The notes under the pieces are model-generated. The model had not been told where the DNA came from. It saw nothing but the letters and a program-made list of their open reading frames with translations, and ran no database searches. A stretch of DNA of 64,000 nt from Stercorarius parasiticus. Its lineage: Eukaryota > Chordata > Aves > Charadriiformes > Stercorariidae. Positions 1-64,000 of the stretch are shown in pieces (position 1 is the stretch's first letter; each line of letters begins with the position of its first letter). The stretch lies in assembly GCA_013396915.1 (NCBI GenBank), contig VWZL01000583.1, positions 186,001 to 250,000 on the forward strand, in the 5' to 3' direction. The translations under genes were made by a program, and so were the position numbers.

Positions 1-77
1 GCTTGCAAGTTACTGTACTGTCCATTTTGGTGCATTAGACTTCTTGAAAAAGGGCTTTTGTGGAAGAAAGGGAACAG

Positions 78-350
78 TGTAGCATCCTGCGTCTAGGGAG
101 GAATAACCCCATGCACTGGTACAGGTTAGGGGTTGACCTGCTGGAAGGCAGCTCTGTAGAGAGAGACCTGGGAGTCCTGGTGAAAAAGAAGGCAGCAATG
201 TGCCCCTGTGGCCAGGAAGACCAATGATGTTCTGGGGTGCATTAAAAAGAGCATGGCCAGCAGGTTGAGGGAGGTCATCCTCATCCTGTACTCTGCCGTG
301 GTGAGTCTGCATCTGGTGTACCGTGTCCAGTTCTGGGCTCCCGGGTTCAA
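78..350 (+). mobile_element. CR1 LINE fragment (ORF2 C-terminal part)
   Basis: This matches the part of CR1 after the RT domain: a 'gggaggaataaccccatgca' stretch, then 'gacctgggagtcctggtg', 'agcaatgtgcccctgtggcc' and 'gtgtccagttctgggctcc'. It breaks off near 350, before the 3' UTR and tail. The segment encoding the usual 'DNKLN' region after 'ctggtg' is shortened. Every long reading frame is interrupted, so this is a dead remnant inside an upstream intron of STXBP6. Family assignment is from memory of the CR1 consensus. The left edge is approximate. Confidence 0.85.
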
Positions 351-1261
351 GAAAGATTGCCCATGTTCATGGTGACTTCAGAACTATTAAAAATGAAAAG
401 CAGAATTGCTTCTCTTATTCTTCTCAAAAAGAAAAAAAGCAACCTTGGATGATGGCCAAATGAAATCTTTAAAAAGGAAAACTGCACCACCTGAATGCTC
501 AGCTGTTTCAAAAACTAAAATACCCCTTCTCTTTTCTGGCAACCCAATATTTCTATGTTTCTTCTTTAGGTCAGTTACTTCATTGAATGCAGCCATTTTT
601 CCCCATTTTTTCCCAGTCTGGAAAGTGAATGCAAGTAATAACTGCAAATAAACTACTGAAAATACCTCTATGGGACACACTTTTGTGTGAATCCAAATCA
701 ATGTCTTAATAATTACGATCTTAAGTCCTTGAGAATGACTTTTGTATAAATTGTTAGGTTGCTTGAGGCAGGAAAATTCAGATGAAGCATTGAATAACAG
801 TTTTTCTTAAAATGACAGCGCTACAACCATTTGACTTCATCTTGTTTGAAAATCACACAGCTACTAGCGCATTTGAAATGGGTTGCTCAGAACCATCTTC
901 TGCTTAAAGAATATATATTTTTTTCAGAGTATCTTCTTGTTATCATTTTGAATTTTGATTCTTTCCAGTTTCAGTCACAAAGGATAGGACTTGATCTGTT
1001 TCCAGAATTCTTGATCATCTGGGGAAAAAAACCTATATGCCATATTTTTCATAAACAATCCCTTTCAAATTCAAAAGACAATGACATTACTATACATCTG
1101 AATTAAGTAAATACGAAGTGTAAGTTATATTGTCCAGCATTGCTTTCATTCCAAAAGTAATTCTAAATTTAGTACAGCATAGTCCTTCATAACTAGCAGG
1201 AATTCATTAGTGTTTACATTTTCAGTCTTCTGTACTTTACACAGATAAGAAAAGTTCAGTA
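351..1261. other. Intron sequence, no feature seen
   Basis: AT-rich sequence between two CR1 fragments. The open frames here are short and overlap on both strands without splice signals or protein-like composition. I read it as STXBP6 intron because recognised STXBP6 exons lie downstream on the same strand. Confidence 0.6.
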
Positions 1262-1567
1262 TATATGTGGAATGCATGGAGCTCCACCTGGGGATGGATG
1301 AAGAGCCAACAGAGTTATGGGTCAAGATTAAAGGGAATGCAGGGGCAGGTGACGTTACAGTGTGGGTCTGTCTGCTACAGGCCACCTGACCAGGATGATT
1401 GAGCGGATGAGGCTTTCTATAGACAGACAGGAGTGGCATCGTGTTCACAGGCCCTGGTCCTCATAGGGGACTTCAAACGCCCTGGTATTTGTTGGAGGGA
1501 CAACACAGCAAGGCACAAGCAATACAGATAGTTCTGGGAATGTGTTGATGACAGCTTCCTCCTCCAA

Positions 1568-2338
1568 GTGGTAGAGGAGCCAAGGAAGAGAAGAACTATG
1601 CTGGACCTCCTGACCAACAAGGAGGAGCTAATGGGGAATGTCAAGCTCAAGGGTAGCCTTGGCTGCAGTGATCATGAAATGGTAGAGTTCAAGATCCTTG
1701 GGGCAGCGGGGAGAGTGTGCAGCAAGCTCACTACCCTGGACTTCAGGAGAGCAGACTTTGGCCTCTTCAGAGATCTGCTTGGTAGGGTTTCATGGGTTAT
1801 AGCACTGGAGGGGAGAGGGGCTCAAGGAAGCTGGTTAGTACTCAAGGACCACCTCCTCCAAGCTTGGGAGCGGTGTATCCCAAGAAAGAAGAAGTCAGGC
1901 AAAGAAGCCAGGAGGCCTGCATGGATGAACAAGGAGTTCCTGGACATACTCAAAAGCAAAAAGGAGGCCTACAGAGGGTGGAAGCAAGGACAGGTAGCCT
2001 GGGAGGAATACAGAGAAACTGTCCGAGCAGCCAGGAACCAGATTAGGCAAGCTAAAGCTCAGATAGAATTAAACCTGGCCAGGGATATCAAGGGCAACAA
2101 GAAAAACTTCTATAAGTATGTCAGAGGTAAAAGGAAGACTATGGAAAATGTGGGCCCTTTCTGGAAGGAAACAGGAGACCTGGTCCCCCAAAATATGGAG
2201 AAGGCTGAGGCACTGAATAACTGTTTCACCTTGGTCTTCACCAGCAAGGGTTCTAACCACATCGCCGAAGTCACAGAAGGCAAAAATGGGGGCTGTGAGA
2301 ATGAAGAAGCACGCACTATAGGAGAAGATAAAGTATGA
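1568..2338 (+). pseudogene. CR1 ORF2 remnant: endonuclease C-terminus and linker
   Basis: An open stretch of 256 codons inside the CR1 copy. It covers the last part of the apurinic-like endonuclease ('[14 protein letters not shown]', '[19 protein letters not shown]') and the linker before the RT ('[12 protein letters not shown]', '[19 protein letters not shown]'). The first Met is just the first ATG in the open stretch, not a true start, since the domain begins upstream. The frame ends at a stop at 2336-2338 and the RT continues in other frames from about 2386. It is a fossil coding region. Confidence 0.9.
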
Positions 2339-2385
2339 GAGCTAAAGTATGAGAGCATCTGAGGAACCTGAAGGTACACAAGTCC

Positions 2386-3160
2386 ATGGGACCTGATGAA
2401 ATCCATCCGTGGGTCCTGAGGGAAGTGGCGGGTGAAGTTGCTAAGCCACTGTCTGTCATATTTGAGAAGTCGAGGCAGTCTGGTGAAGTTCCCACTGACT
2501 GGAAAAGGGGAAACATAACCCCCATTTTCAAAAAGGGGAAAAAAGGAAGACCTGGGGAACTACAGGTCAGTCAGTCTCACTTCTGCACCAGCAGTATCAT
2601 GGAGCAGATCCTCCTGGAATCTCTGCTAAGGCACATGGAAAATGAGGAGATGATGGTGACAGCTGACGTGGCTTCACCAAGGGCAAGTCATGCCAGACAA
2701 ATTTGGTAGCCTTCCATGATGGGGTTACAACGTTGGTAGATAAGGGGGGAGCAACAGACGTCATTTATCTGGACTTATGCAAAGCGTTTGACACTGTCCT
2801 GCACAACATCGTGATTTCTAAATTGGAGAGAAAAGAATTTGATGGATGGACCATTAGGTGGATAAGGAACTGGTTGGATGGCTGCACTCAAAGGGTTGCA
2901 GTCAACATCTCGATGTCCAAGTGGAAACCAGTGGCATTCCTCAAGGGTCAGTACTGGGACTGGTGCTGTTTAACGTCTTTGTCCATGACATGAACAGTGG
3001 GATTGAGTGCACCCTCAGCAAGTTTGCCGATGACACCAAGCTGTGCGGCAAGGTCAACATGCTGGAGGGAAGGGATGCCTTCCAGAGGGACCTGGACAGG
3101 CTTGAGAGGTGCGCCTGTGCGAACCTTATGAAGTTCAGCCTGACCAAGTGCAAGGATTGA
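2386..3160 (+). pseudogene. CR1 reverse transcriptase remnant, frameshifted
   Basis: RT homology is spread over at least three frames: 2386-2709 ('MGPDEIHPWVLREVAGEVAK', 'GNITPIFKKGKKGRPGEL'), 2703-2993 ('[20 protein letters not shown]') and 2858-3160 ('[16 protein letters not shown]', '[12 protein letters not shown]'). The catalytic aspartates of motifs A and C are still encoded. The frame changes between the blocks show indels after insertion. No functional product is expected. Confidence 0.9.
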
Positions 3161-5585
3161 GAGCAGCCCTGAGGAGAAGGACTTGGGGGTGTTGGTGGAT
3201 GAGAAGCTCAACGTGAGACGGCAGTGTGTGCTCACAGCCCAAAAAGCCAACTGCATCTTGGACTGTATCAAAAGAAGCATGGCTAGCAGGTCAAGGGAGG
3301 TGATTCTACCCTTCTACTCCACTCTGGTGAGACCCCACCTGGAGTAATGTGTCTGTTGGAGAAGGTCCAGAGGAGGGCCATGAAGATGATCAGAGGGCTG
3401 GAGCACCTCTCCTATGAGGACAGGCTGAGGGAGTTGGGGTTGTTCAGCCTGGAGAAGAGAAGGCTCCAGGGAGACCTTATAGCAGCCTTCCAGTACTTAA
3501 AGGGGGCCCACAGGAGAGATGGGAAGGGACTCTTTATCAGGGAGTGTAGTGATAGGACAAGAGGAAACTGTTTTAAACTGAAAGAGGGTAGATTTAGATT
3601 AGCTATTAGGAAGAAATTCTTTACTGTGAGGGTGGTGAGACACTGGAACAGGTTGCCCAGGGAAGTTGTGCATGCCCCATCCCTGGATGTGTTCAGCGCC
3701 AGGCTGGATGGGTTTAGAGCAACGTGGTCTAGTGGTAAGTGTCCCTGCCCACACCAGGGGGTTTGGAACAAGATGATCTTTAAAGGTCCCTTCCAACCCA
3801 AACCATTCTATGATACATCCCCACCATGCGGTTTCACATCAATGCCTCTCTTGCTACTTTGATAGTATAAGTCATCTCTCTTCTGAAGGACTTTACATCT
3901 CCTTCATCTTTTGCAGTTCCCATATTGACATAAGAATGCATACAGGACCTTGTTTGGATAGTCTTACTTACTAACATTAAATTTTCTAACATTTGATTTC
4001 TCTTTCTGAATGTTCACATGCAATGTTAATTTGATAGCTGTGTTTTAATTTGTAATATATGTAGTGTGTGGGCTGTGTGCGTTTTTTTCTTGTTTTTCTT
4101 TTGTTTATGTTTTTTTTGGGGGGGATTGTTTATTTGTGAGTGACTACAGCTTACATTTTGCCTTCTTGTGAGCCTGGAATTTGAAAACACAGAACTCTGA
4201 ATACACCGCTACAGTTGAAAAAAAAAAAAAAATCAACATTGTTTTCCCTCTGACTTATGTTCTTGCGGTTCAAACTACCTTTGAATATGGCTGACCTTCC
4301 TAGGTTCAAGGCCTCCAAAAAATGAAGTGGATAACAGTATTTAAACGTTGGAAAAGTCCATGCTAAATGTATGTGAAGATGAGGCAAATGACACCAGTTA
4401 AACTCTCTATCTCAAGATTTTTGGAGTATTGAGGGAAAGGAGGATTAAAAAAAAAAAGGTTATTCAGCTGGTGGGATGGTGGGAGGTGATCCCTTCATTC
4501 CACATGGTAAGAAAACATAATCTTTTCCAGGTCACCTGGAGTAGAACTTCCATATTCAGGAGGCTGGTTAGAGTAATAAAGGAATAGAACAACTAAAATT
4601 GTTCTTTATGTGTTAATACATAGTTAATTTTGTCTGGCAAAACTAAACCTACAACAAAGAAATACTATTAAGTATTTCATTGCTGAACAGTGTTCCCTCC
4701 GTGTTTTCATCTCTCTCCTCTATTTCAATTCTATGTACATAACTGTTTCAAAAAAAAGTCTGCTGGCAATGCTATTGGGTAAAATAGCCCATTCTAAATC
4801 TGTCTAATTGTTTGCCACCCCCTGATTTTAATGGTCATTCCATCCTCGCTTAATTATATATATCCAGTATCCACATTTGAATAGAATGTAAGTCCCTGTT
4901 CTTTGGCTTAGAAGAAAAAAGCAAGTTTCTGAGTGTCTAGCATCTATCATCTGGTTTCCAAATGAATGTGTATATGAAAAGTTCCTGCTAACCCAGGTTT
5001 CTAAACTGTTTAACTGGAAGAGGTAAATCAAAATACAGAGTTGTAGACCATCAGTCTAGGTAGCAGATAAATAGGAAAATGTCTTCCAGGCTACTCAAGC
5101 CATTTGAAAAATAACCCATAAAATTTAATTGCAATGACTTGATATTTTTATGATTCCTTTTCATGGATTAGCATCATTGTTTAATATAAAACATTAAGAA
5201 ATAGAACAATATCTATAGTCTTGATGATGTCTTAGACCAAAGTGTTGGGGTTTTGCTGTTCAGAATTATTTCTCTTACAAAAGGATTGTTTCAGAATGCC
5301 TGCTGTAGCATGACAGTAATTTTCTAAGGACATACTTTATTGATTTTTCTGTCTATTTTTTTTCTTCACAGTATTTAAACTCAGTCATAAAATGCAAAAC
5401 AGATTGGATCTACATCATCTTCACTAGCTATAGACTTTCATGCATTTCATTACATCTGTGCAGCTTGAGAAGGAGATGAGATGTGGTATGGACACCACTG
5501 TTTTGATGCCCAGGGTGAAATCACATCTGAAATTACAATCCCTAAAATCACTGAACTTTCCCATTATTGAAGGTTAGAAGCTGGT

Positions 5586-5795
5586 CTAAGCCACTGAAAG
5601 ACCAGTTATACTGGCTAATCGTGATAGATCCTGTGCTGCTATCAGGCTATGAACAAGTTCTGTAAAGACATTTGTGTCATCTCTCAATTTTGTTACAATC
5701 TTTCCTTCATTAAAATAATACATAGTTGATGGATCTATGTAATATTTTCCATTCTCTCTCTCCACTGCCAGACCACTAACAAGACAGAGCATCAA
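5586..5795 (-). other. Unassigned exon-like open frame
   Basis: On the minus strand this reads as an open frame whose downstream part has protein-like composition ('ENGKYYIDPSTMYYFNEGK', 'LRDDTNVFTELVHSLIAAQ', 'DLSRLASITGLSVA') and ends in TAG at 5586-5588. Candidate splice acceptors on that strand end at 5776 ('ctgtcttgttag') and 5765 ('ggtctggcag'), which would make it a terminal exon of about 180 nt with stop. I do not recognise the protein. It could be a fragment of a processed pseudogene, a terminal exon of an antisense gene, or chance. The mixed acidic, aromatic and hydrophobic composition argues somewhat against chance. It lies antisense inside the STXBP6 intron. Confidence 0.3.
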
Positions 5796-7094
5796 ATGGT
5801 TTCTTTCCCTCTTTGCTTTTATTTACATTTGACAAAAATATAAAATTAGTACCTTGGCTGGTTGCTGCTTCTGCTTACCAGTACCTACCTTCTGCTACGA
5901 AACCTACCCAGTTTGCACACCTGTATAAACAATATTCTTTCTTCTGTTTCCTTCTCCTCTCCTTCCCCCCTCTAAAGGACTACCAGTGAAATAATGCTTT
6001 AAAGCCAGTTACGGATTTGGACAGGAAAGTACGGAAGGTAAAGTTCTCTCAAGTGTTGTCTTAAACTTGCAGTTAGGAAACTCATTGCTACTTTGACCTG
6101 GACAGAATTTTAGTAGCATATCCTTCCACTCTTGCTGAATTAAGGTCAGTAGTATCTTGAAGATATCCCTTACCCCTCTTCAGAAACCATAGCAGGCTCC
6201 TCTTCATTCACTGTGAACTTCAGCTGTAAGTTATTTAGCTGTTGACCACCTGAATACTGTAGTTGTTCTGCATGGTTCATGCTTAATATTGGTGCAAAAG
6301 TGGAGAAACTTCTCCATCAGTGCCTGATTTGGAACATTTCCACAAAGCTATGAAAAAATAAGCTCATGCAGACAAGTTGAGCATAACTCTTACTAGTAAA
6401 TGGAGTACTATCTGAAGCCTAGTTATAGCAGTCTTGAAATCAGAGCATTTACTCAGGTACTTAGGAGGACCCAGTGGCCTCTTCTGAGCTTTCTGCAGCT
6501 CTGATGGTATTACTTGCAAGACCCTGGATAGCTAGTGGTCCAGATCTGGAATGGTTATGTAGGCTATAGTCATTGCAGGAATCTGAAATATAGACACATT
6601 CTTCAGTCAGTCAATCCAGAAAGAGTACTTAGCTTTCTTTTCTAGCTTTCTTTCCAGGCTAAAACAAAAAGTGGGATGTTTTACCCACTAGACTCAGTTT
6701 TTTTAATTTTATTTTTTTTTGGTGGAACTTAAAATTTACCTTGCAAATCTAAAGAGGTGACATGGCTAATGAGAGCAGAGGAAGAAACTGATCACAGTTG
6801 TCAATAAAGCTTATCTTGTTTTGTTGTTTGCTAATGAAGGTTTTGCAGCTGAACAGTTAGGATTATCATTTTGTCTCCTACATTCTTTATAATTAGTAGG
6901 AGCTTTTCAAAAGTATAATGATATGATTCACAAGGTATTTTTTATTATTGTTAGAAATAACTTGGAAGCATCTATTTAACTCCCAGGATGTAGATATTAC
7001 TTAACTAGTAGCAGGAATAAAATTGCTGTTTCCTTATGTGAAAATTGAGATATGTTAAACTTGGCTTTTTTTGGCCTTAAAAGTACAAGATTAC

Positions 7095-7111
7095 AGATAG
7101 ATAGATAGATA
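7095..7111. repeat. Short GATA microsatellite
   Basis: About four tandem GATA units followed directly by an A-run, within intron sequence. Confidence 0.9.
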
Positions 7112-8053
7112 AAAAAAAGAAATTGTATGCAGATGTAAATAACATGTTGAAAAGCAATGAAGTGACAAACTAAGTTTATGTTAGAACATGTTGTTATGCT
7201 ATAAAATATTCTAAATTACTAGAATTAACAGTATAGGCTTCATTTCAGATGCTGCAAATCAGGAAGACTGAACAGTATAGGATCATATTTTAAGAGGTTT
7301 ATAGAGGTTTAAAAAGTGCTTATAATCCACTGTTTGTTTTTTCTTTTTTTCCTTGTCTTGCATGCTTTGGACAAAATACCAAATTAGATGTATTTTTAAT
7401 CTAAAAGTCTCTCTGCTTCAAAATAACATGCAATATTTGCCTGCATTTTTCTGTTCACAGCTGTTCTTGGCCACTATTGGCATTAATGGGTATTAAAAGA
7501 TGCATTTGTGTCAAAGAAATTGCTATTCCACATCAAAACAGGGAAAAGTAGTATAGTCAGTCTTAATTTGAGATCATTCCTTATTCTGAAACCTGCATTC
7601 CTGACATACCTGTGGAAGCCCTTTCTTTTATTCTTTGCATCCCTTGTCAAGTTCAGCTCCAGGTGTGCCTTGGCCTTTCTGACCCCATCCCTACACAACC
7701 GGAGAGTGTCCCTCTACTCTTGCCAGGATACCTGTCTCTGCTTACACTGCCTGTGCATTTCCTTCTTGCCCTTTAGTTTGACCCGTAGGTCTTGACTCAG
7801 CCATGCTGGTCTCTTGCCCTACTTTCCTGATTTCTTACACCTGGGGATCAAGATCTGCCGGCTCTGTTCTGCTCCCTTGTCCCTGAGGGCAGTTTCCCAG
7901 GGGGTCCTGTTGACTAACTCCTCAAAGAGCTGGAAATTTGCTTTCCTAAAATCCAGGGTCTTTACTCTTCCCCTGACCCATATCCCTCAGGACTGTGAAC
8001 TCCACCAGTGCGTGATCACTGCAGCCTAGGCTGCTTCCAACTGACATCACTAA

Positions 8054-8640
8054 TTAGCTCACATTGGTGACCAAAAGGTTCAGTATCATATCCCCTCTGG
8101 TGGGGCTGTGTGTTACATGGCTTAAGAAGTTATCTTTGAGGCACTTCAGGAGTCTCATGGATTGCCTACAGTTTGCTATGTGGCTTTTCCAGCAGATGTT
8201 GGGGTGGTTGAAGTCCCCCAGCAGGATGAGAGCCTGCAAGCACGATGCCTCCTGTAGCTGGAGGAAGAAGGCTTTGTCAATAGGCTCCCCTTGATTGGGC
8301 AGCCTGTAGTAGACACCAACCACAAGGTTCCCTTTGTTGCCTTGGTCTCTTGTTCTTACCCATAGGCTTTCACCCTGCTCATGGCTATACTTCAGAGACG
8401 GCTCTTCACATGCTACCGTACTCTTGATGTAGAGGGCAATACCTCCACCCCTCCTTCCTGCCCTGTCTCTTTTGAAGAGCCTGTAGCCATCGATAGCCAC
8501 ACTCCAGTCATGGGATTCATTCCCCTGCAAGTTTCAATAATGGCAACTAGATTGTAGCTTTCTAGCAGCATGTTGGTTTGCAACTCCTCCTGTTTGTTGC
8601 CCGTGATGTGTGCATTGGTGTAGAGGCACTTCAGCTAGGG
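8054..8640 (-). pseudogene. CR1 ORF2 endonuclease domain remnant
   Basis: Minus-strand coding homology to the CR1 endonuclease (exonuclease/endonuclease/phosphatase fold). The upstream part near 8640-8535 reads 'LKCLYTNAH', 'GNKQEELQTN' and 'LVAIIET'. After a break the frame from 8530 to 8054 gives 'GYRLFKRDRAGRRGGGIAL', 'NLVVGVYYRLPNQG' and 'LLGDFNHPNICWKSH', the last being the GDFN catalytic block. A stop ends it at 8054. The Met at 8528-8530 is internal to the domain, so the 158-codon frame is not a real start-to-stop gene. Confidence 0.9.
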
Positions 8641-8895
8641 TGTCTGCCGTGTTACCTTCTTAGGAACATCCTTAAATTCCTTTGGGGTATTTCACTGGTG
8701 TATCCCTCTTGGCCCCTATTACCTTGGGGGCCTCTGGCTTGTCTCTGTAAGACTTCGAGTGTATTGCATTGCAGCCAGCACATCTCAGAGCAACAGGCTG
8801 TGGGCCCTCACTGGCACTCCATCCCTCTAACTGTTGCCTGTCATCCCACAGCTTGTCACGGGGAAGCCTGATACTGCTCCCCTCCCTCTTCAAGC

Positions 8896-9620
8896 CTAGT
8901 TTAAAGGTCTGTCAACGAGCCCCACTAGCTTGTGAGCAGAGACCCTCTCACCCCTTTCAGAAGGGTGAACTTCATCTGACATGAGCAAGCCTGGTGCCAT
9001 GTAGGCCATCCCACTGCCACCCAAAATTGTGGCAGTGACACCAGCCTTGGAGTCATGTATTAATATACTGGACTCATCTGTTTCTTCCAATGTCACTTCC
9101 CACAACTGTGAGGAGAGAATTAAAAATAACCTGTGCTTCCAATTCCCTTACCAACCGTCCCAAAGCCGTGAAGTCTCTTTTGTTTGCCCTTGGACTATGC
9201 GTTATGGCTTCATCGCCACCCACAAGGAAGAGCAGCAATGGGTAATAGTCTGACGGCCGTACCAGGCTAGGAATTTTCCTAGTGATGTTGTTAACCCAGG
9301 CCCCAGGGAGGCAGCAGACATCCCGAAGAGGAGCGTACGTCTGGCATATTGAACCCTCTGCTCCCCTCAGAACGGAGTCACCTACAACTATAACCCATCT
9401 TCCTCATGGAGGTGGTTGTGATACCAGTGGTAGGCCTTCCTGACCTTGGCAGCACCTCTGGTGAAGATGGACTATCATCCATATCATCATCTATTGACTG
9501 GCCTTCCACATCCAGAGCCTGTACCTGTTGTACAGATGCACCTGGGAAGGCAGGGTGGGCAAGGAGGGTGGAAGACCATGGAAATCCTCCTGTTCAGGCT
9601 GAGCTAGGAGACTTCTAGTT
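8896..9620 (-). pseudogene. CR1 ORF1 remnant with SGNH-type esterase domain
   Basis: Minus-strand reading gives the ORF1 protein of CR1-type LINEs, which carries an SGNH hydrolase (esterase) domain. Visible blocks, in order: 'VVGDSVLRGAEG' with the GDS nucleophile block at 9374-9382; 'CCLPGAWVNN' (block II); 'YYPLLLFLVGGDEA' (a degenerate block III, usually GxND); and 'LLMSDEVHPSERG', whose DEVH at 8965-8976 fits the DxxH Asp/His pair. The frame is broken, for example by a stop after 'GSDIGRNR', so no intact protein is made. An identical copy of this region lies at 10939-11663. Confidence 0.85.
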
Positions 9621-9640
9621 TTTAAGGCTCAAATTGAAGT

Positions 9641-10908
9641 TGGGAAGGACATTATCCTTGAAAGATAAATTGAGAAATTGATTTTCAAATTTAAATCTAC
9701 AGCTTCAAGTATTTCAAAGTTATGATTAAATTAATAAATCCAGTAAAGATAGTACTTTCTATGAATGTTCTGTCTTTCAGATCACTTAGTCATCCCTTCT
9801 GGCTGATAATTTAAATATTGAAATTATCTGGAGAACATTCCATTCATGTGATACGGGAATTCATTAAGTTGTGAGAGGGAATTATCTAATAGGATTGCAA
9901 TCACAGAAATACTATTTCTATAATCTTCTACTTGATAACTCAAGCTGTTTAATAAGGCTTGCACGTGGCTATTTAAGAGAGTTCAGAAACCTATTTCTGT
10001 TTGGTTCTTTTTAGCAACATTTTCTTTTTTATTCAAAGAGCTCCTAAATGAGGCTGTTGGGGCCAATACACGTGAAAGGGAGTGTAACAGTCACATGGCA
10101 GGGAGGTGAGAGGGATGGAAAAGGAGGGGAAAAACATGTTTGTCCTGTTAACCTTTGTGATCAGCTGTTACGTTACAGTAGTAATGGAAGGCCTTGGGCT
10201 AATGGTAGTTCAGGAACTGTAACTCTCTGGTAATTATGACTTTAACAAAACAAGTATTCTCAGTAAGAAGGCACAGCTTATGGAATTGTGAAGTGCCACC
10301 ATCAGTTGGAACCCCATCAGTCTAAATATTTTGAAATACCTCAGCTTCCTGAGCTAGAAGCCTAGAGTTCACTTAGTCCTTTATTACTGTTGTAGTGTTT
10401 CTGGTGGGTCATTCTAGACATAGCTGTTCCTTGTTGTGAACAGTTTCCTTGATAATTTTGGTGGAGGAAGGGATTTGCCTTCATGTCTTCAGTGCTGCGT
10501 TGCAACAATTTTTTTTTTTTCATGGCATAATTCTTTCTCCTAACAAAACTTACTGGTTTGATTGCAGAATTGGGCTAATATGTGGGAGTCACCTGAGCCT
10601 TGACAGCCGAGGGGAAAACTTCTAGACTAGAGAAACTTGCAGCTTCCTCTTTCCCCTTTTCCTTTGAAAAAAAATCCCTTTCTAGGCAGATGAATTGCCA
10701 TCTGAACAAATGCCAGGTAAAGAACTTTAGCTTCCAGTGGTCACTTTCTTCTTTCTGAAGTGTTGTTTTCAGTGGTTAAGTACAGTTTGGAGGGTGGACG
10801 AGGAGGTGGCTTTTACAAAGCTCTCTCTAAAAGAGGGACTGATCAGATACAAGCTAGATTCTAACTGGTTTTTATTATTGACAGTAGCTGATCGAAACAG
10901 ATGGGAGA
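9641..10908. other. Intron sequence within repeat copy 1
   Basis: Non-CR1 part of the repeated block. It is AT-rich with short frames only and I see no gene. It repeats at 11684-12951. Confidence 0.6.
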
Positions 10909-10909
10909 N
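10909..10909. other. Single N: assembly join
   Basis: The only ambiguous base noticed in the window. It sits exactly between the two copies of the 2042-bp direct repeat, as expected if two overlapping contigs were placed end to end without merging the overlap. Confidence 0.95.
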
Positions 10910-11683
10910 CCTGATACTGCTCCCCTCCCTCTTCAAGCCTAGTTTAAAGGTCTGTCAACGAGCCCCACTAGCTTGTGAGCAGAGACCCTCTCACCCCTTT
11001 CAGAAGGGTGAACTTCATCTGACATGAGCAAGCCTGGTGCCATGTAGGCCATCCCACTGCCACCCAAAATTGTGGCAGTGACACCAGCCTTGGAGTCATG
11101 TATTAATATACTGGACTCATCTGTTTCTTCCAATGTCACTTCCCACAACTGTGAGGAGAGAATTAAAAATAACCTGTGCTTCCAATTCCCTTACCAACCG
11201 TCCCAAAGCCGTGAAGTCTCTTTTGTTTGCCCTTGGACTATGCGTTATGGCTTCATCGCCACCCACAAGGAAGAGCAGCAATGGGTAATAGTCTGACGGC
11301 CGTACCAGGCTAGGAATTTTCCTAGTGATGTTGTTAACCCAGGCCCCAGGGAGGCAGCAGACATCCCGAAGAGGAGCGTACGTCTGGCATATTGAACCCT
11401 CTGCTCCCCTCAGAACGGAGTCACCTACAACTATAACCCATCTTCCTCATGGAGGTGGTTGTGATACCAGTGGTAGGCCTTCCTGACCTTGGCAGCACCT
11501 CTGGTGAAGATGGACTATCATCCATATCATCATCTATTGACTGGCCTTCCACATCCAGAGCCTGTACCTGTTGTACAGATGCACCTGGGAAGGCAGGGTG
11601 GGCAAGGAGGGTGGAAGACCATGGAAATCCTCCTGTTCAGGCTGAGCTAGGAGACTTCTAGTTTTTAAGGCTCAAATTGAAGT
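10910..11683 (-). mobile_element. CR1 ORF1 region, second copy
   Basis: Copy of the minus-strand CR1 ORF1/esterase region found at 8867-9640, with the same GDS and DEVH blocks and the same stops. If the repeat is an assembly artefact this is not a separate insertion. Confidence 0.9.
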
Positions 11684-12951
11684 TGGGAAGGACATTATCC
11701 TTGAAAGATAAATTGAGAAATTGATTTTCAAATTTAAATCTACAGCTTCAAGTATTTCAAAGTTATGATTAAATTAATAAATCCAGTAAAGATAGTACTT
11801 TCTATGAATGTTCTGTCTTTCAGATCACTTAGTCATCCCTTCTGGCTGATAATTTAAATATTGAAATTATCTGGAGAACATTCCATTCATGTGATACGGG
11901 AATTCATTAAGTTGTGAGAGGGAATTATCTAATAGGATTGCAATCACAGAAATACTATTTCTATAATCTTCTACTTGATAACTCAAGCTGTTTAATAAGG
12001 CTTGCACGTGGCTATTTAAGAGAGTTCAGAAACCTATTTCTGTTTGGTTCTTTTTAGCAACATTTTCTTTTTTATTCAAAGAGCTCCTAAATGAGGCTGT
12101 TGGGGCCAATACACGTGAAAGGGAGTGTAACAGTCACATGGCAGGGAGGTGAGAGGGATGGAAAAGGAGGGGAAAAACATGTTTGTCCTGTTAACCTTTG
12201 TGATCAGCTGTTACGTTACAGTAGTAATGGAAGGCCTTGGGCTAATGGTAGTTCAGGAACTGTAACTCTCTGGTAATTATGACTTTAACAAAACAAGTAT
12301 TCTCAGTAAGAAGGCACAGCTTATGGAATTGTGAAGTGCCACCATCAGTTGGAACCCCATCAGTCTAAATATTTTGAAATACCTCAGCTTCCTGAGCTAG
12401 AAGCCTAGAGTTCACTTAGTCCTTTATTACTGTTGTAGTGTTTCTGGTGGGTCATTCTAGACATAGCTGTTCCTTGTTGTGAACAGTTTCCTTGATAATT
12501 TTGGTGGAGGAAGGGATTTGCCTTCATGTCTTCAGTGCTGCGTTGCAACAATTTTTTTTTTTTCATGGCATAATTCTTTCTCCTAACAAAACTTACTGGT
12601 TTGATTGCAGAATTGGGCTAATATGTGGGAGTCACCTGAGCCTTGACAGCCGAGGGGAAAACTTCTAGACTAGAGAAACTTGCAGCTTCCTCTTTCCCCT
12701 TTTCCTTTGAAAAAAAATCCCTTTCTAGGCAGATGAATTGCCATCTGAACAAATGCCAGGTAAAGAACTTTAGCTTCCAGTGGTCACTTTCTTCTTTCTG
12801 AAGTGTTGTTTTCAGTGGTTAAGTACAGTTTGGAGGGTGGACGAGGAGGTGGCTTTTACAAAGCTCTCTCTAAAAGAGGGACTGATCAGATACAAGCTAG
12901 ATTCTAACTGGTTTTTATTATTGACAGTAGCTGATCGAAACAGATGGGAGA
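10910..12951 (+). repeat. Direct repeat copy 2 (probable false duplication)
   Basis: Second copy of the block at 8867-10908. It starts abruptly inside the CR1 ORF1 region, with no CR1 sequence to its left, and at its right end runs smoothly into unique sequence ('accgtgcacaataagcagag'). That asymmetry fits a contig overlap better than a biological tandem duplication. Confidence 0.95.
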
Positions 12952-13680
12952 ACCGTGCACAATAAGCAGAGAAAACGTGCAGACATAAACGTAGTCATAC
13001 CAGTCCTGGGTGACTGGGATGTTGCAAAAAGATTGCCCTTAAATGTGTAGCTCCTAGGTTACCAGACCACATTCTCCCTGAGGACAGCTGCTTGTAGCAC
13101 AGCCAGTCAGTCTCAGACCAGACACTGCATTTTTCATTTGATGTGTTCAAACCATTACTCTTGCTGACTCCATCCTGACGTTGACTGGTTCTCACTCAGT
13201 CTTCTTCATTCTTACTCATTAGCTACAACTTTATTTCAGCCTATGTGCTAACAGAGGTTGATGATTTTGGATATGCTACTTAAACAGTCTTTTTGTAAAT
13301 ACACAGATTGAGTTTGTAGCAAACACAGAATTTTCAAAGTCACCTGCCTGGTTTAGAAGTATGAATCTATTGACAAATACACTGTGTTCCATGCCTCCAT
13401 TGTAGCAGGTTAGTGCATTATGTTTCTCAATAATAATTAACACTACTTAATCAGAAGCTCAATCAATAGTATTGACACAGTTACTGTAAGCAGTACCTTT
13501 GTTTCAAAAAATCTTGTGTTTTATCTTCAGGGCATGTTGCTACCTGATTTTCCAACTAAGCCTAAATAAATGTCAATACTTCGGCGAATTGAATTTGAAA
13601 CAAAACAACAAAAAAAGTGCATCTGGAGTTGTGTAAACCTTTTGGATTACCTTGACAGGGAAAAGGTGAATAAGGCTTTC

Positions 13681-14194
13681 TTGGTTTTGGCTGGGATGGA
13701 GCTCATTTTCTTGAGCCAGTATAGTGCTGTATTTTAGATTTGTGACCAAAACTGTATTGGTAACACACCGGTGTTTTAGGTGAGCAGTGCTTACACAGTG
13801 TCAAGGCCTTCTCTGTTTCTCATTCTGCCTGCCCCCAGCGAGTAGACTGGAAGGGGACACAACTGGGAAGCTGACCCAGATTGACCAAGGAGGTACACCA
13901 TACCATGTGACACCATGCTCAGCAATAAGTACTGGGGGAAGCTACCTTTTCCCAAGGTAACCATTGCTCAGGGACTGGCTGGGCGTTGGGCAGCTGGTGG
14001 TGAGTGATTGGGTTTGCATCATCTGTTTTTTGTTGCTTTTTCTCCCCCCACCCCCTCTTCACTTACTAAACTGTTTTTATCTCAACCTTTGAGTTTTCTC
14101 GCTTTTGACTTTCTGATTCTCTTCCTCCATCCCACTGGGAGTAAGCAAGCAGCTGGGTGGGAGCTTACCTGCTGACCAGGGTCAACCCACCACA
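13681..14194 (+). mobile_element. Solo LTR of an avian endogenous retrovirus
   Basis: The sequence matches the widespread avian ERVL-type LTR layout: 'ggctgggatggagctcattt', 'aacacaccggtgtttta', 'caaggccttctctgtttctc', 'ccatgctcagcaataagta' (core promoter-like region), then 'actaaactgtttttatctca' and a closing 'gggtcaacccaccaca'. It is on the + strand. The 7-bp string ggctttc flanks it at 13674-13680 and 14195-14201, consistent with a target-site duplication (5 bp expected for ERVL; the extra match may be chance). The 5' TG terminus is not intact. No internal retroviral genes are present, so this is a recombined solo LTR. Family assignment is from memory. Confidence 0.8.
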
Positions 14195-17100
14195 GGCTTT
14201 CATTCAAAATGGATTATTTTCACATTAAATACAACTCTTTATAGTAGTCACTTTCTTCTTAACCTGTATGAAATCTGTTTCCTCTTTCTGAATATTCCTT
14301 ACAGAAAAATATACTCATTTGGAATAGAATTTGGTGGATACTTCAGCTTGTGGTCATGAAGAAATTTTAGGAGATACAAGATTTTACCTACTGGCAGAAA
14401 TGGCTGAAAGGGTTCAACCAAAAAACCCATCCTTTTTTCTGTATAGGATGACATCAATGTCAATAAAAACACCCATTTCCAGTGATTTTACCAGTCAACT
14501 AATCAAAAGCATCAAAGCTCGCAAGCCTTTTCAGTATTCACAGCTTTCGCAGCTCTCCACTCATGCCCCAGTGGAAATATTTGGCATCTTAGTCTCAAGA
14601 AGCAGCTTGCCGTGGTGCATAGCTCCTGTTCTTTGTTTTAATTGTGCATTCTGCTCCTTGACAGGTTGGCTGTAATACTGGCATTCCTTGAGATCCTGTA
14701 GGATTACAGAACTTTGCCAGAGTAAGCCCCTCTACAACAATTACGAATTAATGGGCAAATATCACTGCTCAGTAAGATTTTTAGACTTTATTTGGTTTGT
14801 AATCCCCAAGAAAAATACCCTTTTTGGAGAACAAATCAGGCTTTCTTCACACAAGGTTTTCGAAGTTATTACATCCAAAGTCTTTTCCGGCTTGGATCTT
14901 TAGATACAAAGTTTTTCTCAAAGGTGCAAATTTCCGTGGGCTTGGCCTGTATTCATATATTGGGTTAATAATCTTGACTATAACTATTTATCATTAATAT
15001 TTAATATTGATTTTAATTTGTCAGGATTTAACTGTAAGAAGATATTTGCTTAAAATGTAGTAACAGCATAATCTGCCGCATCCTCCCCAGCGCCCCCAAG
15101 GATTAATAACATTTTGAGCAACGTAAAGATAAGAGACCAATTCCTACAATAAGTTGAAGCAAAGATATGTTAAATGAATTTTTCTAATTTTACTGTTTGA
15201 AATTTGAATCAGTAATTTAATAAGATCAGTCTCTTCATGCCTAGTGCACGGACTCTTAAGAAACACTTCTCATATGCAGGGCTTTTCTTCCTTTTCTTGT
15301 TCTTTGACGGATTTTCTGAGGAGAAAATCTTTTTTGATTCTTCTTCTCCACTTTTGAATCTGGTCTTACTTAAGTGTCCCAACGGAGTAATACTTGTAAA
15401 GCTTTAAATAACATATTATTTCACGTATCATCTACACAATGTAGCTTTCTTTCAGTATCTGTAAGGACACTTATCTTTCCAGTCAACACAAATAATCTGT
15501 GTGTATAAAAGCATTTATATTACTTTAATTGTTCAAAAGTATCAGTAATTTACTTGACACCATTGCTGTGGAGTACTGAATAAAACAGAAGAGAATGTCA
15601 GTAGCTCAGAAGGAATTCTCATTATCAAGAGATCTCATCAATTAAAAAAAAAATTTCTTTGTAGTTTAATGCCCTTATGTTGTTTAATGTCACTACTTAA
15701 GCTAAAAGGACACTAGCATCAGAGATAATATCTCCATTTTCTTCTAACTGTGGCAAGAAAGGTTATCCTACTCAGCTGTCTGTGGAAACAGTTTTTATAG
15801 TCCCTTACCGAACCATAAAAAGGGTTGGGTTTTTGTAATACAGCTCTCTCTAAATCTAAGATTTTGCAAGCCACACTGAGAAATTTGAATACACTTTGCT
15901 TATTAGCAATAAAAATATTGAACTGTTGAACCCTTAAGGTAATTAAGGTAATTTTTTTTTTTTAAAGACCTCATCTTTTCCCCTTGATTAAATTTTATTC
16001 CCTGTGCTCTGCAGAAGTCATTCTGTTCATGTGCTGCTTTCAGGTTTTTGTCAGCTAATGGTCTGCTGTTTTTCATGTTACTTGATTTTCTTTAATTTAT
16101 GTGGTTCTGGTTAGGATATGTTGAAATAGAGGAGTTAAACAGCACAGGTGTAACTTGGGAAGAGAAACAATGCTATACTATAACCTCTTTCCTTCTTCAG
16201 ACCACTTTGCTGCTTACAAAAAGCATCTCTATGACACTTCTTTCACGAGGATATATTCATTCTTAATTGTTAAGCACCTTTCTGTTCTCCCTGAAGTCCT
16301 TTAGTTTTATATTGATATTTTAATAGTTCAGTGCTTTTTGGTTCTTAAGCGATGAGTGCACAGGTAGTTAACAAAACACAAAATTGTGAAGGAGAAAAAA
16401 AGCCATTCTTTGGATTTGCAATCAATGTTTCCAAACTTCTGTTGACCTTTTAGCGGCACCAGTATATCTGAGTGTAAATAGCATGTGTAGGCATACAGAA
16501 TAATTATATTGTGATGGAGGTGGTCTTCTTAATGAACTTTAACTGATTGTCATTATGCTTTTAAGCTTTATTCAGTGACATAGGTCCAGTTTTATGTAGT
16601 TCAGTGGGAACCATAAATACCTGTTTTCTTTAAATAAAAAATAACTTCATATGATAGGCGGAACTTCTTAATTATCGTAGCTAATTGCATTTATTGCCTT
16701 CTCAAAATAAGGCAGTTGCTAAATGCTGCATTAATGCATATACAATTAAAAAACTGCTTGCATTTACAAATCAGTCACTGTAGAGTCTTAGCACTAATGT
16801 ACAGATGAATCTCGCATTGAACCAAAATACATTTGATATGGCTAATAGAGAATGCGATGAACCTTTTATGAAGGTATGATGAAACGGATCATGCAAACTA
16901 AATAATTGTATCTCTAGAGACCAATTAGTTTCTTCAACAAATAGACCAGTTCCCATGCTGGTTGATGATAGGATAACCTTTCAGGTGCTGGGTATGGTGG
17001 GTTACAGATGTACTCTTCTCTTGTACATGATAAAAGGCCTAAAGCAATGCCACCTGATTTCATGGGCTGCAAGACCCTCTGGTACAGCTTGTGATCATAA

Positions 17101-19236
17101 GAACTAAAAATTTAAAAATGAGTCTGAGTGGAGCTGTGGTGCTTCCTGAAAAGTGTTATTTCTTTAATTCTTATGTCCATAAGCAAGTAATGTGGTTAGG
17201 ATCACTGGTCTAAAGCACTCACCCAAGTGCAGCTGCCCTTCTGCTATTTCTGCACCTTTGGGCAACAATAACGTTATATATTATTATACAGGTCACTAAT
17301 TGAATTTTCTAAGGGGAGAGGGGAGTTTAATTCCAATAGTTTATATTTCACCACAGAAAACTCAAAATGAAATGTATAATTTGCTTAGCAAATTGGATTA
17401 CCAAGCTGTGTAGCTATTGATTGTTTTGGAAATCTCCATGTTTCTTACTTCTGGGTAGACAACTTCAGATAATAAGACAAAAAGTATTATAGAAGAAAAG
17501 CTATATTAGAAGCAACCTTATTAAGCCACTTGTTTGAGTAAATGAAAAAAAATTAGCAATATGTTGCTGTGCTTTTATATGTAGAAAAACTAAACCGAAG
17601 AATCCCATTGAATTAAGCTTCATTTGTTTAGTTTCAAACTGAAGTTGGCCTAAACATACATGTTTTGTTGATACTAGAAATTAATATTGACCTATACTTT
17701 ATATTAAACTCAGTATAAATACATATGTTACCCATGTTATCTGGCAGTATTTGCCCCAGTTACTCAGTGACTCTGCAAATACTCTTAGATAGCAAAAAGG
17801 TGTGTGCTTGCCCTTAATAGAGACTTCAAAAAAGTTGTTTAATAAAATGCCAAAATATGAAAACTTTCCTATTTTCCTTTCATGCTTATTTGAAAAAGAA
17901 AAGTCCGTAGTCTCAACTGCTGGGATCTGTTCTACAGAGCAATAGAAAGATACATGTGCTCCAAAAATGGGAGAATCTCCATGTACCTTAGAAAAAGCAG
18001 CAGCACAAGCACATGACCCTTTCTGCTTACAGTGAAGACTGTAGCCATGCAGAATTTGAGATTGCAGGCCCTCGGAGTTGAACATCGTGGGAACAATGCG
18101 AGTTCTTTCCTACTAAAAGCAACATCAGCTGACCTATACCCATATTTTGGTCGTGTTTATCTCATCTTGAAGTGTTATAAAATCTCATTCCTGAGCAGAT
18201 GTATGTGAAAAGCTGTTGGAAGTCTTCCATTGAGGAGCTTGTGGTGAGAAGTCCTGAAGTCTTTTAGACTCCTCATGGGGTGGGATGTCTATGAGGGGAA
18301 GTGATTAACAGCAGTTGTGTAAGCAAAGATGGAAAACAGTCTTTCTAGACTCTAGGAAGATGTCACACTTCTTTAGGTTTTTCTTCAGTGGCTCAGTGCA
18401 GCTGGTTGGCATAAATTTACAATTAAGTATGTATAATTCAGGCAGTTTTGTTGTTCAGTCATGGAACAAACTTCTCTGGAGATCTTGAATCACAGTAGTT
18501 ATCTCCTGAAGAATGGCTTAAAAATTTTGCAGGTTGTAGGTGATTTGTTCATAGGAATGATTCTCCAATACATCCAGTACAAGTGTTGCTATTCTTGCAG
18601 TGATACTAATATAAGGACGAGGCATAGTCAGTCATATCAGCCACCACCTACACATGCTCTAGAAATACACTGATGAAATTCAGTAGACTACTGACACACG
18701 AGTTTGTGTTGCTCATAGATTAGAGTGGATTTTTTTATTGTTTTACTGACATTCCATTGGAAAAGATTACCCAAAAGTAGTTATTCCAAAACAGTCTCAG
18801 AATAGCAACTTCTGCAAGTCACGGGCCATAGAAAAATACATAAGATCTTACCTGGAGAGAACACAGTATTGTATTAGCTATAGAGAAAAGCAATTACTGT
18901 CATCGCACCAAACTTTCAAGTTTGTTCTTCTCTGCTGAAAACAATGTGGAGAAATAGATATCATCAGTCTTTGGCCACAAATCCTGATATTTTCAGGGAT
19001 ACAGAAAATACAAAATATTTTCCTTCTGCAGTTTCCTATTGACATTGTCAGAAGGTCAGCAATGTGTTAACTTGTACTTCCCCGTACATATTAAGACTTA
19101 AGAAGATGCTTAGTTTTACAAAACTTTCCATGTACCCAGAACAGCACAGAAGCTGCTGTGTAAAGCAACAACAGAGTTAATCCAGGGTTGAGACCTTTCA
19201 AAACTCTTATCCTAGAAAACTGACACTGATGTATAC

Positions 19237-19264
19237 TGATCTAAAGGTTAAAGCCTTTAGATCA
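19237..19264. repeat. Inverted repeat, 11-bp arms
   Basis: Perfect arms 'tgatctaaagg' (19237-19247) and 'cctttagatca' (19254-19264) with a 6-nt loop. It lies in intron sequence and no function is evident. Confidence 0.85.
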
Positions 19265-20940
19265 CACCACCAAAAAAGGGAAACTGTTTCCAGTGTGGTG
19301 TTGCCCAATACATGTGTTTATTGGAAAAGCTACCTGAACAGAAGCCAAAATAATCTCCTAAGAACTGGCTTTGAACAAGCAAATTATGAACAAAATAACA
19401 ATTGACTGAAAAGTCTTGAAGTAAGAACATGTACAATATTTAAAGCTGTTTAATTTTATTATCAGACTCTCAGTGACTGGAGAGAGATCACTTGAGAAGA
19501 TAAAGTTTCATTTCTGTCTCTGCAAATTCCAACTCACAGTATTCTCAGATATTCATCTCTTCAACATTAATACCAATCGTTATCTTCCTTTTCTAAATGC
19601 AGCTTCTTTTGTTCCATGCAACAATAGGAAAAAAAAAAACAAACCAACAAACCTGTAGCTCTTCCATACCCTGTACATCCATTATTTTTAATCACTGATG
19701 TGAAAAATGTAACAATATTGGTATACAGGAGGCGAGGGTGCTCTTTGCTTGGTATTTCTCATATTGACTCATCATATGTGAGTCATTGTGTGTAGGTTCT
19801 TGGGTCCCTCCCCCACCTCCACAGTTTGGTACTAGTTGTGTTTTAGTTTAATAAAATTTTAAGGCAGTTTTTTATCTCAAGAGTTCCCGCATGTGCAGCT
19901 TGTACTGTTGTTCCACAGGATACTTGGGGCAACCTTCAGTTTCACTCTTCATTGTTTGTTTGCTGTTTCTAAGGAAAGGAGTATTATCTGTAAAATGAGT
20001 CTGAATGGGTCTTTTGTTCTTTTTCCTTACTGAAACTAATAGCAAAATAACCCTTCGAATTAATGTTTGGGATTTATTTTTTAACCTGGCAATATTTTTG
20101 AAGTAGACACACTTTTCAGATTAATGATAAAAAGCAGTAGTTTTGGGTTTATTTTCACTTGGCTTTTTATGTCCATAAGAACAGCAGACTTGGCTCTAAC
20201 AGCAGATTTGCTGCAGTGCTCGGTTCAGCTTCTTGTGTTTTGTACCTTTACCAGCATAATTCACTTAATGTTACATATTTGGTTTTAATGCTGTGAAAAA
20301 AAGACTCTGTGCTATTAGAATATTTGGGGCAGTTTAGAAAACTGGCAGCAATGGCATGCCTAGTGGTGAATACTCTTATCTGTCTTGGCTCTCGCAGTGC
20401 CTTTTTATATATATAGACAAGAAATTCCTAGATAACAAATTCCCTGTAAGGTAGATTAAGTTTTAAAGTTTGTGGAAGACACCGAGGGACTACTGCATTG
20501 CAAAAAAGCTGAATTTTTACTAGTATTTTTGTTGAAAAGGTTCAAGGATAGGACACAATAATATTTTTTTTGGTCCTTCATGTATTTTAATACATAGCAG
20601 TTTATACATGTAACTTTCTCTGGAGTTTTCAGTTTGTACTGTTGTTCTTATTATAAACGTTCATCAGCAGTTCAGTCCAGAAAAAGGATAATACCTTCTG
20701 TTGAGAAGCAGTATAGCAAGGAGCACTGAAAAAAGTGAACATTTAAAAGGGATAAATGTAGAGGAGAAATTTGAAGAAAGTACTATATTGTGTGCGAGAG
20801 AAGAAACAGAGACACTGATAAGTTGATTTGGATCATAAAGCTAAAGGCTTAGAAGATATTAAGCCTTGCTGGGACTCCAAATACTAAGGTTTAAATAAAG
20901 TATGTTGTCACATGTAACATGGATGATGTTCCATGTGGAG

Positions 20941-20982
20941 AAGGGTCAAAGGTAGCATAAAAAGGGTCAAAGCGCAGCATAA
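20941..20982 (+). repeat. Imperfect 21-bp tandem duplication
   Basis: Two adjacent units of 'aagggtcaaag..cagcataa' type with a period of 21 bp and about three mismatches, within intron sequence. Confidence 0.8.
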
Positions 20983-21432
20983 AATAACTGTAGTAATAGT
21001 GTTTGGGGTGCACTTGTAAATGAAATATTATTATAATAATTACAATATGGAAAAATATGGTGAATTCATACAGATGTGTCCTGCGGTGTCAATCATTTAT
21101 TATCTAGGGAAATAGTGTAAATTCCAAAGAAAGTTAATCTGTGTTAACGTGAGAGTGTTGTGAAGAAGCTGTGTGCACTTGTGAACGGTTTCATTGATTT
21201 AGTAGACTATCTTCCTTATATTCCCCAAGTATTATGTTTCCCTATGGTACTTGTTTAATTTGCTAATAATATGGTTTGAGTGAAAAAAACAATAATTTAT
21301 TCCATTATCCAAAATGCAACTAGATGGTAAACTAGCAGATAACACATCAGAACATTATAAATGAAAATAATTGTATTTAATACAAAGCGTGCATATATTT
21401 GGGTGTTCTAATATTTTCTTTTGATATTGCAG

Positions 21433-21590
21433 GGAACAGCATACTCCATTCAGCAGCGGACAGTGTGACAAGCGCAGTACAGAAGGCAAGTCAAGCTTTG
21501 AATGAGCGTGGTGAAAGGCTAGGTCGAGCAGAAGAAAAGACAGAGGAGCTGAAGAACAGCGCTCAGCAGTTTGCAGAAACTGCACACAAG
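21433..21590 (+). CDS. STXBP6: STXBP6 (amisyn) penultimate coding exon
   Basis: This 158-nt exon follows an acceptor 'ttgatattgcag' and precedes a consensus donor 'gtaaga' at 21591. Its first two bases complete a split Gly codon. The 52 full codons read NSILHSAADSVTSAVQ... and ...ALNERGERLGRAEEKTEEL...QQFAETAHK, which I recognise as the C-terminal R-SNARE-like coiled coil of amisyn (syntaxin-binding protein 6). Amisyn is a roughly 210-residue cytosolic protein that binds syntaxin-1 and SNAP-25 and restrains vesicle fusion. The Arg in 'NER' (codon 21507-21509) aligns with the zero-layer Arg of VAMP. There is no transmembrane anchor, as expected for amisyn. The exon ends in phase 0. It is intact, and earlier exons are outside the window. 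Confidence 0.96.
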
Positions 21591-24109
21591 GTAAGACTTT
21601 GGTGGGATAAGGCTCTTAGTAGGTTAAAGTCACACATTCATTTCTTTTGAGAGGAGGAAGTTTTTGAAAGAATTGCAGTCAGTCACTGTTTACAAACAGC
21701 TTGCTGTTTTTCTTGATACCGTTCTTCACTTGTCAGATTTCTGGTTTATAACTACTTCTGTGTATATATCTGAGGCTTGCTGCATTTCCACTTGAACTCA
21801 AATTACATATTTTCACCTTCCTGAAGCATATTTCAAATCCATCTTCCCACTACTGTTTGGTACTATTCATCATACTTTGTGCAGAAGCATAGTGAAATTG
21901 TTTTTAATCCCTTTGATAAGCAGTCATAGCTCTGTGACTGTTGCTAAAAACGTATCTTTTTGTGTCTGGAAATGTTACTTACAAGGGTTTTGAGGAATTG
22001 TTCCATCTCAGAAATGTGTGGACATTCCCTGTTCTAGGTGGAAGGTATTGCCAGTACTATGCCTGTTGCTTCTGCACGTGCATAATTGTGCTGAGCTTCC
22101 ATCTCTGTGAAAGAAATTCTAGGCATCCACAGCATTCGATTTGGTGGCTATGTAACACACCCACAGCAGACAGAATGCTTCAGAAAACTTTTACTTTTTT
22201 TTTTTAAAGGTGAGCAACCATTTTAGCATGCAGGTTTTATAGTTGTGCTGCTTGGCACGGTCTAGGCTTTATCATGCTTATACCAAAAAAATGTCTTCCT
22301 ACTGCATTAACACTAGAAATCCTGGATTGATATCTTGCAGTTCTATACAAGCCTCTGTCTTATGTAGTCTTTAAAATGTCACAAAACAACTTATTTTCAT
22401 GGAATCCTGGGATAATCCTCTACTTTGTGGTCCATTTAGATTAGCATGGTTCATTTTAGTGGCCTGAGTACGGTACAAGCCTGCTCTTCCATCTAACACC
22501 GCCACCTTCCCAGCACCACCCTCCCCCAGTGGTGATAACTATGTGAACCAAGAAAACCAACCTTAAACAGCCGCTACCACTGCTTCTAGGATAGGTGGCA
22601 AAAGGTTTGCCACTTTAGAGTAAAGCGTAGAGTGCTGCTTGGTAAGGAGTTCAAAAATGAAAAATGCCTCTGATAGTTGGGTCGCTATGAATCTTGATTA
22701 AGATTTGAATAGGTTTCATTAGTCTGTGTTGCCCTTTCATCTTCCACGTGTGCAGAACAGCAGTTCCACAGATGAAGACGTGATACGAACAGAAACAAAT
22801 CTTTTCAATGTGTTCTATTAGGAAAATCTTATTTTTAAAAATCTGAGGATTAAAGGATATGGTATTGTAATAAAAATACCATCTTTGATAGCTTGTGCTG
22901 TACCATATTTAGAAATAAAAGTTTAAAAAATCCTGATGTAATAATTCAAATATTGGAAGCAAACATGGCAGGAATGGTGGAGAAGCTAAAAACATCCACA
23001 AGTATTTTATTTTTTTAATCAAATAAAAAAATATGTAAAAATTCTCAATCAGGATTTTGTACATAGTCATTTGAGTTTACATATCTCTGTAGCAGTAAGT
23101 GAGAACAGTTTCTGCAGGAAATGTCTGAGTGATGCAGAACAGAGAAGGATAATCTCCATTTGGACTGTGTGCTGGGCTGAGATTTATGAAATCTTCCTGC
23201 CAGTCCAGTTCTACAGATTACCAGTCTTCCCCAGATGAGTGTGAGGCCATGTGCTGTTGAAGCTATCCCAGTTACCAGCTGCCTGAAACAGGAGCCTGAC
23301 AGTCTTGCAGTGGATGATAGTTAAGGATTTGTAATAAACGCTTGGGATTTGTCTTTTTAACAATAAAATAACATCTTTTGTTTGAAGAAAACAAAATATA
23401 GTTTAGTTCATAGAGGACCCTAAATGAATACTTGTCATCTTACTGATCATAAGGATAACTTAGTAAAATGGGGTTTACAACATTTTTTTTGTGCAAATTT
23501 TTCTGTATTGTTGCCCCAAGTCTTGAATTCTATCTTAGAGGTGCAGTAGTCCTGCAATTCCTCTACTGTTATCTCACAAAAATGCATATGGCAGCCACTC
23601 AGGAATGTTTTATGTTAGAGGGGCTGTTGCTTTATGGTGATGTGCTTTGGTTTGCAAGAGAGTTTTTTGGTGGGTTTGGTGGAGCATTTAGGAATAGGTA
23701 CAGTATTATTTATTGTTAATGTTCCTCTGGTTAAGTCTTTGAGGAGCAGCTGCTACTTAGATCTTACATGTTGTTTGCACAGAAAAGAAAACACTTTACT
23801 CCAGTGAAACCAGGAAAGTGAAGTCCAGCTGAGTGTTTAAGTGGCAAAATTGTAACTTTCTGGCAAAACAGTGACAGTGAAGAGAAAGGCACCAATTTTA
23901 ACTTACAAGTATTTGTGAACACTTCATGCAACAAAGCATTCTGGTTGCTTTTTTTTTTTATTCCCATTTTGGTTGCTTTGCCATTTAGTTCCCATTTTGG
24001 TTGCTTTAGAGTTGCCTTCAGTAGAACAGTAAAAGTACTCTGAATTATTGTCAGCCCATAATTAATTTTGCCGCTACGGTATCATGACTTGGATACAGAT
24101 TTCTCTTAC
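21591..24109. other. Last STXBP6 intron, left part
   Basis: AT-rich intron after the donor at 21591. It contains T-tracts and a short 28-bp-period duplication at 23961-24007. No gene or recognisable repeat family is visible here. Confidence 0.6.
23961..24007 (+). repeat. Short tandem duplication, period 28 bp
   Basis: The 19-bp string 'ttcccattttggttgcttt' occurs at 23961-23979 and again at 23989-24007, separated by 9 bp. A 'ggttgcttt' also occurs just upstream, suggesting slippage. Confidence 0.85.
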
Positions 24110-24460
24110 AGCTTAATTTGTTTGTCTGGACATTACTTGGGCAACAAACAGGAGCAGCTGGAAGCCGTTACGCAGCTGCAGAACTATGATATAGTTGCCA
24201 TCACGGAAACAGGGTGGGATGACTCACGCAACTGCAGTGCTGTATTGGATGGCTATAAAATCTTCAGAAAGGATAGACAAGGAAGGAGAGGCGGTGGGGT
24301 AGCCCTGTATGTTAGGGAGTGTTTTGACTGTCCAGAGTTTGATGATGGTGACAACAGGGCTGAGTGTTTATGGGTAAGAGTCAGGGAGAAGGCCAACAAG
24401 GCAGATATTGTGGTGGGAGTCTGTTACAGACCACCCAACCAGGATGAAGAGGTAGATTAA
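24110..24460 (+). pseudogene. CR1 endonuclease N-terminal remnant
   Basis: An open frame with clear CR1 endonuclease content: 'GNKQEQLEAVTQLQNYDIVA' followed by 'ITET' (catalytic Glu block), 'GYKIFRKDRQGRRGGGVAL' and 'IVVGVCYRPPNQDEE', ending in a stop at 24458-24460. The frame is open from 24068, but homology starts near 24110, so the first Met is in flanking sequence. The catalytic GDFN block further on is out of frame or degraded. Confidence 0.88.
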
Positions 24461-25722
24461 ACGTTCTGTGAGCAGCCAAGAGAAGTCTCACAGTTGCTAG
24501 CCCTTGTTCTCTTGGTTGCTTCAACTTAACAGATGTCTGCTGGAATTACAATACAGCAGAGAGGAAACAGTCTAGGAGGTTCCTGGAGTGTGTGGAAGAT
24601 AACTTCCTGACACAGCTGGTGACTGAGCCAACTAGGGAAGGCGCCTGCTAGACCTGTTGTTTGCAAACAGAGAAGGACTTGTGGGTGATGGGAAAGCTGG
24701 AGGCCATTTTTGGGCATAGTGATCATGAAATGATAGAGTTTTCAGTTCTTGGAGAAGTAAGGAGGGGGGTTGTTAGAACTGCTACCTTGGACTTCCAGAG
24801 GGCAGACTTTGGGCTGTTTAGGGAACTGGTTGGCAGTCCCTTGGGAGGCATTCCTGAAGAGTAAAGGAATCCAGGAGGGCTGGCCATTCTTCTAGAAAGA
24901 AATCTTAAAGGTGCAGAAGCAGACCGTCCCCATGTGCCAAAAGATGAGCTGACATGGAAGAAGACCCACCTGGCTGAACCCAAGACTTTGGCTGGAAGTC
25001 GTGAAATAAAAGAGAGTTTGAACGGTGGAAGAAGGGGCAGGCAATCAGGAGAACTACAAAGAAGTCGTGAGGGATGTTGGTTGACAGTTGCTTGAATATG
25101 AGCTGGCAGTGTGCCCAGGTGGCCAAGAAGGCTAACAGCATCCTGGCTTGTGTCAGAAAGTGTGGCTAGCAAGACTAGGGAAGTGATTGTCCCCCTGTAC
25201 TTGGCACTGGTGAGGCCACACCTCAAATACTGTTCAGTTTTTGGCCCCTCACTACAAGAAGGACACTGAGGTGCTGGAGCATGTCCAAGGAAGGGCAGTG
25301 AAGCTGGTGAAGGGTCTAGAGAACAAACCTTATGAGGAGCAGCTGAGGAAGCTAGGATTGTTTAGCCTGGAGAAAAGGAGGCTGAGGGGACACCTTGTCG
25401 CTCTCTATAACTACCTGAAAGGAGGTTGTAGACCAAGGTGGGGATCGGTCTCTTTTCCCAGGTAACAGGTAATAGGACACAAGGAAATGGCCTCAAGTTT
25501 AGATTGGATTTTAGGAAAAATTCCTTAATTGAAAGGGTTGTCAAGCACTGGAACAGGCTGCTCAGGGAAGTGGTTGAGTCACTATTCCTGGAGGTATTTA
25601 AAAGACATGTAGACGTGATGCTTAGGGACATGGTTTAATGGTGGACTTGGCAGTGTTAGGTTAACGGTTGGACTAGATCTTAAAGATCTTTTCTGACCTG
25701 AATGATTCTATAATTCTTCTTC
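24110..25722 (+). mobile_element. CR1 LINE with most of the RT deleted
   Basis: This copy begins at the start of the ORF2 endonuclease and continues through it to about 24870. It then has remnants of the linker and, near 25080, jumps to the region downstream of the RT ('gagctggcagtgtgcccagg'). It proceeds to the 3' UTR and tail ('gatcttttctgacctgaatg', ending 'attctataattct' near 25722). Motifs A, B and C of the RT are absent. The orientation is the same as STXBP6 and it lies in the last intron. It is non-functional. Confidence 0.93.
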
Positions 25723-27027
25723 AGCTAAGTGTCAGGTTATTTTACGATAGAAAACATGTAATGGAGGCAGTAGAAGATGCATGGCATAGGAATGCTTTTT
25801 CTAGCATCTTTAAAAAATACCTTAGTCACCTGTAAAAAAACAAACAAATAAACAAAAAAACCAACAAAAAACCCCACTTAGTTTGCACCAGAAACAATAG
25901 CACTCACAGAGTGCTTCTGTTTTGGCTATCAGAGTCTGGTTTTAGTTGTGTAAAAGCTGGAACTTAGTTCAGGGTATCTATCAAATCCTCCATATCACAC
26001 CTTCACCGTCTTTGTTTGACTCCAGAAAAATTCCTTCCCTTTATTGGTGACTGCACAAGAGCTCAGACTCATGGATTCTGTATAATAAAAAGTTGTTGTC
26101 AGACTTGCCTGCTAAAGACACATTTTTATGAAAAAAAAAATCTTACTGTTTGAGGGGAGAAAGGAGAGTGTTGGTTGGAGTTCCTTCATGCTGAAATGCG
26201 TTTCCAGTATATCTCTACAAATAATATTTTTTTTAAATGGCATATTAGTGACCAGGTCCTTAAGTATCAAAGGCTTATGTCAATTAAATTTGAGTTATTT
26301 ATTGATCAGCATTTCACTGGTAGCAAAGGAGGAAATTTTACCTGCCCCTATCAGTTATGTTTTCTAGGTAACTTCCTAGAGGGTTCACTCAGCTTTGTCA
26401 ACATGCTCTTATCTAGAGATAACAATTTTTTATTATACAGAGCCTAAAACTAAGTTCTCTGCTTGGTTTGTCTACACATTTTATAGAGTGTATAAACTCA
26501 CTTCAGCTCTTCCTTCTCCCTCTCATTTCCAGTTTTAAGTCCATTTTTGAATTATTTGAAATGGAAGTAGTCTGTAATCACGGAGGTAGAAAGGCAATCA
26601 GTCCTTAATTTTTCATCATTATGTAGCAGCAGAGCTGCTGAGCAGGTGTTTTAAATTACTTATCTAGATTTTCTGATTGTGTTCAACAATGCAAGTCATT
26701 AGGTCTAAATGACCGTTCTTTTAAGCCTGTCTTTGTTTCTAGCGTCTTGCTCTAGCCCTCCTCATGGATAGCAAAATAATGGAACATTGCAAAACAGCTA
26801 TGAAAGCAGATAAATCCTGCCTCCTCAGCATAGCCAAGGGAGCGACTGCGTATCTGTGTGCATAGAAGTTATGGATTTCAGGCATTTTTGGAGAATTCTG
26901 TTTACAAACTTTTCTGATCCAGACTAGCCACATTAGCTTGATACAGTTATCATTACATGTGATATAGCTTGATACAGCTATCATTACATGTGATATCTCT
27001 TTAATTCACTTTTTCTTTCTTTTTCAG
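25723..27027. other. Last STXBP6 intron, right part
   Basis: AT-rich intron leading to the acceptor 'ttctttttcag' ending at 27027. It includes an A-rich tract at about 25833-25870 and the 31-bp tandem duplication listed separately. No other feature is seen. Confidence 0.6.
26935..26996 (+). repeat. 31-bp tandem duplication just before the last STXBP6 exon
   Basis: Two adjacent 31-bp units, 26935-26965 and 26966-26996, starting 'agcttgatacag' and ending 'ttacatgtgatat', differ at one base (t/c). The second unit ends about 30 bp before the acceptor at 27027, so the duplication covers the region where the branch point should lie. Confidence 0.95.
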
Positions 27028-27051
27028 CTTGCCATGAAGCACAAATGCTGA
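27028..27051 (+). CDS. STXBP6: STXBP6 (amisyn) last coding exon
   Basis: After a strong pyrimidine tract and 'cag' at 27025-27027, the exon opens in phase 0 and codes LAMKHKC then TGA at 27049-27051. This is the C-terminus I know for amisyn, directly following ...FAETAHK in the exon at 21433-21590. It has only 7 coding triplets, so an ORF scan cannot detect it. The rest of this exon is the 3' UTR. The coding sequence ends in a Cys, and no membrane anchor follows. Confidence 0.96.
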   Translation, partial: LAMKHKC

Positions 27052-27405
27052 AATACTGCCCAAAGTTGAAATCTTCCCGAGAGAAACTGAAAAGGCTACA
27101 TTCAGCAACTTTTACAGGAGATCCAGACTTCTGTGTGCTTTTTTCTTCCAGTTCAGTGGAGATGCATTCTTTCAGTTTCTGTGCAGGAAAAAGTGTTGCA
27201 TTTCTACCTTTTGACTTACTTTTGTTCCTCTTTTGTAATATTGCTACACAGTCCTGCAGTACTTTCTACCTGTATTTCAGTAGTTACAGGAGTGAAAGCA
27301 AACAGGGGAACTGGACCAAATGCCAAGCTGATCAGGATTAAAATAGTAATATTCTTCCCCAGTTGTTCAGAAAATTATTTAACTGGTTGTGGACGTCTGT
27401 GTGGA

Positions 27406-27411
27406 AATAAA
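27406..27411 (+). terminator. Candidate proximal polyadenylation signal
   Basis: AATAAA about 355 bp after the STXBP6 stop. A T-rich stretch lies downstream near 27427-27445. It could be used for a short 3' UTR form. Confidence 0.35.
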
Positions 27412-29931
27412 ATCCAAAGAAGGGGTATACTTTTCTTCATTTTATGTAGCATCAGCAGAGTGTGAATGTTGGAATTAAACACCTGGGGTTGTAACTATAG
27501 CGGAGAATAGACTGCTTTGTCCTGGGAAACAGAAAAACTTGTTTCTTCTGCCCAACGTAGGAAGTTTTGCATGTGCCGTCACCAGCATTCAGAAGTGCAT
27601 ATCTGAATTTCGTAGGGGAATCTGTTACCAGTGCTGCATTTTGAATATTCTTGTTTTCCCTTCTGGATTGATTATTTGAATAGTATAATGCAACCTACAG
27701 AATGTATGCTTGAGGTTTGAAAATTGAGGAAAAACATAATTTTTACATCTATACACACATAGCTGTGCCTCAAACACAATCTAGACTTTAGCAATCTGGT
27801 ATAAAATAACATTTCATTTTCTTTTTACCTGTGATTCTGTGGCTGAAGGCCTATGTAAATGAGAATGCAAAGGCCTGAGAATATGAGAATGCACTATTTT
27901 CCAAGTCATCTGGTTTTCATAAATTCTACAGTAAGAATTTTTGGAAACACTTCAGAAATTTGTCTGATTAGAATGACTTTTGTGCTAGCTAGTTGTCTGA
28001 TTTTTAAAATAGAGGCTTTCAAAAAGCATGTCGTGGTACAGTAGAGTCATAACTTCTAGTTTGGGTCTCAGTTTTCAATATATATTATCACTGGAAGGGT
28101 GACTCCTTACTTCATTCTGTATTCACTATATGCAATATGTGCACTATATTCTCTTACAAAAATAAGTAGGTTACTCTTTTCCTTCACAGCTGTTTCCTTA
28201 ACACTTAAGACGTTCTAATACACTTCTAGAATGAAGAAAAAAAGAAAAGAAAAAAAATTAAGAAAAAAAAATGGTGCACTTTTTTCTTTATTTTTGGTTT
28301 TTGTTTTGGGTTTTTTTTTTAACTGGTAAGCTAGAAACAGAAATCCTAGCTGAAATTTCAGCCTTCATCTTCTGAAGATGCCTGCTCTCCTTTTCTTTTC
28401 TTTTTTTTTTTTTTTCCCCCTCCTCATCTTACCTGAAAGCCAGGAAGCTGGCATTGTATGAATGTACTGTAGTTTTAATTTTCAATGTAGAATAAGATTT
28501 TTGCATTATTAATGACACTTTAAGCAGACTAAAATCCTCAGAGCAGTGCTTGGAAGAGAGATAAAAGCTACTGTAGTAATTGAGAATATCTTAGTTACTG
28601 CAAGCTGCAGTAACTGCGAGTCTCTTGGAAAGACCCATTTTGTAAAAAGTTGCGTGGCTTCAGGAAAACATTTGCATTTGAACTAAGGACACTGTCTAGT
28701 TAACTGATTGCATTCAAACTTTACATCTATTTTTTTTTTCCTGTGATTTAAACTGGTTTGTGTGAAGCTTTTTTTTTAATTTCGCACTGGGAATTGAGAG
28801 AAGGGGTGAATTTTTCATCTGTGTAGTACCATATGATTACGTAGATCTATTTAGCATCAGCTCTAACAGTTGCTACATCCAGCACCGTTGTCAACTGAAA
28901 AGGAATTTGGCTACATCTGTTACAAAACAGAACAGGCTTATTAACAACGTGGGTTCTGAACACACTGTTAGGCTCTGTACCATTAATGCTTGCCCTGGAA
29001 ATGTCAGTAGCTTTCTGAGTGCTATTGTAATGATTATGGGTATTTCTGCAAATTAACCAGGAAAACAGTCCCTCATTAGAAATTAAATTTCTGCTAGAGA
29101 TAAAATGTTACGCTATTTTTTTAAAAATAGCTGCATTAGAAATCAGTCAGGGACTACACGTTTGACCACATAGCTATCTTCTGCCATCATCTTTTTCACT
29201 CTTACTTTAAGTATATTCTGCTGCTAACCTCACAAGTCTTTCTCTTGAAAGGAATAGGTTTTGAACTGCTGCCATCTAGCTGGTCTTCTAAGCTTGTCAA
29301 TAATTCAGAAGAAATGTCTAAAACCCAGATCAGGTAAACCTGAAAAGAATTAGTTGTCTAAATTAAGATAAAAAGGCATAGGTTTTCAAGTGTTTACGTG
29401 CATGTCAGCTGAACAGGACAAGGTCACAGTTGCATTGCTAATTTCCAGACCTTTCGTGAGTTGAACTGTTCGAAAACATGACTTTAGTCCCACTGACAGT
29501 TTTCCAAAATTTTTTTTTTTAATATATCCTTCAGTTAAGTGTATTGTGTTACGTATCATAACTCAGGACTTCTATCCAACCATCAAAAGCCATTTACTAT
29601 GGGAATTCTAAGTAACCTAGTGTTATTGAATGAAGGAAAAGCGGATTGTCTGTGTTTACTTTGTTCTTGCTGTTTGTTAAACTACAAGATTTGTTAGTTT
29701 TTAGAAAAAAAAAATAAAAATCAGAGGTGTATAAATCTCTATCCAAAGGTAAATCTTAGAGCATTGCAATTTCCTTCTGGAACTTAGCTTGTAGTGTATA
29801 CAACCTAGTATTATTAGATAGTCATGTACATAACATATACTATAATTCAGGTTAATGTTTCATATGAACGAATGTATTTGTAAATTGTAACAACATCAAT
29901 AGTTTCTTTTTCTTTTTAAAGTTCTGCAAAG

Positions 29932-29937
29932 AATAAA
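29932..29937 (+). terminator. Candidate distal polyadenylation signal of STXBP6
   Basis: AATAAA preceded by T-rich sequence (29903-29917) and followed some 55 bp later by 'ttttgtgtct', a GU-rich stretch. Its position fits the end of a long 3' UTR. Confidence 0.5.
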
Positions 29938-30320
29938 AATAATGTATTGTTAGACTTGACTACTGTACTGCAAACTCTGTCTTAAAGGCTACTTTTGTGT
30001 CTAGCAAAAGTTGTGCATTATGTGAAATATTAACAAAAACACGCTCTCTGAAAAGTGATCTTAAAGGTAGGTAGGTTTTGCTATGATATGCCAGAATTGT
30101 AATACTTGCTGGTATCTATTGTAACCAATTCCTTGAAAGTTCTCAAAGATGTAGAAATTATTTTGTGCCATTCTGGGGAAAAAAGTGGGACCTGCTCTCT
30201 TGAGTCATTACTGGAAACCCTGATTTTGTCATTAAATACTTTAACTGTGGTGAAAAGAAAACTGTCCTTGGATTATTTGAGTTGTCTATTCAGAATAGAA
30301 ATTATTTGTAAGTGATATTT

Positions 30321-30362
30321 TTATATTTCACTCTAGCAGAATTATATTTCACTCTAGCAAAA
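30321..30362 (+). repeat. 21-bp tandem duplication
   Basis: Two adjacent units 'ttatatttcactctagcaga' plus one base, at 30321-30341 and 30342-30362, with a single g/a difference. They lie just before the AATAAA at 30366. Confidence 0.9.
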
Positions 30363-31696
30363 CTGAATAAAAGTGAGTTCCCGCTGTAATGGTGAAAACT
30401 CTCTAGAAAGAATACTGTAATTAAAAAAGAAGTAACGGGAGCGAGGTTGCAGGATTTCACGTCGAAGCAGATTCCAGACAACAGTTAACACAGGTTTAAG
30501 TTAGCATCCTGCCTAAAGGCTGTACAGGTTAAAAAGAACTTCGGTGTTAATTTTGCTTTCAATTTTCTATAAAATGCTTGTTCTCACATTTTTATTGTTT
30601 TCTTTTGGCCATCTAACTTTATTCATAATTTTTTATCAAAACAAAAGCAATTTTAATTGCCCTATGGGAATAAAGCTATAAAGGTAAAGTTCTTCTACAC
30701 ACAGAGAAGCAATCCCATATATTCCAATGAGGGCTGCTTGCAGAAGAATCGTATTGAATATGAACTGACTGCTGACATCTCTTTTTTTCAGGCTTAAACG
30801 TGGTCCCTCAGATCCTAATCTCAAAAATGTCCTATTGACGAATACTGTCAACTAATAAAGTTACTCTTCATTACTAGGTAAATTTTGCTACAATGTTTGC
30901 CATCTGATGTTGAATGCCATATGTACCCAATGCCCAAACTGTATGAAACTTTTAGTAAAATAAATAGATCTCTGGTGGATCAGAAGCAAACAATGCAGCA
31001 GCATTTTGTTGTAGTTTATACATAATAATTTGGCAGTTCTTTTCCATCATTATTGTAAGCTTATCCTGTAAGAATAGAAAAAGAAAATGGTTCATTTTCT
31101 GGGCATTTTTTAGACCATTTTCACCATGTTGGCATTTTTTTCTTGTTCTTACAATTTTCATGAATCATCGGCCTAATCTGCTGCGGTGTATAATTTATGA
31201 TAAAGATGATAGGGTTTTGTTCGCTATCTTTGAGTCATAGAAGAGGCTCAAGCATGAATATTAGGATTTCTAAGTAAAAGATAACGCTAGTATGTTGAGT
31301 GTGTTGGAGAGTATTGTTGCTGCCACACTCCTGAAGGTGTAATATTTGACTGAGAAAAACCAAACTAAATGCCAGTCACCTTCAGCTGCAAGCCACAATA
31401 TCAGTGACGGTATGCGCTACTCCAAGTAGTGAGCAGATCAGTAGACCTATCCAGTACTCGCTAAGGATTGCAGTGTCTCAGATTAAAAATTGCGTAATTT
31501 TTTTTTTTTCAAAATCAGTCTCTCCTGGCAGTGGTAAGCTACCAGTGGGGTAATGACGTGAACTTACATAAACGCGAATTTTTCCCATTATTCTGAAACC
31601 TCAGGATCCGCTTCATAGCACATCATTTCGGCTTGTTTTGTGCACTATCTGGAAGCACTGTATGGTATTTTATATTTATATTTCAATTATACTTTT

Positions 31697-31713
31697 TTAT
31701 TATTATTATTATT
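31697..31713. repeat. TTA microsatellite
   Basis: About five and a half tandem TTA units in AT-rich intergenic sequence. Confidence 0.9.
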
Positions 31714-32310
31714 TGAGTTGTTACTATCTTTTTGGCTGCTGCCACCTCATGCAATCCAAATTCTGGTGACATTTTTAAATAGATAATGCGATGGTGTCTA
31801 GCTTTAGCAGGGGTTGACTAGGGATTACAGGCACAAAAAGCAATTTACTATTTCTTTTAACAATGGCTGAGCAACTCTAAACTGAGTGTAAAGATACTGA
31901 CGAAGGCATAGTAGTACGGCAGATCTTCAGTGTTAAGGCCAAGTATTCAGGGTATAAAAATAAGCTTGTTAGCTACGGCAGTCAGATGGCTTTAGACGTG
32001 TAGAGAATAGGCATGTAACAAAATTCTAATTGATATTTTAAACAATTGCACAGGTCTCAGGTAGCTAAAATGGTGATAACTTTTGCAGAGGAAGTGGAGT
32101 TCAAGCCTGCGTTTTGCTGAAATTCTGTTGCTGCTAAAGATGGGAGGACAAAGAGTTTTCTTCTGTCGGAAGTGTTCTGTTCTGGATAGAACAGAAAGGA
32201 AATGTGATAAAAATAAACCAGAAATTTTTATAGTGTTTCATACTATATCAAAAAGGAAATCTTCAACACATGCAACTAACATTAATCAACATGCTGGTTT
32301 TAGCCAAATT

Positions 32311-32332
32311 GGCGGGGTGGGGGGTGGGGGGT
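32311..32332 (+). other. G-run with quadruplex-forming potential
   Basis: Pattern: GG, C, four G, T, six G, T, six G. The runs can supply four G-tracts with one-base loops if a six-G run is split. It lies in intergenic DNA, with no promoter recognised nearby. Confidence 0.6.
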
Positions 32333-35300
32333 GTTCCTATTTCAAAAAGAAGAGATACAGTAAAGCTTTCTCTGGATTAGCATGATCAGAAAATAAGGAT
32401 TTCTATGCGAAGTGCATTTACTTGTGGGAAGTAGTAAGATTTTAATAAGAATCCTTCTTTTCCAAAACCTTTACCAGTTTTATTAAACCCAGCATCTGGA
32501 AACATTTATGACAGCTGTGAGATCCTTAGTGTTGTAGGTACGGTTGGGGCTCTGATAAAAGGCATTCAGCATTAATAATAGATTGCCAACATTTGTTTGT
32601 TTGAGGTTTGTAAGACAGCTTAGCTCAGTCAGAAGCATCCCAATATTGCTCTTTAGTGATAAAGAAGTGTAAGCACTGTTTGTGCAACGAATCAACAGTG
32701 GCTAAATTCTGAGGTGAGGGTGAGCAAGACGAGGGAAGGGTTGGAGACTCCCGGTCACCACAGAAGGAAGTCAGAAGAGGTGATGCCAAGCGAGCCCTGT
32801 GATGATGCAGCTCACTGGGAAGAGGACAGCAGAGGGCTTGCCATTCGTGTTTTCTCACAAGTGGGCAGAGAACCGTCCACAATTTTAGCAGCCAGTTCTA
32901 GCAAACTTTCTTCGGGACGGTCCTGAGGGATTCTAAACCTTCATCTAAAGAAATGTGAGTACCCTTGGTTTTTATCTTACCTCTTCTTTTCTCTTGCTTC
33001 CCCACGTGCAGTTGTTCAGTGTTTCAGACATGCTGAAAACAGGTCTGTTAAAAGTCAGAGCACTCAGACTGCGTGACAGGTATTATTCTTCACTGAGGCC
33101 ATGAACAATTGCAGAGCTGCCAGCGTCTGGCTGAAATAATAGCTGTACATATAGGATCATTTGTAAGACAGATGGCTGAGAAAGGTACCATTTATCTGCT
33201 GGGCAAGGTTTCATAACTCTTAGCATCCGCTCATGAGGAAAGCATCATTAACTGTTAGCTATTGCTAATTACCTCAATTTAGTAGGTGTTAGCTTAAAAT
33301 CCTTTTTTTTCTGAAGTCTCTATTCTGTATGGCAATCTCTGCAATGGCAATGAAAGAGGAAAAGTAGGTGGGAAGGAAGAGGTTACGTGTTCATGTTCAT
33401 TTAGTGCATATGCTTCATAGAATACGTTCCTCTGTCTGGCACAGTAAACGTGCAAGGTTATTTATGGCCTCCCTTACTACTCCAGCTGTTTTTCCTAGTT
33501 TCCACTTTTATACAGTCTTTCCATATTCAGTATCATATATTTTTCTCTTATCCCTCATCCTAAAAGGTGGCTCCACAGCTAAACTCTCAGGATTTTTAAG
33601 GCCGACATGAAGCACGATCTTTAGCCCTTGCCCTTTGGGGTTTGAACATCTCCTGTTGCGTTATTTATTGACTGCGGTTTGTTACTGTCTGTAGATGAAG
33701 ACGTAGACGTGCACTGCAGGCAAAATGCAGATACATCACAAGGGCGAAGTTGTAGTGAAGGTTTTTCAGCATGTCTGAAAGGATTTAGGACAAGATTTGA
33801 TAGTCAGAAATTCATAGTGCTGGATCACCAACCTAGTTGTTTCTTCCTTAATCTTGCTAAAAGTTTTTCAGCAAAGTCTGTGCTGAAGCTGTAATAATAC
33901 AAGGTATTTATCTTGAATGTAGTATTTTTCACCCTTCTGTGACAAGAATTCAACAAGGAATACCAAATTTCTTTCATACGGGTATAAACTGAGGCATGGA
34001 AGTAATATAAAGTAAATTAATGGGCAGAAATAGAATGGAGATCTGAGAATATAAACCCCAGATCTCTTTATTTCTAGTAGAAGATATCAGGATTATAATG
34101 GAAACATTTTTAATTTCTTGTTTTGTTAAAAGCATCAGAAAGAAAAGTAGACTTCTGAGAAAGATTCCTTCCCCCCTTCCCCCCCCCCATTCCTTCCTGC
34201 TCTAGCAATATAAAATCTTTCATGGTGTGCAGTATACACTGCCTGCAAAGCCGAAATTTCTGGAGAAAGAGAGACACCAGAGAAAAGCTGGGCAAAGGCA
34301 GCAATAAAATCTCATTGCTTCTCTACTTGTATTTTACAAGCACTGCAAGAAGCTGCCAGCTTTCAGGCTGAGTGCCTTCGTATCAATGCAATGAAAGAAT
34401 CCAGTTTAAGGTATTTGGGGGAATGCTGTGTATGTGTGCCTTTTGTCACAGGCTTCAGCAACTGTGAGGAGAAGATGGCTGTTGCCTTGTGCTCAAACAG
34501 TTCTCTGACATTCTCTGGTTTAGCGCAAGGAACAAAAGCATCTCCGTGTCAGAGCCACACAGAGTGCCTTGTCGGTGTCAGCCTTCATTAAACTGCCCTT
34601 TTGAAACACACGAGCCCTCCCTCCTGAAAGCATGCAAGAAGTATCTCAAGGAAATGAAGACAAATCCTAATAAAGCATGAGAAATAGTAGTATTCTGCAA
34701 TGCTATAGGAATTCATACTGCAAATAGTAGTTTAGGCAGCCGAACTTGAGCCATTTTCTGAACTCAGCTGAATGAAATTAAAAAGCTCTTCAAGGTCTTT
34801 CCTGTCCCTGCTCTTGGAATTTAGAAATCAAGCATAGGGAATGTCAGTTGTGGTGAAAGAGACTGTATTACAAAAGAACAACATGGAATAGGATGAGAAG
34901 TACTTTTAGAAACAAGACTCACCACTGCCCGTAGGTGATACCCAGTAGGGGAGTCATGCAGCGAACACAGGAGGCATAGAACGCAAAAAGTCACAGTGAA
35001 GAAATGAGGGACTGGACCTCCTTGACCCTCGAAGGGATTCGTGGTTGTCATGCAAGAAATAAGGAAGGCAGTCACGTAAATTTCATAAGATCATGCAAAG
35101 AATTTGAAAATAGAAAACTAGGCAGACTGTTTTTTAACATAAAATAGTTTAGCTGTCTCTAATGAACAGTGTAGGGTTTCATTTTAAGGTATGGTCATAG
35201 TGACGTTAATTCAACCATTTTCAATTTTCATGCTCTAAGCTGTAAGGAGGAACTCTTCCATTCCTAATCAAATGCTAATATAATGTCAGAGGGCTTAGTT

Positions 35301-35585
35301 TAACGCAAATGAAAGGCAAACAGATTTCCTAATCTTCATTCTAACTGATCAAAAAATATAAGAAACTGTTCTTTGGCTACCCCTTCCATACAAAAAGATC
35401 TTTGCGGAGTTGGTAGTTTAATATTTCGCCAGCTCTGCTAAGTTTCCTTGTCTTGTAGTACGGTGAAAGTGAAAACTTTCAGTATCTGCTGTCTTCAAAT
35501 CTGGAATTTTTATAGTTCTGGAATCTGTGAAAATGTTGCTACTAAAATAACACAAAGCCTTTATCTCAATTTTGTTATTTTACAG

Positions 35586-35657
35586 TATGATTTCTATCAT
35601 CTGAAGCGCATCATCGTGGGATTAGTGCCTGACAGCTCATGCTATGAACTGCAGTGA
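35586..35657 (+). other. Weak exon-like tail
   Basis: After 'tttgttattttacag' (a good acceptor ending at 35585) there is an open frame YDFYHLKRIIVGLVPDSS then CYELQ and TGA at 35655-35657. It has the form of a terminal exon of 23 codons. I do not recognise the peptide, and at this length chance is a real possibility. Confidence 0.15.
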
Positions 35658-36899
35658 CTTGTTAAACCAGCGTAGTGTTACCAAGTTCCAATCAAATTCT
35701 TTATATTGGTAAATACTAATTCCTGTCTTACTAGAAATTGTATTAAAATGTGCCATACTTTTAACATTCCAAGGACCGTAAAGCAAGAGACTAGCATTTT
35801 GACAGACAGGCAGTGATTCCCCAAGACAGACTGCAAGTGCAGCTACTTGTGTCAGGGGAATCTAGAAATCTCTCCAAATAGAATAGCTTTAGGACTTTTT
35901 CTTGCTAAGAAAGTCAATGTAAAACAATGATGGAAAGGCTTTGGGAATGGTAGTAATAAGGTATTTCATTTTTTTAAATTGAAGGGAATGAAGAGAAGGG
36001 CTGGCTGGAATCCCTAGAGAGCACAGAGCAGAGGCTTTCTAGGATGTGATGATAGTTAAGGGTTGTTTTGTATAAGCCAAGATGTAGGCTTGTTTGTATA
36101 ACCATAGACTCCCTAGACAATTTTTGTGCCCCAGCTTTAGCTCTGAGATTTTTGAGTTTCAGCGCAGTGCATTAAGGCACTTCTGAATGGGATATATAGA
36201 AACCAGAATGCTGTCCAGGAAAACCTTCAAAAATTTCATATGATACCTCTAAAACAAAGAAAACATGCAAGTACTTCATGAAGACTAGACCATATGTAGA
36301 GTCAAGTATTAAAACCTTATTTAATGGAGCAAGTTAGCAAAACCAGATTGGTGTATGAAAATACTTGTATGCCAAACACACCCAGGGAATAAATACTCAT
36401 TATAAAAATGTTATCAAGAATGAAACAGAAGAACGTCTTCCAGTAAGAAGAAGCAAGTCCAATAGCTTTCATCCTATCAGCTGCAGCTGATCCCTAGAAA
36501 AATGTTGTAGGCACATCATCAGAATCAATTCAGACACCAAGGTTTAATGAGTTCCTCAGTTATGTTCTGACGACTAACTGGTTCAGGCTTAGCCAATAAA
36601 GCAAACTTGCTTAAGTTACTTTTGTGGATACCGAGCCTTTGTGTTTTAAGCAAGCATGGTTTATTTCACAAATAGGAAGTCTAAGAGAATCTATATGGCC
36701 AGTTTTTACAGCTTCATTAGTGAGTTAAGCTTGCTTGACACAGTATGGCAGTAGTCCGTAGCCATAACTTAATGCTTGTCATTTTACTTATTGCAATTAA
36801 AGTCATTTGCACTATCATTCTTTTTCTGCCTTTTCTGAATGTCCCCTCAATACAGCATTTCTGTTCTCTGTAAGTGCAGATAACAGATTTCCTGAGTTT

Positions 36900-37082
36900 T
36901 TATGTATATTCTTTGTAGACATTAGTACCACAAACATAATCAAAATGAACACTTAACTGTTTTCGCTGCAGTAAACTCCATTTGTCTATGTAAGCCCAAT
37001 ATTTGTGTGGATTTTTCAAGACCCTCTCAGAAAGGTTTTGAAGAACGACATGAACAACATTGTCTGCAGGAAGTTTGCTGAA
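36900..37082 (-). other. Unassigned terminal-exon-like frame
   Basis: On the minus strand a strong acceptor (a pyrimidine tract 'cttcttcttttttttcag' ending at 37083) is followed by a frame of 60 codons and a TAA at 36900-36902. The peptide starts FSKLPADNVVHVVLQNLSE and includes 'NPHKYWAYIDKWSLLQRK' and 'FDYVCGTNVYKEYT'. It is rich in W, Y and charged residues, unlike a random AT-rich frame. A minus-strand AATAAA lies at about 36660-36665. This has the form of the last exon of a gene running opposite to STXBP6. I do not recognise the family, and no upstream partner exon was identified to the right. A decayed gene copy is also possible. Confidence 0.4.
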
Positions 37083-40000
37083 CTGAAAAAAAAGAAGAAG
37101 AATGTTAGAGGAAACCATTTCTACTGTCAAAAGACACTTAGCTGAGTTAATTAGCCTATTTACAAAAGCAAAAAAAAAATACAATTTCTTACATTTCTTG
37201 TTAATTCTGTCATGCTGATTAATATCAGCAATAATGATGATGGACCTTGTTTCTTGTTAGAGGAGATTCAGAAAAGAATTTAAATCTCTTAACTTGAAAA
37301 CGTAGAGCATACTGCCACAGTGACTTTTAATGTCCTAAATGAACTGTTGTGTACAGAAAAAAATAATTTATAATTTATCAGAGGTTAAAAGTTATTCGAG
37401 CCAGCTGTATGTCAGAATACAATATTCTGATGTGAGAGGAATTCCTAGAGAAACTGATTATTTCTTTTATGAAATATCGGGGGAAAACTTAGTGGTACTA
37501 AGAATTTGTATAAGCTCTTTACTACTTTTTTTGACTTGCATTAAGATAATGCTGTAACTCTTTTTCCTGCTACTAATTTATCATTCCCATATTTGTCATT
37601 ATGTAACAATATGTACCATCAAGTGTATGGGTGTCAGAATTAGTACAGGTTCTCTTCCTCTTCAACAAACATTTAAACATTTTCAAATATTTTCAAACTG
37701 TCTTTGAAAAGGAGTACCCTAATCTTGTTGCTACTTCTGCTGTAGGGACTCATGTTCAGCAGTCACATTTACTTTAAGAGAAATTCTCTGAAATATTTTC
37801 ATTTATTACACTATGTGCTTAATTGGGGTTTTTTGCTGCTGCTGTTCTCTGTGTATTAGGCACGTTTTGTCAATCTTCCGTGTATGTCTTAGTAATAAAG
37901 ACACAAATAAGTAGTGAATTTTACACTAGGTCTGCCTTGAAGGACTATTTTGCTAAAGCACATGGAATTTTGTGATGGTCCTTTACGTAATGTTGCAAGT
38001 TACATTCAGTGATATAGAAACTAACTTTCAATTTATTAACTTGGCCTTTGAAATGTTATAAATTACAAATATAGTACAGATTCCCTGGTGAAATATATTA
38101 TTCTTGTAGGTGTTCTTAGCCTTATAGTTAGAATTGACTTATGGTCAAGGACACCCTTGGCCACCTCTGGATCTGAGATTTCAGTTTCTGGAGTGGAACA
38201 TTAGCTTGGATATGTGTCTTCCCTTCTCTTTTGCTTTCCCTTTGTTTCCTTCTGAAAGAACGAAACCTGGCCACGTAGAGTGGAAGTGAGCCACGCACTT
38301 TTGAGCCCTTTTGAGATAACTGGGGAAAAGAGAAGGTGGGATGTGTGGCACAGCACATTTTCCTAGTCTTGACAGACCAAAGAGATTAAGACTCCCCTGC
38401 ACAACATGATAAATCGAGTCATTTAGAGCTCCTTTGAAAAGGTTGAAAAGTTAATACTCTTTGTATCTCAAAGTGTGAATTACAGGAAGTAGGACCTGAG
38501 AAATAGATTACTTCTGTGAGCACCATAGAATGGCTTACCAACTGTAGGCAAGGAATGCAAGAAGGAATAAAAGAATAGGTCTTTCTGGTGTAAGATTAAG
38601 ATTTGAAACATGAGGGATTACCACAGTGCATTTGTTGTAAGAGAAGGTCAGATTGAATGGGTGCATTCTTTCCCTTCTGTAGTTTTCCAGCCATATCAGT
38701 CTAGCTTTTTGTGTTGCTTTTTTATTCGTCAGGGGAAAGAGATTTCTAGAAGTCACTTCTAGTTGTAAATATCAGTAATAAGTAGTTGACAATTAGTCTG
38801 AAAAATGGTGACTCGAAGAAGAGCAAAGAATTCTTTGTCAACTAATTCTTGTTCCTGCACAGTACCAATTATATCTGGAGCTGCAGAGTAGAGCTCATGA
38901 TACTATAGTCTTTGAAATATGTTGTTAGTAATATCATACTGAATTTACAGCAATGAAAAAGCAATTCATGACATTTTTCTTCATAGTGCTTTTCTGTCAT
39001 GAATTCAAGCATGACTGTTCGCTATGAAGGAATGTCCTCATCAATCATCCAAGTGAAACAGCAAAAGTAATATTGCTGTAGCGTCCTTTTTTATTTTTCC
39101 TAAATCAGTTTATATGTGAACTTATACATACAGTTCTTAGAGCATTACAGTTGTCACTTGAAGCAATTAAAACTGATAAACAGCAACACTGTGCTAGCAG
39201 TGATAATTATCTTGGCCTTTTAAACAGTTGTACTATCCATTATACATTTCTGAAAAAGCAGTTTCTCTCTTGACTCCCATATTTAATGTGCAAACTATTA
39301 GGAAAGTCACTAGTAGCAAAAAGGAGGAAAATCTAAGCAGGTTCCAATTTTAATGACCCTACCAGCTAACTTTACTATTGTAGCTATCACCTCTTCTTTC
39401 ATGGTTGTTCTGCTTCAGATACAATTCTTTATAGCATCACTTCTGTTTTAGCTTATGTTCTGCCATTTTCTCGATATGAGAGGGATTGTTTTCTACAATT
39501 CTTCTGATAACATTCTGCAAATTATACTAGGACTGTTTTTTCTTTTTTCTCTGTTATGATGGTTTCTAGTAAAACATGGAGAGATGCTCTTTTGTCAAGA
39601 AACCACGAGGAATCTGCAACTTTTCTTCTGGTTAATTCTAATTCAAACAGTGGGATGTGCTATTAATGTACTCATATATTAAATAATTTTTGTTTGCCTA
39701 CTATAGTGATATAAAGTTTAACTGAAAAAAGCTTTTAAATCCTTAAATGCTTTTGAATAAATTGTCTTATTCTTATGTACAATATATGAAATACTAGAAT
39801 ACAGTTAATGCTTTACTAATAATTAAAAAAAAAAAAAAGGTAGAAAAAATAGAGTGGTTTCAACACCAGAATTTAATTTCCTCTTTCAGATACATTTCTG
39901 AACTACAATGTTGTATTAATTGTTCTTTAAACTGAGGTAGCTGGTTAGGCTATATAGAAGCTAATTAACTATTTTTCCTTAAATGTCCTTCACAAATAAT

Positions 40001-42579
40001 GTGTCTTCTCACCTTGTTACAGTACATAACTACTATTGATTACCTGCTCTCTGTTAAATTCTGCTTCTGTTCAGCACTGAAGGGCGCACACAAGAGTTCT
40101 GACAGATTGATCTGGACGTGCAGAATGCAGTTTAAGGAGATGATAGCTCCGACCTTCAACTGAGAAGCCAGTACAAGCCACTATGTGAAGTGTGTTCTTT
40201 AATTCCCAAAGTCATTGCATTGATATTTTCTCTAGCTTTAGAAATATATATATGGCATTTATGTAAGTTTCCATAGATACATGCTAAACAAAGTTACACA
40301 AAGAGGGAATGTTAATTATGCATGGCCATAAAAAAAAAATTTAAAAACAAATTAGATTTTGAAACTTCGAATTTTAACTTCTTTTGAAAAATGCAGTTGC
40401 TAGAAATAATATAGGAATACAATGCAAAGGATCAGCAAAGTTATAATGAGCTTGATTTGACAGTATTGCACTTCTGGCAAACATGGCACCTTACAAAAAT
40501 TTGATAAAGAGGAGAATAGAGTTGGTATTGTCTCTTGGAAGAACATCCAGTATAACAAATCTCAAAATAACCTTGGGTTCAAAAATACGGATATTAAGAT
40601 TGTATTTGGGAGTGAAACAGTTAAAAAAATGCCAAAAAAAAATAATAATGATGATTGCAAGTAACATAAATAAAGGGCAGAATAATGTAACAGAAAAAAA
40701 ACACTCAAGGCAAGTGTAGCATTTATTGAGCTCAATTATATCTGAATATCTCAGAAAAGAAAATGAGAATGTGCACAGAGACACTTAACTTGACTATTGG
40801 CAGCCAAGCCTTACGTACCATGAAAATGTGATCATTGAGAAAGAGCAATAAACAGTGACTGGAAGTGGTTTAGTTACCTGCGTCCTGAAAATATCTTGGA
40901 AGTGTCTTCAGTCTGTATGTCAGACTGAGGAAGAAAACCTTGAAGAGGATTGTCTGTACTGTCCTTTAGAAAGCCTAATTGTATCAATGTTGTGTTACAG
41001 GCACTATAAAATAGCAGAGCATGATAATGGTTGGACACCCAAGGCTCCTGCATGGGCAAAAAAAGAAGAGTAGGACTCTCTTGAATATGTTGATATGTTC
41101 TTATCTGGGTCTGTAACTTGGAGGGTAACAGGTGATCATAGCACCCTACCAGGAGTAGGGATGTGAGAAAGGAAAAGTAAAAAGGAAGAAGGAAAAAAAA
41201 AAAGACAAAAAAACTCTGTCCTGGTCAAAACTAGACTAAGATAAATTCAGCACTATTTCTATCCATTTATTATATGTTTTGCTAGACTTGCTATTACTGA
41301 AATAACGCAAGATCCACAGAGAAGGACAAAGGAAAGAATTTAACCAGCAGTCTTTGAGCTATTTTCCTGCTTAAAATACGATGTGGTTGTATCCTAGACC
41401 TCTGAATATTTCAAAATGCTAGGGCTGAGGTGCTCAGAATTTCTATTTTGACACCAGAAGTTCAGAGAGGTTCAGAGATTTTTTTATAATTTTGGTGAAG
41501 AGAGAAGCATGGTTATAGTTTTTACCTTGCAGCAAGTGCTAGTATAGCAAACAATACCAAAAAATGTTCATACACCGATTCTGTGATTGCTGAGACCTAG
41601 TTGTGAGCAAAAGACAGGATATTGGCAAGCAAGACCTGGATATTGGCTTACTGTGTCCTGAGGTCCTGCTGGCTCTTGTTATATATAAAACTAAGCATGC
41701 TTGTCACTTGAATCTATTTAAGTGGCAATATTAGATGCTATTGATTTTATATCAGTGCTAATTACTGTTGCTTTCAGTGTTGTGGACTACACAATAAATG
41801 ATGGTATGATCAGAACAGTAACACCTACCATAATTCTTGCCCCTGTTATTTGCAAGGGAGCAGCATCTAACGTTCAGCAGAACATCATGACTCTTGGCTG
41901 AAACTGACTCCAGCTTAGGCCTCATTCTCAGCTATAGCTCCCCAACTGGGTTTAAGGGAGGAAAGAGGTTGTTTGTTTTTCTTCCTGCACTGTGCTGTCC
42001 ATGCAGAGTTGTAAGAAAATTCAGATAATTTTTCTACACTAGATCACTATAATAGTAACAAGAGAAAGAAAGATCTCCTGCAGATGAGAAAGTTCTCTCT
42101 CCTCTATTCTGGTTCTTCTCCTCTTTGAGGACATCTGGCATCATTTTAAATCTGGAAGAATTCATTAGAGAACTCTTGGTGATGCCAGGGAGTGGTTCTG
42201 ATGCCAGAACCACGTCTGGCCATATTGGTCTTTTTTTACTTTATGTGACTAGTAAATACAGGATAGCTTTGGCGTTGGTGTCTACGAGAGAGATGTAGAT
42301 ATCCTCAAACAGGTATCTACATCGGACAGGCTCAAAAGTGAGGCTTGGAAGATACTGTTACGTGTGGGAAAAGACAACTGGAAAAAAGTACAAGTAGCTA
42401 TGTGGGAAATTAAGAGTGGAGACCACTTCCTTCTGATAAAAAAAAAAAAAGAAATTGTTTCCTTTCTTTGTTGTCTTGAAGTACATGCTACACTAGCTGA
42501 TACACACCTGATGCTTGGAGATCTTTGAATTTCAGCTCTGATTCCAAGGAATGTGTGTGCTGGAACTGAATTTCTTCAC
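37083..42579. other. Intergenic sequence, nothing recognised
   Basis: AT-rich, with A-tracts near 39825-39838 and 40330-40338. Open frames such as 40483-40719 are lysine- and isoleucine-rich and look like chance in AT-rich DNA. Confidence 0.5.
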
Positions 42580-42790
42580 ATAGAATCATAGAATGTGTTG
42601 GGTTGGAAAGGACCTTTAAAAGTCATCTAGTCCAACCCCCCTGCAGTAAGCAGGGACACCTTTAACTAGATCAGATTGCTCAGAGCCTCATCAAGCCTGG
42701 CCTTGAATGTCTCCAGGGATGGGTCCATGTCCTTCTTGTACTCAGGACTCCAGAGCTGGACAAAGTACTCTGGGCTGGGTCTCACGAGCA
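42580..42790 (-). mobile_element. CR1 LINE 3' end with internal deletion
   Basis: On the minus strand this is the CR1 3' terminus: 'atagaatcatagaatgtgtt', 'gggttggaaaggacctttaa', 'catctagtccaacccccctg', then 'ctccagggatggg'. It jumps from there directly to 'ctccagagctggacaaagta', which lies several hundred bases further upstream in a full CR1, so the middle is deleted. It ends near 42790. Confidence 0.93.
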
Positions 42791-44109
42791 TGGAGTACTT
42801 ATAAATCTTTACATCGTTTCATTGGCTTTTTAGAAATGAATCTAAGTTCTTCTATGCTGCAGAAAACACATCAGAGTAAAGTAACCAAGTAACTGCACAG
42901 GCTAGTTACAGGGATATTTATCCCTTGGTATCATCAGCATACTGTGATTGAAGAAACCCCAGCACTATGTTAGAGCATAGACAATCATACTCTTATGGCC
43001 TGCATTATTTTGTTAATCTTACCCCTTTTACTGTATTTATCAGGTGGCTAACTTTCTGCTGTTGCCTGTTACAGCAAGGCTAAGCAGCAGGAAACCTCTG
43101 TGGTTTGTTCTATTATTAGAAGCCAATTACCATCTGGTGTTGTACTGTTGGGAAAGGTTATTTTTCTACGTCAGCAAATACGAAGTGCAGCAGCTTGGTG
43201 AAGATACAGAGGAGGCAGGAATGTTGCTGTGATAACTGCTGTCTTGATCCAAGAACCTTCATATGCACACAGGTTGTCTGGTAAGCCAAAAGAACAGAAT
43301 GGCTAGTGAAGCTGCTCATCTTTTGCATTTTTGATAGTAGCCATACAGAAGGACATGGGCCACTGAACAGGAAATTTTACTCAAGATATCAGAAGCATAC
43401 CAACTCTCCAAAATAACACCTTTCTAAGACTCATCCAAACAGCCACCTTGTCTTCATCAAATGTTTTTTTCTTGAGCTTGCCATGAAAGTTTGGTTTTAA
43501 TGAAGCAAAGCTGAGCTTTGTGTTTTTAAAAAACTGCCTCAGGTATTTGACCAGCAGAAGAAAACATGGCTAGGAAGCACCGCAGTTAAAGCCTCACCAT
43601 GACAACAAATCTGAAATAAAATCTATATTTGGGGTATTTCTTATATTCAAATAAAAATAGACTTTTTCTGCCCAAAGCAAGAAATTTGTTCAGATAGATA
43701 CCACTTTCTCTCAAATTAGTTCTGTTGGATAATTTTTGACCTGCTTTGCTTCTTCCTTTTTCTGATATCTTAGTTGACCAATTTACTCTCTTTGGCAATA
43801 ATTCAGTTTTTCTGGAACAGTTTCTTACACCCAAATGTATGCAACATTCAAACCACCAATGCCAGAGTGTGCTACTTCCTTATCCTTGTTCCCACCTCTT
43901 TTGCTTGATACAGTTTTGGCATCCTTCCTTCCCCAGCACTCTCCTCTTCATCATTTCTCTCACACTACAAAAGCTGTAAAGTTCCTATGATTTTTTTTTT
44001 CCTATTATTTACCTTTCAAGGCAAAAGAAATATTGTTCATGAAGTCTCAAACCCTTTTTACTACTTCTGTTATGGACAAGTAACAAAGTTAAATACTGCT
44101 TGCATTCTT
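42791..44109. other. Intergenic sequence, nothing recognised
   Basis: No gene, RNA or repeat family recognised in this stretch. Confidence 0.5.
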
Positions 44110-44480
44110 GTTGACTCTTCCACACAGAGAAGTTGGAGAGTAGCCCATAACTGAAGGGCAACAAAAAGGATCGGCAAAGTGTAAGCAATGAGGAAAGTCT
44201 GAACACATTCAAGTCATTTAGCATAGCAAAGAAAAACACAGGATACATGACGATGACTTTCAAATACCTAAAAAGATAATATGAAGAACAAAGGATTAAA
44301 GAGGATTTAAGTGTTTCATAATAGCTTAAGAAGCAATGGTATTACAATTGCAGGAAAGCAGATACAAATTTAGATGACAGAAAATATTTCTTAATGGTCT
44401 TAATTTCAAATATGGTTAAATGGGCATCACTAAGATTTCTGAAGATCAGAAATGATGGAGCTATGATTTATCTTCTCTTG
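44110..44480 (+). mobile_element. Ancient CR1/L3-like LINE 3' fragment
   Basis: A heavily diverged + strand match to the CR1-like ORF2 end: 'gtaagcaatgaggaaagtct' (tgaacacattcaag), 'catttagcatagcaaagaaa', 'gactttcaaatacctaaaaa', 'agaagcaatggtattacaat', 'gaaaatatttcttaatggt'. The order and spacing follow the consensus of old amniote CR1/L3 elements as I remember it. Reading frames are fully decayed. It is much older than the other CR1 copies. Confidence 0.6.
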
Positions 44481-45264
44481 GGGCAGGTAACCTCAATATC
44501 CTTTTCATCCATATTATCATTAATGGTTCTGTGACTTCTGATCTCTCTTCTATTAGCTGTTCACTTAAATAGACTCAATCAAACTGGATTTCACATCATC
44601 ATTATCCTTGTACTGGCTCCCCAAATGTACTCATTACATCATGAATTAAATTAGATTGTAAGTGACCTTTCCTTGAGGACTGCTTTAAAGTGTCAGTTCA
44701 GTACATGGCACAGTAAAAAAACCTATTGAGGTTAGTCTGAAATATGTCTCTCTCTCTCTGCAGAGAAATTCTAAGGCTCCTTGGAAATTAGGAGGAACGA
44801 AAAGTATAAAGATCAAAGACAAGAAAAAAAGGAAGTGAAATTGGCTGGCTTGTCACACTTCTGAATAATCTTGGACTATGTCACTGAACATTGTAAGTGG
44901 GGTCTGAAGTTCACAGTTGCCTTTAATGAAAACCAATTTATTAAGATCTTTGTGAGTGTAACTGAACAGCTATATTGCAAAAGTGCGAGACCAATAGCGT
45001 CACATAATTACACAGAAACCAAAAATTCCATGGATATGACTTCCTGCCTAGCAGCATTAGTATGTTATTTTTCTCTGATTTCCTTTCTTATTTTGTTCCC
45101 ACTTAGTAGTAAGTATGAATGTAAAATCTTCAAATGTAAAAACTCCCAGAAAGGAATTGTTAGATTGCTTTATTCTACACTACCTGTAGGTGGTTTTGAT
45201 AAATCAGTATTTTGGATTATATCTCAAAACATCAAGAGCAAAAGACAGAAATAAGAGGGAAGCT

Positions 45265-45304
45265 TATGCATTTATATCTTTATATATGCATTTATACCTT
45301 TAAC
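45265..45304 (+). repeat. Imperfect 20-bp tandem duplication
   Basis: Two units beginning 'tatgcatttata', at 45265 and 45285, differ by about two bases. Confidence 0.75.
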
Positions 45305-48300
45305 TATCTGCAGTGGAATATGTTCTATGGCTCTGGGACTCTGGTTTGAATTAGATGTTTCATCTGTAATTTGCATGAATCAGTGTCTGATGTTGCCTCG
45401 TGGGCTGAAAGTAGTGAGTTAGCCATTTTGATCTATGAGTTTTTCTGAAGCCGATTTTTTCAGTGACGGTGAGGAATATCTCGTCATCTGATGTAGGGGT
45501 TGTCCCACTCCCAGCCATATTTTATCCTGTCAATATGAGACCGCATTATCTCAACTGCCTTAGGTAAGGTGAAGATCTTGATAACACTGACAGGCCTTCA
45601 GGAGCTGAGGTACAGGACAGATTAGAAAATCTTCCATTGCTATTGCTTATCATGCGTCTGCTCCTTAGCCAAAGAAACTAACGTCCTTCTGAACATCTGA
45701 TACCCTATGATCAGCCCTAGTCACTTTTAGAAGTAAATATACAAAAGAAACTGCAAGTTTTACAGGCATTTGAGGCTTTTATACCATAGTTTCTGTGAAG
45801 TGTATGAAATGGTAATTTAAAGTTACTTGTGTACATTCTAATCAATAGTAGGATTGTTTCTTTATTTTTTTAATATGGTTAAGACCTCTTAAATCACATA
45901 TATAATTTTTACTAAGTAAAGTTTATTATTTTAATTCAGTTCTGCAGCCATTGATCTACATCTTGTATGTTTATTTCCTACAGTGTTTTCTATCAAGCTT
46001 TAGATCTAGTTGATGATCCAATATATACTCCAGTTACATTTCTTTTTAAAACAGACTAACCCTGCAATGAAACGTGGTTCTATCCAGTAACCAAATATAC
46101 CATATCTTTAACTCCTGGGATTGGAAGTAAGGGAACTTGTTAGTGAATGTCAAGAGATTAAATTCAAAACATTTATACAATTACTGTTAGCTTTATTTTA
46201 CAAAAAACAAAAGGGTTCAGAAATGAGTGACTTACTGATTGTGATTTTTTTTCACTTTCTGAGTGAAACATGATTAATTGCCTGTTAAAATATTGCATTA
46301 AACAATTATTCTTAAGTTTAAATATTTGAACTCTGTGCTTTATTTTCTGCATTTTACTTAGCCATATTTTAACATAGGAACTACTTCATTATATTTTGCA
46401 GCTTTAAATAGAAGGTCATGCCTGCTAAAGGTCTACTTTAAATCATGCCCATTAAAATAACTCCTACAGTTTTGCAAGTGATTGGAACAGTGGGTATATT
46501 TGCTGAAATCTACTTTTCCTCTTTCTGTTAGAATGTATCAAAGAGAAACAGAAGGAAAAAAAGTGTCCTTTCTACCAATGGAGTTCAAATTTAACAGGAT
46601 AACACTTTAAAGCTATTTTTGGAAATATGCTTAAGGGGTTATATTTCTACCTGATACAGCTCCGTAGCTGATGGTGGGTGATTTTTGTCAAATAATACTT
46701 ATTGAATTCATGGATTCTGGATTTTTACTTGTCAGTGGTAACCTGCTGTTCTCAGAAAGCAGATCCTGCTTTTTAGGAGAAGGTGGTAACTCAAATCTGA
46801 AGGCATAAATCACCTCCGTACTTACAGGCCTAAGCCCACACTTTTTAATTAACTATGTTCATCATTAAAACCACTTTCAAATCATCTTCAGTGATGCAGT
46901 TACTGTGTTTGCACTAATGCACATGAGGGGAGAAATTTGGCTTAAGGTATCTCAAATAACTGAACTTCATCCTCCTAGTTGGCTGTCTGAGTGTGCAGAA
47001 GAAAACTCTACAGCTGTATACTGTATAAAAGTGAAATTTATATGTTATAGACCAATAAGCAAATTCTGACAGAAATGAAAGAATACGTCCCTTTAAGATA
47101 CAGTTCAAATGTTAAACATAAATAATATGACAATTTATCTTGCTTGCGCTCTCAGCTTCTTTAGGATTTTCCCATTCCGTCACTTAAATATCTTCACTGT
47201 AGTCCTAGATATTAATGGTGAGATATGTAGCATTTAGGCAGGAGTTTCAAGCTAGATTTTGACCACTTTTGGTCATCTGGGATCCCAGCATGCATTTTGT
47301 AAAAGCAAGACTGACATCTTCAACAGGCTTAATCATAGTCCACAGTCATGTTCTCTCTGATCGAATTCTCTTTGCAATTTTAATTGGATGTGATATTCTT
47401 CATCACCTATCTTTAATTATATTAAAGATGCTTATACCAGTAAAAAAATGGCAATTATGTTACAACCTTTCGGTCTGTATTTTTAAGTTTGAGATGTTTT
47501 TATGGATATGCAAGTTTGATATAAATATATTGATAATGTGTACATTATGTGTGTGTACCTATACATGTACGTATACACCAAATTTGCAACATCAGGTATT
47601 TAAGAGTTAGGAAGGACCAGTCTGTTTACGTACTATTAACTTGAAACTGATTCTCTTAGGTTTATGATTCAATATTTTGCAATCATGTCACCAGCTTTTT
47701 CTTCTCCACAGTTCTCTGGCTTAATTCCAGGCATGATACTATTGCAGAGGTAACAGCTCTGTGGAACTTGCTTTCATGTTTTTGCCCTTTTAGATATAGT
47801 AGCCAGAGAATGCGAGAAGATGGCTGTAGAGCACAGGTATGTAACTATTTCCTTGGGGAATGTGATTTTCTCCCTATTTCATCTGATGTCCTGAGTTGCA
47901 CTTTTCCAAGTACATACAGATACAGCTGTGCTTCAACAACAGTAGATGTTAGAAAACGTTTGGCTGTGCAAAAATTCAGCTCCAATAAATGTTCCAATTC
48001 ATAAAACTAATAATGTTTTCTTCAGTCTACTTCTAAAGTGGGAAATAACATTTCACACTGTAGTAAGTATTGTGAAAATCAATACTATTTGTGAAGCACT
48101 TGGACTTTATACGGGGATAAACACCACAGAGAACGTGTAGCCAAACTCATCACTCACTGTTCCGAACAGTGTTTGGATGATGGATCACATACAAGGTATG
48201 GACCGACAGCCTAAACACTGAGTTGAAAACAAAACCAAAATTGCTGCTTTATTGCTTCCTTACATGCAACTAAATGCCAAATAGTAAATATGCATTATTT

Positions 48301-51300
48301 AAAGTATAGAATACCAAAGATCTGCAAGGAAATGCTTCGTGCAGTAATATGTGGTTTCTGGCAAAGTTACATAGCAAAAAGTAGTTTGGCTGATTTTTTT
48401 TTTTTTCCAGTTTCCATTGATGAAATTAAAACATTATTTTTTTTTTAATTCATTTATAATCCTTTTAACCTTCATCCCAATGAGTGATAAGAAGTTAGTT
48501 CTTCTCAGGAGGTGTATTCTCCTTTTCTTCTCTTTTTTTCCTTTCCTTATTCTTACTTTTCTTTCATTTTGCTGTCTAGATTTCCAGAAGGTATTTAATA
48601 TCCCATTGTGTTGCAGGGCAGAAGAGATGTACGAGTACCTGCCCATAAGGCAGGTAACTTAAATACCACTCCATTTAACAGAATATTGTGGAAAAATGGA
48701 GTTTAAATATTCTTTCTATTTTTTTTTATTATACTATTAATAAGTTAAGATTAGGGGTTTCTGGTTGCCACACTGCTTAATGATGCCAAGTGTTTGAAAT
48801 GAAATTAAGGACAATAATTTGAGAGTTTAGCTTAAAATTGTCAAGGTGCTAAAAATAATAGATTTGATTTATTTTTTTCAGACTGGTTTTGAGCTGTCAG
48901 TACAAAATCAGTCATATTTACAAGCTTTTCTTCAATCATTGGTGTTAAGAAAAGCATGTTTCTCAAGGCAAGGTGAAAGCCTTTCATAATCACAGGTCTC
49001 TAGCAAACAAAATTTTAAAAGACGTATCAAATATCTTGAAACCAATAACATTATTACAAGAACTAATGACACTGGCATATTTTTATTTTCAAAATAATAG
49101 ACTTCTGTTACATGTTGGAAGGGAAATTAGTGTTGTCAGACATAGACAGCATAGCTGGATTCTGAAAAACACCCATATACATGTGCACCTCCTGGGACTT
49201 TAATGTGGATCGGCTTTCAGGACCTACAAAGCATTCCCGTACACAGGCTAACATCTGTATCGTTATTGTGTAATTAGTCAGCAGATCAACTAAGATAGGT
49301 CTGTGACAATAAGTATTAAAGATGTTATGTATTGTGTTCATTTTGCTTTTATAAGTAATCCCAGAAGTTCTCACAGTGGCCAAAGTTAAATAAAAGAACA
49401 TTCAGAATAATTTTGATTTTTTTTTTTGTTATTTAAATTTACATGCCACTGTTTTACATGTAAGTACATTGTTTTGTTCTCAATATTCTGAAAACATTGA
49501 ATCACTTGGATTGCGGTCTGGATCACCTGTTTTTAAAAGAAAGAAATTTGGTTTTTTAAAGAAATCAGAACTCAGAAATAAAAAAGAAACGGTGACCTTA
49601 GAAGTCTAACATTATAATAGGAAAGGCAGAGAGTTTGCCTCTCAGTGAGGCTGGTGGGAGACATATCTGAGATTTTTCTGTTCTGCTTTGGAGCTGCAGT
49701 TCAGAAACTCTTGAGATACTGCTCTATATTTTAATACTTAATCCAAATATAACGAGGAAAGCAAAAGACGAGATGAATAGGGCTATTAATCTTTTCCTGT
49801 ATGAAGAAAGAGTCAACTTCTAACTGTACTTTTTATTATAAAATACAGTCATAAGTCCTGAAGATTCTGAAATAAAGTCTACTTTGACATCCTGCTAATA
49901 GCTGTTCAAATTGAAAATTTTCTTGTGCCAGCACACTGCAGCCCAGCTGGTGCAAACGATAGATGCTTCCTATTTTCTTAAATTGGTTTCCATCCTCTGG
50001 ATTATTTGCTATGCAAAGGCTGCTGTCCTAGAAGGAGGGTTCATAGAATCCTTTTAGAGACTGGATATGCTTGCATTAATTTTCTCCATGCCTTTTTTTG
50101 TGAATTAAGCCTGGCACAATTGTGACTGTTCCCTTTTGATCAAATGTTCTGGACAAGGACTGCAGTTCATTTACTAGCTCTCAAGTAACCATGTCAAAGT
50201 GCATTATAGAGCATGATGTCTGAGGAGGTGTTGCTACTATCTGTGCTAAGCAGGCACATTTGCAAATTCAAGAGCCCTTTTTGAAATTCATGAGCCATCC
50301 TCTGCCCAGTTTTTCATTTTGTTTTCTATCATAGAATATTCAGAAGATTTAATTCTTTTTCTTCTTCTGAAAGCACATTACTGCATTTTTTTAAAATATA
50401 GAGGCAACAATACAAATAAAAAATATAAATAAATACAAGGTAAAACAAGCATATGTGAATTATGGTCTTCCTTCTTAGCCACAATTTATTCTTCATTCAG
50501 TGCATTTCCAGCTGAAATCATGGGGCATATGCAATTCCAATTCATTTCATCATCTTTCAGTTACCTTATTTTTTGTTGTTTTTTTTTTTTTAATAGCAAA
50601 TCATTTTGCTCTGTGATATGTTCCAGTGACAAAGTATTTGTCCGTGCTCATACACTAGATACAGGTATTGTACCTGATTATGAATATATCATGATGAATA
50701 AAGGTGTGGCTTTTTGTTTAGTCCTATTCCAGTGTCTGAGCATCTCTTCTGATAAATCCCACCTGGACACCACCACAAGGTTTTTTATGCTGTGCATATC
50801 CCATGCTACTCACATCGTTAGGAGACAAAGTCAGAAAAGCAATTATTCCTCTCACCTATGCAGGGCAATGTAGATAACAGAACATACTCTAGGGGCAGGA
50901 TGGAATTCATTGTATATTGACATACGAATTTTTCATTTTTGACTCATTGCGTCAATGTGTACATCATTGCAAAATCCTTGCTAACACGATGATCTTTGTA
51001 AAAGACAATAACACATATTTGTGGAAGTGAGTACTAATGCTAATAAACTGCACAAATCTTTTATATATTGGGCACAATAGGCATTTATATCAGGGTACAT
51101 AGAGAAGAAAAGCCAGAAAGGTTTAAAGAGTGATAGGATAAAAAGTAACATGAGTTTCAGTACAACACGTCCTGATTTCTTTCTTTTCATTGTCACAGTT
51201 GACTGTCTTTAGTTGCACACTAGATTTTTCAGTTTCACTTAAAGTAAGATGTGAACTAAATAAAGAGATGACAAAGCTGCGGGAGAAACTATAGGACTTG

Positions 51301-52722
51301 CCCAGTTCTCCGTAACCCTGCATTAAATCAGTATAGCCACAAAATATCAAAGAAAAAGAAAATGAGCAATGGGGCAGGGTTTTGAAATGTCATCAACAGG
51401 GAAACATGAGAAAATCACACAAGCACCTTAAACATAGAAATCCTAAAAATAAAAAGAACATCTGAAGAGAAATCTCTTCCAACTCCAGCAGTTCCAAAGG
51501 CGAGGTTGCTCTTCTAAGAGTGCAAATTTTGCATCAATGAGACAATACTGTATCAGAAGAAGTTGCAAAATCTAGAACACCTTGTATCTGAATGTTAATT
51601 GAATTGGACTTTTATAAATCTTAGATATATTTTGGGAATTTTATAACAATGACTATCCCATTTAAAAAAAAAAAATGTTGGAAAAGGTTAAAAAATATGG
51701 GTTTTTTTCTGTTGGAAAAAATTCCCACGTAAAAGCCAAACAATTGATATAAATTATTTTCAAACTGTTTTCTTTCATGCTTTTCAGTTTTTTCCACAGG
51801 AAAAAGTGTCTGAAGCTTTCACTTTTTTACCAGCTTTTCCATTAACGTATTTTATTTTCTATTTCAGTGTATATGGTAGTACTATGGTAAAGGCCCATGT
51901 AGATGAGGTACGGACTGAATCAAAAAGTAAAGTGCAGAGCCTTCCAATGTTAAGATAACAATGAGAATCAGAAGTGACCACAACCCTAGCTTGTATTGGT
52001 AGCAGAAGTTAATCTTTCACCCAGTCAGTTTCCACACTTTGCTACATGTTGACCTATGTCAAACTCCTCTTTTGGCGTAAGGAAAAAAAGTTTCTTACAG
52101 TCTCCCGTATCCAAACAACTTTAAAGAATGATGTCCAGAGCAAAGAGATTTCCATTGCTCTTTGGAAACATTACTGAAAAATTCATGGACCTCGCAGTTT
52201 TCATGGACTGCTGGATATTGAGGAAACGCTCATCAAGGTGGTTGTGCAGGCTAAGCAAGGTTTTTGTTAAACTCTGTGTTAGCAAACTGCCTGTGTGTTG
52301 TGATCAAGGCATTTTCTGAATACACAGACCCCAGCAATGATATAATGCAAACAGCCAACAACAATGTATTGCTTTGGAAACAGACGAAGGCTGAATGTAA
52401 GTAAACTTCACAGAACTTTCCTAATAGTCCTGCTCCAACCCTAACTAGTGAAGCTCACCAGGAAGCACACAGTTTGGGGAATGAAACAGGGAATATTTTG
52501 CATCTCTTTAGCTGTTGCTTTTCCAGTGTTCAAAGGGCGAGGCAATCCACACGGATGCACTGAAATACCAATTTTGGACATACCAACATTAACCTGTGCC
52601 ATTCTGCTTTTTGTAGAAGGCAGATTGTAAATACAAACTTGGAATCATTTTACTGTTTTTCTGGTTAACTTCTTGCGGTGAATAGAATATTGAAGAGTAC
52701 TTTTGAAAAAAAACTAATAAGG

Positions 52723-52746
52723 GTTTTACCCTAATAAGGGTAAAAC
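52723..52746. repeat. Inverted repeat, 10-bp arms
   Basis: Perfect arms 'gttttaccct' (52723-52732) and 'agggtaaaac' (52737-52746) with loop 'aata'. The arms overlap a small direct repeat of 'aataaggg'. It lies in intergenic DNA. Confidence 0.85.
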
Positions 52747-53767
52747 ACACACACAGGTTAAGTTGAAAATGTCTGGAACATGGGATAAATTGAATAATCA
52801 TAAAGTAAAGAAAATTGCCTCGAAGTAATACTCTTAAGCAGGAAAAGATCAAGTTATATGTAAAAAGATGAGATTTTGGAAGAGGAAATAACAAGATTCT
52901 GTGCATATATCCGTGCAATGCATATGCGCTAAAATACTTTCAAGATACTGTATCAAATCTTTGGACTGAGCCCAACACAAAATCAAAGGATGACTCAGAA
53001 AACTCAGACCATAGCAGCCACAGTGACATGACTGACAAACTCCAAAGAAACAAGGGCTGAGTCAGTATCTCACAGTTTTCTTCCAAGAACCAGGTCAGGC
53101 CATGCCTTTCAAGATTTTGAGACTGCCATTGGCCTAACGCCTTGGGGCTATCAGTACAGATAATTGTGAGGAGAAGGAGGACTGTAAGTGGAACCTGGGA
53201 GCCAGGCAGTGGGAGTATGTCAGCGTTTCTGAAATATTTCACGTCAGAAGATTTTTAGTCCTGTAACAAAAAATGACATTAAAAAAAAAAAAGTATTTTC
53301 CAATATTACTTCCCCAATTAAAATAATAGATGTTTCAAAGTGTTTTTAAAAGATTTTAAAAGTTCACTAAAAGTGAGATGTTCTCGTTATCTAACAAAAA
53401 GTGATTTATTATGTATGTGTGCAAAAAGAAGAAAATTCCACTGGCAATTATAAGAATTGCTACTTTAAAAACATGTGCTCAAGTTTTTATTCAATCATAG
53501 CATGATAACATTTTCATGCCGTCTAGCTGACTGACATCTGCATTACAGTTATATCAAGTATTTGCTACTAATACATAAAAGATTATTTTTTCTATTGAAT
53601 ATTTTTGCACAATGATCACATCATAGGATATCATAGCTTTGTCTCTATTACAAATTGTGGTAGGGGGTGCTAAGGCAAATGCTGCTAAATTTGCATCCAG
53701 ATTCAAACACAAATTAATGAAAATGAAGGAAAGCTTGGGTGTGGGTTTTCACTGGGTTTTCTCTCAG

Positions 53768-53990
53768 CTTGAGACTTGAAAACCATCAACATGCAGAAAA
53801 CTTAGAAGTGATCCTGTTTTCAGATTTGTCAGAAACACTTATGGTTTCACATACCAGTGATGAACCTAAGACAGAATTCAAAGCAGTTTCTCTGAAGACA
53901 AAGAAACAAAGCACAGAAAAACTGCTATTCAAATTACTCAAGAGTATCCCAAGTGGAGACTGCCCAGAGGATTCTGCACTGGAAGTATGA
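53768..53990 (+). other. Weak terminal-exon-like frame
   Basis: After 'gggttttctctcag' (acceptor ending at 53767) a frame of 73 codons runs to TGA at 53988-53990. It includes LRLENHQHAENLEVILFSD and KLLKSIPSGDCPEDSALEV. The mixture of acidic, basic and polar residues is protein-like, but I recognise no family and see no partner exon. The frame is open upstream too, so the acceptor may be coincidental. Confidence 0.2.
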
Positions 53991-56280
53991 TATGAAAAAG
54001 TTGACAGTCTATGTATTGTATGGTAGATAACATGTTTAGAGTAAGATGTATAATTACCTCTTGGGTAAAGGAATATCCTTGGGGAAAAAAAAAAATTGAT
54101 AGAATCAAGTTTGAAAATGTTTGCAAATCAAATGTAATTGCAAATCATGCAATTAATTAATTAGAAGCACAAAGAAATGAAAATATGAAGTTTAATTTAA
54201 AATGCCTCAGCGATACTTGGCTTGTGTTTCAACTGATGATTGAGTTATATTTCTAAGCATTCATAGTCTGATTCCATTCATATAGCTTAAATGGTTTTTC
54301 AGCCCAGGTTTGAAATTTGCCAGCCCCTGGGAATAAAGTAGGAAATTTAAGAGATAGCTTTTCAGCCTCACACTACCTAAGAATGCAAGTCATTCTCATT
54401 TTAAGCATATCCGTTTGCTGGATGTTTTGTTCTATGTTGCAAGATGCTATATCAAGCGAAGAATATTCATTTAAGTGACTGCATCTGGCAAAATAACTTT
54501 ACCAGTATGGAGGATTTATCCCCTGGAAAGACTGCATGGAAAGGAAGATTGCAATGCCAATGATTGTTCTTGCTGAAGAATGTATTTTCAAATATATTTT
54601 TAAATTACTGTTCCACAAGATAGCCTTACCTAGGTTGCCAAGGATGTCTTGTGGCTGTACTGCCTCCACTCTGTTTTTGAAAGTGGGATTATAAACTCAA
54701 ATGGCTGAGACACAGCAGAACATGTTTGGACTTTGCTTTTTCCTCCCCCTCCTCCTTGCCCTTCTCTCTGCAGAAAGTCTGGAGACAATATCCTCTTGCT
54801 AAGTGAAAGTTTGAACTGAAGAGTATAAAATAATGAATGACTTGCACAATGGTAGGAGCATTATTTCTCTAAGGATTCCACATGCAATGAAGGGAGAAGT
54901 CTAGGGAAGAAAGTATTTTAAAAGTTAATTAGTAAAAAGTAAGTTTCATAGAACGCTTTGTCTTTTTTTCCCCAGTGTGTAAACGTTCTGCACTTCTGTA
55001 ATATCTTCCTTTAAAGGTTTTCTAATAGAAAGCACTGGCTGCTTGTTCACTTTGTACATTTATTTATTTATTTTTATGTCAGGTGTAAGTTCAGTGCACA
55101 CTGAATAATAATATTGGTGTGAGCCAGACATTTTGGGAAAATGCTAGGTAGGCTTTCTCTCACTGCTGTTTTAGTGTACTTGTATGTTGACCTGTAATAC
55201 GCCAGCCACTGGCCTCAGCAGAAGAGACTTCCAGACACAACGAGGAACGAGGAACGTTGATGTACCAGCCTGGTTTATGCTGTGGCAAAAGAGTTTACAA
55301 GGTGCTTTAAAATAATGAACTGTGACAGTGTTCAAATATTGTTCTCCAGACCTGCAGTACAAACACATTCATTTTGAGTCCTAGCTCTTTTATACTACCA
55401 AAGTAGACATATTAAGAGTGTCATTACCACACCACTGAGCTGTTCACAATATGTAAAACAGAACACTGCGTAAACTACATGGTGATAATTGCACGGTTTG
55501 GTGTCTTAGGAGGCTTACTTAAAAACGCTGTAAGGCCTAAATTAACATGTCGTACTGAATCCCAGACACAATGCAAAGTTATTTTATGGTCAAGTTAAAA
55601 TACTCTATCTGAATATTCATCACAAATCTTTCTTACATCTCCTGAAACTGCACAGGAGGAAAAACTCAGTCGCTGGATCTTTAAGGTGGCGAAACACCAG
55701 CTTTTGGAAGTTCATCTGCTGCTACTGAAAGGTGACCTTGAAGTCTCAGAGCCAGCACTTGCTGCCGAGTCAATTGTTGCCATTATTACACTTTGGCTGC
55801 AGCTTGCAGCAATTTTTTTTATATTGTCACTCTTGGCAGAATTCCCTATATGCATTAGTATGAAATAGTATATACAAAGCCTGTATAGTCAATAAAGATG
55901 TAAAGGCTGGAAAAATATAGGAAAACATGTTTAATTTGCTCAGCTCCCTGGGCTCATTAAATTGGCTCAATGACTGGATTTAAAATAAGTGAGCTGATAT
56001 ATCAGCCCCAAAATATTTTTATGCCAGAAACAGCAGCAGTGTACTTTATAAATCCAATGCTAGATTTTCCTGTGACATACTGCCCTCTTGTGCATCAGCA
56101 GCTTTGTTATAGAGATAATCTAAGAACGAGAAACCCACTTACAGTCTCCAAAAATGCAGGTCTGATATTAATATAACAACTTGCAAAACATTCCCCACCA
56201 CATGAGGGACAGAAAGAACATGTAATAAATAGTAGTTCTCAGCTTGCCTCTTGATCTTTTTTGACACTATTTTTATCCAG
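53991..56280. other. Intergenic sequence, nothing recognised
   Basis: AT-rich sequence without recognised genes or repeat families. Confidence 0.5.
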
Positions 56281-56697
56281 CATGAACACAACATGGCCAA
56301 TAAGGCCAACAGCATCCTGGCCTATATCAGAAATAGTGTGGCCAGCAAGACTAGGGAAGTGATTGTCCCTCTGTATTTGGCACTGGTGAGGCTGCACCTC
56401 AAATATTGTGTTCAGTTTTGGGCCCCTCACTACAGGAGAGACACTGAGGTTCTGCAGTGTGTCCAGAGAAGGGCAATGAAGCTGGTGAAGGGTCTAGAGA
56501 ACAAGTCTTATGAAGAGCGGCTGAGGGAACCGGGGTGGTTTAGCCTGGAGAAAAGGAGGCTGAGGGGAGACCTTATTGCTCTTTACGACTACCTGAAAGC
56601 AGGTTGTAGTGAGGTGAGGGTTGGTCTCATCTCCCAGCTAACATGCAATAGGACACAAGGAAGTGGCCTCAAGTTGCGCCAGGGGACATTTAGATAG
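56281..56697 (+). pseudogene. CR1 ORF2 C-terminal remnant
   Basis: An open stretch coding the conserved end of CR1 ORF2: '[20 protein letters not shown]', '[19 protein letters not shown]', '[20 protein letters not shown]', '[20 protein letters not shown]'. It ends in a stop at about 56695. The domain has no start codon of its own and no RT upstream. Confidence 0.9.
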
Positions 56698-56878
56698 GAT
56701 ATTAAGAAAAATTTCTTCACCGAATGGATTGTCAAGCACTGAGAAGCAGGTGAATCACCATCCCTGGAGGTAGATGTGGTGCTTAGGGACATGATTTAGT
56801 AGTGGACTTAGCAGTGCTAGGTTAACCATTGGACTTGATCTTAAAGGTCTTTTCTAACCTAAAATATTCTATGATTCT
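56281..56878 (+). mobile_element. CR1 LINE 3' end
   Basis: A 5'-truncated CR1 starting at the C-terminal part of ORF2 ('aaggccaacagcatcctggc'). It runs through 'ttttgggcccctcactacag' and the 3' UTR to a tail 'atattctatgattct' at about 56878. It is closely similar to the 3' part of the copy at 24110-25722, so the two are probably the same subfamily. Confidence 0.95.
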
Positions 56879-56949
56879 TAGATAAATAAATTGCGTCTTC
56901 TTTTCAGATAATACCAAACCAATGGACAACCATGATATACTGATGGGCA

Positions 56950-57560
56950 GGGCCATTCAGAGGGCTGTCAAGAGAAATGAGCCAGTAGAAACCTCATTAA
57001 GTTCAGCAGAGATAAGTGCAAAACCTGCAGGGAGAGAATAACCCCATGCAACTGTGCAGTCTGAATACCAACCAGTTAGTATGCAGCTTTGCAGAAAAGA
57101 ACCTAGGGGTCTTGAGGGATGACAAGCTGAACTGTAGTCAGTGGTGTACTAACATCTCAAAAAAACCCTTCCTATTAGGCACAAGTATAGCAAGAAGGCC
57201 TGGGGAAATATTCCTCTGCTTCTGTTTGACACAGGATTGCATCAGAAGTGCTATGCCCAGTTTGGGGCCTCTCAGGTCAAGTACAGATACTGATATGCTG
57301 GAGCTAGTGCAGCAGATGGTATCAAGGTGGTGGAGGCTAGAGCACATGGTTGAAAGGCAACAGGAACTGTTGCTTGTCCAACCTGGAGAAGTGAAGGCCA
57401 AGAGAAGTTCCTACTGCTACTAGGAGCAGGAGGGAGCAGACTGGGCTGAGTTGAGGGTGGAGGAACTCCTTAAGAGACCAGCAAGGACTGTACAGAGATT
57501 GATGCAACCTGCAGAGCCAGTGAGTTGTCTGGAATCAAGCCTGGATTTTTTTAAATTGCT
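56950..57560 (+). mobile_element. Older CR1 LINE fragment
   Basis: A diverged + strand CR1 piece: 'gagaataaccccatgcaact', 'gcagaaaagaacctaggggt', 'gatgacaagctgaactgtag', 'ccagtttggggcctctca' and 'gtccaacctggagaagtgaa'. It covers the same ORF2 region as the neighbouring copy at 56281-56878 but is a different, more decayed subfamily, and its 3' tail is lost. The edges are approximate. Confidence 0.8.
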
Positions 57561-58607
57561 TTCCTGCTTGGCCTAGTCATCTTGCGTGTTATCTGTTTAA
57601 AATGTTAAAAACTCTAATTTATAATCTATGATAGCATGAAAATTTTGCATTTAATATCCCTTTTAGCTATCTGGGGAGAAAGCGCTACAAGGAGGCTCTT
57701 GTCACTTTAGAGGTCCAGCAGAGTGGTAGCACTTTCATAGCCAGGTTTTGGTTCCTGCGTCAGTGATATTTGTTTCATACAAAATGGAAAGTCTTCAAGA
57801 TAGATTGTGCTCTTTTAGATTTTTCTAGCTTGGCAGAAAATTCACTTTTCAGCTTGTAGGTTAATATGCAATAAAGCCTCTCCATGCAAGAGGAAAAAAA
57901 AGCACAGCTGGAATTTCCACATCCCAGCACATATGTTGATTATTAAGCTCTGGGTAAAAGGCTGTCCTTCTCTATCATATTTATTGGACAGATGATTCTC
58001 AGGAATGCTAATTAATTCAGGTATCACAGATGATATGAACTATACATCTCACCAACGAATGCACTTCTACATTAGATGGAAGTTATAGCTGCAGTTACTT
58101 ATGTTTGGCAAGGATTAGTTTAACTGAGGCAAGCCCTGTGGCAGAAATAAGAGGACATGAAAGTTTCCGCATCTCAGTTCAGTATGTCAAGTTTGGCAGT
58201 AAGCATTTAAGCAGCCACATTAGACATCTACATCTTTTTGTTGATATAGTTCCAACTGTAATAGTAACTTTCCCAAAAGGGCACTGGGGATTTAGTGCTT
58301 TTGAAAAATGTTATACTTTCTTTGGATTTAAATTAGAAAACTACATGGTAATTTTAAAATAAATCATACTTCCCTTACTTATGGCAATGTTTGGCCCTTA
58401 CACCTTTATGAGAAAGGAAAAAAATGATAATACAGCTATCCTACCATCAGTCATGTACCACATCTCTATGAAAGTGCTGGGTAATTTATTGGAATTTTCA
58501 GAAACATGACAGTATAGATTTCTTATATAATTGTAATTCTACTCTAAAGAAAACATTCCTTGCCAACAGAAAAAAATGGTGATTTCAAGAGGAAAGAAAA
58601 GATTTTC
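57561..58607. other. Intergenic sequence, nothing recognised
   Basis: AT-rich sequence between the CR1 pair and the LTR. No gene recognised. Confidence 0.5.
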
Positions 58608-58612
58608 TATGT
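58608..58612. repeat. Target-site duplication, left
   Basis: 'tatgt' directly before the LTR, identical to 59246-59250. Confidence 0.85.
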
Positions 58613-59245
58613 TGTCATGGTTTGGGTCAGGCTGGCCAATGACAAGACAACAGATGCTCTCCCCTCTCACTCTAAGGAGAGGAAGAAGAAAGATAAAGAT
58701 AGTTATGAGTTTAGAAAAGACTAAACTAATGAAATATTAATAACAAAATAAAAAAGAAATAATAAAATAGATACAATATATATAAAAATATACACAAAAC
58801 GGTATCTAGCTCACAGGGAGATATCACTGGCAGGCACTGGAGATACTCCAGACTGGACTCAGTGACAAATGGGAACTGGAACACACTGACCAGGATCAAA
58901 AGGCAGATGAGCTGACAGGGTCCTCCTCAGCTGTCAGTCATTGAAGAAAGAGAGCCACTGAAGAAGCAGTCCATTGAAGAAGAAGGAAGAAGAAAAGCCC
59001 TCAGACCAGAGCAGAGGACAAAGAACCAACCTAACCCCTTTGGTCCCTCAGCTTTTGTAGTGAACATGGCAGATGGGATGGAACACCCGATTGGTCAGTT
59101 TGGGTCACCTGACCTGTCCACAGGGGTAACCTTCCACAGGGTAAACACCCAAGTCAGCTGACCCTGGTTGGCATGGCAACAAGTGTGAGCAAGAGCCTCT
59201 GTCGCTGAACAGGAAGTTGGCTCTGCTTCGCCCCAAACCAGGGCA
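58613..59245 (-). mobile_element. Solo LTR of an avian ERVL-like element
   Basis: A 633-bp element with TG...CA ends on both strands. The termini are imperfect inverted repeats ('tgtcatggtttggg' against 'ccccaaaccagggca'). It is flanked by perfect 5-bp duplications 'tatgt' at 58608-58612 and 59246-59250, as expected for ERVL-type integration. On the minus strand the layout matches avian LTRs: a TATA-like 'actacaaaagctgaggg' at about 59044-59060 (+ coordinates), then an AT-rich region and a pyrimidine-rich end. The + strand contains a purine-rich stretch at 58920-59010. There are no internal genes. Family assignment is from memory. Confidence 0.85.
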
Positions 59246-59250
59246 TATGT
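59246..59250. repeat. Target-site duplication, right
   Basis: 'tatgt' directly after the LTR, identical to 58608-58612. Confidence 0.85.
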
Positions 59251-62200
59251 AAACAATAATTGTTCAAAATATATAGAGGAAAACTTTTTCCTACACATTA
59301 TATACTGTGTAGTATATACTATAAATGGCCATAAGAAACTTAGCAATGAAAATTTACCAGGGAATCTGTTTTTACAGCCTTCTAAGTGATTTAATAGCTC
59401 TGGATTAATGCATTGTTAATCTAATGTTTTGTATCTATAGCAGCACAGGTCCTGCAAAATTAACTTACAAATCATTACTTCCTTTCGGTCATTTGGAAAA
59501 AAGATTATTAAGGCAACAGTGCAAACTGTGGTGACGTGGGACAACCACTGACAACAGTGGTCTTCCAAAAGTTCACAATCTTTGCTACCCAATGCTATCA
59601 CACTATAGAGCAATTTCAACTGATGGGGTAGCTTTTTTGGCTTTTCATGAATCTGCCAAGCAAAAAAAAAAAAAGGATAATAACAGGTGGAAAACTGGTG
59701 GTTAAGTCAGGGTGCTTGTGAGGTTACTGTCCCTGAACAGGAAACAGATTGTGTGAAACCAGTGTGAGGATTGTCTAGCTCAGGGCCATGTCTGGACTCT
59801 GTGGAGAGGGAACCTAAAAGTTGGAAGTCTTGTCTTCCGGCTGTCTCCCTGATTTTGATGGCAAGGGGACTGAACTCTGCCTATCCCGCAGTGTGGCTAT
59901 AGCAAAAAGGCTCTGAGTCCTCCAGAAGATAATTTGGAGCAGAAGTCTTATTTTCTACTGTCGTTAAAAGAATCCTAGACACACAGCTTTCTAATTTAAA
60001 GATCTTTGTTTGGTGCCTAAAATTTTTTGAGTTTAACTTTACCAGTGTCTTAGCAAAATGAACTCCGAAAGTTCATGCAGCGTCCCTCAGCCCCTGGTTT
60101 ATTCCGATGTAATATCATTAGCATTCATCAAGAGGGACTGGTGGTAAGTTAAGTTCATTAATATAATTCTCTCCAAAAGTTTTAAATCACTGAATGTTAT
60201 TTTCAGAAGCAACTTTAGCCATAATTTTGTTATTAGAAACAAACACAGGCATCTCCAGTGTATTGCTCTTTTGCATGTTTAGCAGAGGATTTGTCACAAG
60301 TAATGCTATTCAATTTTAATCCATTTCAAGCTGTGCTTGAGGGAGAGCCAATGTGAAACAAAATAAAGATTGTAAGCCCAGGAGTAATAAAATAAATCTC
60401 TGAAGTTAGTGTCAAATTCTGACACCTAAGTTGATATATCTCCAGTAGAGCCAGAAGTCAATGGTGGTGATATATTGAACAAAACCAAATAATAAAAGAT
60501 ATTCTAGTATCTTCAATAAAAAAAAAAACACCAAACAAACCAATAGAACAACAACAAATTCAAAACTTGCCTATTTGCTTGAATTACACAGCACCTCAGT
60601 TATACTACTATAAAATAGTGAAAGCAAAGCTGACACTATTGTAGCTATTTTTAGTGCATTATGTTTGGCTGCAAATATTGTCTTTATTTTATGCATCATA
60701 TTTGGCCCAGATCTGCAAAAGCTGTGTCAGTGTTTAACCTTTTCTTGAGTGTATAATCATACTGACTATCCTTGAGAATCAGAGCCATTGCACACAGCAG
60801 AATTTGGCTCTGTCCTGAAACTTTTCTGGGTACAATTTGTCAGCATCTTCTACTGTCACTGATCTACTACTGCACTTGTTCTGCAAAGATATTATCTGGC
60901 CTATGGAGTGAAATCTATTCAATAAGACTGAAGTAATTGTTAAAATCACATTTTCTTCCTGCAGAACACATGGCGTTTCCAATTACAGAGCTTATTTACT
61001 GCCTGCTTTCTAAGCTACCTATTCTATTAGTAATCTTGTGGTAGGTGCACATTTCAGTTATGCTAGGTTCCAAAAAAAGTAGCTTTTATTAAAACCCACT
61101 CTAGGTGCCAAATTACAGTGGGTATTTACAGATCATGAAACTAACTTAATGACCTGTTGCCTTGGTCCAGATGTACAAAAAGAAGCAGCAGTCAAGCTCA
61201 GAGAGCTAATATACATGAAGAATTCCTGGGGATAAGAAGTCTACAACTCACTACGACAGTATTTATATTTAGTATTAAGGAGCAAAATATCTCAACTTAT
61301 ACCATGAAACATGGTGAAACATGAGAGAGAACTTTGTGTTTCATTTCATGCAGCATGAGCAAATGTAATGCAAACACAGTTTAAAGAAACAGAAGATTTC
61401 TTATTTGTAAGATAAAGGGATGTGTAGCAGAGAGAACTTTGCTGATGTGAATACAACCTAAGTCTCCCCTGGGAAGTTTTTAAGTGCAATTTACCTTCTT
61501 ACGACAAAGAATGATGATGATAATATATTCTTTGAAAAAAATACACAAAGGTTTGGAAGCCATTTTATTAGCTTACAGATTTATCATCTAGGATTGCATT
61601 TTAACCTTGTGAAGTTGGATACTCTCCCCAAAATTTTAATAGAAAAATCAGACCTATATGCTTCTATTACTTTGATTGCAAGTTAATAAATAATCAGATT
61701 TAAAATCTATGAATATCCTAGTTTACTTAATATCCTCTTTTACTTAAATTATGCTGAACAAAATTGAACAATGCGCTTATCAAATCAAAGTTACAATTGC
61801 AATCAAACTAAATCCATCAGTAATATAGAATGAAGAAAGAAGGCAAACTGACTCATCAGGGAAGCTCAAAACAGGAAATTACACTATATTTGTCTGATTT
61901 TTAGCATCTAAGGACTATCAAAATAAGCTGCTTTATCTTTTTTTAATTTGGACAGCAAAGCTATCTCAATTACTGTTTATTCAGTCACTTATAAGGAGTT
62001 CATACTCTGTTTAAATCCTCTGTTTTGATATGGAATGTCTTATAATTCCCAATTGCTTTTGTATGGTAGAATATTTCTAGGTGAACACATTTCTAGAGCT
62101 GAAGAAAACATAAGCTGATTCGTGGTATTGTCTGCTAGATGGAAGGATAATATACATCTTACCACTTGAGCACATTCATATGTTAATTATACACACCTTT

Positions 62201-62407
62201 TCTAGGAAAATCAAAGCATGTGGTCAGGAGATCTTACAGTAATAAAATAGAGTAACGAAAAAAAAGAAAAAAGAAAAAAGAGAAAAAAAAGAAAATAGTA
62301 AACTTTCTTTTCTAATCTTCACACCATCAAAATCAAGAGTACTAGTCAATTCTGATGCACCTCAGTACCTGGTATCAGTGACCTTTGGTCACTTTCAGTA
62401 CCTTTGT
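59251..62407. other. Intergenic sequence, nothing firmly recognised
   Basis: AT-rich. The part at about 59690-59960 is richer in GC and may be an old, unrecognised repeat. A purine-only tract lies at 62257-62295. Confidence 0.45.
62257..62295 (+). repeat. Purine-only A-rich tract
   Basis: 39 bases of only A and G, of the form (GAAAAAA)n with varying unit length. Confidence 0.9.
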
Positions 62408-62494
62408 TTCCCTATCCATAGGGAATATGAATATTCCCTATGGATATCCAATTGGATATTCAATATGGATATTCAATTCCCTATCCATAGGGAA
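62408..62494. repeat. Nested palindrome cluster
   Basis: An 18-bp near-palindrome 'ttccctatccatagggaa' occurs at 62408-62425 and again at 62477-62494. Between them, arms 62413-62428 and 62431-62446 form a perfect 16-bp inverted repeat with a 2-nt gap, and 62444-62459 is a perfect 16-bp palindrome ('atatccaattggatat'). All pieces are variants of a 'ggatat/ccctat' theme, so the cluster probably grew by local inverted duplication. Confidence 0.9.
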
Positions 62495-62905
62495 CTGAAG
62501 GATGTCCTGTTGTCATAAAAGCCAAAACCCGCACGACGGCACCAGCCACAAAGCCAGAAGCTGATTTGCATTACACATCTATTTCTGTCTGCAGCCTTTC
62601 CTCTAACTGGTAAAATGGAAGAAAAGTTAACCTGGGCACCAGTACTTTTCGCTTGCACCCCCGGGGGTTTGTAGTCTTCTTTGATTCTGCCTGGGTTCCA
62701 GCTTGCAATGCTGTTCATGCCCACATGAAAGAGTAGCAATGGAAAGTAGCCTGTGCTCTTGACAAGTTGTGGCACCCTCTCGCCAACATCTCAGACCTTA
62801 ACTCCCGGAAGGTAGGATACCTCATGTGACTCCCTGTCAGGTCAGCAGTCGGGCACTTCAGTGCGCTTTTACAGAGAATCAGCCACTACAAGCACTCCTC
62901 GTTGC
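62495..62905 (-). mobile_element. Ancient CR1/L3-like ORF1 esterase fragment
   Basis: On the minus strand this reads as the SGNH-type esterase domain of a CR1/L3 ORF1 protein. From about 62905 downwards: a degraded GDS block now reading 'VVADSL', then 'HEVSYLPGVKV', 'YFPLLLFHVGMNSIA' (block III, GxND changed), 'GRIKEDYKPPGVQAKSTGAQ', 'FSSILPVRGKAADRNR' and 'WLCGWCRRAGFGFYDN'. Stops interrupt the first third. The nucleophile block has lost its Gly and block III its Asp, so it is inactive. It ends at the palindrome cluster. It is older and more diverged than the ORF1 copy at 8896-9620. Confidence 0.8.
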
Positions 62906-64000
62906 TTTTTGCAGTATCCGCTGTGTTAGTGGTGTGTCCTATATTCTATACAGAGACTAACTTTTAAAGTTTGATAATCATCCAAAATAATTCAGTGTTT
63001 CAAACTTGTTTTATAACTCAAAAATATTATTAACAATGAGGCAGCTCCCAAATTAAATTTCTAAACCTGGCATATGACTTGTATGGAGCATATCTGCCAC
63101 GGCAGGGGTCAGCTGTAGGTCCAAACCAGACAGACAGTTGCCTAAGGCAGCAGCAGAGAGACATGAAAATCACAGTGGTAGCAGAGCACCTCCCGCAGGC
63201 ATCACCTGGTGTGCTGAGATTATACTATCTTCTCAGGATCAATAATGAGAAAACTTATCCCACTCCCTGGCCTTGGTTTTCCCTCCTCCTGCTGCTGCTA
63301 GAAAAAGGAGGTCTGGATTTTCATTGTACCTGCTGTCCTGGTGTTTCTGGTAAGTATTGAAATAATGATGAGTTTGGTATACTACGTCACAAAAGAAAAA
63401 AGTATGATGTAGTTAGACAAAACTAATAATAATAATACCTATAAAATTGGTATTTGTGAGAAAGTGTGACTTTCAAAGTCCTAGTTTCGTAGTAAACAAT
63501 TTTTAACCTTTATGTTCAAGTTTCCAGGAGAGAAGTTACCTTTTTGTAAGCATAATCCAGCTGCCTATGTAGCCTACATATGAAAATTAAAATGATTGAA
63601 CATAGTTCTGCATATTAATTAAACAGAAGATGATTTCTGAAAGCATGTTTTGTACAATTAGGTTATAAATGCTCTCCCTTGCCGATAAAACCAGGAACTG
63701 TTAAATACAGATTTTTAATTTTTTTCTTTTCCCATTTTTTTTTAATCTAGAAACTATGTTAGAACTGCCTCTGAGTAATTAATATACCTTGGGCATTCTC
63801 AAAACTTTCTTAGACATACTTTAAAGACATAGTATCAATGACATTTCTTTTTCTTTTTCTTCTTTGCTAAAAAACTACACTGTTTACAGTATATTATTTG
63901 GGTCTTTCTTTCAGACTCTAGCCTGGAAAAATTAATGTCTGGACACAGGCAGCACAACTTACAGCTAGGAGACAGCCTTGTCTCTCGTTAGATAATTACA
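62906..64000. other. Intergenic sequence, nothing recognised
   Basis: AT-rich sequence to the window end, with T-tracts near 63715-63745. No gene or repeat family recognised. Confidence 0.5.

Follow-up and report, generated by a model that had tools for sequence, protein, structure and literature searches.

An exact 2042-base tandem repeat joined by a single N in a Stercorarius parasiticus contig, probably a false duplication left by assembly

The duplicated block and the N between its copies

We analyzed a stretch of 64,000 nucleotides from the parasitic jaeger Stercorarius parasiticus (assembly GCA_013396915.1, contig VWZL01000583.1, positions 186,001 to 250,000 of the forward strand), referred to here as the window; all coordinates are those of the window. 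Direct string comparison and BLAST both reveal a block of 2042 bases that is present twice in tandem, with 8867-10908 and 10910-12951 identical at 2042 of 2042 positions. The copies are offset by 2043 bases, and at this offset the longest exact run is 2042 bases, compared with at most 11 bases at each of the remaining 14 offsets in the range 2035-2049 (start positions 8001-13000); a 300-base sample likewise repeats at a spacing of 2043. The single position between the copies, 10909, is an N, the sole letter other than A, C, G or T in the window. Even the homopolymers within the block, a run of 12 T and a run of 8 A, have the same length in both copies. The three elements of this arrangement are as follows.

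8867..10908, no strand assigned: copy 1 of the 2042-base block, continuous with a CR1 remnant to the left
10909..10909, no strand assigned: single N, presumed contig join, the only N in the window
10910..12951, no strand assigned: copy 2 of the 2042-base block, continuous with the right flank from 12952

The block stands out sharply from the rest of the window. BLAST at an E-value of 1e-3 found no third copy in the window, and a larger tandem array was accordingly rejected. When one copy was deleted, no exact plus strand repeats of at least 40 bases were left in the window, which excludes both chance and the ordinary repeat background as the source of the match. Tandem Repeats Finder is limited to periods of up to 500 bases and is thus uninformative for a 2043-base unit. 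An RNA feature was also considered and rejected, with no Rfam match in the window at the gathering score. The sequence at the join is ordinary, with a GC content of 43% over about 100 bases, and the base that links the end of one block to the start of the next is, in the assembly, the N itself.

An earlier note on this DNA had described a 2042-bp block repeated at a constant 2043-bp offset, with matching copies and exactly one N between them, and all of this is borne out: the exact run spans the full block, differences between the copies were looked for and there are none, and the N at 10909 is unique. The same note had copy 2 running into unique sequence on the right. This holds within the window, where the 1500 bases to the right of copy 2 have no BLAST match elsewhere.

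A CR1 remnant across the left edge

The left edge of the block falls inside a single minus-strand remnant of a CR1 retrotransposon. The esterase part of ORF1 lies within the block, and the ORF2 endonuclease continues leftward outside it, on the same strand. The recognizable parts of this remnant, and the second occurrence of its ORF1 segment, are listed below.

9101..9400, minus strand: esterase segment of a CR1-type ORF1 in copy 1, uninterrupted for 100 codons, with stops and a frame change breaking up its surroundings
11144..11443, minus strand: the same ORF1 esterase segment in copy 2, identical to the copy 1 segment at 100 of 100 residues
8896..8979, minus strand: putative C-terminus of the ORF1 remnant, carrying a DxxH-like motif at 8979-8950 and a stop codon in 8928-8896, identified by eye
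8054..8634, minus strand: N-terminus of CR1 ORF2 and endonuclease remnant, outside the block; 8054-8533 matches PF03372 above its cut-off (E-value 1.9e-07) and 8530-8634 was assigned by BLAST comparison
7600..8152, minus strand: continuation of ORF2 in this CR1 remnant, with a tblastn match to the CR1 at 1532-2335 of the window (E-value 2.3e-36)

The ORF1 segment, read from 9400 to 9101, matches PDB chain 4c1b with an E-value of 0.00031. This chain represents the esterase of ORF1 from the zebrafish ZfL2-1 element, treated by its authors as a representative of the CR1 clade (PMC3905857). Within the CR1 and L2 lineages, an esterase-type ORF1 is known from two vertebrate groups (PMC4120745). A PDB search with 8899-9099 yielded weak matches only, the best with an E-value of 0.41 and the second, a GDSL-type lipolytic protein, with an E-value of 1.4. 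Three short CR1 pieces, among them the ORF1 esterase segment and the piece with its presumed C-terminus, have no Pfam matches up to an E-value of 1, so that Pfam neither favors nor opposes the ORF1 reading. Recognizable CR1 ORF1 accounts for about 0.6 kb of the block (approximately 8896-9521), of which 9101-9400 was assigned by database match and tblastn and the rest by eye; stops and a change of frame interrupt this part. The other 1.4 kb or so of the block was not recognized as CR1. Within ORF2, the stretch 7600-7977 contains two in-frame stop codons. An esterase-type ORF1 is thus found upstream of an endonuclease ORF2 on one strand, the arrangement of this kind of CR1, and the element appears to be CR1 rather than L2, judging from our reading of the protein.

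By eye, ORF1 stops at about 8896, within the block and close to its left edge, and recognizable ORF2 begins by about 8634; therefore, the edge at 8867 lies in the ORF1-ORF2 spacer of one element. The order and orientation of CR1 are preserved across the left edge of copy 1 and are not preserved across that of copy 2. On the sequence as assembled, copy 1 appears to sit in its native left context, and the CR1 piece of copy 2 is cut at the N within the ORF1-ORF2 spacer. The PF03372 endonuclease and the further ORF2 to the left of the block agree with the earlier proposal that copy 1 runs leftward into CR1. A duplication driven by CR1 itself was considered and rejected: neither edge of the block coincides with a CR1 end, the left one falling in the ORF1-ORF2 spacer and the right one in sequence with no recognizable CR1.

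The window harbors several other CR1 fragments. The ORF2 fragment at 1532-2335 on the plus strand keeps an open frame of 268 codons, and its preservation is fairly good for a fossil copy. It matched 1,004 proteins, the top-scoring of which is 75% identical over the whole fragment, followed by bird proteins; among the best 120 of the 1,004, the 110 that carry an organism name (our own count) are all avian and belong to Grus japonensis, Morphnus guianensis, Limosa lapponica, Theristicus caerulescens and Mycteria americana. Another ORF2 fragment is located at 3287-3859 on the plus strand; no Pfam family matched either of these two fragments. Two CR1 3-prime fragments, 25120-25718 and 56294-56879, share the plus-strand orientation, are separated by about 31 kb and are 78% identical to each other. 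A CR1 3-prime end at 42579-42723 on the minus strand matches 3676-3814 at 78.6% and terminates in a pair of CATAGAAT units (42579 and 42587), the repeat typical of CR1 termini. Another remnant of an ORF1 esterase, at 62605-62901 on the minus strand, is 35% identical to that of the block and contains three in-frame stop codons. An imperfect palindrome of 87 bases (84%), containing short tandem repeats of 12-25 bases, occupies 62408-62494.

Assembly overlap or young tandem duplication

The best explanation of the tandem repeat is, in all likelihood, a false duplication introduced by assembly, a reading that is supported rather than proven. Under such a scenario, one contig would have ended at 10908 and the next would have started at 10910, inside the CR1 spacer, both carrying the identical 2042 bases of a single locus. 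Linking data would have set the two contigs side by side, with the scaffolder neither detecting nor merging the overlap, and one N, as the smallest spacer, would have been written for a gap that was in truth negative (-2042). The join would then have been made without read support, both contigs would derive from the same haplotype (a homotype error), and the true order would be left flank, one block, right flank. If so, the assembly probably overstates the length of the locus by 2043 bases, namely one block and the N. Several observations speak for an assembly artefact: the ends that face each other across the N, presumably the boundary of two contigs, align at 2042 of 2042 positions, and the copies are separated by a gap, if the one N at 10909 is, as seems probable, a scaffold gap rather than an ambiguous base. 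The CR1 context counts on the same side, with the element running on into ORF2 from copy 1 and severed at the N in copy 2.

The N could conceivably be a stray ambiguous base in one continuous contig that has nothing to do with the repeat, as a one-base N may be an ambiguous call instead of a gap. This seems highly improbable, given that the only N in 64,000 bases falls exactly at the junction, a position that a stray N would hit in 1 of 64,000 placements.

The more serious competitor is a real tandem duplication of 2042-2043 bases that would have arisen very recently and be either fixed or heterozygous, possibly still polymorphic in the species. The assembler would then have resolved the left flank plus block and the block plus right flank, halted at the branch points of the repeat, and left the junction as an N. 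We compared the two arrangements in de Bruijn graphs built from the forward strand of region 4001-18000 at k = 31, 63 and 127. When the block is present as an exact tandem pair, the graph has its branch points precisely at the edges of the block at all three k values, whereas the single-copy model shows no branch at either edge at any of them. The coincidence of the N with the block edges is therefore also expected from a real tandem duplication that the assembler failed to resolve, and the geometric argument of the earlier note, that this layout is what overlapping contigs placed end to end would give, fits an artefact but is weaker than claimed. Furthermore, a single-copy locus offers a graph assembler no cause to break at the block edges, and it is odd that an assembler would leave a perfect 2-kb overlap unmerged; both points count against an artefact. 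Perfect identity also suits a young event, and vertebrates favor tandem duplications (less than 1 Mb apart) over interspersed ones, mostly on a scale of about 1 kb (PMC13431229).

Nevertheless, we consider a real duplication unlikely. The copies differ at none of 2042 bases, so that the event would have to be younger than approximately 0.2-0.7 million years if the rate is taken as 3.3e-9 to 1e-9 per site per year. One breakpoint would lie within the CR1 element, and the microhomology at the breakpoints is 0 bases in both directions, which weighs against a real duplication while still being compatible with end joining. For true duplications, PMC9516828 did not find a gap between the copies. Above all, the junction consists of ordinary sequence that reads should cover, leaving no N; had the gap truly been one base long, a single normal-length read should have sufficed to close it. 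This ordinary junction, together with the published base rates of mis-assembly, is what appears to tip the balance toward an assembly artefact. Thus, the proposal of the earlier note that overlapping contigs were laid end to end gains support as the best explanation, with a high prior from the literature, though short of proof.

Published parallels and consequences

In the chicken assembly galGal3, 5,698 of the 5,947 nearby contig pairs with overlapping ends were judged to be mis-assembled, as were 13,159 of 13,571 in chimpanzee and 1,094 of 1,366 in cow (PMC2864568). The dog assembly, with only 8 of 22 such pairs (PMC2864568), indicates that the base rate of mis-assembly varies with the assembly. 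The arrangement described here resembles these duplicated overlapping contigs (DOCs; Kelley and Salzberg 2010, PMC2864568), in which the facing contig ends are the same and produce an apparent tandem duplication. It differs in identity, which is 100% for the block and has a median of 98.1% among the false duplications described there, cases attributed to haplotype pairs.

This difference bears on the possibility that each copy represents one allele of a heterozygous stretch, a heterotype false duplication. In the assemblies of PMC9516828, heterotype false duplications are much commoner than homotype ones, PMC2864568 attributes its cases to haplotype differences, and a heterozygous difference just outside the block may have begun the split. 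However, the copies contain no difference at all: the chance of 2042 identical bases between haplotypes is 0.13 at an assumed heterozygosity of 0.001 and 0.017 at 0.002, and a difference-free stretch gives an assembler no cause for splitting alleles. Among the falsely duplicated contigs of earlier vertebrate assemblies, few exceed 99.5% identity (PMC2864568); perfect identity is thus atypical of published false duplications and makes an overlap within one haplotype likelier than a haplotype pair. We regard the haplotype pair as a doubtful variant of the assembly artefact, its small probability included in that of the artefact and below that of a real duplication.

The homotype false duplication, a term of the VGP (PMC9516828), is the closer parallel, with no haplotype differences and an assembly gap between the copies; the block shows the same absence of differences in the assembled sequence. 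According to PMC9516828, gaps between copies are associated with false and not with true duplications. The homotype class is defined there by read depth and k-mers, whereas the block is known from assembled sequence, and the authors tie the class to sequencing errors in reads, whereas no errors are visible between the block copies. Among birds, the earlier zebra finch and hummingbird assemblies contained erroneous tandem duplications, some adjoining gaps, that were corrected by long reads (PMC5632298). These resemble the present case in placing a tandem duplication beside a gap and differ from it in having been checked against PacBio assemblies of the same species.

The lone N has partial precedents. 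In a plant assembly produced with ALLPATHS-LG, single-N regions failed to amplify by PCR, and a solitary N was interpreted as indicating misassembly (PMC6907397). Older versions of ntLink placed overlapping sequences end to end (PMC10202940), and BioNano Stitch put 100 Ns for negative gaps. In the portions of the descriptions of Meraculous, PBJelly and BioNano Stitch covered here (PMC3158087, PMC3504050, PMC4587741), no single N was found, and the literature examined, in the sections covered, includes no named assembler that writes one N for an overlap, the nearest cases being PMC6907397, PMC5368935 and PMC10202940.

The case is an ordinary one, and the duplication is probably not a real feature of the genome. 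Should it be an artefact, annotation would mistake the surplus 2043 bases for a recent segmental duplication and a second CR1 fragment, and reads across the block would map ambiguously. The warning that an annotation of two CR1 ORF1 copies would be wrong points in the right direction; it is of little consequence, the piece being a broken ORF1 remnant. The relevance of the finding lies chiefly in annotation and quality control: a lone N between exact repeats is a simple signature that can be screened for across an entire assembly without reads.
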